Positions 1-64,000 of a stretch of 64,000 nt of DNA are shown piece after piece (the first letter of the stretch is position 1; the number at the start of each line of letters is the position of its first letter). The stretch is from Nitzschia sp. DOCU1. Taxonomy: Eukaryota; Bacillariophyta; Bacillariophyceae; Bacillariales; Bacillariaceae. A program made the position numbers and the translations under genes. The DNA lies in contig OX595988.1 in the NCBI GenBank assembly GCA_951394045.1, positions 868,001-932,000 on the forward strand, read 5' to 3'. The notes below the pieces were generated by a model. The model ran no database searches. It was not told where the DNA came from and saw nothing but the letters and a program-made list of their open reading frames with translations.

Positions 1-612
1 AAAGCGGTTGGAAGATGACACTGCTTCGTCATCAGAGCTTTCGGAATCTTCACTTTCTTCTTCTTGTCCCTCCTGTAAAGAAAGTTGTTTGCCAACGTTT
101 GAGTTTAGATCATCCATGATAACATTGTCGACGCCATGTTCGGTATTCCCAGCCGTCGTTTCCGCGTCTTCTGCCACCGTTTCCTTGACAGCATTTTTTG
201 GTTTTTCCGACATGATCTTGGCTTCCAAGGCACAATTTTCGACTGTATATCGCTGAGCTTCTTGATCACTCTTTGGCTTGCGGACCCTCACCAAGATTTT
301 GTTGTCCCTTAATAATCCTTCTTCTCGACAACGTTTCAAGACCCACAATCGTCGATTGTTCAACGAAAAATACCATGGTTCTTCTCCCGATCCCACAAGT
401 ACTTGAATGGGAGGCAAATCAGAGGCCTGTATTTTGCCTTGACGAATTTCTTCCAGAGTCTCTTGCACACTTCGACCACATCCACTAAAGTACGGACGAA
501 TGCGAGCATGCTGAAATCGGATGCGAGCAGGATCCACCATGATTCCTGCTGCTCCGCCGTCTCCACCAGCAGCATTGCTCTTTTTGGTATTTGTCTTTTT
601 CTTCTTGGCCAT
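1..612 (-). CDS. Conserved basic/acidic protein, C-terminus cut by window edge
   Basis: The frame is open from the ATG at 612 to the left edge, giving 204 codons without a stop, so the C-terminus lies outside the window. Residues 1-12 are Lys-rich (MAKKKKTNTKKS). Residues 31-55 hold a conserved-looking block including RIRPYFSGCGRSV. Residues 66-95 run LPPIQVLVGSGEEPWYFSLN and then NRRLWVLKRC. Block two, a 'preferred value, then FSLNNRRLW' pattern, resembles the ParB/sulfiredoxin-like fold in small eukaryotic proteins; that link is an inference. The visible tail is acidic and Ser-rich (SEDSESSDDE), suggesting disorder and a nuclear or cytosolic location. No signal peptide or membrane segment is seen. 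The function is not recognised. It is divergent from the metalloprotease at 1060. Confidence 0.75.
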   Translation of the reverse strand, partial: MAKKKKTNTKKSNAAGGDGGAAGIMVDPARIRFQHARIRPYFSGCGRSVQETLEEIRQGKIQASDLPPIQVLVGSGEEPWYFSLNNRRLWVLKRCREEGLLRDNKILVRVRKPKSDQEAQRYTVENCALEAKIMSEKPKNAVKETVAEDAETTAGNTEHGVDNVIMDDLNSNVGKQLSLQEGQEEESEDSESSDDEAVSSSNRF

Positions 613-1059
613 GATGGTACGCTTGTGAATGTTATTGTTACAATTGCTCGTCAAGAGATAACATGGGCTCGTATTGTTGTGTCAATGGGGGTCAAACCAC
701 ATTGGATGCATGACGATTGGATGGTCGTGGCAGTCTTCCCCCATATCCACGTCTCAAAAAATCTCACTGACTGTTTGTGACATCACAGTGACACCGCTTC
801 CGGGGTGGTGATGGAGGGAACGTGTTCGCGGGCTCTTTCGAAACTCCGCCAAACGAGAAGAAGAACCCGGCGGTGACGAGAAACTTCGCTCCGTGGATTG
901 AGAGGCAAACTCCTCACCATGCAGAAGGAGTTGCGGCGAGGCTTTCGAAGGTACAAAATATCCATCACGTGTTCTATTTTCAAAGCAAATCACATCCATA
1001 ATACTAGCCAAGAGCTGCCTCATTTCTCGCTGGTGAAGCAAGCCCCCCTTGCAAGGATC
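613..1059. other. Divergent intergenic spacer
   Basis: This spacer separates two divergently transcribed genes and probably holds both promoters. An in-frame extension of the right-hand ORF up to 898 exists. Its translation is low in complexity and lacks conserved blocks, so it is treated as 5' leader. No RNA gene or repeat is seen. Confidence 0.5.
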
Positions 1060-2355
1060 ATGGGACCACCACGCTGTTCCCTCGACGAGAGACCTTCGAA
1101 TGCAGTGGATGTCCTGCAACCTCTGCTCGACCATCCTCATCACCCTTCGCCGCCTCAACATCAACATCAACAACACCATTCTGCTGCTCAAATCAAAAAT
1201 GAAGAAGAAGAACCAATTATCTTTGATGACACGGTAGATTTCGGAATGGACGCTACCAGTGTTTTGTCGGTCATGTCCGTGGATAATAATAGTCGACACA
1301 GTGCCAGCAGTTGGATTGCTGCGCCCACTCAATACATTGATAATACGCGGCTCGTGTATGTTCCCATTACACTGGCATGTGGCACACAAGTCCATTGTGC
1401 TCCCGACGTCTTGTCGGGCTGTCCCATGGTCTTGCGCAGTATTCAAGCCGACGTGACGCACATTTTGAAGATTCTTCCGTGGTCGGTTCATGCACTCGTC
1501 AAACGCACACCGATTTGGATCAATGCGTCGTATTCGTATGGACCCAGCGATGATCCACGAGTCTTGCGACATTCCACAGCTCATCATGAAGAAGGATGGT
1601 TGGTGAAATGTGCTCGAGATCGACCTGAAAAGGCACGGGGCATTGAAATTTATAGTTGCTGGGATTTTGAACGAATGAGATTGCACTGGAATGGTTGTGG
1701 CTTGCTATTGCATGAATTTTGTCATTTGATTCATCAATTCTGTGTGGGGTTGGATCATCCCGGCGTAGAAAGATTATATCAACAAGCCTTTCATTCCCAC
1801 AAGTATAAAGAAATTTTGCGTCGAGACTGGGCGGGAAATGAGACAGAGACGGATATGGCCTATGCCATGGTCGATGTAAAAGAATTCTTTGCAGAAATGT
1901 CAGTGACGTATTGGAGCAATGGATATCATTCCTTGGATAAAGCAAACAATACCATCATGGAAGAATGTAGCCCTCCGCTGCTGGAACCAAATGTCACGGA
2001 TCGAGTCATGCAAAAGTACGGTTTGACGAATCATCCCTATCAGGACGAGCCCAACGACAAGTGTTCCTTGTTGACTTCTCTACTACATTCAACGACGGAA
2101 ACTCAAGGATCGATTCCAAAACTACGCATTGTCGACCCTATTTGGCAAGAGGCAGCTATCGGACGCGGTTGTCGGGATGTGACTCATTGCAACAAATTTT
2201 ATCCTTTTACCCGTGGCCAATTGAAACATTATGACCCAGAGTTGTACTATGCGATGCGGGATCTTTGGAACGAGATTGCCATGTACGACGACCCCGAAGA
2301 GGAATCGCCATGCTGCCTGAGGCTGCTCAAGTTTTTACCGTCCATTCGTAGATGA
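1060..2355 (+). CDS. Zincin-like (gluzincin-type) metalloprotease domain protein
   Basis: Single exon of 431 aa from the ATG at 1060; the in-frame extension to 898 looks like leader. Residues 15-50 are rich in Pro, His and Gln and probably disordered. The central domain carries LLLHEFCHLIHQ, an HExxH zinc-binding and catalytic motif. About 70 residues later comes VDVKEFFAEMSVTYWS, whose Glu is well placed to be the third zinc ligand. The arrangement HExxH plus (E)xFAE is typical of the anthrax-lethal-factor-type/gluzincin folds found in fungal and algal secreted or cytosolic proteins. That assignment is by motif only. No signal peptide is evident, so it may be intracellular. The substrate is unknown. 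A catalytic role is likely because both metal-site motifs are intact. Confidence 0.75.
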   Translation: MGPPRCSLDERPSNAVDVLQPLLDHPHHPSPPQHQHQQHHSAAQIKNEEEEPIIFDDTVDFGMDATSVLSVMSVDNNSRHSASSWIAAPTQYIDNTRLVYVPITLACGTQVHCAPDVLSGCPMVLRSIQADVTHILKILPWSVHALVKRTPIWINASYSYGPSDDPRVLRHSTAHHEEGWLVKCARDRPEKARGIEIYSCWDFERMRLHWNGCGLLLHEFCHLIHQFCVGLDHPGVERLYQQAFHSHKYKEILRRDWAGNETETDMAYAMVDVKEFFAEMSVTYWSNGYHSLDKANNTIMEECSPPLLEPNVTDRVMQKYGLTNHPYQDEPNDKCSLLTSLLHSTTETQGSIPKLRIVDPIWQEAAIGRGCRDVTHCNKFYPFTRGQLKHYDPELYYAMRDLWNEIAMYDDPEEESPCCLRLLKFLPSIRR

Positions 2356-2497
2356 TGATGAGTGCAAAGACTGCACCTGTGGCCAACTCTATTCCTCGAC
2401 GTCGCCATTGACGGATTTTTCGTCAGAATCTGGACAAGTCACCGAGAAAGAAAAAGGGAAAAGTGAGACGCAATTACAGACATCAGATACAATGCAA

Positions 2498-4013
2498 TCA
2501 ACTAGCATGTATCGCCCTCTTCTTCTTACAGTATTGAAAGAACTGGTCCAACTCAAAGACATTTTCAATGCTTCCCAAGAAGACCGGCGTACGTTCGTGA
2601 ATCTCTTTGGGTTGGACGTCAAGTATTCTACCTCTTCCGGTCGACCCTGCCCCTCCAGCTTGTTCCATTATCATGGACATGGGAGCGCATTCATACAAAA
2701 GCCGAAGCTTGCCATTGGGATTGGAAAACGTGGAAGGGTATCCGTAAATGCCGCCATTGATCAAAACGTTATGAAAGTCGGCCACCAATGCGCCGATATA
2801 ACGTGCCGTGGCCCTGTTGTTTTTCAAAGATTGTCAGCCATGGAATAAGCAGAGTAATCGTGCTACTTTCATCACTTACTTTTCGCCAGTAGCACTAGCA
2901 CCGGACTTGACCGCCGTGAGATATCGTTGGACGGGCTCCTCGTACTCTCGGTAGTTGGCCTCGTTGAAACTGTAAATGCCGCCTTTTCGGGGAACGCGGA
3001 TATCCTTCAGAGTGTGCAGGAAGCGACCACTGTCCGGATCGAGGGTAAAGCCATCGACTCCGGATCCCATCGTCAAGACGAGCACAGTAGTGGCTCTGGT
3101 TTTGGTAATAGGAATGAATATGTCAGCATTCACTCGTCCCATACTACGTTGCGCGAGTAGGTTCAACATTCGATCACTTACGAAAAGAGACAATATCCTG
3201 CTGCCACCAAGGAGCGCCCATCCTGAAGAAAAGTGGAAGTGTCAACCTGGGATCCTGGTTGCTTCTTGTAGACACCAAAGATGCTCCCAACAGGTAGTGA
3301 AGCGTCAATATTTTTAGAACCGTCAATGGGATCAAACACCGCAATATAATCACCAGACGCAAAGGCAGAATCCATCTATACCAAACACAAAACAAGAAAT
3401 GAGGGCAAAGCTCGAGAGACTACTACTACCAATGGCAGCCCACTGCAATGGTTCATACCATCACGTCAGAGCAACATCTCGGCTCGTCTTCTTCTTCAGA
3501 CGCCACCGAATGAATCGAGGAACTGCTTCCACAAAATGCACGTAGCATAATAGTATTGCATAGAACATCCAATTGCTGTTGAACTTCTCCCTGAACGTTG
3601 GCATCCAATTGACTCCCATCCTTGCCGACGGCAGCACCATAGAGATCATCGGTTTGCGCCCGTTGAACGATTCTGTTGATCTGCTTGCAAGATTCTGCCA
3701 CAGCTTGCAATACTCGTTCAAGATCTCGTAGCTCGGCTCGTTTCCAGCATTCAATTTCCAGATAGCGTTGAAAGGTTTTTAGATTTTTCTTTTTGGGTCT
3801 GATCACAGCTGGGCCCAGGTCGGACATTTGAAGCCGAGTGCTGCTAACAGTAGAATGCATCATCTGGGTTCCCCATTCCGTAGGTAACCTCCGCGACGAG
3901 ACTCGATTGCCCTGACCATAGCTCGGCGTGAAGGGTTGAAAGGAACTGACAAGATTGGCAATGACCAGCAGAAGGAACAAAGGGATTTTCGTTGTTGACA
4001 GTTGACGCATCAT
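2498..4013 (-). CDS. FBP: Fructose-1,6-bisphosphatase, plastid-targeted (4 exons)
   Basis: Exons in transcription order are 4013-3459, 3375-3182, 3095-2880 and 2813-2498. They join in phase to give 426 aa, and all three introns are GT-AG. The enzyme hydrolyses fructose-1,6-bisphosphate to fructose-6-phosphate in the Calvin cycle or gluconeogenesis. The metal/phosphate-site motif FDPIDGSKNIDASLPVGSI opens exon 2. GYCLFSATTVLVLT crosses intron 2, and the family C-terminal block ending IHERTPVFLGS is in exon 4. The N-terminus is a hydrophobic signal peptide followed by SSFQPF, an ASAFAP-like site, so plastid import is predicted. Between GSIFGVY and AAGYC the protein lacks the Cys-containing redox-regulatory insert of plant chloroplast FBPase. 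The start at 4013 (Met-Met) is chosen because upstream codons lack an ATG. Confidence 0.93.
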
Positions 4014-4671
4014 TCTTGTCAGGCTTGTCGACGACTCTGGCACCGTACAAACGCGGTTCAATCCAACACAAGAAGAAAAAACGAGGTGGAGTATCGTGCA
4101 GGCGAAAAATAACCCACTTGCTTTCGGGTTGAGCTGAGCAGTACAGTAGGTAGTAAGGAGAAGTCCCTAAACTGGGTGGGTATCAATATGCTCCAAAACG
4201 AGATGGGATGCTCCTCTTGGAACCACGCAAATTTTGGAATTTTGGAGGGGACGTTTTCTCGCGTCATTCGAACCTCCCTCCACATCATACGCGCACCAAC
4301 GTGTGCCACGTGGAAGTAAAGAGAATCGAAGAAGTCACTGGGATCGCATCTGTCGAATGTCCAAATCGCACAGCTCTATTCGCTCAAGCTAAGGAACGAA
4401 ACCTGTTCTAGTGTGGTTCACTGGCAGTACCCGTCCCCAACTACTACCTCATGGTGTCTCCAGCTCTAAAATAATCATTTCAGATAGTAAATTCTAGAGG
4501 AAGGGTATATATTCCATATTGCAAGACGTAGATACAGATTTCCAGCTCTGGTCAACGATTGCTTCATGCAGTCGCTGTCAGGGCTACAAATAAGATGGCG
4601 TGCAAAAAGGCTTTGCTTTCAAGATAGAAACAAGAAATTGACTCATTCGTTCTGGCCGTTAGCTCCCGTTC
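4014..4671. other. Intergenic, no gene seen
   Basis: This is the upstream region of FBPase and the downstream side of RCE1 transcription start-to-end order on the minus strand. Short ORFs on both strands show no family-like sequence. No RNA gene or repeat was recognised. Confidence 0.5.
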
Positions 4672-5679
4672 TTAACCATGAACAGCCGCTGGGAGCTGGG
4701 AGGGTAGTGGAAGCAGCAACCCACTCGAAAAGCCCCACTTGAAGCCAAATACTCCAAATACAAAGGCTGCCAAGAGAACTCTACGATGTGGGTACATGGG
4801 GTGCGTTGGTTGTACAAAATTGAAATCCGGAAGTCCCATCCAGTTGCAAAAGGCATGGCTCAGTGCCACTGCAGGCACGGATCCCGTTCGCACAAACGCA
4901 TAGGCCGCATAAGAACCGAATAGCGAAGTATAGACAAACTGAAAGGCCGTCATGAGTATGACTGGTTGTAGGCGTTCTCCCTTGGAGAGCCGCGTCATAG
5001 CATGATGGACATGTGCTACTCCGAAGCAGAATGGCGAGACGAGAGCCACCCGCAGCGGTGACATGCCCGATCCGAGTAGTGCGGGGACTATGCAACCACG
5101 AAAGACAACCTCTTCCGTCCACGGGGCCACTATAAGGTTTCGGATCAAAATCCATCGTTCCTCAGGACTGCTTGGATTGACGAAGGATTGCAACGTCGGA
5201 TTTATCATTCGTCGAAAACTCTCCTCTGGCAGGGTGCCAGTCTTTTGTCCTCGCGCCCGAGCTGCGTTTCGGTAATCCGAGACTTGAAGAAAACCTGCCA
5301 AAATAGATCCAAAGTATAAGATCATTGTATGAGTCAGAACTCCAACGACGGATCGTAATCTTGGACGGAATACATGGTCGGAGAGGGAGAACGTGTTTGT
5401 CGATTCATCCACAGGCGCGATGGAGGCACAAAAGAGAAAGGGATACGAGGCGACGGCTCCTGCCGAAACAAACAGCGATGCAAATATCCGATACTGAATG
5501 TGTCGAAAATGATCACGATCCAGTTTGCGCACTTTGCTTGGGACCAAAATGTAGAGTGCCCCAACGTAGGCGGATGCCAATGCCAGGCAATACAATATGG
5601 CGAAAAATCGGGAGTAGTTGCTTCGATGAATGCACCTCCCAAAGAAGGCCACCGAAACAAGCTCTTTCACATTCACCAT
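4672..5679 (-). CDS. RCE1: CAAX prenyl endopeptidase 2 (RCE1)
   Basis: Single exon, 335 aa, ATG at 5679. RCE1 is an ER-membrane glutamyl protease that removes the -AAX tripeptide from farnesylated or geranylgeranylated CAAX proteins such as Ras-like GTPases. The diagnostic motifs are present in order. APWTEEVVFRGC supplies the EE...R catalytic glutamates near residue 190, FCFGVAHVHH supplies the first His motif, and LSHAFCNWMGLP supplies the second His/Asn motif. The chain is strongly hydrophobic with about seven predicted membrane segments. Its length is in the range of eukaryotic RCE1. It is encoded on the same strand as FBPase but there is no reason to link the two functionally. Confidence 0.92.
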   Translation of the reverse strand: MVNVKELVSVAFFGRCIHRSNYSRFFAILYCLALASAYVGALYILVPSKVRKLDRDHFRHIQYRIFASLFVSAGAVASYPFLFCASIAPVDESTNTFSLSDHVFRPRLRSVVGVLTHTMILYFGSILAGFLQVSDYRNAARARGQKTGTLPEESFRRMINPTLQSFVNPSSPEERWILIRNLIVAPWTEEVVFRGCIVPALLGSGMSPLRVALVSPFCFGVAHVHHAMTRLSKGERLQPVILMTAFQFVYTSLFGSYAAYAFVRTGSVPAVALSHAFCNWMGLPDFNFVQPTHPMYPHRRVLLAAFVFGVFGFKWGFSSGLLLPLPSQLPAAVHG

Positions 5680-6164
5680 GGGGGTAGCTTTGTTCTCCTT
5701 GGAGAAAGATGCAAGTCTGCCTCGGTCTCTTCAACGAGAATGGGTGGAGATGAATCTTTTCTGCTATGGGCCCGAAAGTCATAATGAGAAAAAGAGATCC
5801 GATGGGTCATTATCAGTAGTCCACTTACACACGTACCTACTATCTAAAGGTATGTATGACGCAAATGACGAAAGCCGACCCGTACGACTGTGACTCCCAT
5901 ACTGTACATACGCCTGCGATCACCTCTGCCGGGACTCGCGACACGACAGCGACCAAGATCAAAAGACCAGCCACACGTGAACCCGCCTGCGATTGCTTCC
6001 CCGACTCACGACGATGGTGCGATCACACTGTCTACTAGCTAGGGCAAGATTGGAAAATTCGGAAATGAAAAGCACACAGTTGTATTCGTTTTGCGATTAC
6101 TCTATTTGTTTCGCCTACTAATCTTGCGCGAAGGTTCTCCATCACGGCTTCTTGGGAACGGGCG
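5680..6164. other. Intergenic, no gene seen
   Basis: This is the 5' side of RCE1 (minus strand) and of the broken repeat gene (plus strand). Small ORFs here look random. If the repeat gene once had a signal peptide or further repeats they are not recognisable in this stretch. Confidence 0.45.
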
Positions 6165-7011
6165 TTGGCGTGGGGGGTGTGGGAGCGCGTGTGGGAGCTA
6201 GTACAAGCTCTCCTACCGGCCGGTTGTGCTGCCATGCTGACTCCAAGTCCGTTCCCCTCTGAATTTCCCAGTTTGGCTCCGTCAGTTTTTGGAGGATATT
6301 ACCCAAACGCCGAAACCAGCAGCACCTCTTCGCCGAGCGATGGAGGCTGTGTCGAATTGAAACTGGAATTCAAGACCGATAGTTGGCCCGAAGAAACCAC
6401 CAGCAGCTTCTCTGCGAAAAACGCCAACAACGGAATCGTCGTGATACTAGAGGGAAATAGCTTTGATGCAGAACGTGTGTACAACTTTGACGCCTGCGTG
6501 CCGGAAGACCTTTGCACCGCCTTGAGTTTTTTCGACGACTATGGCGACGGTCTCTTCGGCGATGGTTATCTTATTGTCTATTGTCACTTGGAACAACCAG
6601 AAAATTTACAATGGCTGGGACCTCGGCACTGGTATGCAGTGGGAATTGGGAAATGGCTGTGGACGTGAGTCTGAGGTTCCTGTCGATCCCACGGACGGAA
6701 ACTGTGCTGCCCTGAAATAAGAGTTACGCACTGACGATTTCCCCGAGGAAAATTCCATCTCCTTGACGAGCGACGTTGTGGAATTATCTGGGATGTACAT
6801 ACGTGCTGGAACTCTGCTCCCGAACAACGACTACAAGGACCAAGCGTGTATCCCCAACGACGGATGTACCATTTTGGATGTGAGTGATACACATGGGGAC
6901 GGTTTGATCGACGGTGGGTACTTGGTGATCACGTATGGTAGCCAAGAACTTTTCAACAATGAGGACGTCGGATTTAGTAACTTCACCGTTGCGTTGGGAG
7001 ACCGCTGCTAA
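6165..7011 (+). pseudogene. Broken two-repeat surface/secreted protein
   Basis: Two diverged copies of one roughly 120-residue repeat are visible. Copy 1 (about 6340-6665) has CVELKLEFKTDSWPEE, then an acidic FDDYGDGLFGDGYLIVY block. Copy 2 (about 6705-7011) has CAALK-stop-ELRTDDFPEE, then DTHGDGLIDGGYLVITYGS. Two breaks separate them. A TAA at about 6718 replaces one residue of copy 2. Near 6585 the frame must change for copy 1 to finish as WNNQKIYNGWDLGTGMQWEL..GNGC, which parallels copy 2. A Pro/Ser linker (SPFPSEFPSLAPS) precedes copy 1, as is common in diatom extracellular proteins. No ATG with a signal peptide is found upstream, so the 5' end may also be lost. A GTGAG...AG intron across the TAA is possible but would remove conserved repeat residues. 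Confidence 0.6.
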
Positions 7012-7175
7012 AAAAAGCTCCTGCGTTTTCGCCTCGGAGGAAAAGGCAGAACAAAATTAAAGTCAATTTAGTCAAATGAACGACAAAAAGAAATGTATGG
7101 TGCATGTGTTTGTACGATGTAGTGTAGAGGTGGTTTACGACTCAGTCGAGCAATTTAGTAGCCGTTCTTATTACG

Positions 7176-8693
7176 CTACTTTTCTTCCTCCTCCTCTGGT
7201 TCTTCAAACGCCGTATCTTCCATTTTGTGGTACCAAGATGGTAATCTGGATGTCGCCAATCGGTAGTCATAGAAGATTTCTTCGTTGCAAATATCCCTCG
7301 TTGCAATCAAGCACATGCTGTGCATGTCCACGGCGTCGCGATCCCAGAGGCCGCTCATGAGCGTCAAGTTCCGTGGTCTCGCATACGTATTGGGGATATA
7401 TTGTTTCAGAGACGCACCGAGATTCATGCCCTGAGTGAAATTGACCATGACGCATCGTGCGTTTGGAGGATTGGTGGGAGTTGGATGATTCACTACATGC
7501 CCCAAGGCCATCATGTTGGTGTTGTTCCCTGTCAGAACGGTATATGGTGACTTTCGAGAGTCAATCATAAAGTCGTCAGGTCGCAGAGACATTTGATAGT
7601 GATCGTTCTTTTCCAGTTGTCGTTCCACTTCGATTGGTAGATTCACTAGGTGCTCTTTCGACCACACCTCACCTGGCTGAAACGCCAAGATGGATCCAGC
7701 CTTGGCGTATCCGTCCACGTAAACTCCACGACCCGCTCCTGTAATTGAAGATTGGAGAGCAATAACGGCATACCCCCACTCATCTCTCATTTTCGCAGCC
7801 CGACACAAGTTGATAGCTTGATAGTGTCGTATTTGTTCATTTCGATTCTCGTCAATCGTTTCGTGGTAGCCGAAATGATCCGCATCGACCCAGCTCACCA
7901 CCTTCTTCTCCTGTTGCTGTTGTTGTTGCTGAGCATCACCTTCTGCGACTTTTGTGGAAGCTTGGTTTGTGGCTTGTTGTCGATACGCATGGCGTCGTTG
8001 AATCAACGTTTCCAGGGCTCCCCGTCGGATTTCCAAATAGGTCGTCGGCGACGCCCCTTTGGCAGCTTTTCGGGGATTCGCATCGGCCAAGGCATCAATG
8101 GTTTTCTCCAATTCTAGCTGTAGAGTTCGATCCAAAATATCATTACCAATACTCGAATCATCCAAATCAAACCCCAGACTTTCGTCCACTTTTCTCATTG
8201 CCGCAAACAGCTCTACGACTTGCGTTTCGAGTGCACTTTGCAATTCATGTCGTAGCTGCAGAATCGTCTTGGTATCCAAGTTTTTACCTTCCAAACTTTC
8301 AAATGCCATGTCAATGACAGCTTCACGGTCTTTGGAAGGATGGTCCAGACTGAGTCGTCGAAATTCCAACGCCAAGAGAATCAAGGTGGCATCTTTTCGT
8401 TCTTGAATTCGACGGGGACTTTCCACATCCTCACCTCCTCGGGTACGAGCGGATCCGAGCGTAGCACCACCATCTCGAGAAGAATCTGGTCGAATAAACG
8501 GATTCTTCCACCAGGACGACGACAGTGTGCGAGAAGTCGAGTAGTGGCGGAATTGTCGCGTGATGGCATCATGTTGCTGGGACGATCGTCTCAGTGTAAC
8601 ACGACGAGCTAGTGATGCAATGACATCATCCAACGGTGGTCTAGAACGCGGCGGCAAAGCCAAAAGGCGTCTTGTAGCAAGTGACACGGGCAT
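7176..8693 (-). CDS. SETD9: SET-domain protein, SETD9-like
   Basis: Single exon, 505 aa. The SET domain is C-terminal, from about residue 300. It includes SSITGAGRGVYVDGYAKAGS (start of the SET fold), MALGHVVNHPTPTNPPNARC (the NHS-like cofactor/active-site region) and IATRDICNEEIFYDYR (the conserved Glu-Glu...Tyr end). Gene order within the domain and LKQYIPNTYARP match vertebrate SETD9, a putative lysine methyltransferase of uncertain substrate. The N-terminus is rich in Arg and Ser with RHYSTSRTLSS and could be a mitochondrial presequence. Residues about 100-250 are helical, and a run of seven Gln near residue 262 marks a CAG-type microsatellite at 7905-7930. SETD9 orthology is by eye, so the confidence is for the SET family. 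Confidence 0.8.
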   Translation of the reverse strand: MPVSLATRRLLALPPRSRPPLDDVIASLARRVTLRRSSQQHDAITRQFRHYSTSRTLSSSWWKNPFIRPDSSRDGGATLGSARTRGGEDVESPRRIQERKDATLILLALEFRRLSLDHPSKDREAVIDMAFESLEGKNLDTKTILQLRHELQSALETQVVELFAAMRKVDESLGFDLDDSSIGNDILDRTLQLELEKTIDALADANPRKAAKGASPTTYLEIRRGALETLIQRRHAYRQQATNQASTKVAEGDAQQQQQQQEKKVVSWVDADHFGYHETIDENRNEQIRHYQAINLCRAAKMRDEWGYAVIALQSSITGAGRGVYVDGYAKAGSILAFQPGEVWSKEHLVNLPIEVERQLEKNDHYQMSLRPDDFMIDSRKSPYTVLTGNNTNMMALGHVVNHPTPTNPPNARCVMVNFTQGMNLGASLKQYIPNTYARPRNLTLMSGLWDRDAVDMHSMCLIATRDICNEEIFYDYRLATSRLPSWYHKMEDTAFEEPEEEEEK

Positions 8694-9095
8694 TATTGGT
8701 GTTTTATGTTATGACGCTACGAATCGAATCGTCATATGGTTGCCATGGTCAAAGATCATCCTCTGTGGTCGTCGAGACACGTGTTGGATAACAGATCCAC
8801 CGATGAGGTGCGCGTCCGTGCGCGCTTCGGAGTAGGAAGGAGGAAATGATGACGGAATGACGGATGGACTAAAAGATCTTTGATTGACTGACTCGACTTC
8901 TCACGCTTCCGACGACGCATTTTTGAAATAGGCGCGCGCCGCGCCCGCTGCGACCATTCTTGCTTGTGCTCTCAACATTCCAAAGCAAAAACGAATTCTC
9001 AAAGAACGGCAGCGTTGTGGATGGTAATGTCACGTCTCTTCATAGTAAGAGGCACAAACTATCCACACACAGCCATTCATGTATGTACTTGCATC
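8694..9095. other. Divergent intergenic spacer
   Basis: This spacer lies between SETD9-like (minus) and sulfatase 1 (plus) and is probably a shared promoter region. An in-frame extension of the sulfatase ORF to 8964 lacks conserved sequence and is taken as leader. The GC-rich stretch ggcgcgcgccgcgcccgctg is at about 8931-8950. Confidence 0.5.
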
Positions 9096-10685
9096 ATGGC
9101 GTTCATACGATTTCAGCGTTCTAATAAGGAAAAGAGGATCCCTGGGATTGTAATTGTTTCGTTTCTGGCATTGTTGGTGATAGTGGCATTGTTATACGGC
9201 ACTCAGGTGGAACAAAGCCTTGGTATCTCGCAAAATGAACGTCTTTTGGATATGCTGTCATCGTCATCATCGCCTGAGAATTTAACACGACACGAAGAAC
9301 ATCAAGACGAGGAATCAACAAATATTGACGAGCCTCTTAACATCGTGCTGCTATATGCAGATGATTGGACTATGAGTGTTCTGGGAAAACTCAACAAGTA
9401 CGTTCACACACCCAACATTGACAAGATGGCGGACGAGGGCATTCTATTTACGAATAACTGCGTCACAACAAGCATGTGTTGGATATCCAGAGCAACAATG
9501 GTCACCGGCACCTATGCCAGCCGTCACCTCTTTCTAGCACCTTCCCAAGATACGATTTTCACCTCGCATCCTTGGAACGAGACGGTATTTCCACTGTTAA
9601 AGGCCAATGGATACCACACCGGGCTGGTAGGAAAGTGGCACGCTCCACAACCCAAAGCCGAAATGGAAATGGCCTTTGACTACAGAAACTGTTATTTCGG
9701 CTGGCATTGGGAGCCTCGCAACGGAAAACTGCGGCACGTCACGGATTTGAACCTCGAAGATTCCATTTACTTTTTGGATAATCGGCCCAGGGACAAGCCC
9801 TTTGCATTGACGGTGTCTTTCTTTGCTACACACGCTTGGGACAATCATATTCCGCTGTATGATGTCAAAAATGAGACCAAGGCTGTCTACTACAATAACG
9901 TGACCATTCCCACACCCAAAACGAACTCGAAATCCCACTGGAAGCGAATGCCATTCTTCTTTAGGGAAAATAATGAAGGACGAAACCGCTACCGAAAACG
10001 ATTTGATCCGCCGTACTTTCAAGAGAACATTAAAAACCTATATCGCATGGCTACAGAAGTGGACTATGCGGTTGGCCGAATTATCAAAAAGTTGAAACGC
10101 CAAAAAGTCTACGACAAGACGCTACTCATCTTTACCACCGACAATGGGAATATGCACGGGGAGCACGGTCTTGCTGAAAAGTGGTTTCCATACGAAGAGT
10201 CGATCAGGGTACCTCTTGTGATTGTCGATCCGCGAATGCACAAATCCCAGCACGGAACTCGTAACGAGGAGTTCACATTGAGTATTGATCTGGCGCCAAC
10301 CATGCTGGGTGCTGCAAAGATTCCACCAAGTGACTTTATGCAGGGCCGTGACATGGCAAATCTGTACCTCAAAGCAAGAGACGAAGATGCAAAGTGGCGT
10401 CAAGACTGGTTTTACGAATATAACCGTGGTGATCCCATTACTGCAGAAGGTCACCACGGGAAGTTTTGGATCGATGCGTCGTTTGCTCTCGTTACAAAAG
10501 AGTGGAAATACATTTACTGGCCCCAGCATGACTATGAGCAAATTTTTCATCGAAGTGTAGATCCCTTCGAAGAGCACGATTTGATGAACTCCTCGCAGAT
10601 TAGTCCCACTCATGAAATTTACCTCAAGTTGCGCTCTCGTTATGCCTTTTTGAAGAATTGGGTACAAAGTGGAAAGCGAGTCTAG
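9096..10685 (+). CDS. Type I sulfatase, membrane-anchored, copy 1
   Basis: 529 aa from the ATG at 9096. A short basic N-terminus is followed by one hydrophobic segment (IPGIVIVSFLALLVIVALLY), suggesting a type II membrane protein of the secretory pathway. The sulfatase fold follows: LNIVLLYADDWTMSVLGK (metal-binding Asp pair), HTPNIDKMADEGILFTN, then the modification motif CWISRATMVTG, VGKWHAP, and IFTTDNGNMHGEHG (second metal site). Sulfatases hydrolyse sulfate esters after conversion of the motif Cys to formylglycine. The core here is C-W-I-S-R, with Ile where Pro or Ala is usual. The likely substrates are sulfated polysaccharides or glycoproteins, which is inference. A closely similar copy follows at 11405. 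Confidence 0.9.
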   Translation: MAFIRFQRSNKEKRIPGIVIVSFLALLVIVALLYGTQVEQSLGISQNERLLDMLSSSSSPENLTRHEEHQDEESTNIDEPLNIVLLYADDWTMSVLGKLNKYVHTPNIDKMADEGILFTNNCVTTSMCWISRATMVTGTYASRHLFLAPSQDTIFTSHPWNETVFPLLKANGYHTGLVGKWHAPQPKAEMEMAFDYRNCYFGWHWEPRNGKLRHVTDLNLEDSIYFLDNRPRDKPFALTVSFFATHAWDNHIPLYDVKNETKAVYYNNVTIPTPKTNSKSHWKRMPFFFRENNEGRNRYRKRFDPPYFQENIKNLYRMATEVDYAVGRIIKKLKRQKVYDKTLLIFTTDNGNMHGEHGLAEKWFPYEESIRVPLVIVDPRMHKSQHGTRNEEFTLSIDLAPTMLGAAKIPPSDFMQGRDMANLYLKARDEDAKWRQDWFYEYNRGDPITAEGHHGKFWIDASFALVTKEWKYIYWPQHDYEQIFHRSVDPFEEHDLMNSSQISPTHEIYLKLRSRYAFLKNWVQSGKRV

Positions 10686-11404
10686 CTGAATGCATGGAGG
10701 ATTTTTCGAGTCCAAGCTGCCGTTCGCTATGAGCACGAGTACTACCGATCTTGGAAGAACGCAGCAATTACTATTCGCCATGGTGCAGCTGTGCTGTCTT
10801 GTTGTTGTTGCTGCTGAGTTTTTGGGACTACCATGGGTTCACGACGAAAACGATACAGATCCCGTGATCGTGACACTGGGAGTTTCTAGCTAGACTTTGA
10901 ATAGGAGTTTTCGGTGGCCTGTCGCTCTCAGGTCCACTATGCATCCGCGAAGCGACTGAAATCTACGATCATCTACTAATATACAGACCCAAACGGCGTG
11001 ATGAAATGAAACCCGTTTGCTTCAGACTAGAAGAGCCCTGCAAGGCGCACTTTAGCTTAAGTTGGCAAAGTGCTCTATTGTAGCAGCGAGGAGAGAGTTG
11101 ACATAGACGCCAGTAACGGCAATAGTGGTATTTTCTGGGTGATAGTACTGATGTACAGCATCATCGCAGAGAGCCCTCTCCCAAATAGACGAGGTCGAAG
11201 GAGTCCATTAAGCGGTTATTTTCCGGGCAGACGGCTAAACGTCGAGAAAGCGTCTCTCTTTACATGTATTCTCCCTTCCGCTCTTCTTGTTCCGAGAGAG
11301 ATCAGTTCCCGGTGCCCCAGAGCTTAACCTCTCCTAATACTTGACAGCTCACTTGCATTTGATATCCTAACCATCGTTTGGGTAATCGTTGCCGGAAGCA
11401 AACA
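10686..11404. other. Spacer between the two sulfatases
   Basis: No gene seen. The stretch holds the 3' end of copy 1 and the promoter of copy 2. No remnant of duplicated coding sequence was recognised here, so the duplication boundary lies close to the genes. Confidence 0.5.
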
Positions 11405-12976
11405 ATGGCGGCTACTGGTCTCACCAACCGGTCTGGTCAGCCAAGAAAGAAGCTGTACGGCTTCGTTGTGTTGGCGGTCCTGGCCTTTCTTGTCATAACT
11501 GCGATTAAGCATGGCTCAATGGTTGAAGAAAGTCTAGGTTTTCGATCGTCAACCTCACTATTCGATCCAGAAATTTTCGCTGGGCGACGCGAAGAAGAAG
11601 AAGATAGAGCACAGATTGACGAGCCTCTTAACATCGTGCTATTCTATGCGGATGATTGGACTATGAACGTTTTGGGCAAGCTCAACAATCTGGTCCACAC
11701 TCCCAACATTGACAAAATGGCGGACGAGGGCATTTTGTTTACGAATAACTGCGTCACAACAAGCATGTGTTGGATTTCAAGAGGAACGATGGTCACAGGC
11801 ACCTATGCCAGTCGTCACCTCTTTCTGGAACCTTCCTTCGAAACTCTGTTTACGACGCACCCGTGGAATGAAACCGTATTTCCACTGTTAAAAGCTAATG
11901 GATATTACACCGGGCTGGTGGGGAAATGGCACGCTCCACAACCAGAACCTCACATGTCGATGGCCTTTGACTACAGAAATCTTTATTTCGGATATCATTG
12001 GGAGAATCGCCACGGAAAACAGCGGCACGTCACGGATTTGAACATGGAAGATTCCATTTTCTTTTTGGATAATCGGCCCAGGGACAAACCTTTTGCATTG
12101 AAAGTTGCTTTCTTTGCAACACACGCCTGGGACGGTCACATCCCACCCTACGAGGTCATGAATGAGACCAAGGCCCGCTACTACAACAATGTGACCATTC
12201 CAAGGCCCAAGACTGCCACACAGGAGCACTGGAGACTGTTGCCCCCTTTCTTCAACGAATATAACGAGGGACGGGTGCGTTATATAAACCGTTTCGACCC
12301 CCCGAATTATCAGGACAGTATCAAGAATTTGTATCGCATGGCTACCGAAGTCGACTTTGCGGTGGGAGAGGTAATCAAGAAGTTGAAGGAGCAGGGAGTG
12401 TATAGTAAGACGTTGCTCATCTTCACGACAGACAATGGAAACATGCACGGGGAGCACGGTCTCGCCGAAAAGTGGTATCCGTTCGAAGAATCTATCCGCG
12501 TCCCTCTGGTCATCGTCGATCCTCGAATGCACAAGTCCCAGCATGGAACTCGCAACGATGAGTTCACCCTAAGTATTGATCTAGCACCTACAATGTTGGG
12601 GGCGGCGAAGATTCCTCCGAGTAGCTTTATTCAAGGTCGGGACATTTCAAAGCTTTATCTGAAGAGTAGGGGTGAAGATGTGAGATGGCGTCAGGACTGG
12701 TTCTATGAGTATAATCGTGGCGATCCCATCACTGCAGAAGGCCATGGGGGGATGAATTGGATCGATGCCTCCTTCGCTCTCATCACGAAGGAATGGAAAT
12801 ACATCTATTGGCCTCAGCAAGACTATGAACAAATATTCCACAGAAGTACGGACCCTTTTGAAGAGGAGGACCTGCTCAGAAACCCCGACTTCAAAATCAC
12901 TGATGACATTTACTTTAAGCTGCGTGCGCGCTACGAATTTTTGAAAAACTGGGTCCAAAGTGGAAAGCCGGTTTAA
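11405..12976 (+). CDS. Type I sulfatase, membrane-anchored, copy 2
   Basis: 523 aa from the ATG at 11405. It has the same architecture as the upstream copy. A basic N-terminus precedes a hydrophobic anchor (LYGFVVLAVLAFLVITAI) and the sulfatase domain with LNIVLFYADDWTMNVLGK, CWISRGTMVTG, VGKWHAP and IFTTDNGNMHGEHG. The C-terminal half is nearly identical to copy 1 at protein level (WIDASFAL.TKEWKYIYWPQ, FLKNWVQSGK.V at the end). The N-terminal 75 residues have diverged. The two genes are a head-to-tail tandem duplication about 0.7 kb apart, and both appear intact. The unusual C-W-I-S-R core is kept in both copies, which argues it is functional rather than an error. Confidence 0.9.
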   Translation: MAATGLTNRSGQPRKKLYGFVVLAVLAFLVITAIKHGSMVEESLGFRSSTSLFDPEIFAGRREEEEDRAQIDEPLNIVLFYADDWTMNVLGKLNNLVHTPNIDKMADEGILFTNNCVTTSMCWISRGTMVTGTYASRHLFLEPSFETLFTTHPWNETVFPLLKANGYYTGLVGKWHAPQPEPHMSMAFDYRNLYFGYHWENRHGKQRHVTDLNMEDSIFFLDNRPRDKPFALKVAFFATHAWDGHIPPYEVMNETKARYYNNVTIPRPKTATQEHWRLLPPFFNEYNEGRVRYINRFDPPNYQDSIKNLYRMATEVDFAVGEVIKKLKEQGVYSKTLLIFTTDNGNMHGEHGLAEKWYPFEESIRVPLVIVDPRMHKSQHGTRNDEFTLSIDLAPTMLGAAKIPPSSFIQGRDISKLYLKSRGEDVRWRQDWFYEYNRGDPITAEGHGGMNWIDASFALITKEWKYIYWPQQDYEQIFHRSTDPFEEEDLLRNPDFKITDDIYFKLRARYEFLKNWVQSGKPV

Positions 12977-13609
12977 TCGAAAAGATGCGCACGCGTACTG
13001 TATCTACTTCTACATTTGATATTAGCAATCAGAGCGAATTTGAGGTAAAAGTTGAGGAACCTTCGTCGGATCGACATAATCACTTGTTCTGGTGTGACCT
13101 GGGTGAAGCGGTGGCGCCGTCATGGGTTGGTTCTTGCAATAGAATCATTCAACCTTCTGAGCCATCGTCTGCTGCAGTGGTCTACATGCACCATAGGAGG
13201 TCTTGTATAGATACGATGTATGGTTTATCCCGAGTCGTGGGGTGATTTCTGGCAGTAGAAGTACAAGCAAATGATCTATCGGTACCACAATGACATCTTC
13301 CGTAGTTATCTTAATCGAGCTCAAGTCTAAAGTCTGTTTCCTACATGAATGAGCCTCTATCTATCCTCCCACAAATCGCTCCGAATGGCTGAGAGAAGAG
13401 CATCACCCGGCTGAGAGAAAACGACGCGGCATTGCAAATCTAACATTCCAAGCCATTCCTTTCTCCGTCCATCCAACGGTAGGCGGCGCGGGAGTTACCC
13501 CCAAGCTTGGAAAAACGATGACACTCGTTCTGAATTAACAAAATGTTCTTGCTTGACACGAGAGAAAGCTACCACCCACCGCAACTATGGAATGCAGTGC
13601 CAAACAGCT
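12977..13609. other. Convergent intergenic spacer
   Basis: This lies between the 3' ends of sulfatase 2 (plus) and the K+ channel (minus). An 86-codon ORF starts at 12985 immediately after the sulfatase stop, but has no recognisable domain. No RNA gene or terminator motif was identified. Confidence 0.45.
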
Positions 13610-15097
13610 TTACGGTTCATCCGTATGTTCCTCTATTCTTTTCGACGGCGGCCGAAAGGATATATGCTGATTTCGATTGGTGGGATACCACACGGGATGC
13701 GGCTTTGTCTCATTAAAGTTTGCGTAGTCGACTGTGAGATTTCGTTTCTCTAAATCAAGAGTGACCTGGTCGACAAATCGATGTCCAATCAAGATATCTT
13801 CCAAAACATAGGCCGTTTGGCAAAATATCGGAGCACCGGTATGCTTCTGAGTCGCATTGATGCAGGCTTCAAACTGATAGATGCTATTGCCAGGGAATTC
13901 TCGAAAGTCCAAACCAAACAAAGGACTGGATTCGTCAATCATGTGTCGCAGAGTCCAAACCATCTCATCGAGTTTCATGCGATTATCGTGCATCAATTTC
14001 AAATCCTGGGTTTGTGCAATGCTCTGTTGCGTCCCACACTCGTCCAAGTATTCGATGAGATAGCTATAGGTTAGTCGAGCACGAGCATCAATGAGGAGAT
14101 TGGAAGATCCGTCCGTATTGCCGAGACGAAACTCCAGACAGGGCATTCCGTTGATATTGGATAGGGTCATGATTTCGCTCCACACAACCTTTCCGTTGGG
14201 TGCTACGAATTTTAGAAATAAAAGTCCCCCATAGACAGTGTTGAGAAGGAAGGTGATAACGCTCAGCACCACGACCAGGAAATTTGCAAAGCGGCCGTCG
14301 GGGACGTAGCCTTATTGGAGAGAATGTTGTGAGTATTCGACGAATTTCAAAGTGTGGAACATCCATGAGGATTACAAACACATACCCCCATATCCAATAG
14401 TAGCAGACGTTTGAATCGAAAAGTCAAATGTCTGAAAATACGTCATAGTCTCATCGCCGCAACATTGACCACCTTGAATGTTCCACAGTCCCGCAAAGAT
14501 CAGATTGATCGCGACAAACACAACAAAGTACAGAAGCGTAGACTGTACCAGACTGAACCGCAGTAGCCACCACCGAAACCGCATTTCCAGGGACGAGCCA
14601 GTCACATTCAGGCTTTGAATAGTTCGGTGGTGCCGTTCTTCTTTGGAGTTGGTCGGTTTGTTCGTAACATCTTGTTGGAGTTCAAAGATCACTTCTTGCC
14701 CATCCACCATGCCTATTCGGGTCGTCCCCTCACCAGCAGAAGTAAAAATATCCTTGGCTCGACTCGCAAATCTCAAGCCCGTGGCGGGTGATGAAAATGA
14801 AGCTTCCTCGGGAGACGTTCGACTGAAGCGGTGGTGGTCATTTCGTTGGTAGTAACTGCGAAGATTCCAGGGAGAGGCGCTGGCTACCGACGTTCGTATA
14901 CCAGTGACACCACCGGAATTTCCTTCTAAACCTTTAGAGCTCATTGTAGTATTATCAAGCTGCTGAATGAATTGAAGCTTTCTTGTGGTTCTGGGAAAGC
15001 CCTGTCGTTCACTCTGAGGATTGCCGATGATGTGCAATCCAAAACACAATGATGGCATCGTTGACATCGGTCGATGATGGATGGCGAGAAAAGTCAT
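13610..15097 (-). CDS. Inward-rectifier-type (Kir) potassium channel (2 exons)
   Basis: Exon 1 is 15097-14386 and exon 2 is 14310-13610. The 75-bp GT-AG intron splits the codon after GYG in the selectivity filter. The joined filter reads TSATIGYGGYVPDGRF. Before it is membrane helix M1 (LVQSTLLYFVVFVAINLIFAG) and a pore helix; after it is M2 (FLVVVLSVITFLLNTVYGGL). A Kir-like cytoplasmic immunoglobulin-fold domain follows, with APNGKVVWSEIMTL, CLEFRLGN, and LIDARARLTYSYLIEY. Such channels pass K+ inward and set membrane potential. The N-terminal 140 residues before M1 are polar. The start is uncertain: ATGs at 15097, 15067 and 14944 are all possible. The 14944 start gives 419 aa. There is no plastid leader. 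Confidence 0.88.
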
Positions 15098-15347
15098 CGC
15101 TCACTTTCAGTTTTGGATGGCACGCGCGCGCGCCAGCCGGGGTTGCTCTCGGGTCGAATGAGGCGAGTCAACGCCTCAATAATCATCTATCCGATCTGCT
15201 TCTCTTTCAAAAGGACCCACCATGGCGCTGCTGGATCAATGAATGGCTGTCCATGAATGCAACGGCTATCGGCAAAAACGTATCGAGCCACGCCATGACA
15301 TGGCCATGCGGCATTGACAAGATTGGAGTAGCGGGGCGGTAGAGGCA

Positions 15348-16619
15348 ATGTCCTACTCATCATCATCGCTCTCGATCCTGACACTGGGTGACGGTGACTT
15401 TACGTATTCGTTGGATCTGGCACGTCATTTAGCAGTATCCAAGCAGCAGGACAGCTCTGATAATAGGACAATCCATCTTGTGGCTACGGGGATCGATACC
15501 AAAGAAGAGCTGCTGGCCAAGTACAAGGATGCCGCGTATATTCTCAAGCAACTCGATTTGATTCATTCATCAACTCCTGAGATTTTTGTCAAGGTTCAGC
15601 ATGGTGTCAATGCAATTCTTCCACCAAAAGACGGATTATTGCCAGCAGCAGACTATGTCATGTTTCACCATCCACACTTGGGAACGGAAGATGCCGCGTT
15701 GCATGGCCGATTTCTTTGCCACTTGTTCCACTCGTGCACTACCGTTTGGTTAAAGCCCCAAGGAGGCTTGTTATATTTGACACTAGTCAAGGGTCAATTT
15801 GAGCGATGGAATTGCGAACAAGCCGCGAGACACCAGGGACTCAAGCTGTTGCGACGAGAAGCATTTGTGCCACCTCCAGTCCAAAGCCCTACCTACCATT
15901 ATCGACGTCATCAAACTGGAAAATCCTTTGAATCGCGACGACCTTGTCATGGCAGTGAAACCTTTGTGTTTGGACGAGAAATCGATCAAGGAAACTATGT
16001 ATCCATGAGCCTACTATCCTGGCCCGATCATCATGCAGTAATGGGACAAACATCTAGGGCCGATGACGACAAGTTGTCGACGACGAAAGAGATGGGATCT
16101 TTATTACCTTGCCCGTATTGCGGCCGATCATTTAAAGAGGAGCGATCCCGAAAAAGGCATGTGGGTGACAAACATGCAGACGAATCTTCTGAGAAAAGGA
16201 CAAGGACGAGTTTGGTTCAATCGTTCAATTGTGCCCAGTGTCAAACAGAGACGGGGGAAGCAAGAAGCTTTGAGAGTGACCAAGCTCTCCAGGATCATAT
16301 CAAAGCCAAGCATTCTGCCCTTCACAAGACAATACTTCCGGACTGGTGTCGACGTGATGATGATAATCGGTCGAGTAGTGGTGTCACATCATCCAACAAT
16401 AAAACAACGACGACAAAAGTAGTATTTGGCAGATTTTCTGCTTGTGCCATCTGTGGAGCGGAATTTGATAGCCAAGAGAACGAGGCGGCACACGTGGCTG
16501 ATTTCAGGCCCAAACCACCGGAGGAGTCATTTGCATGCCGATTTTGTGATAAATCGTTCCGGGAAAGTCGGGCCAAGCTACAACACGAGAACTTTTGTAA
16601 AGAAAGACCAAGCAAGTAA
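15348..16619 (+). CDS. BMT5-like methyltransferase-fold protein fused to zinc fingers
   Basis: Single exon, 423 aa. Residues 8-190 resemble the BMT5-like (DUF2431) Rossmann domain, known from yeast 25S rRNA uridine-N3 methyltransferase. ILTLGDGDFTYSLDLARHL is the glycine-rich SAM site, VATGIDTKEEL is the acidic strand end, and ADYVMFHHPHLGTEDAALHG is the 'FxxPHxG' motif. The C-terminal half has several Cys/His fingers: CPYCGRSFKEE...H...H near residue 250, CAQCQTE..., CAICGAEFDSQENEAAH, and CRFCDKSFRESRAKLQHENFC at the end. The fusion suggests rRNA or tRNA modification with nucleic acid binding through the fingers. The fold assignment is from motifs. It is divergently transcribed from the K+ channel. 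Confidence 0.78.
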   Translation: MSYSSSSLSILTLGDGDFTYSLDLARHLAVSKQQDSSDNRTIHLVATGIDTKEELLAKYKDAAYILKQLDLIHSSTPEIFVKVQHGVNAILPPKDGLLPAADYVMFHHPHLGTEDAALHGRFLCHLFHSCTTVWLKPQGGLLYLTLVKGQFERWNCEQAARHQGLKLLRREAFVPPPVQSPTYHYRRHQTGKSFESRRPCHGSETFVFGREIDQGNYVSMSLLSWPDHHAVMGQTSRADDDKLSTTKEMGSLLPCPYCGRSFKEERSRKRHVGDKHADESSEKRTRTSLVQSFNCAQCQTETGEARSFESDQALQDHIKAKHSALHKTILPDWCRRDDDNRSSSGVTSSNNKTTTTKVVFGRFSACAICGAEFDSQENEAAHVADFRPKPPEESFACRFCDKSFRESRAKLQHENFCKERPSK

Positions 16620-16820
16620 TACACACAGGCTACTATGAATCACTCGTTATGTAGTTGGTGAACTCCAAACCCCAATCGCTACAGACACATAAACCATAGA
16701 ACATTTACATACATATCAAATGATTCACGGGACACAAGCAATAGCAACAATCGAACACAAGACAACCATCTTATGCTGAATTCCAACACAGACATAGCCC
16801 CCCACCCCCGGAGCATCCTC

Positions 16821-18017
16821 CTATCCTGCAGCCTGAGACTCAGGTATTTGATCCGGATAGTCAAAATTTTGACCAGCAGGCAGCGGTTCGTCAGACTCGT
16901 CGTAATCATGAGGATTATGCATAGGTGGTTGATAGCTCAGAGGAGGCGGTGCAGCGCTAGGCGGGTAGCGGGGCATTCCAGTTGGGCCAAGAATCACTGG
17001 CTGCTTTCCGTTGGTTGGATAATGGTAGGGTCCTGGGTACGGCGGGTAGCCGCGAGGCGGTCCAGGGCTGTAATAGTGGGCGGGAGGAGGAGGCGGATAA
17101 TGGTGTCCATAGGGAGCGGGTGGGGGCATTCCGTACGGCGGAGGCTGCTGATACTGCACATGATGATGATGATGGGCGGGCATGTCTCCAGCTTCAGGCG
17201 GTGGGTAAGCGTGCATATGCCATTGTGTTTGTTGTTCCATTTGTGTTGCCTCCATTTTCTTTTGTTCCTCCTTCTTCTTTTCGTAATCCGTGCGCCAATC
17301 AGCAATCGCAATCTTGTACTTTTCACGCTCGACCTTTTCCTTTTCGATAAAAGGGCTGCGTTCCTCTTCGCTAGCGTTTCTCCAGTGTTCCCCGAGCAGC
17401 CTTGAGACTTCTGTATTCTTCATATCGGGAAACCGGTCCTTAATATCCTTCCTTCGCCCCTGGGAATAATAGAGGAATGCAGACATAGGTCGTTTAGGAG
17501 CGCTAGGGTCTTTCTTCGCTCTCTTATAAGGCACCTGCCAAGGTCCCGTATACGAGGCCTTTTCTACGAGGTACCGTTGCTTGTCCTTTGCTGCAACTTC
17601 GTCCCAATGAACCCGCTCATCGGCAGGAAGACTTCGCCTACGAAGTGCAAAACAACCAAATAAGTTTTCGACTGAGCAGAGCAGCACGCAACTGGAAGTT
17701 TAGTGAGAAAGAACGTACCACATCTCTGCGGATCTCTTCGAGATTTCTGTGACAGTGGCCTTATCGCCCAGGGCATCCTTGATCTCTGGCTGCTTTGCCA
17801 TGAAGAAACAAATATAACTACTCTTGAATCGTTTGGGTGCCTGTGGTGCCTTTCTTAGATTCGAGATGTCTCGTTTTTTCTTCCCACGTCGCGGGGAACT
17901 CGTCACTGAGTCTTCGCATTCATCGCCCTCGCCGACGTCGACATCATGATCATCATCCGACGCCAGCTTGCCCGGCGATGGAGGGGCTATATCTGAATCA
18001 GGAAAAGTCTGTTCCAT
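16821..18017 (-). CDS. Two-HMG-box DNA-binding protein (2 exons)
   Basis: Exon 1 is 18017-17719 and exon 2 is 17637-16821; the 81-bp GT-AG intron splits box 1. The product is 371 aa. Box 1 begins APKRFKSSYICFFMAKQPEI and runs across the junction as AEMW-RSLPADERVHWDEVAAKD. Box 2 is SAPKRPMSAFLYYSQGRRKD ... LLGEHWRNASEEERSPFIEK. Residues 1-50 are acidic with a basic patch (RRGKKKRD), a likely nuclear signal. The C-terminal 140 residues are rich in Pro, Tyr, His and Gly (HHHHHVQYQQPPPYG), probably disordered. HMG boxes bend DNA in chromatin or transcription complexes. The pattern of two boxes plus a Pro/Tyr-rich tail is typical of algal HMGB-like proteins. Confidence 0.9.
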
Positions 18018-19500
18018 GGATCAACGAGAGAAAGAGGAGGAGATGAAGTATGAGTTAGATGGTTCCGTTGTGTTGTCATTGGAGGCGAGGGTATCGTATC
18101 ACATAAATGAATGAATCAATCACATCTTGTTGACTTCTCGTCGTGTTGTGCGGTGGAATTATTCGAATGAAAGCGTCGAATACGATCTGCGGGACTCGAC
18201 ATAATTAAGGACCGGGGCTCGCACGTAGCCTTTGTACCACGGCTTACGAAACTTCTAAAATCGCGGAACGTCATCGGCCCAACAACTTCCCCATCAAAGC
18301 ACCGCGCCATGACACCGATGTTCGGCCATGGTCTCGTCACCATGAGGTCTTGTGCCTCAATGCTGGTGGACCAGGCACGACACCATATGATACACCAGTA
18401 AACTATGGAAATACCAGATATCTGCGGGCGGCCAGTGATCGGGTTCTGGCTGAAGAATTTCCAGATTCTCACTCGACAGAATCAGAATCATCGAGAAACG
18501 AGCGGCGAAACGACGAGACCTCTGTCCCGCAATGGGGAAAGTACGCTTCGGGTAGTCCAACGCCTCCTGGTAACCCCATCCTGCAATCATCGTTCTTGCA
18601 ATAATCATCACATAACATCGCATTCAACTTACAGGTGGTGCCATGGAGAAAAGGTTTCGCGCGGGTTCACACCAACGAGGAGACTTCTTGTGTTAGACTT
18701 GCCCCCAGCAGACTTCAGTCCGTCGATGTATCGATCTGTCACTCTTGATTGTTTTATTGCCACTTTCTAAAAATTTGGCACTCAAAATATTTCGCTGCCT
18801 GCCAATCAATGGTCCACACATCACACCTCATCGTTCGGCATTCCTAACAGAGACGTCATTTGAATAAGTAACAAATTCGCTATCGTTGGGGAGGCAATTA
18901 CGAGGGCGAAGCCCTTTCGAATATTTTTGTCCGTGATAGTGACAGCCGGCCCCGTATGTGTCATCTCGTGTTCTTTGCTCCGGTGTATCGAGCGAGCCGG
19001 CGCATCATGTGCTTCTAACACGAAGCCCCCGACACATGCCCGGCGAGCTTCCTAATGACTGCACGGTATGATGATTGACGTTGGCCAGGGGTCAATTCTA
19101 ACGTTGCGAACAATTGACCCCTGACGTTGGCGTATGAAGATTTCTAGCTACCGGTACTTGTTTGCTCGAATTTCGAGATCCTGTGCCTTAGCAACGGCAC
19201 CAGCTCTCCCTCGGTTCGTCGTTCTAAGCAAGTACCGAAATCGCTGTTGTTAGACAAGTCAGACCATCTATGTGCCGCTTCGGTGGCCTACTAGATAAAA
19301 GTCGCCATCTTCGAGGTGCGATTACATTGTTCAGATGAATAATTGGATTAGATTTTACTGCTCGGTCGCCTCGACTCTAGCATGATGCATAATTTCTCCA
19401 CATAGTTATAAACAAGTTGAAAAAGAGCGCGAGCCCGTGTTGTACCATGTGCACTGCCTCTGAAGGCTTCTTGTCCGATTGTCGGGTAGTGATGCTTTAG
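18018..19500. other. 1.5-kb intergenic region with hairpin element
   Basis: No supported gene. ORFs of up to 121 codons at 18116-18770 overlap on opposite strands and show no family-like blocks. The region contains a perfect 12-bp inverted repeat with flanking direct repeats at 19077-19131, one TACCGGTA site at 19149-19156, and a 9-bp inverted pair CGGTACTTG (19152-19160) / CAAGTACCG (19229-19237). Confidence 0.45.
19077..19131. repeat. Hairpin (12-bp inverted repeat) flanked by 9-bp direct repeats
   Basis: CAGGGGTCAATT at 19086-19097 is the exact reverse complement of AATTGACCCCTG at 19112-19123, with a 14-nt spacer. GACGTTGGC occurs directly on both sides (19077-19085 and 19123-19131, the right copy sharing one base with the stem). 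This layout looks like a miniature inverted-repeat element with a target-site duplication, or a protein-bound cruciform. Confidence 0.6.
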
Positions 19501-20860
19501 CTACGAGTGAAAAGCATTCACAAAATCCAAATTGCTCCGACTATCATGGATCGCACGATGATGATGCTCGTCTCCATAGACGGATTGCTGGATCTGCATG
19601 TCAGAGGAAATAGTCATGTTAGAGACTGTATACGAAATACTAAATTCCCACGAATGCGAAGTCCACTTACCAGCATCGCCTCCTCGAAGCATGCCCTTGC
19701 CTCCTCATAATGCTTTTGTTGAGCCTTAAGATATCCATAGTTGTTCGCAAGAATCGCAAGGTGCAGTAAGTCCAGGTCGACTTTAGCGCCTGAACTCTCG
19801 CTCTTTGCACGCTGAAGTTCCCGTGCTTCGTGCATGATCAGAGTCGCGGCAATTGTATTCCCGATCTGGAATGTGCAACATGCTATATTGTTCAGCAGCA
19901 TACAAAGACGCGGATGCGTCGATCCATACCACTTGGACAGAATTTTTCTGGATTCGTTGAACACAGCAAGAGCCTCCGCAAATTTCTCATTTGCAAACAA
20001 CTGGATTCCCAATTCGTCCAACGAAACCGCAACTTCGGGGTGATCGTGTCCAAATGCCTTCTTCTTTAGACTTATAGCCTCACGAAAGTAAGGAATCGCC
20101 TCCTCGTCTTTTCCCGCAAGCACGCAAACCACCCCAATGTTATGGGCTGTGATTCCTAGAATCGTTGAGTTATTATTCCGCATTGGGCGCCGCTTTTGGT
20201 TTCCGTACTCTTTGATTAAATCTTTCATGGCGTTTTCGAAATCACATTTCTGTTCATGGACATTATGGCAGTTAGTAAGATTAGAACGAACCCCTGCCCT
20301 CAGCATTAAATGACGTTAGTTTCACTTGCCTTGATAAAGGATATCGTACGCCGCAGAGACCTTGACATTGTTCTATCGTTCGGAAATGATTTATTCCAGA
20401 CGTCCAGTGGGATGCTTTCCGTGGACTTTCCCTCTGGTGCAGTGGGATCGGTCACAAGGTAACCGATGGATATCAATCTTTGCGTCCGTTCCGTCAATTG
20501 CTCCAGAGTATCGTACACGCGCTCTTTTGCACTAAGTTCATCGGTTACAGCACTATTTTAAGTTCATCGGTACGGTTATTGGTCATCTGCAAGGATGAGT
20601 GTGCGTTTGGAGTCTATTTGGAAAGATCTGCCTCTTGGTTGCCAGACTTACCCCAGTCCAATGAACTCGATACCATGGAGTTCGATAAATTGTGTTGTTG
20701 AGCCATTTAAGTCACCAGAGGCTGCAATTGGACCACAGAAGCAATCCCCGATCATCATTCGTACGATAGACAACGGGGTTCCTGGCGTTGCAGCTTCCTT
20801 CGTTGCGGCGACGCCCGGCCGCCCCGACAACGTATCCAAATTGCATCCGTAAGCTGCCAT
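19501..20860 (-). CDS. Kinesin-light-chain-type TPR protein (4 exons)
   Basis: Exons are 20860-20652, 20552-20330, 20249-19671 and 19593-19501, giving 367 aa in continuous phase. Introns 1 and 3 are GT-AG; intron 2 uses a GC donor (AAG/GCAAGT). Three or four 42-residue TPRs lie in exons 2-4. Examples are AHNIGVVCVLAGKDEEAIPY, GHDHPEVAVSLDELGIQLFA, STHPRLCMLLNNIACCTFQ and LAILANNYGYLKAQQKHYEE. The 'HP-x-(V/L)-x-x-(S/L)-L-N-(N/E)' spacing is the kinesin-light-chain class. The role is protein-protein scaffolding, with no partner identifiable. Exon 2 has two in-frame acceptors 21 nt apart (20552 or 20531) created by a short tandem duplication. The start at 20860 is the first ATG of exon 1 and is the least certain part. 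Confidence 0.75.
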
Positions 20861-21547
20861 CCTGTGTCTTTCGCGATACTCCGTTTTCTATTTAGTGTGA
20901 AATAAAGCAATTGTCGGGATGTGATTCTTCAGTCCTATCGCTTTCTTTCCTTCGCTTACTTCTTTGTTGTGTTGTGTTTTGTGATGAGCTCCATCGTTGT
21001 TGTGTAAATAGCTCCCGCCAAAACGAACTCCGACACGGGCCGGTTGCGGTTGAAGTGGCCAGGCACATCAATCACCACAAATATGTGTATCCGTTCAGAA
21101 CTCTTGTTCATTTTCTTACTTAGAACTTGATCGGCTTGATGCGCGCACGTCGGCTTCTCAACGTGCACTTTACGGGATTGAATCGAAGCGGCGGACAGCT
21201 CCAATAACGGTATGCTTATACTTATTGCAATTAGGTTTTTACATTCCACCCATCTTTGCAAGCTACATAAATAGCCTTGGGCTGCGAATTGCAAGGGTCT
21301 TGGTGGGTCGTGCTGGTGCTTCGCCGGGCGGTATTATCTTCCGGGCCGGCTCGCCATCAAGACCAAACAAGAATGAAGCGACTAAAGATTTATGAAACCA
21401 ATCTTTGGATTTCGGCCCATTTCCAGCATAGAATCGACCCTATCGTGCGAAACGCAAGACCTAACAGGAAACATAGAAAAGTGGTCATAAAAAGACCCCA
21501 CCCACCCACCAGACACCTTTAGTTTCTACACTCAGAAGACCACCACC
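20861..21547. other. Divergent intergenic spacer
   Basis: This lies between the TPR gene (minus) and the PDZ-like gene (plus). ORFs here (for example 20956-21294 minus, 112 codons) carry no recognisable domain and are not supported as genes. A pyrimidine-rich leader (caccaccac) precedes the ATG at 21548. Confidence 0.45.
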
Positions 21548-21901
21548 ATGGCAAGCTACAACCCAAAGGATTTCATCGCTGCATCCATCACCAAATCTGA
21601 AATGATGGAAGACGCTGGCCTAAAGTTGACGGAATACAACGGCGATATCATTATTTACGAAGTAGGCGGTGTCTTCGAGATGTTTACCAACGTGAAGAAG
21701 GGCTCTCGACTCCTAAAGCTCCAGGGCAAGCCTGTTGACGAGTATTCTAGTCTTGATGAGATCAAAGAAGTCATGAAGAAGGAGAGGACAGTGAAAATCG
21801 AAGCTGTAAAGATTCGAGACTACAACGATATCATGAATGACTCTTCTGTCAGTGAGTCAGAAGGCCTTCAGCTCGAAGATGGCATTCCCACCGAAAACTA
21901 A
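21548..21901 (+). CDS. Small PDZ-like protein
   Basis: 117 aa, single exon; the ATG at 21548 sits in a good context (CACCACCATGG). Residues 20-95 read like one compact PDZ-type domain. GLKLTEYNGDIIIYEV takes the place of the carboxylate-loop strand. FTNVKKGSRLLKLQGKPVDE matches the 'G-D-x-I-L-x-(I/V)-N-G' region with S in place of D. The end SLDEIKEVMKKERTVKIEAV fits the last helix and strand. The C-terminal 20 residues are acidic. No targeting signal or membrane segment is present, so it is probably cytosolic. Domain identity is an inference from the pattern. Confidence 0.65.
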   Translation: MASYNPKDFIAASITKSEMMEDAGLKLTEYNGDIIIYEVGGVFEMFTNVKKGSRLLKLQGKPVDEYSSLDEIKEVMKKERTVKIEAVKIRDYNDIMNDSSVSESEGLQLEDGIPTEN

Positions 21902-22086
21902 ATCTACATTGCAAACACCACATTTTGAGCTAGGCGTTGGTGGGCCACCCGGAAACCTATTCCTTGGAGGAAGTCACGGCGATTCCGCTGTAAAATATTC
22001 TAAAAACAAGTTAAGTTTAATTTGGTGCTACTTGCCTCCCCATCGACTCCAAATGTATGTGTCACGGACGATCCCTGAGCAGGATA

Positions 22087-23231
22087 TTACGTGTCGAACA
22101 CAACGCATTTGTTGTCGTAGACAATGATCCGATCCTCCAGGTGCGCTTTCACGGCTCCAACGAGAGTGTTCTTTTCCAATGTTCTTCCCTTTCGAATCAA
22201 ATCCTTCACGGCGTCGCGATGGGTTACCCGGTTGATGTCTTGGTCAATAATGGGGCCCTCGTCCAAATCACTAGTCGCATAGTGGGCCGTAGCGCCGATG
22301 AGTTTTACACCTCGCTCGTGTGCTCGATGGTAGGGTTTTGCGCCAACAAATGCTGGTAGGAACGAGTGGTGAATGTTGATGACCTGATGTGGGAAGGTGT
22401 TACAGAAGTTCTCTGATATAATCTGCATGTACCTGGCGAGAATGACCAAATCGACGTTGTACTGTTCTTTCAAGACCCTTAGTTGTTCTGCCTCGACTTC
22501 GGCCTTGGTCTCTTTGTTCATTTTGTAAACATGGAACGGGATCGAGAAAGTGTCCGCCACCTCCTTCAAATCAGGATGGTTACTGAGGATACAAGCAATA
22601 TCACAGTCGAGTTCTCCAGCCTGATGGCGCAGCAAGATTTCCCACAAAACGTGGTCGTACTTGGAAACCATGATTGCGACCTTTTTTCGCGAATCGTTCC
22701 AATTCAATGTAACGTGCATGCCAAGCCGCTCCTTGACTTCTTTGATACCAAATTCCAAAGTAATCCTATCGGTCAGCATTTCAGAATAATCGAAGACAAT
22801 TCGTTGGAAGAATCGATTGCTCTCGCCGTCGGTGTGTTGTTCACTCTCTACGATTCCACAGCCACTGGGGAAAGGACACGAAAAACATCGTATATGAGAC
22901 AATTGTATCAGCGTCTTGTCATGATGGCTTCTGAAAATAACATGGGTATCCCTCCAACAACACCAACTTGCAAAAATAACACCAGAATTTTTACTCACTG
23001 TCCGAAGAGTAGTTGGGCAAACGCGGCAACAATTCCTTTTCTGTCGGGGCCGTCGACACGAAGAATCCCGACCTTGGGGCGTTCCGAAGTATCCTCTTTG
23101 ACGGAAAGCCTTAAAGCGGTCATCCCAGGTGCTAGCATGATTCTATTGATTGGGTTGGGGGATTGGAAACAAAAAGAGATAACAGGGAAGAAGATTGTGA
23201 AGCATACAACTAAACGTCGCAAATTCATCAT
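22087..23231 (-). CDS. purU: Formyltetrahydrofolate deformylase (2 exons)
   Basis: Exon 1 is 23231-22999 and exon 2 is 22864-22087; the GT-AG intron joins GLFGH-type sequence as LLFGHGCGIVESEQHTDGE. The product is 336 aa. PurU hydrolyses 10-formyl-THF to formate and THF, balancing one-carbon pools and supporting photorespiratory glycine decarboxylation. An N-terminal ACT domain (VGILRVDGPDRKGIVAAFAQ) is followed by the formyltransferase fold. Its motifs are VSKYDHVLWEIL, CDIACILSNHPDL, and INIHHSFLPAFVGAKPYHRA with catalytic Asn and His. GATAHYATSDLDEGPIIDQD supplies the catalytic Asp. The first 25 residues (MMNLRRLVVCFTIFFPVISF, then CFQSP) look like a signal peptide with an ASAFAP-like end, so plastid or endomembrane routing is possible instead of mitochondrial. 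Confidence 0.93.
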
Positions 23232-23689
23232 GATGTATGGTCATCTCTGGCTTGCACCGAACGAACGTACTTGCGGCGCGAGGAAGCTCTTTGAACATCG
23301 GATCGCCTACTTGAGATTCGCTTGTTCTTCGACGCGGGGGTGACAACGTTTGAAGTGAAGCAAGAAGATGATGCCGAAGATACCAATCCCACGTGTAATC
23401 CAATGTGAAGATTGGGTTCGCGTCGGGCGCACGCCAGACTCCCCTTCCCGCCCAATCTTTTGCGCGCGCAGTCCACCTACAGCGTACGAAGTACGTACGA
23501 GAGGCATCCAAGACGCCAAATATCCATTGAGCGAGGAGCACGTGTGTAGATGCCGACGGATGTGCGGTGATGACCATGGTGCTCTCGCCTATCCCTTTGG
23601 GAGATGCTTAAATTCCCTCAATTCAAGAAGCTTGAGGCTTAAATCCAACCATATCATAAAAAGGGTTGGGATCGTTTGAGTTTGAAACG
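23232..23689. other. Divergent intergenic spacer
   Basis: This is a shared 5' region of purU (minus) and the PPR gene (plus). No gene, RNA or repeat is recognised; short antisense ORFs are not supported. Confidence 0.45.
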
Positions 23690-25777
23690 ATGATCGGAAC
23701 CTTCGTTTCATCAGTTGCGGCAAGAAGTTCAGTGAAAAATTTGCTTCGCCGTCGGCCCCTTTCGTGCTTGCCAAACTCGTTTCGGTCGGCTGGAGGATGT
23801 CAACATGAAAGATTTTTTGGAAGTCAACATGTTCTCGGCTTGACATCATCTATGGAGTCCCAAAATCGGTTCATTTCAACGACAACGCCAGCAAACGCAT
23901 CTGCAGTTTTTAGCGGATGGACTCCCCTGGATTGGCACAAAGATACCTTCATGTCCAATGCTAGCGTACGAGAGAAGGAAGCATGGTTAGACTCAATGCT
24001 TAAAACCGATGAAAGAAGCGTTGATATCGAGGCTTTTATGATCGTTCTACGGGCTTTGAGCGAATCTCGCGATGCTGGTGCACCAATACGAGCAGAGAAA
24101 TGGATGAGTCGCCTTCTGGAGCATCCGCACGTCGAACCTACTGTCAGTGCTTATCAGGCTGTCATCCAGGCCTGGGCGAATGCTGACAAAGAAAAACCTA
24201 TTGTTGTGGTCAACAGAGCGGAGAAGTGGCTGAATGATCTTGTTGGAGCCAGCCAAAAAAATCCGGACGATGAAAGCCTAAAACCGACTATCGAGTTGTA
24301 CAATGCCTATCTTGATGCTTGCACTCGCGGACGGCCAGGGAACAACAAGCACGACACCACGATTATCATGGCAAATGCTATAAAAGCCGATGCATTGTTG
24401 AGAAGGCTTCATTCCGAGTATTATCATCAGGAGGGTTCGCCCAGACTGTCACCCAATACCGAATCGTTCAATTACGTAATTCGAGGTTGGACCCGATGTC
24501 AGCAAGGGATGGTGGTATTGAATCGAATATTAGGCCTACTGCGGCTAATGGAAGCTTACCAACGGAGTGACCCAGTGAATGCCGTTGTTCGGCCAGATTC
24601 TAAGTCATATTCGATGGCAATGGACGCACTTGCTCGAAGAGCGAGAATGAAAGCACGTGCGTGTATTATGGAAGGGGGTTACTCGAAGGATGCGACAAAA
24701 AATGGCGTGGCCGAAATGAATGAAGCTGAAGCTCTTTTGAAGTATATGCACGAGCTTTACGACGCTGGTGTGGAAGGAGTGGTTCCTGGTCGCGTCGCCT
24801 ACAACTTATTGATTGGGGGCTGGGCAGGGCTTGCCGAGGCAAAACATTTCAACGCTCCGTTTCAGGCTGAAGCGATTTTTCGACGTATGTTAGCACATCA
24901 AGATAACGGTTTCAACGAAGCGGCGCCAGACCGAGTTTCATATGAAAAGGTCATGCTCGCATGGGCGAATTCTCGCAACCAAAATGCTGGCAAACGTGCT
25001 CAATGGTGGATGCAACAGCTGTGGAATGCCTCGGAATTACAAGGCAACAAAGACCTACTGCCTACAAAATTTACTTACAATATCGTAATTAAGGCGCTGG
25101 CTTTTTCCGAAGGAGCGTTGGCAGCTGAAAATCTACTTTTGGACATGGGCGACCGGTATCGCAAAGAGATGTCACATTCTCTTTGTCCAAACTCAGAATC
25201 CTTCGCCATTGTCATTCAAGCATGGCTTCGTCAAGTCCACCAAGAAAGATCCATTGAAGGTCAAATTGGTGCACTCCAGCGAGCAGTTGAATGGCTGAGC
25301 AGCTTGCGAGAGATCGAAAAGGACAACAACTTGTCTACAACGCCGGAACAGTATCATCGGGTGCTCGAGGCCGCAAAAACGTGTGCCAGAGAACGACCAG
25401 AAGTTCTTGATTTAGCAAAAACTATCTTCCATGATCAGCAGCAGTCTCGTCATGGTATCGATGTCTTCTCGTATTCTCGACTGTTGGATGTGGGACTCGA
25501 GGCTCTATCGTCGGCGGAAAACACGGAAGAAAGAAACAATTTTGTTCAAAGTTTGTTTCAGAGTTGCTGCGAGGATGGTATGCTCGGCAAATATTTTGTT
25601 CGAGCTCTTGTGAACTATGATGGATGGACGCTGGAAGAACGAGAAGAGATGCAACAGCGCCTGTTCCACACTTGGCCATTCCCGCCATCCTGGACTAGAA
25701 ATGTGAAAAGCACGTTTCATGTTGTCGAAGAGCACGATTTTGCGAGATATATCGACTCATCATCACGGAGACATTAG
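23690..25777 (+). CDS. Pentatricopeptide-repeat (PPR) protein, organellar
   Basis: Single exon, 695 aa from the ATG at 23690. The first 45 residues are rich in Arg and Ser without acidic residues (MIGTFVSSVAARSSVKNLLR), a mitochondrial-type presequence. From about residue 130 there are degenerate 35-residue PPR motifs. Examples are PTVSAYQAVIQAWANA, PTIELYNAYLDACTRG, PNTESFNYVIRGWTRC, PDSKSYSMAMDALARR, GRVAYNLLIGGWAGLAEAKH, PDRVSYEKVMLAWANS, KFTYNIVIKALAFSEGALAA, and PNSESFAIVIQAWLRQ. PPR proteins bind single-stranded organellar RNA for processing, stability or translation. The spacing between motifs is irregular, with insertions, as in stramenopile PPRs. No DYW or other C-terminal catalytic domain is present. 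Confidence 0.88.
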   Translation: MIGTFVSSVAARSSVKNLLRRRPLSCLPNSFRSAGGCQHERFFGSQHVLGLTSSMESQNRFISTTTPANASAVFSGWTPLDWHKDTFMSNASVREKEAWLDSMLKTDERSVDIEAFMIVLRALSESRDAGAPIRAEKWMSRLLEHPHVEPTVSAYQAVIQAWANADKEKPIVVVNRAEKWLNDLVGASQKNPDDESLKPTIELYNAYLDACTRGRPGNNKHDTTIIMANAIKADALLRRLHSEYYHQEGSPRLSPNTESFNYVIRGWTRCQQGMVVLNRILGLLRLMEAYQRSDPVNAVVRPDSKSYSMAMDALARRARMKARACIMEGGYSKDATKNGVAEMNEAEALLKYMHELYDAGVEGVVPGRVAYNLLIGGWAGLAEAKHFNAPFQAEAIFRRMLAHQDNGFNEAAPDRVSYEKVMLAWANSRNQNAGKRAQWWMQQLWNASELQGNKDLLPTKFTYNIVIKALAFSEGALAAENLLLDMGDRYRKEMSHSLCPNSESFAIVIQAWLRQVHQERSIEGQIGALQRAVEWLSSLREIEKDNNLSTTPEQYHRVLEAAKTCARERPEVLDLAKTIFHDQQQSRHGIDVFSYSRLLDVGLEALSSAENTEERNNFVQSLFQSCCEDGMLGKYFVRALVNYDGWTLEEREEMQQRLFHTWPFPPSWTRNVKSTFHVVEEHDFARYIDSSSRRH

Positions 25778-25886
25778 TTAACCACAAACGATCTAACAAA
25801 ATCCGATGCAAAAAACAGTTCTTCTATGGCTCTAGTTGTGAAGTTGTATGATGAGGATCTTGTGCAACTCGGGTGTGAAAAACTTG

Positions 25887-25952
25887 TACTGCAATTTCGA
25901 ACAAGGAGCAAGTGTTCAAAAGGAAACGGCTTCCTGTCGTCATTCTGCAATA
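25887..25952 (-). promoter_or_regulatory. Candidate SECIS element in 3' UTR
   Basis: On the transcribed (minus) strand, 32 nt after the stop, the sequence folds as a form-II SECIS. Helix I is UAUUGC (25952-25947) with GCAGUA (25892-25887). An internal loop follows. The quartet strands are AUGAC (25943-25939) and CGAA (25899-25896), giving tandem G.A/A.G pairs. Helix II is GACAGGAAGC with GCUCCUUGUU, nine of ten positions paired counting G.U. Above it is a mini-stem GUUU/GAAC with loop CCUUUU. The usual unpaired AA is replaced by CC, a variant known in some SECIS elements. The fold was drawn by hand. Confidence 0.65.
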
Positions 25953-25983
25953 TTCATCTCTCTTGCCACGTAAACCGGATCTC

Positions 25984-26829
25984 TTAGACCTTTGGAATCT
26001 TTCCGTTCATTGCGTATAGCCCAGCAAATACCAAACCGCTTAGCACGAGAGCTACGCTAGATGACTGAGGCAGGATGGCAAAGGCTCCCGCCGCTGCCAC
26101 ACAGCGAAGCGCTGTATCCGCGTTCATGGCATTCACCTTGTCCAAAATGGCGCTCGCAATGCTAGCGTCCTCGATTTCTGACAAGCCGTTGCCATCTACG
26201 GACCAGAGCCCGCTTTGCGCTATATTTCATAAACCGGACTCATAAGACAATCGGTATCCAACTGATAGCATGAGTGGGAAAAATGTCAAGAGTCTCAGCA
26301 TGTGACCACCAAAGTCGCCTTGATCTCCAATGAGGGCGGCCCAAACAGCGTAGACGACCGTCACAACAGTCATGACCTTGGAGGCCTGCAATCGGCGGTT
26401 GCGCTCATCCATGTCGATATTTTGTAGGTTTCGGGTCGCCTCCTCTCGTCGCAAAGCCGCTTCTTCCGGTGACGCCCGCTTAGATTCTGGCACAGGACCA
26501 GTCGTAAACGGACCATAGGCAATGGTTTCTCCAGGAGTGATGCCAGCTAGTTCGAGATATTGTTGCATCCAGGCCATCGGACCTTTGTTGACAAATGCCT
26601 CCTTGGGTTGCTCGACTTGCAATGAAGTGGGGGCCGACTGCTCGACTTTTGTCTTCGCTTCCATTTCTGGCTCTGCTATTGCGGACGACTGTCCAATTCG
26701 CGTCGTTCTTTCCACGACGAAGTACGCGGCATTCTGCTGATGCCGAAGTGAATGGATTGCCCGAGGGGCAAATCCTTCGACGACAGAAGTAGCTGAAAGA
26801 AGAGCTACGACCACGGACGGAATTTTCAT
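25984..26829 (-). CDS. Candidate plastid membrane selenoprotein (in-frame TGA)
   Basis: Read through one TGA at 26229-26227, the frame runs 281 aa from the ATG at 26829 to the TAA at 25984; the TGA is codon 201. Upstream of it is a signal peptide ending VVEG/FAPR (ASAFAP-type, so plastid import is predicted), an acidic linker, and two membrane segments (VMTVVTVVYAVWAALIG and LLTFFPLMLSVGYRL). The TGA context is YESGL-U-NIAQSGLWSVDGNG. Another 80 protein-like codons follow, with two more hydrophobic segments (ALRCVAAAGAFAIL and VALVLSGLVFAGLYAM). The downstream part keeps the same frame and composition. Selenocysteine is favoured because a SECIS-shaped hairpin lies 32 nt past the TAA. Alternatives are a 39-nt intron (GTTTAT...CGTAG) that also keeps phase, or a pseudogene. 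Molecular function is unknown. Confidence 0.7.
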
Positions 26830-27232
26830 GGTGTTTTCAGTGTGTTTTATGGCAAAGGGACAGCTTTCCCCGACACATAGTCGTCAATCCCAAACCACAT
26901 CAGCATTGTCGTCGGTGGCAAGAATTTTCTTGTTGCCGATGTGGAAGAAATCGATTGTCGCGAAGCCACGTCATCGTCACATCGAAAACGTGAGGTCGGC
27001 TTGGTCAAAGCATCACTCGCAGCAGACGCGCGAAATCTCGGAGGGAGTTGAAAGTCCCTCTCTTTTCAGAGATGCACCCCTTTTTTGACAATGACACACA
27101 TGTCTAAAAAAGGGTGGCGGCTTGCCTCTTGCTCGTCGTGAGGGAGATGCGGCATTGATACTGTCGGCGCCTCATGCCTCCCATCATACATGAAACCCTC
27201 ATCAAATCTCTTCTCGATCCGACAAAAACACA
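26830..27232. other. Divergent intergenic spacer
   Basis: This separates the candidate selenoprotein (minus) from the disordered protein gene (plus). No gene, RNA or repeat is recognised. Confidence 0.45.
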
Positions 27233-27934
27233 ATGCGTGATTTTCTGATTCCTTCCTTTGAACAATTCCAGCAACTTCGAGCGATCCGAAAGGCAGAAAA
27301 GCGGAGACGAAAGGAGCCGGCACCTCCACCACAACACCAGCGAACAACGTCGTCGGAAAAACAGGAAACTAGTGAACTTTTGGAAGTATGCACTGAAGAA
27401 GCACTCAACAAGAGTCTGCCAGCTACACAGGTGAATATTGACCGTCCAACAACTGCCAATGACGACGATGATTCTGCTACTGAATATGGAAGCCCAGCGC
27501 CTAGAAAAAATGCACCTGACGAGAACGACTGCAGCAGCGAAATGTCACCATTACTCTTTGGGGACCAGCATGTTGAACAAACACGAAAACGATCATTGCC
27601 GGATGAAATGAATCCAGTGCATTCATCGCTGCCGCCATCTACTTCGTCGACAGTCGAAATGTCGACAAATGTCCAAAAACGAATAAAAACTTGTGATTCA
27701 GCAATATTGGAGGAGAGCGGGAACGACAGTGCTCGTATTTCTGATGAAATTATTGCTGAAAAGATTGTTCTAGTGCCGCCGCACACGCCTTTAGGACAGA
27801 GCGGCCCTCCCATGTCTCCGCTACAAGATGGATCGCCGTCTCCGGAACAGCGCGTACTGCATCAGCAAAAGCCCTGGTTCCGAAGAAAACGCAAACCAAA
27901 ACTGCAGCAGATGCGTCTTTCCTTCTCTGGTTAG
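27233..27934 (+). CDS. Disordered charged protein, unknown
   Basis: 233 aa, single exon, ATG at 27233. I do not recognise a domain. The N-terminus (MRDFLIPSFEQFQQLRAIRK) is a short amphipathic helix followed by a basic patch (KAEKRRRKE). The middle is rich in Ser, Thr, Pro, Asp and Glu. The C-terminus is basic and ends KPWFRRKRKPKLQQMRLSFS-G, a short linear-motif-like tail. The basic clusters suggest a nuclear location. It is probably real because the frame is long, starts and ends with patterned sequence, and has a clear promoter-side spacer. The tail loosely resembles clamp-binding peptides but lacks the paired aromatics of a PIP box, so no function is assigned. Confidence 0.55.
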   Translation: MRDFLIPSFEQFQQLRAIRKAEKRRRKEPAPPPQHQRTTSSEKQETSELLEVCTEEALNKSLPATQVNIDRPTTANDDDDSATEYGSPAPRKNAPDENDCSSEMSPLLFGDQHVEQTRKRSLPDEMNPVHSSLPPSTSSTVEMSTNVQKRIKTCDSAILEESGNDSARISDEIIAEKIVLVPPHTPLGQSGPPMSPLQDGSPSPEQRVLHQQKPWFRRKRKPKLQQMRLSFSG

Positions 27935-28320
27935 TGCGGTGTAGCCATGTACTACCAAATGATTAACTTTAGAGCATTGCTATTGCATTATTTCAAGGGG
28001 CGTGGGTCGATTTCGTTCACTGGGTTCGCCGTTCCTTGGCAGGAAGGCTAGACGACAACCCTTCCTGTGGTAGGCGACTCTGCAGCTTTAATTTTCTGTG
28101 GTACAACCGTCATTTCAATCTAGGCTACTATGATTCTCTCCGTCCCGAGGACATCTCTGAGCTAGCTGCTGATAGAGAGACCGTGCATCTACCGGTAGTC
28201 GATGGAGTCCATTTGACTAGTTCGTGAATGAAACTTCGTGCCACATCATCCGAGCGAGGCCAACTACGAACGCGCACGCGGCAACAAGTTCAATGACCAT
28301 TACGACAACCAGATTGCACC
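27935..28320. other. Intergenic with TACCGGTA site
   Basis: A TACCGGTA palindrome lies at 28190-28197, within CTACCGGTAG. A 63-codon ORF at 28036-28227 has no recognisable domain. No RNA gene is seen. Confidence 0.45.
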
Positions 28321-29259
28321 ATGATTCGCATATCGCAACAAAACCGTATTCCTGTTTTGGATGATATTACATTGCTGGAAACCAAATATTTAGTGGCGAA
28401 AATGACTACATTCGCTGCTATCGGTACGGCGCTGCATACACTGAACCTGTTGAACATTGCAGCGTATGGAACGTCGCTATACGTTTGGGGTATGAATCCG
28501 TCATCTGATGTGTTCGACAAGGAATGGTTGAAAGAGGGCTTTTGCATACCCCATGGTGATCGTCCATTTCTGACGACCCACGATTTAAGTGGGTATATCA
28601 TGGTCGCTTTTGCGTTGCTAGGGATCGCAATCCAGCGTTATGTAAGCCGTCTTGGCTCCAAGCAAGGACTCGACCTGTCTCGTGCGAACCAATTAACCTT
28701 TTGGGCGTTGATTGGGGCCATCGGGCATGGTGCTGGACACTTTTTAATTTCAAATGGCAAGCGAGGAAGCTTCTATCCACCGGCGGAGGTACGATTCATT
28801 GACGATCTACGGGAGAGTACGTTTCTGGTGGCACTGGGCAAGGCTGGTCCAGGCTACCCACTATTTTGGATCCCCTTGGTCAAGACTTATATGATGAACA
28901 CGGCACAGAACCGAGTTGCATTGGTGGCATTGATTGCTGATGTCGGTGGATTGTTCATGCAAGCAAGATTTGGCTTCTCGTATACGCAAGCAGTGCTATT
29001 TGGTGGGATGAGCATTGATCAACTTCTACTTCCGGCCGGAGAAAAGCAAACGTTTGAGTACGCGTTGTGGCCACTGCTCACAACCATACCAAACGGAATC
29101 TTTTCTTGGGTGGAATGCTTGACCTGTACGACCAGCGTATTGATGCGACAACATGGCCATCTCGTATATGATTTCTATATGGTCTGTTCCTACACCTTGT
29201 TCCATCTCATCTGTTGGCGAAGGCAACAAAGGATGGTGCAGAGGCCGAAATCGTCGTAA
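28321..29259 (+). CDS. Multi-pass membrane protein of unknown function
   Basis: 312 aa from the ATG at 28321; a second possible start is Met28 (MTTFAAIGTALHTLN). I do not recognise the family. At least six hydrophobic segments are visible: LHTLNLLNIAAYGTSLYVW, LSGYIMVAFALLGIAI, LTFWALIGAIGHGAGHFLI, VALVALIADVGGLFM, YALWPLLTTIPNGIFSWV and FYMVCSYTLFHLICW. Conserved-looking features are IGHGAGHFLISNG, with two His near residue 143, and a polar loop with FYPPAEVRFIDDLRE. The paired His in a membrane helix could bind metal or heme, but this is a guess. There is no ASAFAP leader, so ER, plasma or another endomembrane is more likely than plastid. Confidence 0.7.
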   Translation: MIRISQQNRIPVLDDITLLETKYLVAKMTTFAAIGTALHTLNLLNIAAYGTSLYVWGMNPSSDVFDKEWLKEGFCIPHGDRPFLTTHDLSGYIMVAFALLGIAIQRYVSRLGSKQGLDLSRANQLTFWALIGAIGHGAGHFLISNGKRGSFYPPAEVRFIDDLRESTFLVALGKAGPGYPLFWIPLVKTYMMNTAQNRVALVALIADVGGLFMQARFGFSYTQAVLFGGMSIDQLLLPAGEKQTFEYALWPLLTTIPNGIFSWVECLTCTTSVLMRQHGHLVYDFYMVCSYTLFHLICWRRQQRMVQRPKSS

Positions 29260-29304
29260 GGTGGCCTATTGGAAGAAATCGCAGCCCACGGTCGTAGAGC
29301 GGTA

Positions 29305-29356
29305 GTGGTGGAAACATGGGCCTTGTGGTCCGATACCCGTTCGAGCTTTCCACCAC
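29305..29356. repeat. 10-bp inverted repeat (hairpin) between convergent genes
   Basis: GTGGTGGAAA (29305-29314) and TTTCCACCAC (29347-29356) are exact reverse complements. The 32-nt loop contains a second stem, GGGCC/GGTCC around TTGT. It lies 46 nt past the stop at 29259 and 48 nt before the minus-strand gene end at 29404, so it could shape both 3' ends. Confidence 0.45.
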
Positions 29357-29403
29357 CCTGGAATAGAGTCGCCGGGAAATTGAGTTTCATGACTTACTCG
29401 ACG

Positions 29404-30918
29404 TTACTTCTTTAATTTGCTCAAGACCACAAAGTATAGAGCCACGGGCATGATGAGGCACCCTACTATTAGTTGAACGTACGCCATGATCTTGGTAATG
29501 TCGACAGCCGACTGCATTTTGAGATAGATCAGACCCGGTAAAATATAGCTCACAAGGGTTGATCCCGTCGCCCCAACCACTGCCAGGACGATGCCCAAGT
29601 CATCAACGACCATCGCGGTTATGAATGAGAGGAGAAGAAATGATATCGTTATTAGGTTGAAGATGCCGTCGTCTCTCAGCAGATCTTTGCCTTCAAACTC
29701 CTCTGACGTCGTGTCACCAACAGTTTCGAAAGAGTAACTTGCATTGAGGTCTTCGACATCGGAAAATCGACGTCGCAAGAGACTTCGGGCTCGTCCTGCT
29801 TTCCACGTGCCAATGACTTTGATTAGACTGCTGATGCAGCGGCGCGATGGATCTAGCTGCAGCGGATAGTGTAACGCAAGCATGAACGCAATACACATTC
29901 TGAGGATTGTCACGTATCCATTCTCTGGGTAGTTTAGAAGAATATCACCCCGTACATTGGAGCCAAAAGTGTGATACCCTTCAATTGCCACCAAATAGAA
30001 TACCAGCAGAGCAAAGCCAATCGACAAAAAGATGATCACGTTGATTCGCTCTTGAGTCCGATTTTGAAGTTCATTTACAATGGGGAAAATGTTTTGGTGG
30101 CATGTAAATGCAAAAATAAAGATTGGAAGCTTGGAGAGCGTGGACGACCCATTCGTAAATGCTACAATCTCGCCTCGACAGCTTCCATTCCCTTCTGGAC
30201 ATGCATCAGCCAAATCATGTGCGTATGCAACGATTCCAAAAGCCAGAAAGAAAACAAAAATCAAAGCCAGAGCCGAAGTCTTCTTGAGGTCGTCTAGTGT
30301 TCGGTAGAATGAAAAGGGTGTCACGGCTAGAACAGCTCCGACCACCCAGAACCGTCGCGAAAGGATCACCCTGAAAATTAGAGCCCCATCGTGGTCAGGA
30401 TCCCCATTCAACACCAAATGATCCAAGGCATCGACCATGCAATCGCCGACAGTAATAAGGTATCCAGTGGCCACTCCGAAACACTTCAAGGCCACTGCCA
30501 AATCTATCAGAATGGTGTATTGGGGCACGGCAGCTCGGGCGACGGAATAAAATGACGACGGCAAACCTGCCTGTTGCGCCGCTTTGGACAACAGCACGAG
30601 ACCATGGGCTGAGAAAAAGGCGCCCAGTAATATAAGAATGGTTCCCCCCACATTTCCCGTGCCGGCAAATGCACCTGGTAGCCCCAGCATACCAGCCCCA
30701 ACGATAGTGTTGGTCAAGTTTATGAACCCACTCCATATGGTCGCCTCGCCAGCAAGTCCAGAAAAATCGGTCCTATTAGATTCAACCAGAGGAGTCGCAG
30801 GGGAAGAATCGTCTCCAGTTAACATCGGACGCTCACTGCGAACAACAGGAAGGCTGATTTGCGTGCCCAACAACTTGGTGTTTTCTCCATCATTTCGTCC
30901 AAAGAAGCTTCCGTACAT
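29404..30918 (-). CDS. AAAP-family amino acid transporter (SLC38-like), copy A
   Basis: Single exon, 504 aa, ATG at 30918. The protein belongs to the amino acid/auxin permease superfamily. It starts with a polar cytosolic tail (about 60 residues). Helix 1 has the family signature SGFINLTNTIVGAGMLGLPG with the unwound Gly-rich centre. About 11 membrane segments follow, including LPIFIFAFTCHQNIFPIVNE, where the CHQN motif of helix 5-6 is typical of SLC38/vacuolar AVT transporters. The last segments are VDDLGIVLAVVGATGSTLVS and YVQLIVGCLIMPVALYFVVL. Such carriers move neutral amino acids with H+ or Na+. No organelle leader is present; plasma membrane or vacuole is likely. A paralogue lies at 32810 on the opposite strand. 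Confidence 0.88.
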   Translation of the reverse strand: MYGSFFGRNDGENTKLLGTQISLPVVRSERPMLTGDDSSPATPLVESNRTDFSGLAGEATIWSGFINLTNTIVGAGMLGLPGAFAGTGNVGGTILILLGAFFSAHGLVLLSKAAQQAGLPSSFYSVARAAVPQYTILIDLAVALKCFGVATGYLITVGDCMVDALDHLVLNGDPDHDGALIFRVILSRRFWVVGAVLAVTPFSFYRTLDDLKKTSALALIFVFFLAFGIVAYAHDLADACPEGNGSCRGEIVAFTNGSSTLSKLPIFIFAFTCHQNIFPIVNELQNRTQERINVIIFLSIGFALLVFYLVAIEGYHTFGSNVRGDILLNYPENGYVTILRMCIAFMLALHYPLQLDPSRRCISSLIKVIGTWKAGRARSLLRRRFSDVEDLNASYSFETVGDTTSEEFEGKDLLRDDGIFNLITISFLLLSFITAMVVDDLGIVLAVVGATGSTLVSYILPGLIYLKMQSAVDITKIMAYVQLIVGCLIMPVALYFVVLSKLKK

Positions 30919-31415
30919 GGTTCAGAGCGTGAAATGATTAGGAGGTATGACGTTGAAAGATGGTAGAAGGATTTGTAATCGAAAACTACGCCCAACTGTA
31001 ACTTTGATGTGGTAAAACGTTTCTGAGGTATAGAGATGGATCGGTAATGATTGTCCACTGATCCTATCGAAGCAGATTTGGAATTGTAATGTGTAATTGC
31101 AGCAGGTTCTCAACAAGAAGATGGATGGCAAGACGACATCGTCGTCCATCGGATCCACCTCGGAAAAAAACGCGGGAAATGCGGCTGGCACGCTCGAATC
31201 CTTGGTTTTGGGCCAGGATGATGATATTTGTCGACTTCTTCGAATCTTGACGTCATCTTTAGGACTCCTCATGATTCACCATCCGTGACTCACTACACTT
31301 GTAACAACGTCATTCGAAGGCAAACCCTTGCCAAAATCTCCAACCGACGCCGCCGCCGCTGTTGCCAAACCAACAAAGAGGGACACTTCTCTACCAAGGG
31401 AACAAATCCGAAACC
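30919..31415. other. Divergent intergenic spacer
   Basis: This is a shared 5' region of transporter A (minus) and the fibrillin (plus). The fibrillin frame extends upstream to 31362 without an ATG. No gene or repeat is seen. Confidence 0.45.
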
Positions 31416-32397
31416 ATGCTATCATCCCATCTCTCAGTAGTCCTTCTTTTGGTCGGTCTTTGGTACTCTCCAGTAGCGGGCTTTAGTCCTAGCTTGGCCA
31501 GCGGACTTTCAGGGAACACAGCTGCATCAGGGTCGTCCGTCGTCCTGCGAGTTTTCGACGATGATGACTCGGGCCCCTCCGATTATGATTCAGCCGATCT
31601 CTTACCCGAAAGGAAGGAAGTGATCGTAGACGAAAACCAAGAAGATGCCTTGATCCGAGATGCTCTCAAACGAGAATTGCTGTTATTGGCCAGTGTTACC
31701 AACCGAGGAGAGTATGCCTCAGGCGACGAAAAGGATATTTTCATTGATTTGGTGGCCCAACTGGAAGCTCTGAATCCAACTGCTCAGCCCGCTTCCAATT
31801 GTGAAGGAGAATGGGATTTGTGTTTGTCTAGTACACAGTTCTTTCGGTCTAGTCCCTTTTTTCAGGCCATTCGCGTTGCCATGGGTGACGCTCAAATGGC
31901 AGAAAATGGCTTTGATCTTCACGACCGTGCCACGTCCATGTCTCGAGTGGGCCGGGTCCGCCAAATGATTGGTGCTCGAGAATTGGTGAGCGAAGTGGAT
32001 TTGGAAGTTGGTGTTTTGCCTGGAATTCCCGTCAAGATCCGTGGAACGGTAGTAACGACCGCCAAGTTGGCGATTGTTTCTGATCAAAAGTGGGAATTGC
32101 AAGTTCAAAACACCAAAGTGAAGGGTTCCAATATCCCTATTTTTAATCAAATACTGGAAGATAATTTACAGATTGAACTTCCAGTGGGAGAGTTCTACAG
32201 CACAATCCAAGGATCGGTGCCTATTGTTCCCATGACGGTAGGTTATTGGCGTCGCCTGGTTTCATGTCTCAAGTAACATGCAAGCAACTCACTCTTTTTA
32301 TTTCACTCTAATCATTTGTTAGACTCTGTATGTTGATGAAAGCATGCGAATCACGAGGGACATTGACGAAAACTTTTTCGTGTTTACTCGCGCCTAG
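31416..32397 (+). CDS. Plastid lipid-associated protein (PAP/fibrillin family), 2 exons
   Basis: Exon 1 is 31416-32237 and exon 2 is 32323-32397, joined by an 85-bp GT-AG intron (ACG/GTAGGT ... TTTGTTAG/ACT), giving 298 aa. Without the splice the frame would end in [10 protein letters not shown]; with it the C-terminus is [20 protein letters not shown]..., the usual 'YLDE-x-LRI-x-R' end of PAP domains. The leader is a signal peptide ending VAG/FSPSL (ASAFAP-type), so the protein enters the plastid. The lipocalin-like PAP core includes [19 protein letters not shown] and [17 protein letters not shown]. Fibrillins bind lipids and quinones in plastoglobules or thylakoids and act in stress and pigment-lipid organisation. 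An acidic linker ([12 protein letters not shown]) follows the leader. Confidence 0.88.
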
Positions 32398-32809
32398 CTA
32401 GCTACCGGTAGTGACGCCTCGTTGCAGAGTGGTAGGCCCCTGGTAGCCTGCTCGAATACAACGAACAAAGATTTCTGCTACCACCCATCAACGCTACTAG
32501 CTAATATCGACAAGTCGGTTTGTTTGTAGAGTAACTTTTTAGCCAGAGGGGAAGAACGAGGAACGAGAAGTAGAGGCGTTGATTTCGTCCGTCGCATTTC
32601 TGAGTCACGAACTAGTCGGAAAACGTTTCTACGTAAAACTGCCACGTGGATTTAGTACTACGACAATCCAATCAACGCATGACGACAGAACTTTTCGGGG
32701 CACCTCTTTCTTCATCAGGGCATTTCTTTCATTCTCGGCCTTCTTCTGAGAAGACCTAATCACAGCGTCCTTGTCGATACTATACACCAGACAATACTTT
32801 GAACACACC
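32398..32809. other. Intergenic with TACCGGTA site
   Basis: A TACCGGTA palindrome sits at 32403-32410 in the context TAGCTAGCTACCGGTAG, eight bases after the fibrillin stop. No gene or RNA is seen. The rest is probably the promoter of transporter B. Confidence 0.45.
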
Positions 32810-34405
32810 ATGGGCACAGAAGAAGCACCAGCTACGGCTGTGGCAGCATCCGAGAGCGTCATTGAAGAACCGACGTTGTCATCGTCATCTCCTTCTTCCG
32901 AAGACAATGACACTCCGGCAGTCACGACCGACGAGACATCTGCACCACCCCACGAGGCCGAAGATATTTTCCTAGTACCCCACACAGACGACTCTATCCC
33001 TGTCCGTGTCGGTACCATTTCCAGTGCTCGCTTTAATATTCTGAGTACCATGGTCGGTGGAGGTTGTTTGTCTTTGCCACTGGCATTTCAACAATCAGGG
33101 AACGCCCTGCTGGGTCCGCTGGTCTTGATTGTCACGGGATTGATTACCGACTTTTGCTTTCGATTGCTCGTGACAAGTGCCGTGCAATTGCGTGCACCGC
33201 ACCCCACCAGCCCTGGCAAGGACAGTTTTGAAAGCATTACCAGTGCCGCCTTTGGTCCTAAAGCCTACGTCATGAGTATGGGCTTGGTGACGGCCATGTG
33301 CTTTTTTGGTGCCGTCGGATATGCCGTCTTGTTACGAGATATGATGGAGCCACTCAATGATTGGTGGCCTTTGGCTGGAATTCTAGCCAAGGGGTGGTTG
33401 CACAAGAATTTTACATTGTTTGCCGTCGTGTTGATTGTGACGCCAGCTTGTACATTGACAAACTTTACGGCACTGCAGAATTGTGGGGCGGCAAGTATGA
33501 CATCCATTTTGATTCTTGGTACTTGCATTGTCATTCGGAGCGTTCAGTGTAATATTCACGCACCGCATCCTTGGTATACCTATGTGACATTCTGGCCGGA
33601 ATCACCCCGCGAACTTTTGGATGCGATTCCTTTGTACATTTCTTGTTTTGTCTGTCACTACAATATTTTGCCAGTGCACAATGAATTGAAAAATCCTACT
33701 CCAGCACGCGTCTCGTGGTGGCTGCGATCCACTACCTGGTATGCGGTGGGGTTGTATACCGTCATGGGCTTTGCTGGATCGGCCTATGGCGTATGTACGC
33801 CTTCGGGACGAGTGCACGGAAATGTGTTGTTGGACTTTGACGAAAACGATCCCTTGCTCATGCTGGGCCGCATGTGTCTGGCGCTGACAATTACACTAGC
33901 ATTTCCCATGCTAGTCATTCCAGCAAGGGATATTCTATTGAGATCCGTGATTTTACCCTATTTGAACAATGAACGAGATCATTCTCCCGAGCCGGCTGTG
34001 GCAGTGGAAGACGATGCAGCGGCGCAATTGCAAGAACCCCTCTTGGCGGACGAAGAACGACCCACCGTTGACAACGGTGATGACGTCGACGCGTCGGATG
34101 CCACAACCAATGCATCGTTTTTCCTTCGACTGACGACATCCATTGGTATCTTTTGGACAGCTGGTCTCGTAGCGAGTTGCGTAGCCAGCATTGATATTGT
34201 GTGGGACTTGCTGGGGAGCTCATTGAGTATCTTACTAAGCTATCTCATTCCGTGTGGGTGCTATCTGGTGATTATGAAGGATGTGACGGATTCACGAACC
34301 AAGTGGTCCAAGGCCCTTTGTTGGATCTTGCTCGTTTTCTTTGTACCACTCATGTTCATTTCGACGGGCAATGCGGTAGCCAATACCTTCTTCAGCAGCA
34401 GCTAG
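32810..34405 (+). CDS. AAAP-family amino acid transporter (SLC38-like), copy B
   Basis: 531 aa from the ATG at 32810 (context CACCATGGG). A 65-residue acidic, Ser-rich cytosolic tail precedes helix 1, SARFNILSTMVGGGCLSLPL, the AAAP signature. About 11 membrane segments follow. ISCFVCHYNILPVHNELKNP aligns with FAFTCHQNIFPIVNELQNRT of copy A, and LLDFDENDPLLMLGRMCLAL with LLNYPENGYVTILRMCIAFM. An extra hydrophilic loop of about 60 residues (VAVEDDAAAQLQEPLLADEE) separates the last helices. An EPLLADE dileucine-type motif in that loop could direct vacuolar sorting, which is inference. The gene is probably a diverged paralogue of copy A, not a recent duplicate. Confidence 0.87.
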   Translation: MGTEEAPATAVAASESVIEEPTLSSSSPSSEDNDTPAVTTDETSAPPHEAEDIFLVPHTDDSIPVRVGTISSARFNILSTMVGGGCLSLPLAFQQSGNALLGPLVLIVTGLITDFCFRLLVTSAVQLRAPHPTSPGKDSFESITSAAFGPKAYVMSMGLVTAMCFFGAVGYAVLLRDMMEPLNDWWPLAGILAKGWLHKNFTLFAVVLIVTPACTLTNFTALQNCGAASMTSILILGTCIVIRSVQCNIHAPHPWYTYVTFWPESPRELLDAIPLYISCFVCHYNILPVHNELKNPTPARVSWWLRSTTWYAVGLYTVMGFAGSAYGVCTPSGRVHGNVLLDFDENDPLLMLGRMCLALTITLAFPMLVIPARDILLRSVILPYLNNERDHSPEPAVAVEDDAAAQLQEPLLADEERPTVDNGDDVDASDATTNASFFLRLTTSIGIFWTAGLVASCVASIDIVWDLLGSSLSILLSYLIPCGCYLVIMKDVTDSRTKWSKALCWILLVFFVPLMFISTGNAVANTFFSSS

Positions 34406-34795
34406 TAATGACGCATTCTTGATTAGAGAATACTAATTCTTTGGGGACGGCACGCACGTAACGTTGCCCGTGTTAATATTGCATTCAATATCATAACTCT
34501 AGATTACTTAAATCCTACAGTATCCAATGTGCAAGTTGTCAATGAAACTGTTGACCAGAACGTATTATCTCCACCCGTAGTCCGTTCAGATGGTGATGAG
34601 TCTTCCACCATGGATTTTATATGTACACACATAACATGAATCGACACGCAAAAACAGCGACACAGAAGTGCGTGAGAATACGAATATCACAAACAATCTA
34701 TACAATGCGCATTCCTTGCTTGCCCCCAATGAATGTGGCAGCAGGATAGGTATGTAGGGCGATGTAATGATGAATCGGCTTCTTCTTGTTCTCTT
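34406..34795. other. Convergent intergenic spacer
   Basis: This lies between the 3' ends of transporter B (plus) and the CREST protein (minus). AT-rich stretches here may hold polyadenylation signals. No gene is seen. Confidence 0.45.
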
Positions 34796-35803
34796 TTATG
34801 AAGACACACTGCCAGACTCGGAGGATGAATCCGAAATGGCCTCGGCGTTAGGGGCGTTTTCGAAAATGAACTTGACGCGGCTCTTTCCTTCTTGTTCTTC
34901 CGTCAAATCCTCGGCCACATAGTAAAAGAATTGGCCAGCAATAGCCATGGCACTTTGTAAGTGCCATAACGAATGGCCTTGCCATAGACTGTCGGGGTAG
35001 CAAAACGGTGCTCCAGACTCGGATGCTTTCCACACCAAAACTGCCGCCACGAAGAATGACACAGTGGACAAGAGGATCCTTCGCGCCAGTTTGTTGTGCC
35101 TGGCTGTTTCTTCGTCCGTGTGGAAAATTTCAATGGCCCAGGAGAGGACGATCATCGTAGTAAAGAGTCTTCTTGTCTGCTCGGGGGTCCCAACAGCCAC
35201 CGTCCAATAGATTAAGACTGCACTCAAGGCCAGATAACTTTTGATGGATCGCTCTCTGTCCAAAGTTTTGTTCTTGACTAGGGGATACAGGAGACTAAAC
35301 CCGGCAATGAGATACATGGCAATCATATCCACTTGACGGCCCCACGTTGTAAAGGAGGCATGCAGGCATGTACTTCCAACTCCCAGCAGACAGGCGGCCA
35401 GTCCGTACATCGTCGAGTATATTTTGTCTTGAGTAACAGGATTTGAATTGTTTTCCCACAAGTCCTGGGAGGGGAAGCTGCGAGAATCTGACGAGTAAGC
35501 TATGAGCAGTCCCGCTACAACAAACCACAAGTTGGATATTGTGTTCATGGGCTGAGCAAACCAAACGTCGCCAGGCTTTTCGCCTCGAAGTCTCTCGCAA
35601 TAACAGTCTGCCGTGACGAGGTAGTCTTCGTAGCAGTTGGATGTGACAGGACCCGGCCATCCTGCTGCAGCGAGTAGAAAGACGAGAAAGAACGCAAAAA
35701 GCGTAACACCCAGGCAAATCGACAGTGCAGGCCATTTTAAGATTCTCGTCTTGAGGCTGTCAGTCATGGAGATTTTTGGGATATGGTCAGTTGCTGTCGA
35801 CAT
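34796..35803 (-). CDS. CREST-superfamily (alkaline-ceramidase-like) membrane hydrolase
   Basis: Single exon, 335 aa, ATG at 35803. About seven membrane segments follow a polar N-terminus. CREST signature residues are present. QPMNTISNLWFVVAGLLIAY is helix 2 with its conserved Asn and Ser. STCLHASFTTWGRQVDMIAM supplies the first His and the Asp. SLWQGHSLWHLQSAMAIAG supplies the two C-terminal His that complete the Zn site. A Cys-rich luminal loop (NCYEDYLVTADCYCERLR) follows helix 1. Alkaline ceramidases and related CREST enzymes hydrolyse amide bonds in lipids in the ER or Golgi. Ceramide is the likely but unproven substrate. The acidic Ser-rich tail is cytosolic. Confidence 0.83.
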   Translation of the reverse strand: MSTATDHIPKISMTDSLKTRILKWPALSICLGVTLFAFFLVFLLAAAGWPGPVTSNCYEDYLVTADCYCERLRGEKPGDVWFAQPMNTISNLWFVVAGLLIAYSSDSRSFPSQDLWENNSNPVTQDKIYSTMYGLAACLLGVGSTCLHASFTTWGRQVDMIAMYLIAGFSLLYPLVKNKTLDRERSIKSYLALSAVLIYWTVAVGTPEQTRRLFTTMIVLSWAIEIFHTDEETARHNKLARRILLSTVSFFVAAVLVWKASESGAPFCYPDSLWQGHSLWHLQSAMAIAGQFFYYVAEDLTEEQEGKSRVKFIFENAPNAEAISDSSSESGSVSS

Positions 35804-37004
35804 TGTTTTTGTATGTGCTGCTTACTTTTTCTTCTTGAAAGTATGAGATGGGAATAATAGCAAGCTGAGGAGAAAATTGTAGCAGGGGATGGAGCGAGAA
35901 GCCTCAAGTATTCTTGCGATGCATTCGCAGAATGATGAGAGTCAAGTCGCTTCCGTCGTGATGGTGGCCGCACGACCGATGATGGTGATAGGCGCTTCTT
36001 TTTCCTCTGAAAGCTGCATGGCGGATCTTCGATCGAAGTCAGAGCGCTGAAACTGTTCTCATCAAATGGTTCCCAAGTATTCGGCGCATGTTTCAAGTAC
36101 GTCGTTACTTGCCGCCGACAAGGATGGCGAAGGCCAATTCTACGTAGTCTCTACTCGAATTCAGTACTACCGGTAGGAACGTCTGCTTTGAAAAAGGCGA
36201 AGCCCGAAAACACGACACATAAAGAAGTCCGAGACAGAGCTCGCTATCAATAAGCTGGTAGATCTACCGGTAATTCTCCGTCTCGTATACCTCGTACTGT
36301 TCGACGTAAGATGCTAATTCCCAGTCAAACAACACGGCGTTTCGACAACTCGGCCGTGTGAAATTCGTCGAGAGAACAGTTCTCGGGGTATTTAAGCAAA
36401 CCTGGGAAAGTTTGTCAAATGTGCCCTTTTATTTAAAGCAATTCACTACTTCGGATGACGTGGACAGGGGTGGTCATCCATTTCGCAACCCCAACCTCAA
36501 CCCAACACGATATTTTGCCACCGACAGTGTACTGTAGGTGACTCCCATTTATCCGCTTTCATCGCTTCAGGCCGTCCACGTATTATGCATTCTCTAGCAC
36601 TATTGTTTAGTTACCAGTTACCAAGAAAGATTATGATGAGAGGCAGCATTCGATCCGCTTTCATTACTTTAGGTTCCAAGTACCAGGCATGCATGTTAGA
36701 GAAAGAAAGAGTATGTGATATTAGGCAGCATTCATGCCGAATGGGCTGGCAGATCCACGGAGAGTGATTAGTGATCAACTGGGTCGAGCACTGCAACGGG
36801 GGATGGTCTGCTTGTTGGCTACAAAATCAAGTCGTCGTTCATCATCTTTACTAGCCACCTAGATCAGCGTTTTTCTACTGTGGACACGCCTCTTCGAATG
36901 GCAAGTTGCAACAACATGAGGACCATGTGTGTGGGGGGCGACGTAGATGGACTATAAAAACGTGCTGCTAGCATCTTGAATAGTGAAATGGTGAATCCGG
37001 TTTC
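35804..37004. other. 1.2-kb intergenic region with two TACCGGTA sites
   Basis: No supported gene. TACCGGTA occurs at 36168-36175 (as CTACCGGTAG) and 36265-36272. Short ORFs (110 codons at 35764-36096 minus; 60 codons at 36585) have no recognisable domain. Part of the stretch is the CREST promoter and the rest the 3' side of PWP1. Confidence 0.45.
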
Positions 37005-38968
37005 TTATCGCTTTACTTTGTGTGCCTTTTTCTTCTTCGTGCTGCCACCTTTCTTCTTGTTGTTGCTCGGAAGCTCGGGGATCTTATTTGCCATCATGGC
37101 ATCAAAAGCTTCCTTCTGATTGGTGTCATTGGCGTCTGGCTCGTCCGTTACTGGCTCGTTTCCGATTCGGCTAGCAAAGCGCTTCTGAATAGCCGTTTCT
37201 CGAGCCATGTCCCAGAGAGCCAACTCCTTTCCACTTCCAGCGCAACCCATTAACCATGGCGTCGACGGGTAGAAGTTAACCGTGTAAAGCTTGCCAACCG
37301 CCATATCCTTGTTGCCACATGCCTTCGGGGGGCCTGTTGCTGGGTTCTCAGAGTCATTGTACGTATCCCATATCGTAACAGTCTTGTCAACCGAACACGT
37401 TGCCATCATGCCTGGTACGCTCCTGTAAAATATTCACAGCACACATAAACGTTCAGAAATCTGCCACGCCGACGAATCAGGGAACAAATTCATTCCATTG
37501 AACTTACGGGTTATAAGAAAGGTCGCTGACACCGCCGTACTCGTTGACAACGATAGACCATAGCGGTGTCTTGTCTGAAAACTTTCGCACATCCCAGCAA
37601 GTGAGCGTGCCATCCTCGGTAGCGGCCGTCAAATATTCGGGAGTAAAAGGATCCCAAGCAAGTGCCTCACAGTCTGCTGGAATCTTAACCTTTTTGATAC
37701 TATCCTGAGATCTTGCGTCGAGCAAAGCCACCGTTCTATCATAGGATCCCGTTGCGAGGAGAGTGCCCTCTTTTGGATGCCACAAGACAGATTGAACCTT
37801 GTTTTTGTGGTGGGAAAAGGTGGACGCATTGCACTGATCTGTATTTGCTTGTGTCACGTCCCACAACTTCACAGTGCAATCTGCCGAGCCACTGGCGATA
37901 ACCTGCCGATGAATCTTGTTCCATGAAAGAGCCATGACCGCATCCGTGTGACTACCAGCTCGTAAGGATGGACCACGATTAAATTTGAGTTTCTTTTTGT
38001 TCTTTTTCGATGAATTCATCATGTTATGTCGCATAATTTCATCTGCCATGGAAGTATCCTCGCCTCCAAGCACACACACTGGCTCCAACGCATTCAAGAC
38101 ATCGAGATTCCAAATCTCAATCCCAGGCTCAAAGGATCCGACGGCGCAATAATTCCCGGCCGTACCCTGTGGTGAAATGTCTCCGTGTGCAAGAGCCAAC
38201 GGGAAGGCAGGCAATGGAATATCGTGGTGAATAAATAGATTCCCTGTCTTTTGCTCGTATACGTGAACTTCCAAAGACGCAAAATCCTGGGGATTTCAAG
38301 TCGCTGTTATTGAGAAAGGGTACAACAAAATCAAATCGCAAACATGTTTCCAGTAAACTCACATCCTCAGCCTTCGCAACGACAACAATAGCATCATCAG
38401 CCTGAATTTGAACATCTTCCGCTTCGCTATCGTCATCCTCTTCTTCGCCTTCACCATGCATTTCCATGTAGGAGGGAGCACTGGTTCCAACCTGTGACAA
38501 ACCCAAATTTGTAAATCCCTCGACATCCAAGGGAGTGTACTCTCGAGTGTCTGGAACATCATCAAGATCATCGTCGTCGTCACTGTCACCAGAATCCATT
38601 TCGACCTCTTCCTTGTTTTCGTTTTCGTCGGCGTCGTCGTCATCGCCACCCGTATAGTCCTCGTCGTTACCTCCTTCCAACAAAAGATTTCCAATTGTGG
38701 TCCCTTGAACAGCATCGTTCTCATCCTCGTCGCTGGAATATTCGTCCATTCGTAGATCAGCTGGCAAAGTATTTTCGATCTTGGGAAGTTTTGTGCTCGA
38801 TTTCTTCTCGCTTTGCGCCGGCACTTCGTCGTCGCTCTCGGCGGCCGTTTCGTCGAAATTTTGTTCTTCCATCATCTTGATGAGTTCCACTTCAGCCTGG
38901 CTGAATTCATACTTCTTGGGATTTGGGTCCGCAACCCCAGCGGGTACCCATTCAATTGCAGGGATCAT
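37005..38968 (-). CDS. PWP1: Periodic tryptophan protein 1 (PWP1) WD40 protein, 3 exons
   Basis: Exons are 38968-38363, 38286-37508 and 37422-37005, all GT-AG and in phase, giving 600 aa. The N-terminus MIPAIEWVPAGVADPNPKKY is the hallmark of PWP1. Residues 30-190 are strongly acidic (TGGDDDDADENENKEEVEMD). DDAIVVVAKAED/DFASLEVHVYE crosses intron 1. WD40 repeats follow, for example DAVMALSWNKIHRQVIASGS, NKVQSVLWHPKEGTLLATGS and CEALAWDPFTPEYLTAATED. The C-terminus is Lys-rich (KKKGGSTKKKKAHKVKR), a nucleolar-type signal. PWP1 is a nucleolar ribosome-biogenesis and chromatin-associated factor needed for large-subunit rRNA processing and rDNA transcription. Length and order match the family. 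Confidence 0.93.
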
Positions 38969-39335
38969 GATGTTGCGATAAAGCCGACTTGACAGTTTCA
39001 CCAAAACGATTGAATGACAATGAATACTAACAAGAAATGGACGGGAGTGATAGTGGCATGAAAATCCGCGCAGAAGAATTTTTTGGTGGCTATGGACCGA
39101 TCTTCGGGCGATGTACAGACAGACGGACGCTCAAAGGGTCGAAGAAGTCGAAGTTTGCTATCTGCATCATTCCGACGTGTAATGGAAGCACTACACCTCG
39201 CTTCTCTAATCTTGATGCTAACCAGTAGTATTTCCCAGCCACCACGCAGAAACGACGTTGGATGCCAACTAGCAGCCCGCGTTGCAATCCTAACAATATC
39301 TTAATCGTCTTCTAAATTATATTTGGATAGCAAAA
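38969..39335. other. Intergenic, no gene seen
   Basis: This is the PWP1 5' region and the 3' side of the M3 peptidase. Only short ORFs without domains are present. Confidence 0.45.
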
Positions 39336-41864
39336 TTAAGCCAGCCCGCTGTGTCGCAAGAGTGCCTCGGGAGAGGGTTCACGTCCACGGAACTGCTTGA
39401 ACACTTCCATTGGGGGGACACCTCCGCCGAATGCCAAGACGGTGTCACGGAACAACTTTCCAACTCGCTTGACTTCTTCTTCATTGTCAAGGCCAACGTC
39501 CTCAAAGGCTGCAAAGGCGTCCGCGCTCATTACCTCGGCCCACTTGTAAGAGTAGTAGCCCGCAGAGTACCCCCCAGCAAAAATGTGACTAAAGGCGCAC
39601 AAGAAACGATCCTCTTCCAACGGCATGGCATGCGGGACATATTTGCTAGCCACTTCGCTCTGGACATCGAAAATGGTCTTTCCCTCTCCCTTTTCTCCGG
39701 CTTCCGGGTCAAAGTTCGAGTGGAGCTCCAAATCCATTTGACCAAAGTACAACTGACGGCATGCCATCATGCCTGCATTGAAGACCTTTTGATCGCACAG
39801 CTTCTGAAACTTTTCCTCGGGAAGAGGCTCGCCAGTTTCCCAGTGTTTTGCGAAACCATAGACTGTTGGCTTGTCGTAGCACCAGTTTTCCATGAATTGA
39901 GAAGGAAGTTCAACAGCATCCCACTGAAAATACAAGGGTAAGACATTAAGGCTTTGGGTTCCAAGCGGGGCTTCTAGTGTTGACCCGACAGCATGGGACG
40001 TACCTCGACTCCATTGATACCCGAAACGTCTCCAACAGACGCCTTGGTCAACATGTGTTGAAGCTGGGAACAAGTTATGTTAGCAAAGAAGAAAACAACT
40101 GCACGCAATCGGGAAACATTTCTCAACTTACCCCGTGCTGAAGTAAGCGAAAGTAGGGACGGATGCGGCGTCAAGGTAAGAATTTCCAGGAATTGATCTA
40201 GGGGGTACGAGAGAACATTTGAATTCACTTACGCCAGTTTCGTGGAACAAAGTTTCAACTTCTCGGAAAGTCATGAGCGACGGTGTCTTGCCAACCGGCG
40301 GTGATCCGTTGCAAGTCAGGTATGCAACTGGGACGTCGCGATTCAAGGCTTCGGACTTGCCAATGCAATCAGCCATCCAAGCGCCTCCACGCTTATTCTC
40401 CGGTCGTGAGTAGGGGTCCAAGAAAAAGCTCGCCACGTGCTTGCCAGTATCATTGTCGTAGAGCTTGAAGAAACGAACATCGGGATGCCAGACTTCCGCC
40501 TCGCCGTCTGCAGCCTTGACTGAAATGTTGAAGATACGATCGATCAAGCCAAACATACCCTCTAGAACCGCAGGGAGAGCAAAATAAGGTCGAAGCTCTT
40601 CGTCAGTCATGTCAAACTTGGATTCCTTGAGTCTCTCGCTCCAGAAGGTGACGTCCCACGGTTCAAGCTTTTCAATGCCGGCATAATCCGCACCGCCCTT
40701 TTCTTTGGCCAAGGCCGTGATTTCTTCTAGCTCCTTCTTGGCAGCGGGGACAGCTTTCTCTGCCATCAAATCAGTCAACTCTTTGACCGCATCCACCGAC
40801 GGGGCCATCTTCGAGGCAAGACTCATTTCTGCATAGTTGTTGTATCCAAGCATTTTCGCCATCTCGGCCTTAATCTTGAGGATTTCGTAGATGAGCGGAA
40901 TGTTGTTCTTGTCTTCGCTCTTCTCCGACGCACGTTGGAGATATGCCATGTATACCTCTTTGCGAACTTCGCGGTCTGGGAGGTGAGACATGGCAGGCAA
41001 ATACGAGGGCATGTCGAGGGTGATGCGCCACGGGCCAGCCTCAGGATCCATCTCTGGCACTTCCTCGCCTTCCTTGGCATTGGCCTTCACGAATTTGTTA
41101 TGCGCATTCGCCCAAAGCGCCTTGGCCGATCCAGGGACGCCTTCCATCTTCTTGGCGTCGTGGATCGTCAAACTGAACCCCTTTGTGTCATCCAAAACAT
41201 TGTTGCTGAATTTGGTGGCCAATGAAGCCAGGCGCATCTTCATTTCATTGAATCGCTCCTTCGCTTCGCCCTCCAAACCGACGCCACCCAGAGTCATTCC
41301 TCTCAATGAATTCTCGACCGCTCGTCGCTTTTGCTTCATGATGAAGGAGTCGTCAGTTTCGTCCTCCCACTTCTTTTCGATTGCGGAAAGTGCATCATAG
41401 AGAGGCTTGGACTGTGAAAACTTGGTCATTGCTTGGACGACCTTTCCCTGAGAGGCTTCATAGGCTTCCCGAAGCTCGTCGCTATTCTTGACCCCATTCA
41501 AGTGAGATGCAACGCCCCAAGTGTATCCCAAGGGAAATTGGATACGTTCCACTTCGGGCAAGACTTCCTCATACTCGAAAGATTCCTTGCTCGACAGTTT
41601 CGATTCCAAGGCCGCGAAATCCTTTTCTAGTTTCTCAAGGAGCTCTTCGACAGCAGGCGTCACGTGTACGGGCTCAATAGATTCGAACTTGGGCAAGCCT
41701 TCTTGCTGGAGAATGGGATTCTCCACCATCGTAGACATGGATCGGCTCGTTGACGATGACTGGGCAATGATACGACTGGCAAAACGGGATGTAAAAGCTC
41801 TAGTGGCACGGACTGCGTACGAAGCCATGAACACTAGAGCGAGAGGTGTGAGATGAAACTTCAT
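39336..41864 (-). CDS. M3-family oligopeptidase (OpdA/OOP-like), plastid-targeted, 4 exons incl. a 6-nt microexon
   Basis: Exons are 41864-40233, 40137-40132 (6 nt), 40063-40004 and 39923-39336, giving 761 aa. The first 30 residues are a signal peptide followed by TRAFTSRFASR, suggesting plastid import. The M3A thimet-oligopeptidase fold fills the rest: SFFLDPYSRPENKRGGAW, then VETLFHETG from exon 1, HG from the microexon and LQHMLTKASVGDVSGINGVE from exon 3. WDAVELPSQFMENW opens exon 4. The zinc site is H541-E-T-G-H545 with E571 of DAVELPSQ. Without the microexon the protein would read HETGLQHML and lose the second zinc His. The enzyme probably degrades short peptides, such as cleaved transit peptides, in an organelle. 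Confidence 0.9.
40132..40137 (-). other. 6-nt microexon (CACGGG, His-Gly)
   Basis: On the coding strand the context is cgcttacttCAG / CACGGG / GTAAGTTG. A good acceptor lies before it and a consensus donor after it. It adds two codons in phase 0 between GGC/GTAAGT of exon 1 and TTCCCAG/CTT of exon 3, restoring HETGHGLQHML. Confidence 0.8.
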
Positions 41865-42452
41865 TGTCTTTTCAAAATTCTCCTTCGCTGACGATAATCA
41901 CAACGTACAGCAATAATGATCCAAAGAAGTAACGAAGCTTCCTTTGCAATCGGCAAGTCTGACCAATAATCCTCTGAGGCAGCAGCTGACTCTGACCACG
42001 ATGGAAATAACTCGTGCCGACGACGAGACGATCTTGGCCTTCCACAGCAAAACGCATGCTCAGAATTCTGATGACGTGTCACATCTCGCTCGCCACGCGC
42101 GCATCGCCTCGTTTCGCGCCTTTTTTGGTCGGATGCGTCAAGCGAGCGGGCACGACACAACATTTTGAGAGTCGAAAAACGAAAAGAAGATCCGAACCGA
42201 ATTGATCTTTGGATTGACACCTAACTAATCGAGGCACCATAAAACCGGAACCCCATTTGACGTCCCTTTGCCACACGATAAAGAAAGAAATAGCTTGTTG
42301 TCTTGTAACCACTTTGTTCTGCCCTTCCCATTCCTTGTTGTCATAGCAGCAGAAAGTGTCATCAGCCGCCACGTGCCGTGTTCAATACATCATTCTCACA
42401 AATTGTCAAAAGAGCAAGCAAAGTTCAAACACGATAACACACTAGCGATACC
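41865..42452. other. Divergent intergenic spacer
   Basis: This is a shared promoter region of the M3 peptidase (minus) and the CCDC6-like gene (plus). No gene, RNA or repeat is recognised. Confidence 0.45.
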
Positions 42453-43398
42453 ATGGTGACCGAAGTCAATGAGAGCCGTGATGCAGCCCCCACTGCCATG
42501 AAGCACGACGACGAGAAGATGTCGGCATCGCCTCCCCCACCACCAGCTGCAGATGGAGCTGAAGTGGCGAGTCCGACACAACTGAAGAAAAACTCCAGCC
42601 ACCACAAGAGGCGCCACACCACTGGTGGCCCTCACTCTCCAACCACGCGTAATATTCACGAGGGATACCCAAGTCCTCAGAGCCATTCGAGAATTCAACC
42701 AGTTGGATCGCCGTACCGCAACTCCCCGACATTGATACCCCATGGTCCACCGCCCCTCTCCCCCCCGCTTGGACTGAGCCCATACTCACCTCATGTTGGT
42801 CATCTACCGCCCACCCATGGTCTCGCCGCTCCATTTCTGGTAAATCCAGTCCAACCGCATCCTCCAAGAATTTCCAAGATTCAAAAGGCCATGGAGGCGG
42901 CCATTATCACGGAACATACGCGCATGAGAGAGATGGAAGCCAAAGAAAAAGACCTAGGCGCCGATGAATTGCGTGTGATTTTGAAGCAGGAACGTCACCG
43001 TATGGCCAAATTTGCCGCCGATTTGGCGAAACACAAGATGTTGACTGTCCAGTCTCAACTAGAATCTGAAATAATGGAAGAAGGCCGTGTCAATGGCCTC
43101 ATGCGCCGCTTGGAAGAATTGCAACTGGAAAAGGGCCGTATTGTCTTCGAATTGGAGCGAGAAGAAGAGATGGTACGTAGTCTACTGCAAAATAATTTGT
43201 TGTTATCAGCGAGAAATTGAGGTCTCATTCGTGCATGGCGGCTCTTGCTTGTTTTAGTTAACCAACGCGCTCCAGAAGAAACTGGATCAAGTTCGCCTGG
43301 AGAAGCTCCAACTGGAAAAGCTTCTTCGAGATGAACAGAAATCCCACTCTGCAGCTAGCACCGTGGAAACCAAAATGCCCGACCTTCTTGAAAGTTAA
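42453..43398 (+). CDS. CCDC6: CCDC6-like coiled-coil protein (2 exons)
   Basis: Exon 1 is 42453-43172 and exon 2 is 43258-43398; the GT-AG intron joins EREEEM to LTNALQKKLDQVRLEKLQLE, giving 286 aa. The N-terminal 145 residues are rich in Pro, Ser and His (SASPPPPPAADG and PPPLSPPLGLSPYSP) and probably disordered. From residue 148 on the chain is one long coiled coil (IQKAMEAAIITEHTRMREME; LMRRLEELQLEKGRIVFELE). The segment E-x-E-x-EE-x-LTN-x-LQKKLDQ-R-EK-x-LE is the recognisable core of animal CCDC6, a scaffold linked to DNA-damage checkpoint and proteostasis. Here the order is Pro-rich first, coil last. Orthology is by pattern and moderately sure. Confidence 0.75.
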
Positions 43399-43531
43399 TA
43401 GGGACACGAGCTCGCCCATGAGTAGGGCTGGTATCAGCAGATTGGAAAACATTATGGTCTTTCCGACAGAGAAAAAGAATTGGGCACGATTTCCAGAAGT
43501 ACATGTTTCCATTCATTGGTGACATATTCGA

Positions 43532-43999
43532 TCACTCTTCCGAGCGCGACAGTTCACACTCGAGTAATTCTATAGCTTGTTTTGCATTCCATCCGGCCTC
43601 GTACTCTCGATTCTGAAAACGGGACAAAAAATCAAGTAGACGACTGGCCATTTCTGCATAGACGCCTGGTTGGGAGGCTGTTGATCCGTCCCTGACAGAA
43701 AGTAGGTGGGTTTCACTTGCCACCTGTCCAAAGATTCTGCCAAGGCTTTCTGCGGCGTCAAAGGTCTCGCGGTATCCAGCTTCGAATCCATCTTGTAGCA
43801 AATGTTCCTTAGTCTCATCGTAGGACTCGACATATCCAATCGTCTTCAATTCTTGGTTTCTTGCAAGATTGTCATGGTGGCCGAGGGCGCCAAATTCATC
43901 CCCTTCGTCATCCTGGCTTCCAAAGAACTCGTCTTGGTCATCGTCGTCTTCTTGGGCTGGCGCCGGAGAACTAAGTCCCTTCGTCTGCGCCTCCATCAT
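43532..43999 (-). CDS. YAE1: YAE1 domain protein (Fe-S assembly adaptor)
   Basis: 155 aa from the ATG at 43999 (a second ATG is the next codon). An upstream extension of 69 codons lacks conserved sequence. After an acidic N-terminus (EDDDDQDEFFGSQDDEGDEF) the chain has KTIGYVESYDETKEHLLQDG and then FEAGYRETFDAAESLGRIFG, the deca-GX3 motif of Yae1/Lto1 proteins. In yeast the Yae1-Lto1 pair links the cytosolic Fe-S targeting complex to the ABC protein Rli1/ABCE1. The product is short and soluble, in the normal size range for Yae1. LTO1 is a shorter relative with the same motif; the C-terminal helical extension here (RLLDFLSRFQNREYEAGWN) favours YAE1. Confidence 0.8.
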   Translation of the reverse strand: MMEAQTKGLSSPAPAQEDDDDQDEFFGSQDDEGDEFGALGHHDNLARNQELKTIGYVESYDETKEHLLQDGFEAGYRETFDAAESLGRIFGQVASETHLLSVRDGSTASQPGVYAEMASRLLDFLSRFQNREYEAGWNAKQAIELLECELSRSEE

Positions 44000-44676
44000 G
44001 CCACACCTACTATGAAGCAACAAAACTTCTATGCTAGGTATTGCACTCGCGGCGAGGGGAACAACCTTCCTTTGGAGTAGGTAGTTGTAAGTTGAGAGTT
44101 GGTGAAATTCATGGCAGCACCACGGTGGGATCGAAAGAGAGTGGCGGGGGGAGATGGGAGGATTGGGCGCGCCAGAAAGGAGAGGCAGCGGACGAACTAC
44201 GGACAAAAATGGGACTGACTGTGTCTGTGACGTCAGTCACAGTTGGTCGAAGGAGTCAACACACGAGAAAACACGCGGTAGATTTTTCTCGGACGATATG
44301 ATGATGGGTGTTCTCTCATCCCACCGCGTCAACGATTTGGTCTCTTCATTGCAAACAGAGGCTCTCGCCATCCTAAGCATGCTCAGGTCAGAACAGCTCA
44401 CCACAGTTCGTAGAAAAGGTGAGTACATTTGATTCTGAAAGGGTCGCTATTTGGCGCCGAAATCCGCCGGGAAGAATGCACCTGCAGTCTACCACTTACG
44501 GGACGGTCGGATTCCAGGATCCTTCGGTACCTTCAGGTGGTGGAGACGCCACTGAGGGAATCTCTAGTCCTGCCACGGCGGCCGACGAGAATAGTCAAGA
44601 AATCCTATTACTGATTCCAGTGACAAACTCACGGTTCAATCCGTTTGCTATAGTAAGCCCTAGCAAATCCACAACG
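44000..44676. other. Divergent intergenic spacer
   Basis: This is a shared 5' region of YAE1 (minus) and the lumen protein (plus). The lumen-protein frame is open upstream to 44419, but the region lacks conserved sequence and is treated as leader. Confidence 0.45.
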
Positions 44677-45123
44677 ATGCTGAAGATCATTGCATTGACT
44701 TGCTTTTCAGTCGCTCTGTTGCAAGGTACTAGCGCCTGGACCACGCCTAGGAACATGTTACAAAGTACTGCTGCGGTAGCAACCATTTCGGCCGTCATTG
44801 CTGGGGGTCCAACAATGGTCAACGCGGTGGACTTTACTGGTTCCTATTCTGATCCCTTCCACCCAAACTGCAAACGTGAAGTCCAAGTCGTCAGCCCCAA
44901 GCTAGCTGACGTAACCGGAACGGATGGTACTCCCGGTTGTCCTCCTGATGGCAGCGGAAGAAAGTGGAGTTTGATCGGAAAGATTCATGGCGACTCTATC
45001 CTTATTGATTTCACACCCAAAGGCGGGCCAAAGGATTTGAAAGGTGTATGGGAACCTTCACCGGTTCCTGGAATCCGTTTCCCCGATGGCAATCTCTGGA
45101 GCAAAAAGGCTGCTACCCAATAA
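44677..45123 (+). CDS. Predicted thylakoid-lumen protein
   Basis: 148 aa from the ATG at 44677. The N-terminus is three-part. A signal peptide (MLKIIALTCFSVALLQGTSA) is followed by WTTPR, a Trp-type ASAFAP site for plastid import. Then a second hydrophobic stretch (TAAVATISAVIAGGPTMVNA) ends in an Ala-x-Ala lumen-processing site before VDFTGSY. The mature part of about 100 residues is compact, with FTGSYSDPFHPNCKREVQVV, DGTPGCPPDGSGRKWSLIGK and ILIDFTPKGGPKDLKGVWEP. Two Cys could form a disulfide. This β-strand-rich pattern recurs in stramenopile lumen proteins of unknown function. The start at 44677 is chosen because the leader makes sense only from this Met. Confidence 0.75.
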   Translation: MLKIIALTCFSVALLQGTSAWTTPRNMLQSTAAVATISAVIAGGPTMVNAVDFTGSYSDPFHPNCKREVQVVSPKLADVTGTDGTPGCPPDGSGRKWSLIGKIHGDSILIDFTPKGGPKDLKGVWEPSPVPGIRFPDGNLWSKKAATQ

Positions 45124-45150
45124 ACTAGTATGTGCCAGTCCTTTTCTAGT

Positions 45151-47286
45151 TTAGCTCTTATTGCGCCTGTTCTCCCAAATCTTTAAGAGCTCCTGTCGCC
45201 TAAGCTCGGCTTCACGCTTGGCGATTTCTTCCGAATCGTCTTCTTCGGTGGGGATTTCTTCCAGCTGAATACCGTACATGCGGGTGAGAGCTTGTCCTAC
45301 CTCGTACTTGCGCGGGCGGTGAAAAAAACCGATTTCCTCGACAATGTTTCTCCATTTGTTGCATTCAAATATGGACCCAATATTACTAGAGGCGTTCACT
45401 TCATTGAGTACTTGCATGAGACCACCTTTGTCCAAGACGGCGTCAAGCTTGTTCAAAAGATGCGGCAATCCGAGTGTACCGTCCTTGGATCCCACTTGCA
45501 AGATCCACAAAACACAAAGCCCGCAACCAAAGAGCTGCTTTCGATCAAGAAGTTGTTCCAATCTAGACGCTTCGATGCATCCTTCGTCGTCGTCATCAAT
45601 GGCAACGACGTGCTCATTTTCATGGTCAGCATCGTCATCTTCATGCAGAGACAAAGCATGACCCCCGTCCATGATGGAAATGGCAATTCCTTGAGCGTAA
45701 CGTTGCGAGAACGCACCGACTGGTCGTCGAGGGATCGGGGTGCCGCTCTTCTCCCATTCCAGACGATGAACCACCCCTCGACCTGCATATTGGACGTGAC
45801 CATGCGAGAACTGATAACTAATCGACTGAGCCTTTCTGGTGGCATCCGAGGCCACGTACTTGTTCAAGAGGATCACATTGTGGGGAACATCCAGCCAATC
45901 GCCAACACCTCCCACCACAACCACGGACGAGATGGCGTGTGAGTTGTACAAGCCATTGACGCGATAGAGGAGCGGCGTAATACTCTCATCCATGACGAGT
46001 GACCGCATGCGTCCATCTCGAGCCATAAAGTTTGCCGCACTAACATCTTCGTCGACAAGCATGGCGGTAGCTCCCATTTCAATGGCTTCCGCAACGTTAG
46101 CTGCTTGAGAAGTGGATCCCGATGAATCGCGAGTGGAAAAGTGCTTGGTATCCAGGACTTTGGTCACGCCAGGTGGGGTTGGCAGATTCGAGATGAACGC
46201 ACTAATGTTGCAATTGTTAACGTAACGCCCATCTTCGGCACGAACCGTCACAGCGTCGGGAACCGCGACACAGAATTCACGGCCATCACCAGGGATCTTG
46301 TCGTAGATACCAGCTGCAATGGTTTGCAGTAAGGTAGACTTTCCATGATAACCCCCACCACAGATGAGGGTAATACCAGCAGGGACAACAAGGCCACGTA
46401 GCGTGATGGAGGTAGAGCCATTGGAACATTGTGGAAGATATTTGGACAGTGTTCCCATATCAATAGTCACGTCCTGAGACATGTGACTATCGGCAGGAGC
46501 CTGGAATGGGACAGCAGGTGGACTGGCCATGGGAGCGTCACTTGTTCCACTTTTTCGCGGTAGAATAGATCCATCCGCCACAAACGCTACAGCCTTCATT
46601 TCGGAAACTTTGGTTCGAAGCTGCTGCTGTAGTGCAACGCAGGCTACGTGTGCCATGAGTTTGTTTGTATCTAAAATCGTCTTCAATAATTGGAACAAGA
46701 GGGCCTTGCTTGCCAACTCCCAATGACTGTCGTCTGATTTCTTTTCGTCATCCAAAATCATGGGTTCGATATTGGAGTTTTTGGGGCCAGAAGAAGAAGA
46801 GGATGGGCCACTTGCCATTCGAAGTGTCACATGTAATTCTTGCTCGGAACACCAAATGTCGGAGCGCTCCAAGACGTAGGGAGCAAGTTTGGCGTTGGTA
46901 CTTGCCTTGCGTCTTCGATTTTTGATGAGTGCCTTGTCCAAAGGCTCGAGGTAGTAGGATACTCCATCCAACTCGACGGCATTGGAAGGCGAAGCCTGTT
47001 CCGAAATTCCACGTGCAAAGAAATCTGCAAGGGCCACTCGGGCGATACGACCGCCCTTGAGAAAATCTTCTTGCTTCTCAGTATCATCACGGCCGAGAAT
47101 GACAGCGATTGAAATGCTTGCGGATACGATTACTGAGGACGGAGATGCAGGTGTCATGTCATCGTCGTGTCGGAAACCGTGGTGGTGATGACGGTGGTGG
47201 CTGTGATGAGCTGAAAGCAGCGGGTCGGGATACACAGAGACAGTCCACATGGTAGCTTGCTGCTGCGACTCAGATACAGAGTTCAT
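45151..47286 (-). CDS. Predicted ATPase of the ABC class (PF09818-type)
   Basis: Single exon, 711 aa, ATG at 47286. A His-rich stretch (HHSHHRHHHH) lies near residue 30. The Walker A motif is GITLICGGGYHGKSTLLQTI, the GGGYHGKST form typical of this family. ADGSILPR appears about 80 residues before it, a typical family motif. AEDGRYVNNCNISAFISNLP supplies the Q-loop region and GATAMLVDEDVSAANFMARD is the Walker-B/D-loop region. The C-terminal 200 residues are helical and include HGLPHLL-like TLGLPHLLNKLDAVLDKGG. These single-chain ABC-type ATPases occur in bacteria, fungi, plants and algae; their role is unknown. No membrane segment or targeting leader is present, so it is probably cytosolic or nuclear. 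Confidence 0.87.
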   Translation of the reverse strand: MNSVSESQQQATMWTVSVYPDPLLSAHHSHHRHHHHGFRHDDDMTPASPSSVIVSASISIAVILGRDDTEKQEDFLKGGRIARVALADFFARGISEQASPSNAVELDGVSYYLEPLDKALIKNRRRKASTNAKLAPYVLERSDIWCSEQELHVTLRMASGPSSSSSGPKNSNIEPMILDDEKKSDDSHWELASKALLFQLLKTILDTNKLMAHVACVALQQQLRTKVSEMKAVAFVADGSILPRKSGTSDAPMASPPAVPFQAPADSHMSQDVTIDMGTLSKYLPQCSNGSTSITLRGLVVPAGITLICGGGYHGKSTLLQTIAAGIYDKIPGDGREFCVAVPDAVTVRAEDGRYVNNCNISAFISNLPTPPGVTKVLDTKHFSTRDSSGSTSQAANVAEAIEMGATAMLVDEDVSAANFMARDGRMRSLVMDESITPLLYRVNGLYNSHAISSVVVVGGVGDWLDVPHNVILLNKYVASDATRKAQSISYQFSHGHVQYAGRGVVHRLEWEKSGTPIPRRPVGAFSQRYAQGIAISIMDGGHALSLHEDDDADHENEHVVAIDDDDEGCIEASRLEQLLDRKQLFGCGLCVLWILQVGSKDGTLGLPHLLNKLDAVLDKGGLMQVLNEVNASSNIGSIFECNKWRNIVEEIGFFHRPRKYEVGQALTRMYGIQLEEIPTEEDDSEEIAKREAELRRQELLKIWENRRNKS

Positions 47287-47803
47287 AATTTATGATATTG
47301 TTATTGTCGTCTCACACTCGGCAGGGCAGACTAGAGAATGAAACTACATCGACGTGGGAAAGGTAATGGAGTCGTCGTCGGAAGGAAATACGAAAGATGA
47401 TGCAATTTCGAGAAAATGAGAGGAGCGAGGCGAAAGGCGAAGAAGGCGCGGAACTTTGACTCCGTCGACCACACAAAATGCGCGTCACTTGAGCGCGAGA
47501 GCATACGTCAGCAAACTATTGAGATCGCACTAGTCGGAACAATTGGATACTACGTACTGTTACTACTAAACTCTCCATGCTACCGTAGCTACGACTGGTC
47601 GCATGGAGGGAAGACAGCGAATGAAACATTTGCCTTCAATACAAACTCGCGTATTCGTAATTGCTAATATGCACTATAAATATATTCTCGTTAGCTGTCT
47701 ATTGCTTGCGGTGCTAACCCCGGCATCGACTCAAAATGAGTTTCACAGCTGCAACAAATATCAAAACCCAGACTAGTAGGGGACGGATACCACGGTTGGC
47801 GGA
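47287..47803. other. Intergenic, no gene seen
   Basis: This is the 5' side of the ABC-class ATPase and the 3' side of the kinase. A TATAAATA sequence lies near 47678. ORFs up to 101 codons (47416, 47736) have no recognisable domain; the second overlaps the kinase on the other strand. Confidence 0.45.
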
Positions 47804-49195
47804 TCAGGGCCGCGAGACAGCTCTCCCAATCTTCCACGGCAGTGGCGCCTTTCGGCTCGTCGGTGATAAAGAATGCTCTTTGGAGGGTGGATGCAAAGCA
47901 CTTCCCTCTGATCGTGCCCGAGTTCGGTCAGACGTAGGCTTTTGTAAGTCTTGCAAAACGTTTTGCAGGGTCTCTACGATAACGCCAAACGTCGGTCGAG
48001 ATTCGGGTTCACTGCCCCAGGAGCTCTTCATGACCCATTGAAGATCCACGGGCCAGTGTGCCGTGTGTGATGCATCCATTTTCGGACGTTCTCCGGCAAT
48101 CACGACATCTTTCCAGTGTCGCTTGCTCGAATAGCCGGAAAAGGGCTTTTCCAACGAGCACATTTCCCATAACAAAATACCAAAGGAGTAAACATCGACT
48201 GACCTGTCATAAGGCAGACATTTTGCCACTGAACGAGAAGATAGATGGAATGTTAGAAATGAACAAGCAGTAGTTTGCTCGAATCAATCGGCAGAGCGTG
48301 GGTCTGCGGACTTACCTTCCGGAGCCATGTATCGTCGCGAGCCCGTATGACCTGTCATTTTGTATTTGCCTTCTTCGTTAGCATTACAGGCCTTTTCTTC
48401 TCTACATAGACCAAAGTCGAAAAGCTTGAGCGTCCCGTTGGAATCAAAACCCACATTGTCCGGCTTGAGGTCACGCAGAAGAACATTGAGACTATGCAAA
48501 TACTCCAGCACCTTTGCAATCTCCAACGCCACCTGGACGCGATCTTTCAGTAACTCTCGTTGCTTTTCCTTGTACTCGCGGGAAAGGCGGTAAAAGAGAC
48601 TGTTCGGAACTTGAACCGCCTGTAAGTGCCACTTCTCCATTCGCTGATCCAGAGTTTCCACGAGTCGATCGACAATGATGAAGAATCCCCCGTCCTTGCC
48701 CCCAGAAATGTTTGTTTGAACGCTGCCCTCCGTCACTGCGTGGAGCGTAATAATGTTTGGATGCTTAAGCCTGGCCAAGAAGAAGGCCTCTGTTGCCAAG
48801 TCGGAGGCTCCATACTCAAATGTCTTTCGTTCAACCATGACTCGTCGTTTCAGATACTTGATTGCCATGAGAGGCGAGTTTGGATCATCTTTCCACGTGC
48901 AAGCGTTGACACACGAGAAGCCTCCTTCCCCAAGCTTTTCTCCCATACAAACCTGCGATTGATGCACTTTGCGGAAGGACGGCTCTCCATCTTGAAAGAG
49001 TTTCGAGTCACAAAGAAGTTGTCCAATCTTTTTGCAAGCGGCTGCTCCAGCGGCCCGAGCGTTGCAGGGACAGACTTTGCCGTAGGCGGAACACTGAGAG
49101 ACGCACTGATCGGACGTCTCGCAGGTCGGCTGCGGCACAGCCTTCAGTGACTTTTCCACGTGATGATGAGCCGCGTGTTTGGCTCCGAGCATCAT
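47804..49195 (-). CDS. Protein kinase, Ser/Thr type (TKL-like), 2 exons
   Basis: Exon 1 is 49195-48316 and exon 2 is 48228-47804; the GT-AG intron splits the codon after APE (MAPE/VAKCLPYD). The product is 434 aa. An N-terminal Cys-rich segment (CETSDQCVSQCSAYGKVCPC) precedes the kinase domain. Kinase motifs are GEKLGEGGFSCV (Gly loop), MAIKYLK (Lys), LNVLLRDLKPDNVGF (catalytic loop with Leu-Arg-Asp in place of His-Arg-Asp), LKLFDFGLCRE (DFG), YMAPE (APE) and VDVYSFGILLWEM. The Asp of catalysis and all metal residues remain, so activity is expected. Stramenopiles have many kinases with this LRDLKPDN form. Substrates are unknown. The tail is basic and Ser-rich. Confidence 0.88.
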
Positions 49196-50362
49196 GGTTA
49201 ATCGATTTTGTTTGTTTTGCTGTCCGTCTCCAAAGCTGAATAGGATGAGGACAAGTTGTGCTGCTTGGGTGTGTCAACTGCAAAACTTCAAGACCCTTTG
49301 ATGTTATTGGTTGCAGAACTCTTCACCCCACGCTGTGGATGATGTTTTTTTACCCGAACCCAATTTCGATGTAGGAATGTCGCACTGAGATTTTCTACGG
49401 CTTCCTCGCCGAGAAACTGCATGCTTTATCACGAGCCAATCACAGTTTCTATCGCGCAAGAACTTTTCATATCGACAATTAACAACTTCGCCCTCATTCG
49501 TTGAGTATCATGATCGGTACAATTATGGGTTTTCCGAATTCGATAGCTCGTTAATCAAAGGAAAAGAACGATTCCTTAGGAGACAATGATACGCTATCGC
49601 CCTTATTTGTTGATCCCATAATCGATAATATTAAGGTTTTTCGGAATTAGATACTTCATTAATCACAGGAAAGGAACGATTCCTTAGGGGACATATCATA
49701 CCAGGTACAGTACACTCGAGATTTGTTAATAGGTCAGAATCCGAGGGTCACCTTGTTGAAGCAACAAAGAAATATTGATAATTCCGTACCAGATAGCAGT
49801 GAAAAACTTTGAAAGTGGGAAGGCAAAGAACAACAAGAGCCCACCTTCTTTGGAATAGCCCTCCTTCTTTGATTTATGCAAGCCCTTCGTTGATTTTTTA
49901 TGCAGGGCACCAAAGTCATACATAGTACCGAAGGATACCTGCCTATGTAGTAAAGCATCTACCTGGCCATAGATACGGTTTCCCATAATCCACTAGAGTG
50001 AAACCATTGCTCGACTATACACGTGACCTCAATCTTAGTTACTTTCTGTAGATGAGGATTTGACGCTGCGATACGAGTGGTCCTAGATCTCTTGACAATA
50101 CCGGCCAATAGCTGGACCATTTAGTAATAATAGATTTGCAGTACCTCCCCGCCAAAACCCACCAAAAGTCAGCAACTGCTATTCTAGCTCGAGGGTAAGG
50201 ATGCTGTAGGATCTTGAGCCTTCTGGCTAGGAGTAATGGCCACGGTGGAGGGTACAGTCTCTGCACGTGATCGGAATGATAGGATTTGGTTCACCGCCAA
50301 TTGTCCTTTCGAAAAACTTTGCTCGTTTGCCCAATTTGCTAGATCGAAACCATCAACCTGAT
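49196..50362. other. 1.2-kb intergenic region with tandem duplication
   Basis: No supported gene. The stretch is AT-richer than its surroundings. It holds a two-copy imperfect tandem repeat (49489-49706) and an 86-codon ORF (49726-49986 minus) with one hydrophobic segment and no recognisable domain. It may include transposon debris, but no terminal repeats or transposase sequence was found. Confidence 0.45.
49489..49706. repeat. Two-copy imperfect tandem repeat, period 109 bp
   Basis: Copy 1 starts CGCCCTCATTCGTTGA at 49489 and copy 2 starts CGCCCTTATTTGTTGA at 49598. Both contain GAACGATTCCTTAGG and a related TTAATCA(A/C)AGGAAA block in the same order. Copies differ by scattered substitutions, so the duplication is not recent. 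Confidence 0.7.
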
Positions 50363-51958
50363 CTAGTTGCGCTCTTCTTCATGTGAAATTCGATTGTGCA
50401 GCATGTCGCCGTCCCGTTGCAGTTGTGTCTTGGTGCTGTTCATTGAGTTGCGCATGCACGCTTCCAATCCCTTGGGACGGTCACCCATGACCGTGTAGCT
50501 TTCAACAAATCTACAATGGTAGTCCTCAGACTTCCCCTTTTCGACTGTGTTATATTGTACCGTGATTTCCTTGCAGGTCATGTAGGGTGAACATTGAAAA
50601 GACACGGCCGCGGCTTCCCCGATCGCCACGTTGCCTACAAGCGAAATATTGCGGATATCTGTAGTATGATAGTTGTCAGGTGGTAGCTTGTGTTGTGAGT
50701 CTTGATAATCTGTCTCCAATAGAAAGACTCCAGTTGTGTTCACGATGATGTTCCTTTCGAATAAGATGTTCCTTAGAAAGCCGCCACGAGTCAGCGTTGT
50801 TTTAAGATGCATGGCGTGCCCCCAACCACAAGATCTGTCTGGATCTTCGTGACCAGACTCGCATTTTCCGATGTAGTTTTGTACTACTTTTACATCTTCA
50901 ATCCCCCCACTCAATTCGCTACCAAGGGCAATGCCCATTCCGGTGCCAAAAGTATTGCCCCGAATGGTGATGTTGCGAGACACGTAGTCGCCGGCTTGAA
51001 ATCTGGGGTCCTTTGCGCAATCAATAGGATCTTGACTTTCTAGATTGGAAACCCGTTTAGGGTGTTTCATGGAGCCGCCATCGCCACAGACACCCGCTTT
51101 GATGGCAATATGATCGTCGCCGCAGCTTATGTCATTGGACTGTATCAGCACATTTTCACAGCTATCGGGATCAATGCCATCAACGTTGGGTGCATACATG
51201 GGAGCCCGAATTCGAATATCCTGGATGCGAATGTCCTTCGAATAGACGGGGTGGAGCGTCCAAAAGGGAGAATCCTTCAATGTAACTTGCCTGATTTCGA
51301 TCTTGGTACAATTCACGAATCGAACTAGATTGGGTCGACCAGCTTGCAATGAATACGATCCAGGTTTTTTCAAAAAGGCGTCCCACCACCATTCTCCTAC
51401 TCCATCGATGGTTCCTCGACCAACAATTTTAAGGTCGGTCGCCTCCTTGGCAAATATCAAAGCTTGATACTCGAGATAAAAACCAGCGTCTCGCGAGTTT
51501 CCATAGGAAGGAAGTGGAGGCAACTTGGGCCATCGATCTTCAAAATCCACAGTTCTGTTCGTGATCGCTCGCAAAGTTCCGTCTACTTGCAGAATCATGT
51601 GGCTGCTAATATTGAAGGGGGCCGTCACAAAGGTAAATGACGGCGGAAAGTGCACCAAAACATATAAATCGCCGTCTTTGACTTGCGTAGACTCCGAAGC
51701 GTACTCGGTGGCCCGTCGTATGGTGGCTTGGATCGCCGCTGAATCATCGGTGACCCCATCGCCAACAGCACCAAAATCGGTAATATCAAAGCGTACGTGG
51801 GGCCAAGTCGGATTCTTGGCGGCGCGAATGTGATCTTGACGAGAGACTCCGGATCGAGAGTTCCAATCTAAGATGTATCCTTTGGATACAGGCCGGACCA
51901 AAGTACTGGTTAGCCAGACACAGAGCCACAAATAACACAAGGCAGAGATCTGATTCAT
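50363..51958 (-). CDS. Glycoside hydrolase family 28 (polygalacturonase-like), secreted
   Basis: Single exon, 531 aa, from the ATG at 51958 (MNQISALCYLWLCVWLTSTL, a signal peptide). The right-handed β-helix follows, starting FDITDFGAVGDGVTDDSAAI. GH28 active-site blocks are APNVDGIDPDSCENVL (Asn and first Asp) and CGDDHIAIK (two Asp). The next block is GTGMGIALGSELSGG, with Met where many polygalacturonases have the catalytic-site His. The last is AMHLKTTLTRGGFLRNI, with HLKT in place of RIKT. The last two match a plant-like GH28 subclade that lacks the canonical His. Extra Cys pairs and Asn-glycosylation sites (NCT, NIS, NRT) suit an extracellular enzyme. The substrate may be pectin-like or another galacturonan, which is uncertain. 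Confidence 0.87.
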   Translation of the reverse strand: MNQISALCYLWLCVWLTSTLVRPVSKGYILDWNSRSGVSRQDHIRAAKNPTWPHVRFDITDFGAVGDGVTDDSAAIQATIRRATEYASESTQVKDGDLYVLVHFPPSFTFVTAPFNISSHMILQVDGTLRAITNRTVDFEDRWPKLPPLPSYGNSRDAGFYLEYQALIFAKEATDLKIVGRGTIDGVGEWWWDAFLKKPGSYSLQAGRPNLVRFVNCTKIEIRQVTLKDSPFWTLHPVYSKDIRIQDIRIRAPMYAPNVDGIDPDSCENVLIQSNDISCGDDHIAIKAGVCGDGGSMKHPKRVSNLESQDPIDCAKDPRFQAGDYVSRNITIRGNTFGTGMGIALGSELSGGIEDVKVVQNYIGKCESGHEDPDRSCGWGHAMHLKTTLTRGGFLRNILFERNIIVNTTGVFLLETDYQDSQHKLPPDNYHTTDIRNISLVGNVAIGEAAAVSFQCSPYMTCKEITVQYNTVEKGKSEDYHCRFVESYTVMGDRPKGLEACMRNSMNSTKTQLQRDGDMLHNRISHEEERN

Positions 51959-52374
51959 ATTGTCCGTATCTCTCTGCGACAGCACAAAGTCATTTGTTGA
52001 TCACTATCGATGCCGAGAGAGCCTTTTTACGCCCCCATCATCCAGCGAGGAGATGAAACGAGAGAAAAAAATGTCGAAGAGGGAGAGGCAAAAGATTTTA
52101 AAGTTTGACTCATCCGTCTCCGCTCCAAAAATATTCGATGGAGTCGAAAAAACGTGTGAGAATGCAGTCGATGAAGTCATCATCATGAGCACTCGCTCCA
52201 CGCACCTTTCGCTCTCCATCGCATCTCGGCGATGATGCCGATGTCGATGCGACAATGATGTATACGATGGATGGGGCTGTAGCGAGAAAGGCACTCTATC
52301 CAGACAAAAGTTACTAACTATAGTTAGAGGTGCCTCAGAAGAAGAAAAGGCAGGGCAAAGAAAGAAATTAGAGG
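51959..52374. other. Divergent intergenic spacer
   Basis: This is a shared 5' region of the GH28 gene (minus) and the proteasome-fold gene (plus). No gene, RNA or repeat is recognised. Confidence 0.45.
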
Positions 52375-53334
52375 ATGAAAGGATCGTTGATTCCCTCGTG
52401 GATCCTAATGGCAGCATCTTTGATGGTGGGGTTTGGAGACTCGTCCTCGTCGTCGTCGCCATCGGCGGCCAGCAAAGGGACGATGGGAACTGATCCATTT
52501 GTGTCGTCGGCTCCCTTGATCGTTGCTGCCGTTTGCTCGGATGGCGTAGCTCTGATTGCCCTGCATACGGCATTTGCTGAAGAGCCCTTGCTGTTGGATT
52601 TTAACGAGGGCGGCAGGAACCGTACATCGCCCACGTCTAGTACTGACAAAGGCAACACTACCACCACAAATACGACAGTTGAGATTCAAGATATACCTAG
52701 GAGTTATCGAGGTCCTTTTCGGATTTACGAAATCGACAGCTTTGGAACGGGCATGGTCTGTGCGGGTTGGAGACCTCATGGTCAGATGGTGGCGGACTAC
52801 TGTCGCGATATGGCCAGCGATGAACTTTTGGTATACGGAAGTCCACGCATGACCTTGACTTATTGTATGGAATACGGTCAATATCTGGCTCGGAAAACTT
52901 CTCAGTGGATGGCATATACCGCCGTCTTGAGAGAACATGCCTGGAGCTGCGTCAGTTTGCTGGCCACTTGCAGTAGTAGTGGCAACGGTGTATCTTCCAA
53001 GGATCCGTCGTCGTCACCACCGGGTGGGTTATGGCTGGTTGATTCGACAGGGGCATACCGTGTACGAGCCCATGCGGTAGGAGGAGGTCCGTTGGCTGGA
53101 ATTGTCAACCAATATCTGGCGCAACGGCTCCTTGGTGAAAGAGAGGCGGCGAAAGATATCCCCACCGCGGAACAAATGGTCCGAGATGTACTATTGTTCT
53201 TGTCCCAACAACCCGCTTTAGTACCATCTGGAACAAGAGCCGAACTTGCTATTGTCTCTCCGGATTCGTCTGGCAAAGCCCGACTGAAACGAATATTTGC
53301 GTCTCGACTGATCGGGGTCAAGTCGTCGAGCTAG
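52375..53334 (+). CDS. Proteasome-subunit-fold (Ntn hydrolase-like) protein
   Basis: 319 aa, single exon, ATG at 52375. The N-terminal 22 residues are hydrophobic (MKGSLIPSWILMAASLMVGF), like a signal peptide or anchor, then a Ser run. The proteasome α/β fold is suggested by SAPLIVAAVCSDGVALIALH, then EIDSFGTGMVCAGWRPHGQM, the helix MTLTYCMEYGQYLARKTSQW, GGLWLVDSTGAYRVRAHAVG, and the C-terminal helix PTAEQMVRDVLLFL. The end is basic (KARLKRIFASRL). No N-terminal catalytic Thr after a short propeptide is visible, so it resembles α-type or a non-catalytic relative more than active β subunits. A core 20S subunit would not normally carry a hydrophobic leader or the Asn/Thr-rich insert (TSSTDKGNTTTTNTT). 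Function unknown. Confidence 0.65.
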   Translation: MKGSLIPSWILMAASLMVGFGDSSSSSSPSAASKGTMGTDPFVSSAPLIVAAVCSDGVALIALHTAFAEEPLLLDFNEGGRNRTSPTSSTDKGNTTTTNTTVEIQDIPRSYRGPFRIYEIDSFGTGMVCAGWRPHGQMVADYCRDMASDELLVYGSPRMTLTYCMEYGQYLARKTSQWMAYTAVLREHAWSCVSLLATCSSSGNGVSSKDPSSSPPGGLWLVDSTGAYRVRAHAVGGGPLAGIVNQYLAQRLLGEREAAKDIPTAEQMVRDVLLFLSQQPALVPSGTRAELAIVSPDSSGKARLKRIFASRLIGVKSSS

Positions 53335-53568
53335 AGCATGGCGGTCATTTCATTTTTTCCGTTTCATCTAAAAACTACAGATGAGCGTTAACCCAGGTAC
53401 TACTTGTAGCTTAGTCCCATGACATGAAGTCGTAATCGGGCGCCCGCGGATCATGAAGTTGCCATGAATCATCAAAACTCGACGTATGGAGGCAATCACA
53501 TCCTTGCATATTTTTATGCCGAGGTATAGGGATGTCTCGCTTCGCTAGACAGGAATGGCGTATTTAAT

Positions 53569-56321
53569 CTATGCCTTGGTCTCCGAAAGGGTTTTCGCAG
53601 TACCGTTTGTCTGCATTCTGTTCTTGATGAAATTAATCATCTCTTGGTCGTCGGCGGATATGGGCGTCACTCCGCTGTCAAAGGTTACCATGCATTCCTA
53701 TGGCGCAAAGAATCGTGAGATCATTTCATGACACAATAGATACGTTTACGCACCACTTCAAAGAATCGTACCTCATCGGGAGTTCCGTCCTCGTTCTGAC
53801 AAGGACGGAAAAGATATTTCGCGGCCTTGCCAAAGTTATAAACTTCAAGCGGGTCACGCCCTGTCCCATCGTCCAACAACTTGAGACATTTACTCTTGAC
53901 GTCAAAGATGAGCGGTAGACCGTTCGGGATCTCCAAGCCTGTGATCTCTTCTTCGGGGATTTCACAGAGATGCATGAGCAAGCCCCGAATGGCATTCTCG
54001 CTGCTCGAGATCAACACTCGCTTGCCCTGATCTACGGCTTCCTTGGCAATTCGTTCCTTGAAAAACGGAATAGTGCGTTCCATGCAGTCCTTCAAAGACT
54101 CCGTCTTAGGGAGCTTTCGATGGATCACAGGCTTCCCGCTTTCGATGGATCGAATGATGCTTTCACGTAGGGAAATACGTCGATCCTTGAGATACTTTTG
54201 ATACCGTGGATCGTTTCCAGGATAATGAGGCGAGAAAGACGAGACTGCAGGCGGTCTGACATTGTATCCACGGCGCCATGCCTTGAACTGCTTCTCTCCA
54301 TGTCGTTGCTTAACCATTTGCTTCGACAGTCCCGTGAGCTCACCATACATTCGTTCGTTCAGTCTCCATGTCTTGATGATAGGAAGCCACAATGCGTCCA
54401 TCTCGTCCATGACATACAGTGCAGTCTCCAAAGCACGCGAGAGCCAAGAGGTGTACACGACATCAAACTCAAAGCCATGCATTTTCAACAGTCTACCAGC
54501 AAGTTTTGCTTCAGCAATGCCTTCATCTGCAAGGGGAGCATCTTCCCAGCCTGTGAACAGACCCAGTTTGTTGTGCTGTGTTTTGCCGTGGCGAATGATT
54601 ACAATAACGCTGTCCCGTCGAATGGGCACATCGTTGGGATGATTTAGAACGGCCGCACTGGGCATCGAAGTGACGCAAGGGTTTGTGTACGTGTAGAGCG
54701 GGACTCCAATTTTTTCTTCCTCAATCTTGCCTCCATTTTGCAAACTCGCCGCCGTGGAATTGCTAGCGCTTTGGTGAAATACGGGGCCATCTGGATCGAA
54801 TTGGCCTCCGCTTTCGAGTTCCTCCATACCCAACTCCCAGACTTCATCCTCGGTTAGCCTGATTGGACGCCCCATATTGCCGTCACTTCCATCGTCTTCG
54901 GGGATAGCATTGATGTCAATGAATTCACTCGCCCACTCGCCTAGCTCTCGAACGGCTTCTAGCTTGTAGAGACTTCGCTCTAGAGATGACATTGGGGTCT
55001 TGTGACGCGACATTGTACTGTCATATCCTGGAACAGCCCTCGCCCATTCATCCTCCCGCTTGAGCGCCTCCTTGAGCAAACCTGGCTTTTCGAGAAAGCG
55101 GCCGTTCATATGAACCTGGCTCACAGTTTGATCCTCCTTACTGGGAGGAATTGAATTCATTTCCTTGTCAAATTTGTACACAATAGGAATACCGGTGGGA
55201 ATTGCAACCTCTTGAATTTCTGCGTCCCCGATGTTGTCAATAGTTTTCACCAGACCACGAAGGGTGTTGGCATGAGCAACCACCAAAACGTTTCTGCCAT
55301 TCATCAATTCGTACTTGATTTTATTCTCCCACAAAGGAAACGTACGCTCCATGCAGTCCAACAACGATTCGGTCAAAGGAATCTGGTCCATGGTCAAATC
55401 AGCATATTTTCGGTCCCGTCCAGGCCAGTACTGATCGCTCACTTTCACCGGTGGTGGCCTAGATCGCAACGATCCACGCCAATCTTGTACCAAATCGTGT
55501 CCCAACGCGTCTGCGGTCTGCTTCTTGCAAAGTCCCGTCAAAGCACCATACTAAACAAATACGAAGGAGCGTAAGGACGCGTCGAAACAATCTCAAAACC
55601 AAAAAGAAGATCTGAGAACCCTTACCATACGCTCGTTGAGACGCCAGCTCTTGAACACTGGAAGATATACTTCATTAAACTCCTGCAGCAGGATCCACAC
55701 AGATCGGATTGCTCGTTTCAGACGGGACGTAAAGACGACGTCGATTTTGTATCCTCCTTCCATCAACAAACGAGCCGCATGCTCCACTTCTCGCTTGCCT
55801 TGTTCGGTCAAGTCAGGATCCGCCCAACCAGTAAACGTTTTGTTGCGATTCCATTCCGATTCTCCGTGACGAACAAGAATCAATGTTCCAGGTTCAGTCG
55901 TAGAACGCTTTGCGGCCTTGCGGGCTACACTCCAAGGAAGCCGGGCAATTTGCAGAAGTTTGTCCTTGGGTCGTTGTAACGCTTCATATCCATCCTCGTC
56001 CATTTCGCCATCATAGACAGATCGTTTGGGCATCAGCGTTGACAGCCAAGAAGGTTTCTGTCGCTCTAACGAGGCAGAATATCCCTTCCCAGACGGCATG
56101 GAATATCCATTGATTTCTGGCTGAACCAACATGAAAGGGGTCTCCTCTTCGGCATCCGCATTCAGCAACACGGGAATCTCAGTTTCAATATCCGCCTTGT
56201 CATTCAATTCAAAACACGAATGACGGTGGTCTCTATGGAAACTGGTTCCGACGAAGGCGCGTCCAATAGACGCCAACCAACCAAGCCAGAGCAACGCTCG
56301 TATGTTCGACCTCATTTCCAT
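53569..56321 (-). CDS. PGAM: Double-domain phosphoglycerate mutase, plastid-targeted, 3 exons
   Basis: Exons are 56321-55626, 55550-53754 and 53697-53569, joined at ERM/YGALTGLC and FFEV/ECMVTF, giving 873 aa. The leader MEMRSNIRALLWLGWLASIG-RAFVG is a signal peptide plus ASAFAP-type site. Domain 1 has LILVRHGESEWN, TSRLKRAIRS, SWRLNERM and VVAHANTLRGL, all catalytic His and Arg positions of cofactor-dependent PGAM. Domain 2 (from about residue 500) has VIIRHGKTQHN, TSWLSRALETA and TWRLNERMYGELTGL. Its last motif is ISSSENAIRGL, where the second catalytic His is lost. PGAM interconverts 3- and 2-phosphoglycerate. Domain 1 is probably active and domain 2 regulatory or degenerate. A tail of 43 codons is in exon 3. 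Confidence 0.88.
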
Positions 56322-57264
56322 TATTCCCAAGTCAATTTCTTGTGTTGCCGGTAGATAGTTATCTTTAAAATCGCTTTGTCAGCTTGTAGCGCCAGCACCA
56401 GATGCCACAATGGTGACCGCTTGCGTTTCCCAAAGGTGTCGATCAAAGGATTTGACGGAGAAGGCTTCTATGCCGGTGCTTCCATGAGCATTCCATTCGT
56501 TCTTTGTTGTCGACGATGGCAGCAGAGATAAGTGCATCGTTTTCTGCCGCCGGCTTTTATTGGGCCACGTCATTTTCCGAACGTATGGAGAGACGAAACC
56601 TCCTCTCCGACGACGGCACGCAGCGAGCGAGAATCCAATATTGGACTACTTGGAATAAATAAGCAGTCACGCAAGAACCAAAAAATCCGATTCGGTCGAT
56701 CAACCACCCCGGCCGGCGCTCAATTCGACGTTGGACCGACAAACCACTGCCGACCGTTTCCGCGGGCCAAATACATACCTTCATTTATTAAGAAATAATA
56801 TACAGGTTTACATGGGGAAATACACGTGTCACACCATCAAAATCATATCGGCCTTGATCAACATTGGCAGAACAACGGCCTTCAGTTGGAGCGCGCCAGT
56901 CGTCTTGGCATACCGAAACCATTTTGTCCAAGGCGCGAAAACCAAAGAGAGAGAGATTCATTCATCGACACTGCGAGCGACGGCCCAAACAAGTCCGTCA
57001 AGTTGATTAGCAACAGCAACAACAACAACAACAACATTGTCATCTCTGGGACCTTAGTGTTAGAGTTAGGCGGTTGGAGCTTGGTGTTTTACGTTTAGAT
57101 TTTGAAGCAGGAATACTGGAAGTGTAGGTATCATTTTTCGACTGAGCAGATCAGGAGCTTTTCGCGCTGACAAGCCCCATCAATCATCTTCGATCTATCG
57201 TTGCCACATTCTGGATTTTTTCTCATATTGGGTGATCTCTTCCACTTTTTCTTAGTTCTAAATT
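56322..57264. other. Divergent intergenic spacer, about 0.9 kb
   Basis: This lies between PGAM (minus) and the secretory membrane protein (plus). Short ORFs (56379 minus, 56532 plus, 56826 plus) have no recognisable domain. A simple (AAC)n-like run lies near 57007-57034. Confidence 0.45.
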
Positions 57265-58680
57265 ATGACAATGAGAAGGCTATCGCAGCTATGTCTTCTG
57301 GCCTTGGCGTCCTTCGCAGCGGCCGAACAAGCATATTACAATGATGATGCCTACAACAACGCCGCCAACGATGATGGTGCCGGAAACGGGGACGATGCCG
57401 TGGCCGATGACGATGCTGCCCAGCAGTATTATTATGCTAACTTGAATCAAGATAATGGGTACTTTTCTGCGGGAGATACCTACATCAAGTACTGGACGGA
57501 TTATGCCATTCTTCCGAAGCGATGCATCGTTTAGTAAGTCAATTACTTCTATGCGAGTGGATGTCATGTTACGAGTGGTGCCACGGATCTAACTTTCTAC
57601 TTCTTTTTCAGCAACGACGTTGATGTGATTGTCTTTTCTGTTCACGAACAAGGATACAAACAGTGCAGTGACGAACCTGTGGGCACTTTCATCACACCAG
57701 TCCCCAACTTTCTGGAGGGATACCTGAAATACTACCAGCAGATCCAACAAGATAAGGGTTATGATGACTACGAACTACCGGAAGCTGCAGACTATGCATA
57801 CTGTACGAGAACGGAGAAGAATGGAAATGAGTACTGGCTGCAGATGGGATGCGCGGACAGCACAAGTCAAGCTCTAGCCGTCAACATTTACTCGGACAAT
57901 ACTTGTACAACCCGATCTTCTGTCGGAGGTTATGATGATGCAAACATTGATGTTTCAGAGATCCAGGTAAGCCAAAATGAAGCGTGTGCCTCCTAGATAG
58001 AGTACCTGTGATCTTTGGCGTCGTTCCTAACGTTGCTCCTTGTATCCTTTTATTCGTAGCCCCCGTTCAAGAAGTGCCAAGCTTGTGTCATGTGGGTTGA
58101 TCAAAACGACGACGCCGTAGATGATATGTACTATGAGAACCGAAAGAGTATGGCGCCACTTTGCGCAACCGCGTGGAATTATAAGGCCACATGCAACCGA
58201 AAGTGTCAAAAACTTGGGATTGAGCCTCGGGAAAAAGATGGATGGAACACTCCAGATAAGATCCTTCTGGCGATCCTTGCGATCTTTGGCTTCGGAATGT
58301 TTGTAGCAATCTTGCGGAAACGACAGAACATGTCCAACAAAGACGCTCTATTAGAGCAAGCAGCCATGAGTGCGGCTGGCCTGCAACAAATTCACGTGCT
58401 CGGCATCTTCATCCTAATTATCATTGTGATAACTGTTTTCGCGTTGCTTCAACTGAAGAACATCACTTGGGCTATGTTGCTCATCATGAACACCGCCCTG
58501 TTCGGTTATCTAATGAAGCTTACCGTCGATAGTGGCGTGAGTGCCGGTGAAACAGTCATCGGCCCGGACGGTACTATCATTCGACACGCGGATTCGGATG
58601 ATTCAAGTGTCGAGAGTTCTCTGCCTGCGAGTGCCAAGAATAGCAATGCTGGCACTTACATGTTGCCGGCCATCGCATAA
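57265..58680 (+). CDS. Secretory-pathway membrane protein, Cys-rich luminal domain, 3 exons
   Basis: Exons are 57265-57533, 57612-57966 and 58060-58680, all GT-AG, giving 414 aa. A signal peptide (MTMRRLSQLCLLALASFAAA) precedes an acidic, Asn/Asp/Tyr-rich region (ANDDGAGNGDDAVADDD). A Cys-containing luminal domain follows (KRCIV/YNDVDVIVFSVHEQG; YCTRTEKNGNEYWLQMGCAD; PPFKKCQACVMWVDQNDDAV). Near the C-terminus are three membrane segments: KILLAILAIFGFGMFVAIL, HVLGIFILIIIVITVFALL and MLLIMNTALFGYLMKL. A soluble tail (GETVIGPDGTIIRHADSDDS) follows. I recognise the layout as common in diatom genomes but not a named family. It is probably an endomembrane or cell-surface protein. Splice sites are well supported by continuous Cys-rich reading. 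Confidence 0.78.
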
Positions 58681-59252
58681 AGCGAGTCGAGCATTACATG
58701 TATCTCGCGCAACTTCATACTCTCTTTGATTCATACTCGCAACGCCTATGATTCTTTCCGTATCTAAACTTCATATTTCAACTTGTAGGAAAGTGTCTTT
58801 CTATATTTACAGTAGCTCTTTTCTGGCACCTAGGAATGATTGATCGGGTCTATCATGGTATCGTAAGAATGATTAGCCAAGTACCACCTCCATGGATTTG
58901 ATCTCCTGATCTAAAGAACACGGCCTTCCTGAAGTCCTACGACGGTATAAAAAGCACAGTGTATTCAGCGAATGAATCTACCGATCATTCTGACGGAGTC
59001 CTACTAACTAAAGTGAAACCAAACACTCTGTTCTTGTATCTGTGGCAAGATTATCAATATATTACTGTATATAGCCGTTGGGTCTGTCCTTTTTCAAAGG
59101 AACAAGTTATATGCTTGCGTCTGGGGTAAAACACGGATGCGTTTCTTGTTTCCCATAATCCAGAACGGCCTTCCGTTGCTTCTTTCTCACATATGATCTA
59201 ATTTCATTACTGTACAGCCGGAGTGTGTATATCTCGCGCTACAACCATTCGC
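58681..59252. other. Convergent intergenic spacer
   Basis: This lies between the 3' ends of the membrane protein (plus) and the inhibitor gene (minus). It is AT-rich with no supported ORF or RNA. Confidence 0.45.
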
Positions 59253-59942
59253 TTATCGAAAAGGTCGGGGGACCCGATCGACTAATCCCTCTTCGTTCGT
59301 AAACAGGAACACGCGATCCTCTCGCAAGTCCTTTGTGGTAGGCTCCCCAGGTCCAACAATGATTACATCATAGCCCTCATTCAAGCCTTCAATGTAGTTC
59401 TTCGCTTCCTCTGCCGGGAGACCCAGTAGTTCTGGCCAAGCAACGTTTTCGGAGCTGAAGCTTCCAACTCCAATAATCATACCAGTAGGAGCCGCCTTGG
59501 CCTCTGCCTCAGTAGTAGGCTCTGGGTCAAAATCAGTAGAATAATCAGAATCTTCTGCAGCGGGCTCTTCCACATAAGCGCCTTCTTCAACAGTCGTGGG
59601 CACAGCGCCGTTTGATGAATTACTTGAAGCTGGAGGAGTATTCGCTGCATCGCCAGTCAAGGCAGCCTTTTCCACAGTTCGAGTTGATTCCTCTCCCCCC
59701 ATTCGCAAGCCGACGCCAAGACCGACTGAGAGTCCAAGGATAGCTGCTAGGATTGCTACAAAGAACAGCTTTCGCCACATGTTGCCGTGGTGTGGGTAGC
59801 CTGCGGAATGGTGGGTTTCACTGTCACTGTCGCTTTGGTGAGTCGCCACAGATTCATCATCCGCCTTGATTACTTCCGATAAGTCGATGGACTTTGGGCT
59901 CTCCAAGTCGTTGTCGTACTCAACAGAGTCTTCAGATGCCAT
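59253..59942 (-). CDS. Membrane-anchored potato inhibitor I (CI-2/eglin-type) protein
   Basis: 229 aa from the ATG at 59942. A cytosolic acidic tail (about 60 residues) precedes one membrane segment (LFFVAILAAILGLSVGLGVG), so the protein is type II with its C-terminus outside or in the lumen. A Pro/Thr/Glu-rich stalk leads to the last 60 residues, a potato-inhibitor-I domain. AWPELLGLPAEEAKNYIEGL matches the WPELVG-x-x-x-EEAK start of barley CI-2. VIIVGPGEPTTKDLREDRVF takes the place of the reactive loop, and FTNEEGLVDRVPRPF is the conserved end. By alignment with CI-2 the scissile bond is between Lys and Asp, so a trypsin-like protease is a likely target. No Cys bonds are needed in this family. 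Confidence 0.85.
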   Translation of the reverse strand: MASEDSVEYDNDLESPKSIDLSEVIKADDESVATHQSDSDSETHHSAGYPHHGNMWRKLFFVAILAAILGLSVGLGVGLRMGGEESTRTVEKAALTGDAANTPPASSNSSNGAVPTTVEEGAYVEEPAAEDSDYSTDFDPEPTTEAEAKAAPTGMIIGVGSFSSENVAWPELLGLPAEEAKNYIEGLNEGYDVIIVGPGEPTTKDLREDRVFLFTNEEGLVDRVPRPFR

Positions 59943-60743
59943 GTTTGTGTTAATGCTCCTCTCTTTCAATGTCTATTACTACTACGAGAGATGTCTTGTT
60001 TTAGATGTTGTTGTTTTGTGCTGGATGCATGCACGAGAAGCAGTGTGTCAACAGTACGGTCGCTAAAAGAGGTGGGAAGAGAACGCCGCCAAAAGGAAGA
60101 ATGCTTCCCGTGGTGCCCGCACTGCATCACGAGACGACGTCGCACTAAATAACGGGAACTTGTCGCTGCACGGGAACGGGGCTGGCGTTGTGCCACACAC
60201 AACTTGTATCGGGATTTAGAAGAAGAGCGGCATGCTCTCACCTATGATCCAGAGATTCCTTCTTGGAAAATCATTCCTAAGATGGAACGTGACGTCTTCT
60301 TCGGTTCTCGTTGGCCATTCTGGCGAGTATCGTCCAACGTATCATAACAAATTTTGTCGATCGGACACCGGCCGGTCCACAACGCAAATGATTTCATGTG
60401 TGGAAGTGGGGTGCGCTCTATTCCGACCGTTTGATTCCTGGTCGGAGGGAGGGAAGCGAATGCGCTTGAATTCGTATTGAGAAGTAAGTAAGCAATGGAC
60501 ATGCCTGAGCCTGGTGTCTACCAACATACCCATGTCGAGCAAAGACGATCGATGGGTGACCTCTTCAACGGTTACCTGTACGACAATGGTCTCTCCCACC
60601 ACCAACACCACACACAGTCACAAAACAATACCAAGCGCACCTACATTGCTATACAGAGCGATTCTGACCCCTACTCAATCTGGGATCCCATCAGTTACAG
60701 CCGATTGATCACTTTGACACAATAGCAGCAGCAACAACAAACC
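59943..60743. other. Divergent intergenic spacer, about 0.8 kb
   Basis: This is a shared 5' region of the inhibitor (minus) and ERGIC3 (plus). A 76-codon ORF (60495-60725) ends 18 nt before the ERGIC3 ATG and could act as an upstream ORF; its peptide has no recognisable domain. Confidence 0.45.
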
Positions 60744-62126
60744 ATGGGATTTGCAGAGAGCCTTAAAAACCTCGACGGTCACAGCTCGGTCTCCAAGGAG
60801 TTTCGAGTCTACACCGTTCAGGGAGCCGTACTATCGGTGATTACTTTGTTGGGTATGTAATTAGATCTCATCGTTTGATTTGCTGCTTTGCCTCGATCGG
60901 CCACCTCAACTTGAACTCGTACTGCCTCGCCTTCATGCTTGCTCGCATCCAACAGCCATTACTTATTTGGTCTTTGCTGAAATCAAATACAACTTTCAGA
61001 CTGTAACCACTGAGAGAGTCCATGTTAATGCGACTTCTCCGGTTGGTCTAGATGTGGAATTCGACATTACTTTGCCCCACGTTCCCTGCTCGTTGCTGAA
61101 CATTGATGCGAATGACCCGACGGGTCAGACACAATCCTTGCACTTGGATAAAAAGCACCACATCTGGAAACATCGCATCAAGATGAATCCAAAAACGGGT
61201 ATTGCTGATTATATTGGAAGAAAGAGCAAGTTAGAACAAGGAAGTACTTTGAGAAGCGAGGAGCATTTGAAGAGGGAACTGGAAAAACTAGTGAGCGAGT
61301 CGAATTCGGCGGATGAGGAGTCAGAGGATGAATGCGGAAGCTGCTATGGGGCAGGAGATGAAGGAGAATGTTGTCAGACGTGCGATGACGTGAAGCGTGC
61401 CTACAATCGAAAAGGGTGGCATTTGCATAACTTGGAACAGGTGGAGCAGTGCGCACGTGAGAAAAAGGTTCTTGAAGGCGAAGATGAAGGCTGCAACGTC
61501 CATGGCTTGGTCGCCTTGGATTCGGGTGGTGGCAATTTTCACTTGGCGCCGGGCCGAGATCAGGGAATTGGTTCTGACGTCAACGATATGGCGAATATCT
61601 TTGAGTTATTGTTGAAGACCTTTGAGCAGTGGAATGTTTCTCATACAATTCACAAGATTCGGTTTGGAGACGAGTATCCGGGCCATGTGCACCAGTTAGA
61701 CCAACAGAAGCGCAATATTGGCGACAACTATGGAATGTACCAATATTATTTCAAGGTAAGAAGCTATCATAACGTCAATTCGTTGCATCCCGCCAATGTT
61801 GTCGGTAATGCTGACTGCCTTTTCAGATTGTTCCAACGCGCTATGTTTTCTTCAATGGCACAAGCATTGAAACCAACCAGTTCAGCGTAACGGAGCACTT
61901 ACGTCATGTAAATCCTGGCGGCGGTCGCGGTTTGCCTGGCGTATTTTTCTTTTACGAAATCTCGCCGCTCCATGTTGAAATCGTCGAAGGGTACAGGAAA
62001 GGTTGGGTGGCGTTTTTCACTTCCGTGTGTGCCATTGTCGGCGGTGTAGTTACAACCATGGGAATGATCGATCAATTACTCTACACCCATAGAAACCCGG
62101 ATTCTGCAGGCGGATTACTGCGATGA
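60744..62126 (+). CDS. ERGIC3: ERGIC3/Erv46-type COPII vesicle cargo receptor, 3 exons
   Basis: Exons are 60744-60852, 60956-61755 and 61827-62126 (GT-AG), giving 402 aa. Exon 1 starts MGFAESLKNLDGHSSVSKEF, the conserved cytosolic start of the Erv41/46 family. Membrane helix 1 spans the first junction (VLSVITLL/AITYLVFAEI). The luminal domain includes FDITLPHVPCSLLNIDANDP and the Erv46-specific Cys motif CGSCYGAGDEGECCQTCDDV, then RKGWHL. Exon 3 completes VPTRYVFFNGTSIETNQFSV, GGRGLPGVFFFYEISPLHVE and helix 2 (WVAFFTSVCAIVGGVVTTMG). Erv46 with Erv41 retrieves or carries cargo between ER and Golgi. The CxxC...CC motif separates it from Erv41/ERGIC2. Confidence 0.93.
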
Positions 62127-62218
62127 CGAGAATATGCAACAGATGATGCCATGTGCATTTAATGTATATATGTACTAGGTCAAAATAGTATATACTCTAT
62201 TTGTATCAACATTACATT

Positions 62219-62623
62219 CTAAGCAAAATCCATTAGCATCTCGGCGGCAACCTTAGTGATGTGATCAGCGCGGATCGACACCATTTTGGCACCCGCCGTC
62301 GCGTTTTCATTGTTTTCGTCTTCCATTTGGCCCTCCAAATCACACTCGGCCTGCATGTAGGAGCATTGTTGCTAGAGTGAGCAGGTGCCCAGAAATTATC
62401 CATATAGACTTCACGTTACCACACGTACCTCAATCGTCGCTCGTGCCCTTGCCTCGATGACAAACATTCGAAGGACTTCACTGACCGCTTCCGCCGTTTC
62501 ATTGGGGATTCTCTTGTCAACTCCGGCGAGTGCTAGCAGCTTCTTGGAAACTTCTGGCCGTATCGTTGCTGTCTTCTTGGACACTGTATTTCCAGAATCA
62601 TGGTTATTCGTTGGTCTTGCCAT
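62219..62623 (-). CDS. CENPX: Centromere protein X / MHF2 histone-fold protein, 2 exons
   Basis: Exon 1 is 62623-62429 and exon 2 is 62350-62219; the 78-bp GT-AG intron joins ATIE to AECDLEGQMED, giving 108 aa. The histone fold reads ATIRPEVSKKLLALAGVDKR, AEAVSEVLRMFVIEARARAT and, after an acidic loop, VSIRADHITKVAAEMLMDFA at the C-terminus. Animal CENP-X has the same order, with a conserved end L-x-x-(V/I)-x-x-x-L-L-x-DF. CENP-X pairs with CENP-S in the kinetochore CENP-T-W-S-X complex and in the Fanconi/FANCM-MHF DNA repair complex. Without the splice the frame ends in VRVVT. The gene is convergent with ERGIC3 and divergent from TIC20. Confidence 0.83.
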
Positions 62624-63019
62624 GGTGTTATTGCTGTATGGTATGATACGACAGGAAGAGAGACTGAACGTGATACTCTAGTTTTGAAGGAAAGCGGATT
62701 TGTCTTGGTTGGCATCAATGCCGAAGCATGTTTGGTGCGCCATTTTCACAACCCTCAAAGTAGTGGATGCAGTTTCCCCCATTTTCCTGATCGAAGTTTC
62801 GGCGCCTGGAGAAATTCGGGGGCATGCGACGTCATCGTCATTGATCTGACGTGGCAAGCCAATCAAAAGCAGCCAATCACACCTGTCAGCATGCAGAATT
62901 TCTCAGCGTGCTTCCATCTGGATCGAAATCGGCATGGCTTCAATGCTGCTCCCACGACGATGGTGATGGAAACCATCAGAATCACAAATGACTCATTGAA
63001 ACAATCTCGTAAAGGCACA
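62624..63019. other. Divergent intergenic spacer
   Basis: This separates CENP-X (minus) from TIC20 (plus). The TIC20 frame is open upstream to 62600, partly over the CENP-X exon, but that stretch shows no conserved sequence. No RNA gene or repeat is seen. Confidence 0.45.
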
Positions 63020-63715
63020 ATGAGACGGTCATCTTGTCTAAGGCATTACATCTTTGTAGTCTCGCTTCTGTTATGGGTTACTGGAAGCTCTGTGACTGCA
63101 TTTGTGCCAGTCACTGAAAATGTGGCCCAAACAAGTCGTTCTTCCCAAATTCGCCCCAATGCCATTTTTCCAACGCCTTCGCGAGCGGCAGCGATGAGCA
63201 GTCGGACAAACACGAGATTATCCATGTGGAGTAGAGACGAGGAAATTACTGGCAAAGATCGGATCAAAGCGTGTGTTCCCTACCTACTTCCACTCTTGGA
63301 CGGCGAACTGTTTGGCAAATACATTTACGAGCGAGTGCCGCCGCTGGGATTCCTAGACAGTCTGTTCATTGGACCACTCTACGATTTTTATGCACAAGTT
63401 CCGCTCCTGGGCCTGATTGTCTTTCTAGTTTTGACACTGGGTACTCGAGGGAATATGGATATGAACCGCAACGTCCGATTCAATGCCCAACAAGCAGCAC
63501 TGATTGATGTGGTGCTGTTATTTCCCGAGTTGATTGGAAGCGCTTTCGAAGGGGAAGATATCCCAAGATCCTTGGTGGAGCCGTGCATGAACTTTGTATG
63601 GTATACCTACATGGCGATGGTCTTGTATAGTATCTACACAAATCTGAGAGGGAAAAAGCCGGATCAGATTCCTTATATCAGCGAATACGCCGAAATGATG
63701 GTGGGTCCACTTTAG
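63020..63715 (+). CDS. TIC20: TIC20-family plastid import translocon subunit
   Basis: 231 aa from the ATG at 63020. The start is chosen because the signal peptide (MRRSSCLRHYIFVVSLLLWV) then ends at SVTAFVP, an ASAFAP-type site for secondary plastids. A linker of about 45 residues precedes four membrane segments. IKACVPYLLPLLDGELFGKY is the Tic20 hallmark. VPLLGLIVFLVLTLGTRG, NAQQAALIDVVLLFPELIG and NFVWYTYMAMVLYSIYTN follow. The Asn-Arg-Asn-Val-Arg-Phe-Asn block (MNRNVRFNAQQA) is conserved in the family. Tic20 is a channel component of the inner envelope TIC complex that moves proteins into the stroma. Confidence 0.9.
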   Translation: MRRSSCLRHYIFVVSLLLWVTGSSVTAFVPVTENVAQTSRSSQIRPNAIFPTPSRAAAMSSRTNTRLSMWSRDEEITGKDRIKACVPYLLPLLDGELFGKYIYERVPPLGFLDSLFIGPLYDFYAQVPLLGLIVFLVLTLGTRGNMDMNRNVRFNAQQAALIDVVLLFPELIGSAFEGEDIPRSLVEPCMNFVWYTYMAMVLYSIYTNLRGKKPDQIPYISEYAEMMVGPL

Positions 63716-64000
63716 TATTATAACTGTTGTTAAAAGTCCTTTTGTACATAAAATGCAAAGGCGACTCTCGATGTGCCACACTTCAGTGAAGATACAAGTA
63801 GATCGACGACGCGTTGGTTCAGCAAACAGGTTGTCGCAACCGGCATGCCCCTTGCAGATTCCCCATAACCCCAGGGCTCTAAAATGCCACCATGAATCAT
63901 TGTATCCGTGTGCCTGGCTTTTATCCCCGTAATGTAAGTTTCCGGGTCTTCCTTCCAGGATGATCAGGATTTAGGCCCGCGACGAAAATGGGGCTATGAT
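63716..64000. other. Right-edge region, possible partial minus-strand gene
   Basis: The minus strand holds two protein-like stretches in different frames. A right-hand one is open to the edge (SPIFVAGLNPDHPGRK...). A second ends at the TAA at 63732-63730 and includes TGIKARHTDTMIHGGILEPW and GYGESARGMPVATTCLLNQR. They could be exons or a frameshifted 3' end of a gene beyond the edge. I recognise no family. Confidence 0.25.

Follow-up and report, generated by a model that had tools for sequence, protein, structure and literature searches.

A candidate plastid membrane selenoprotein with a SECIS-like hairpin behind its stop codon, encoded in a diatom nuclear genome

Diatoms need selenium, a requirement that is commonly ascribed to a few known enzymes. 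Diatoms encode selenoproteins, eukaryotic insertion of selenocysteine (Sec) requires a SECIS in the 3′-UTR, and the known diatom selenoproteins mostly carry CxxU, UxxC or GPx-type sites. According to the main text of a survey of algal selenoproteomes, there are 42 families and 20–44 selenoprotein genes per diatom (PMC7539508). For T. pseudonana, 16 selenoprotein genes have been described in the text of an earlier paper, all of them in named families, that is, GPx, SelT, TR, SPS2, SelM, SelU, MsrA, PDI, methyltransferase, peroxiredoxin and thioredoxin-like (PMC2375036). The same text presents MSP, which has two Sec and occurs in Dictyostelium, Chlamydomonas, Volvox and Ostreococcus, and leaves it unmarked for T. 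pseudonana. No plastid membrane selenoprotein of diatoms was found described in the titles and abstract openings of the open-access literature, and the accessible parts of PMC5139114 and PMC3237563 contain nothing on the family considered here. We hold with considerable confidence that the locus analysed below is a nuclear diatom gene whose product is a membrane protein imported into the plastid, with a single Sec at codon 201, the decoding of which would depend on a hairpin.

Like MSP, the candidate would be a eukaryotic membrane selenoprotein of a unicellular organism whose function is likewise unassigned, but its frame contains one TGA whereas MSP, by its description, has two Sec, which sets the two apart (PMC2375036). 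It resembles the 'Hypo' and UGSC families, as these are described in the main text of the algal survey, in being an algal selenoprotein without clear function (PMC7539508). With the known diatom selenoproteins of its own genome it shares the TGA, and the AAUGAC core of its 3′ hairpin recurs behind several of them. Unlike those proteins, which have named domains, the candidate gave no meaningful match to a known family or fold in Pfam, NCBIfam or PDB, and the CxxU motif is absent from its sequence. It might be a real selenoprotein of a family already recorded under another name, for example among the 'Hypo' entries of SPDB, given that the 42 algal families include one called 'Hypo: hypothetical selenoprotein', known here by description (PMC7539508). 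However, the main text of that survey makes no mention of plastid, transmembrane, transit or chloroplast, and we regard this identity as unlikely but far from negligible. The locus is thus best read as a selenoprotein family that is probably without a name so far, the 'Hypo' entries and MSP being compared by description only. In kind, it would be a new selenoprotein family with Sec insertion by the known mechanism.

The candidate gene lies on the minus strand of the window, the whole stretch of 64,000 nt that was analysed. Its frame of 281 codons (26829–25984) is broken once, by a TGA at codon 201 (26227–26229), the predicted Sec codon, and is closed by a TAA at 25986–25984; the coordinates agree with those of the initial annotation, which had called a single in-frame TGA in a frame that is protein-like on both sides. 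When the protein was searched against the 52-Mb genome of 63 contigs, its own locus was the sole match at E ≤ 10. That the genome belongs to a diatom is shown by the silicon transporter family, which has 18 matches in it, all above the cut-off. The neighbouring gene is a plus-strand ORF of 695 aa from the first ATG (703 aa from a TTG) that ends at 25777. The stops of the two genes are separated by a gap of 206 nt, inside which the hairpin is found.

Among the factors that Sec decoding calls for, tRNA-Sec, eEFSec and SPS2 were all found in the genome. Five tRNA-Sec genes, each with anticodon TCA, were located, four in tandem (G000:C5:639526-640069) and a fifth elsewhere (G000:C6:887673-887758), a number that exceeds the one usual in most eukaryotes. 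A single ORF (L032) carries the eukaryotic SelB domains PF21208 and PF21131 of eEFSec; against the bacterial selB model it scored 172 bits, below the cut-off of 242. In addition, we found nine TGA-bearing selenoprotein genes, corresponding to SPS2, SelT, three GPx, TrxR (GC-TGA-G), SelM and two SelU-like proteins, the TGA positions of which we take to be known Sec sites.

We then compared codon 201 among relatives of the protein. Nine were retrieved by a protein search in which the TGA was read as Cys, and eight more by an alignment query that scored the best 7995 candidates by word sharing, giving at least 17 with the window excluded. Results showed that, among the 17 relatives listed, which are known from predicted proteins alone, ten are cut exactly before the site and end in ...GL (P0002–P0005, P0008–P0010 and P0025–P0027), five carry Cys (P0006, P0028, P0030, P0031 and P0032) and two carry Trp (P0007 and P0029). 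One of the cut proteins, P0002, adds little because it is 98% identical to the window sequence. The proposal that codon 201 is Sec, which homologues were to decide, is favoured by this distribution, the codon itself being seen in this genome alone. Related loci sought in viral and genome contig collections yielded no relative. In an unrooted tree built from the upstream domain, a branch with support 99/96 has all ten cut relatives and the window protein on one side.

Sequence conservation was present on both sides of the TGA. The upstream conserved domain, delimited by the alignment of relatives, covers about residues 76–200 (26230–26604, minus strand) and ends in GYRLSYESGL. The downstream conserved domain comprises residues 202–281 (25987–26226, minus strand), starts with NIAQSGLWSVDGNGL..., and includes Cys243 and two predicted helices (222–252 and 255–275). 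When the 80 residues after the TGA were used as the sole query, they retrieved 14 separately called proteins of 72–81 aa that are 56–79% identical (E 6.8e-26 to 5.3e-16), which bears out that the frame is protein-like beyond the TGA as well as before it. For seven of the ten cut relatives, a downstream partner was found whose longest contig is equal in size (14281, 10863, 7104, 5312, 3621, 3313 and 1114), and from these matching sizes we infer that the paired halves sit on one contig; the 1114 pair is less certain because P0019, a further fragment that comes from a different source, fits too. No size-matched downstream partner was found for P0002, P0009 and P0025. In the seven pairs, identity to the window protein was 69–76% over residues 75–200 and 70–79% after the TGA. 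Conservation of both halves in seven relatives is not what an accidentally broken gene would show.

These data bear on the alternative that the functional protein is a short form of 200 residues, the frame after the TGA being a relic, an independent short gene or a spliced exon. Such a short form is what gene callers propose when they end the protein at the TGA in ten of the 17 relatives listed, and 20 GT..AG cuts that span the TGA and keep the frame exist mechanically. However, the downstream frame is conserved like the upstream one in the seven paired genes, and the Cys relatives align without a gap through ...G(L/V)CNIAQ... across the site. Therefore, the residues flanking codon 201 belong to the protein, and a splice across the TGA would delete conserved residues. 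Splicing-out of the TGA is disfavoured on the basis of these alignments, and we find the short form hardly credible.

A second alternative is that plain readthrough, or decoding as Trp, carries translation past the UGA to a long form that lacks selenium, as the Trp of P0007 and P0029 would suggest. Both proteins come solely from the source 'jgi', which is also the source of the Cys relative P0030, and both are rich in Trp in non-conserved stretches: P0029 has 4 Trp among its first 37 residues, and P0007 has 6 among its last 114. As judged from the predicted proteins, their Trp is probably a TGA that the gene caller translated as Trp. Five relatives have Cys at the site, which argues against a Trp reading, and TGA also serves as a normal stop in the window, where it terminates 3 of the 18 ORFs of at least 300 aa. 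The presence of the Sec machinery and of a SECIS-like hairpin speaks in turn against a selenium-free long form, so that we consider this alternative very unlikely. Overall, the candidate is very likely a selenoprotein.

Close to the C-terminus, four relatives (P0006, P0007, P0028 and P0031) diverge or terminate directly after ...(F/Y)AG. This break suggests a common intron position that is missing from the window gene.

The SECIS-like hairpin is located in the 3′-UTR on the minus strand (25887–25952) and begins 32 nt past the TAA. Its outer stem pairs 25952–25945 with 25894–25887, UGAC (25942–25939) faces CGAA (25899–25896), and an inner stem and a mini-stem are present, so that the SECIS-shaped fold of the initial annotation, with its position, its UGAC/CGAA and its mini-stem, was recovered as claimed. 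The AAUGAC core is common to this hairpin and to those behind SPS2 (three), SelT, one GPx and TrxR. When the 224 nt past the stop were shuffled 1000 times with dinucleotide content preserved, a hairpin following the same rule occurred once, with either core. The core, the stems and the position would fit a eukaryotic SECIS element, but the folding energy is ordinary, with a z of −0.10 for 124 nt (84 of 200 shuffles folding as well) and of −0.69 for 76 nt (42 of 200). The Rfam model SECIS_1 gave no match at the hairpin, a silence that says little because the model was silent across the entire genome; the SECIS elements of the control genes look too diverse for one covariance model. At the apical position where an unpaired AA or CC would be expected, a script found neither in the window hairpin, nor in the best hairpins behind the SPS2, SelT and TrxR genes and one GPx gene.

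How often the rule is matched elsewhere depended on the core. With the AATGAC core, both strands of the window (128 kb) gave three loose matches, two of them at an energy ≤ −21.5, namely the window hairpin and one located antisense inside a 335-aa ORF. The ATGA core gave 26 loose matches on both strands, of which 9 had an energy ≤ −21.5, and 6 of these 9 were strong-stemmed, including the window hairpin; the rule without the AATGAC core is less specific. Only four of the seven control selenoprotein genes had an element within 700 nt by the loose rule, which found no hairpin for the GPx gene L028 and the SelM gene L041, and for L026 accepted one at +947 only, another at +118 failing the rule. 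A strict rule (inner stem ≥ 9, outer stem ≥ 7, energy ≤ −20) retained SPS2, one GPx and TrxR, that is, three of the seven controls. As background for the strict rule we used 183,654 bases, both strands counted, from 26 of the 41 loci, the other 15 having been dropped as the window's own locus, the seven controls, or overlapping or near-duplicate loci. The AATGAC core was matched twice in this background, by the TrxR element (L037 overlaps L040) and by one behind the SelU-like gene L017. There is no clean AATGAC background match, because the first is the TrxR element itself and L017 is of the Sec type. The ATGA core was matched eight times, and the matches in L017, L021 and L037 are located behind TGA-bearing genes.

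At the N-terminus, residues 1–20 (26770–26829, minus strand) resemble a signal peptide that ends in ...VEG-FAP. The F at an ASAFAP-type junction is key for import into diatom plastids. In the alignment, the F20 column is nearly invariant. A loose scan of residues 11–75 in 13 sequences, that of the window protein among them, showed A-F or G-F in 12; the pair is Q-F in P0031, and for P0006 the scan picked an A-F that precedes the aligned one. The ASAFAP-type plastid leader that had been called at this locus is thus borne out as a signal-peptide-like start followed by G-F-A-P; the leader would be bipartite, and plastid import is likely as judged from the sequence. A plastid membrane location is also the likely prediction, and it is plausible that the predicted crossing of four plastid membranes would make this selenoprotein unusual.

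Hydropathy flagged residues 1–25, 147–171 and 243–278, and the latter two correspond to the hydrophobic segments that the initial annotation had placed before and after the TGA. An AlphaFold2 model built from 32 rows reached a mean pLDDT of 70.6, with residues 1–74 below 50, and predicted helices at 140–168, 173–180, 183–198, 222–252 and 255–275, placing Sec201 between helices. The placing of Sec relative to the membrane is uncertain because hydropathy does not pick out helix 183–198, which adjoins it. Cys243 occurs in 15 of 22 sequences; the window gene and the seven paired (cut or TGA-bearing) genes, eight in total, all have it, whereas in two of the five Cys-type relatives this residue is Val.

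Taken together, these features would fit the following mechanism. A nuclear diatom gene may encode a plastid-imported membrane protein with one Sec at codon 201, and its mRNA would bear a SECIS hairpin directly past the stop, from which a SECIS-binding protein, eEFSec and tRNA-Sec would decode the UGA by the known eukaryotic pathway. The signal peptide and the F-junction would route the protein across the ER and the plastid membranes. Sec, placed between predicted helices and just ahead of the conserved NIAQxGLW, would most likely be the single redox centre at the membrane surface, and Cys243 may resolve it, since none of the eight cut or TGA-bearing genes compared lacks this residue. The redox role itself is drawn from general Sec chemistry, because the protein matches no known family or fold and lacks CxxU; homology gives its function no support. 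As a guess, the role might be the reduction of peroxide or lipid peroxide, or redox sensing, in the plastid membrane. We give about even chances to the proposal that this is an undescribed diatom family lacking a thioredoxin fold in which a membrane-surface Sec and Cys243 perform a redox task of the plastid membrane. If true, this reading would tie selenium directly to plastid function, a link not seen before, and a conserved selenoprotein of the plastid membrane with no known domain would be a target on which the role of selenium in the plastid can be tested. The family is hidden in databases, where gene callers split the gene in two at the UGA.

Further observations concern the other selenoprotein genes of this genome. 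The SelU-like (AhpC-TSA_2) genes L017 (C14, TGA at 1434) and L021 (on the minus strand of C8, with its TGA at about position 1285 of the reversed locus) share RRPG-TGA-FLCR, a UxxC site, with a SECIS-like core about 73 nt (L017) and about 10 nt (L021) past the stop; the family search had shown no internal stop in either. Two more SelU-like loci, L018 and L020, were tried as selenoproteins and left uncounted, their profile match containing a TGA and a TAA and no convincing Sec motif. A second selD-like gene (L011, G000:C14:875736-876722) has no in-frame TGA, the Sec-type SPS2 being on C10. At L012, three similar hairpins (GGAATGACxAGGCAAGC...) follow one another in series, 160–750 nt past the stop of the Sec-type SPS2.
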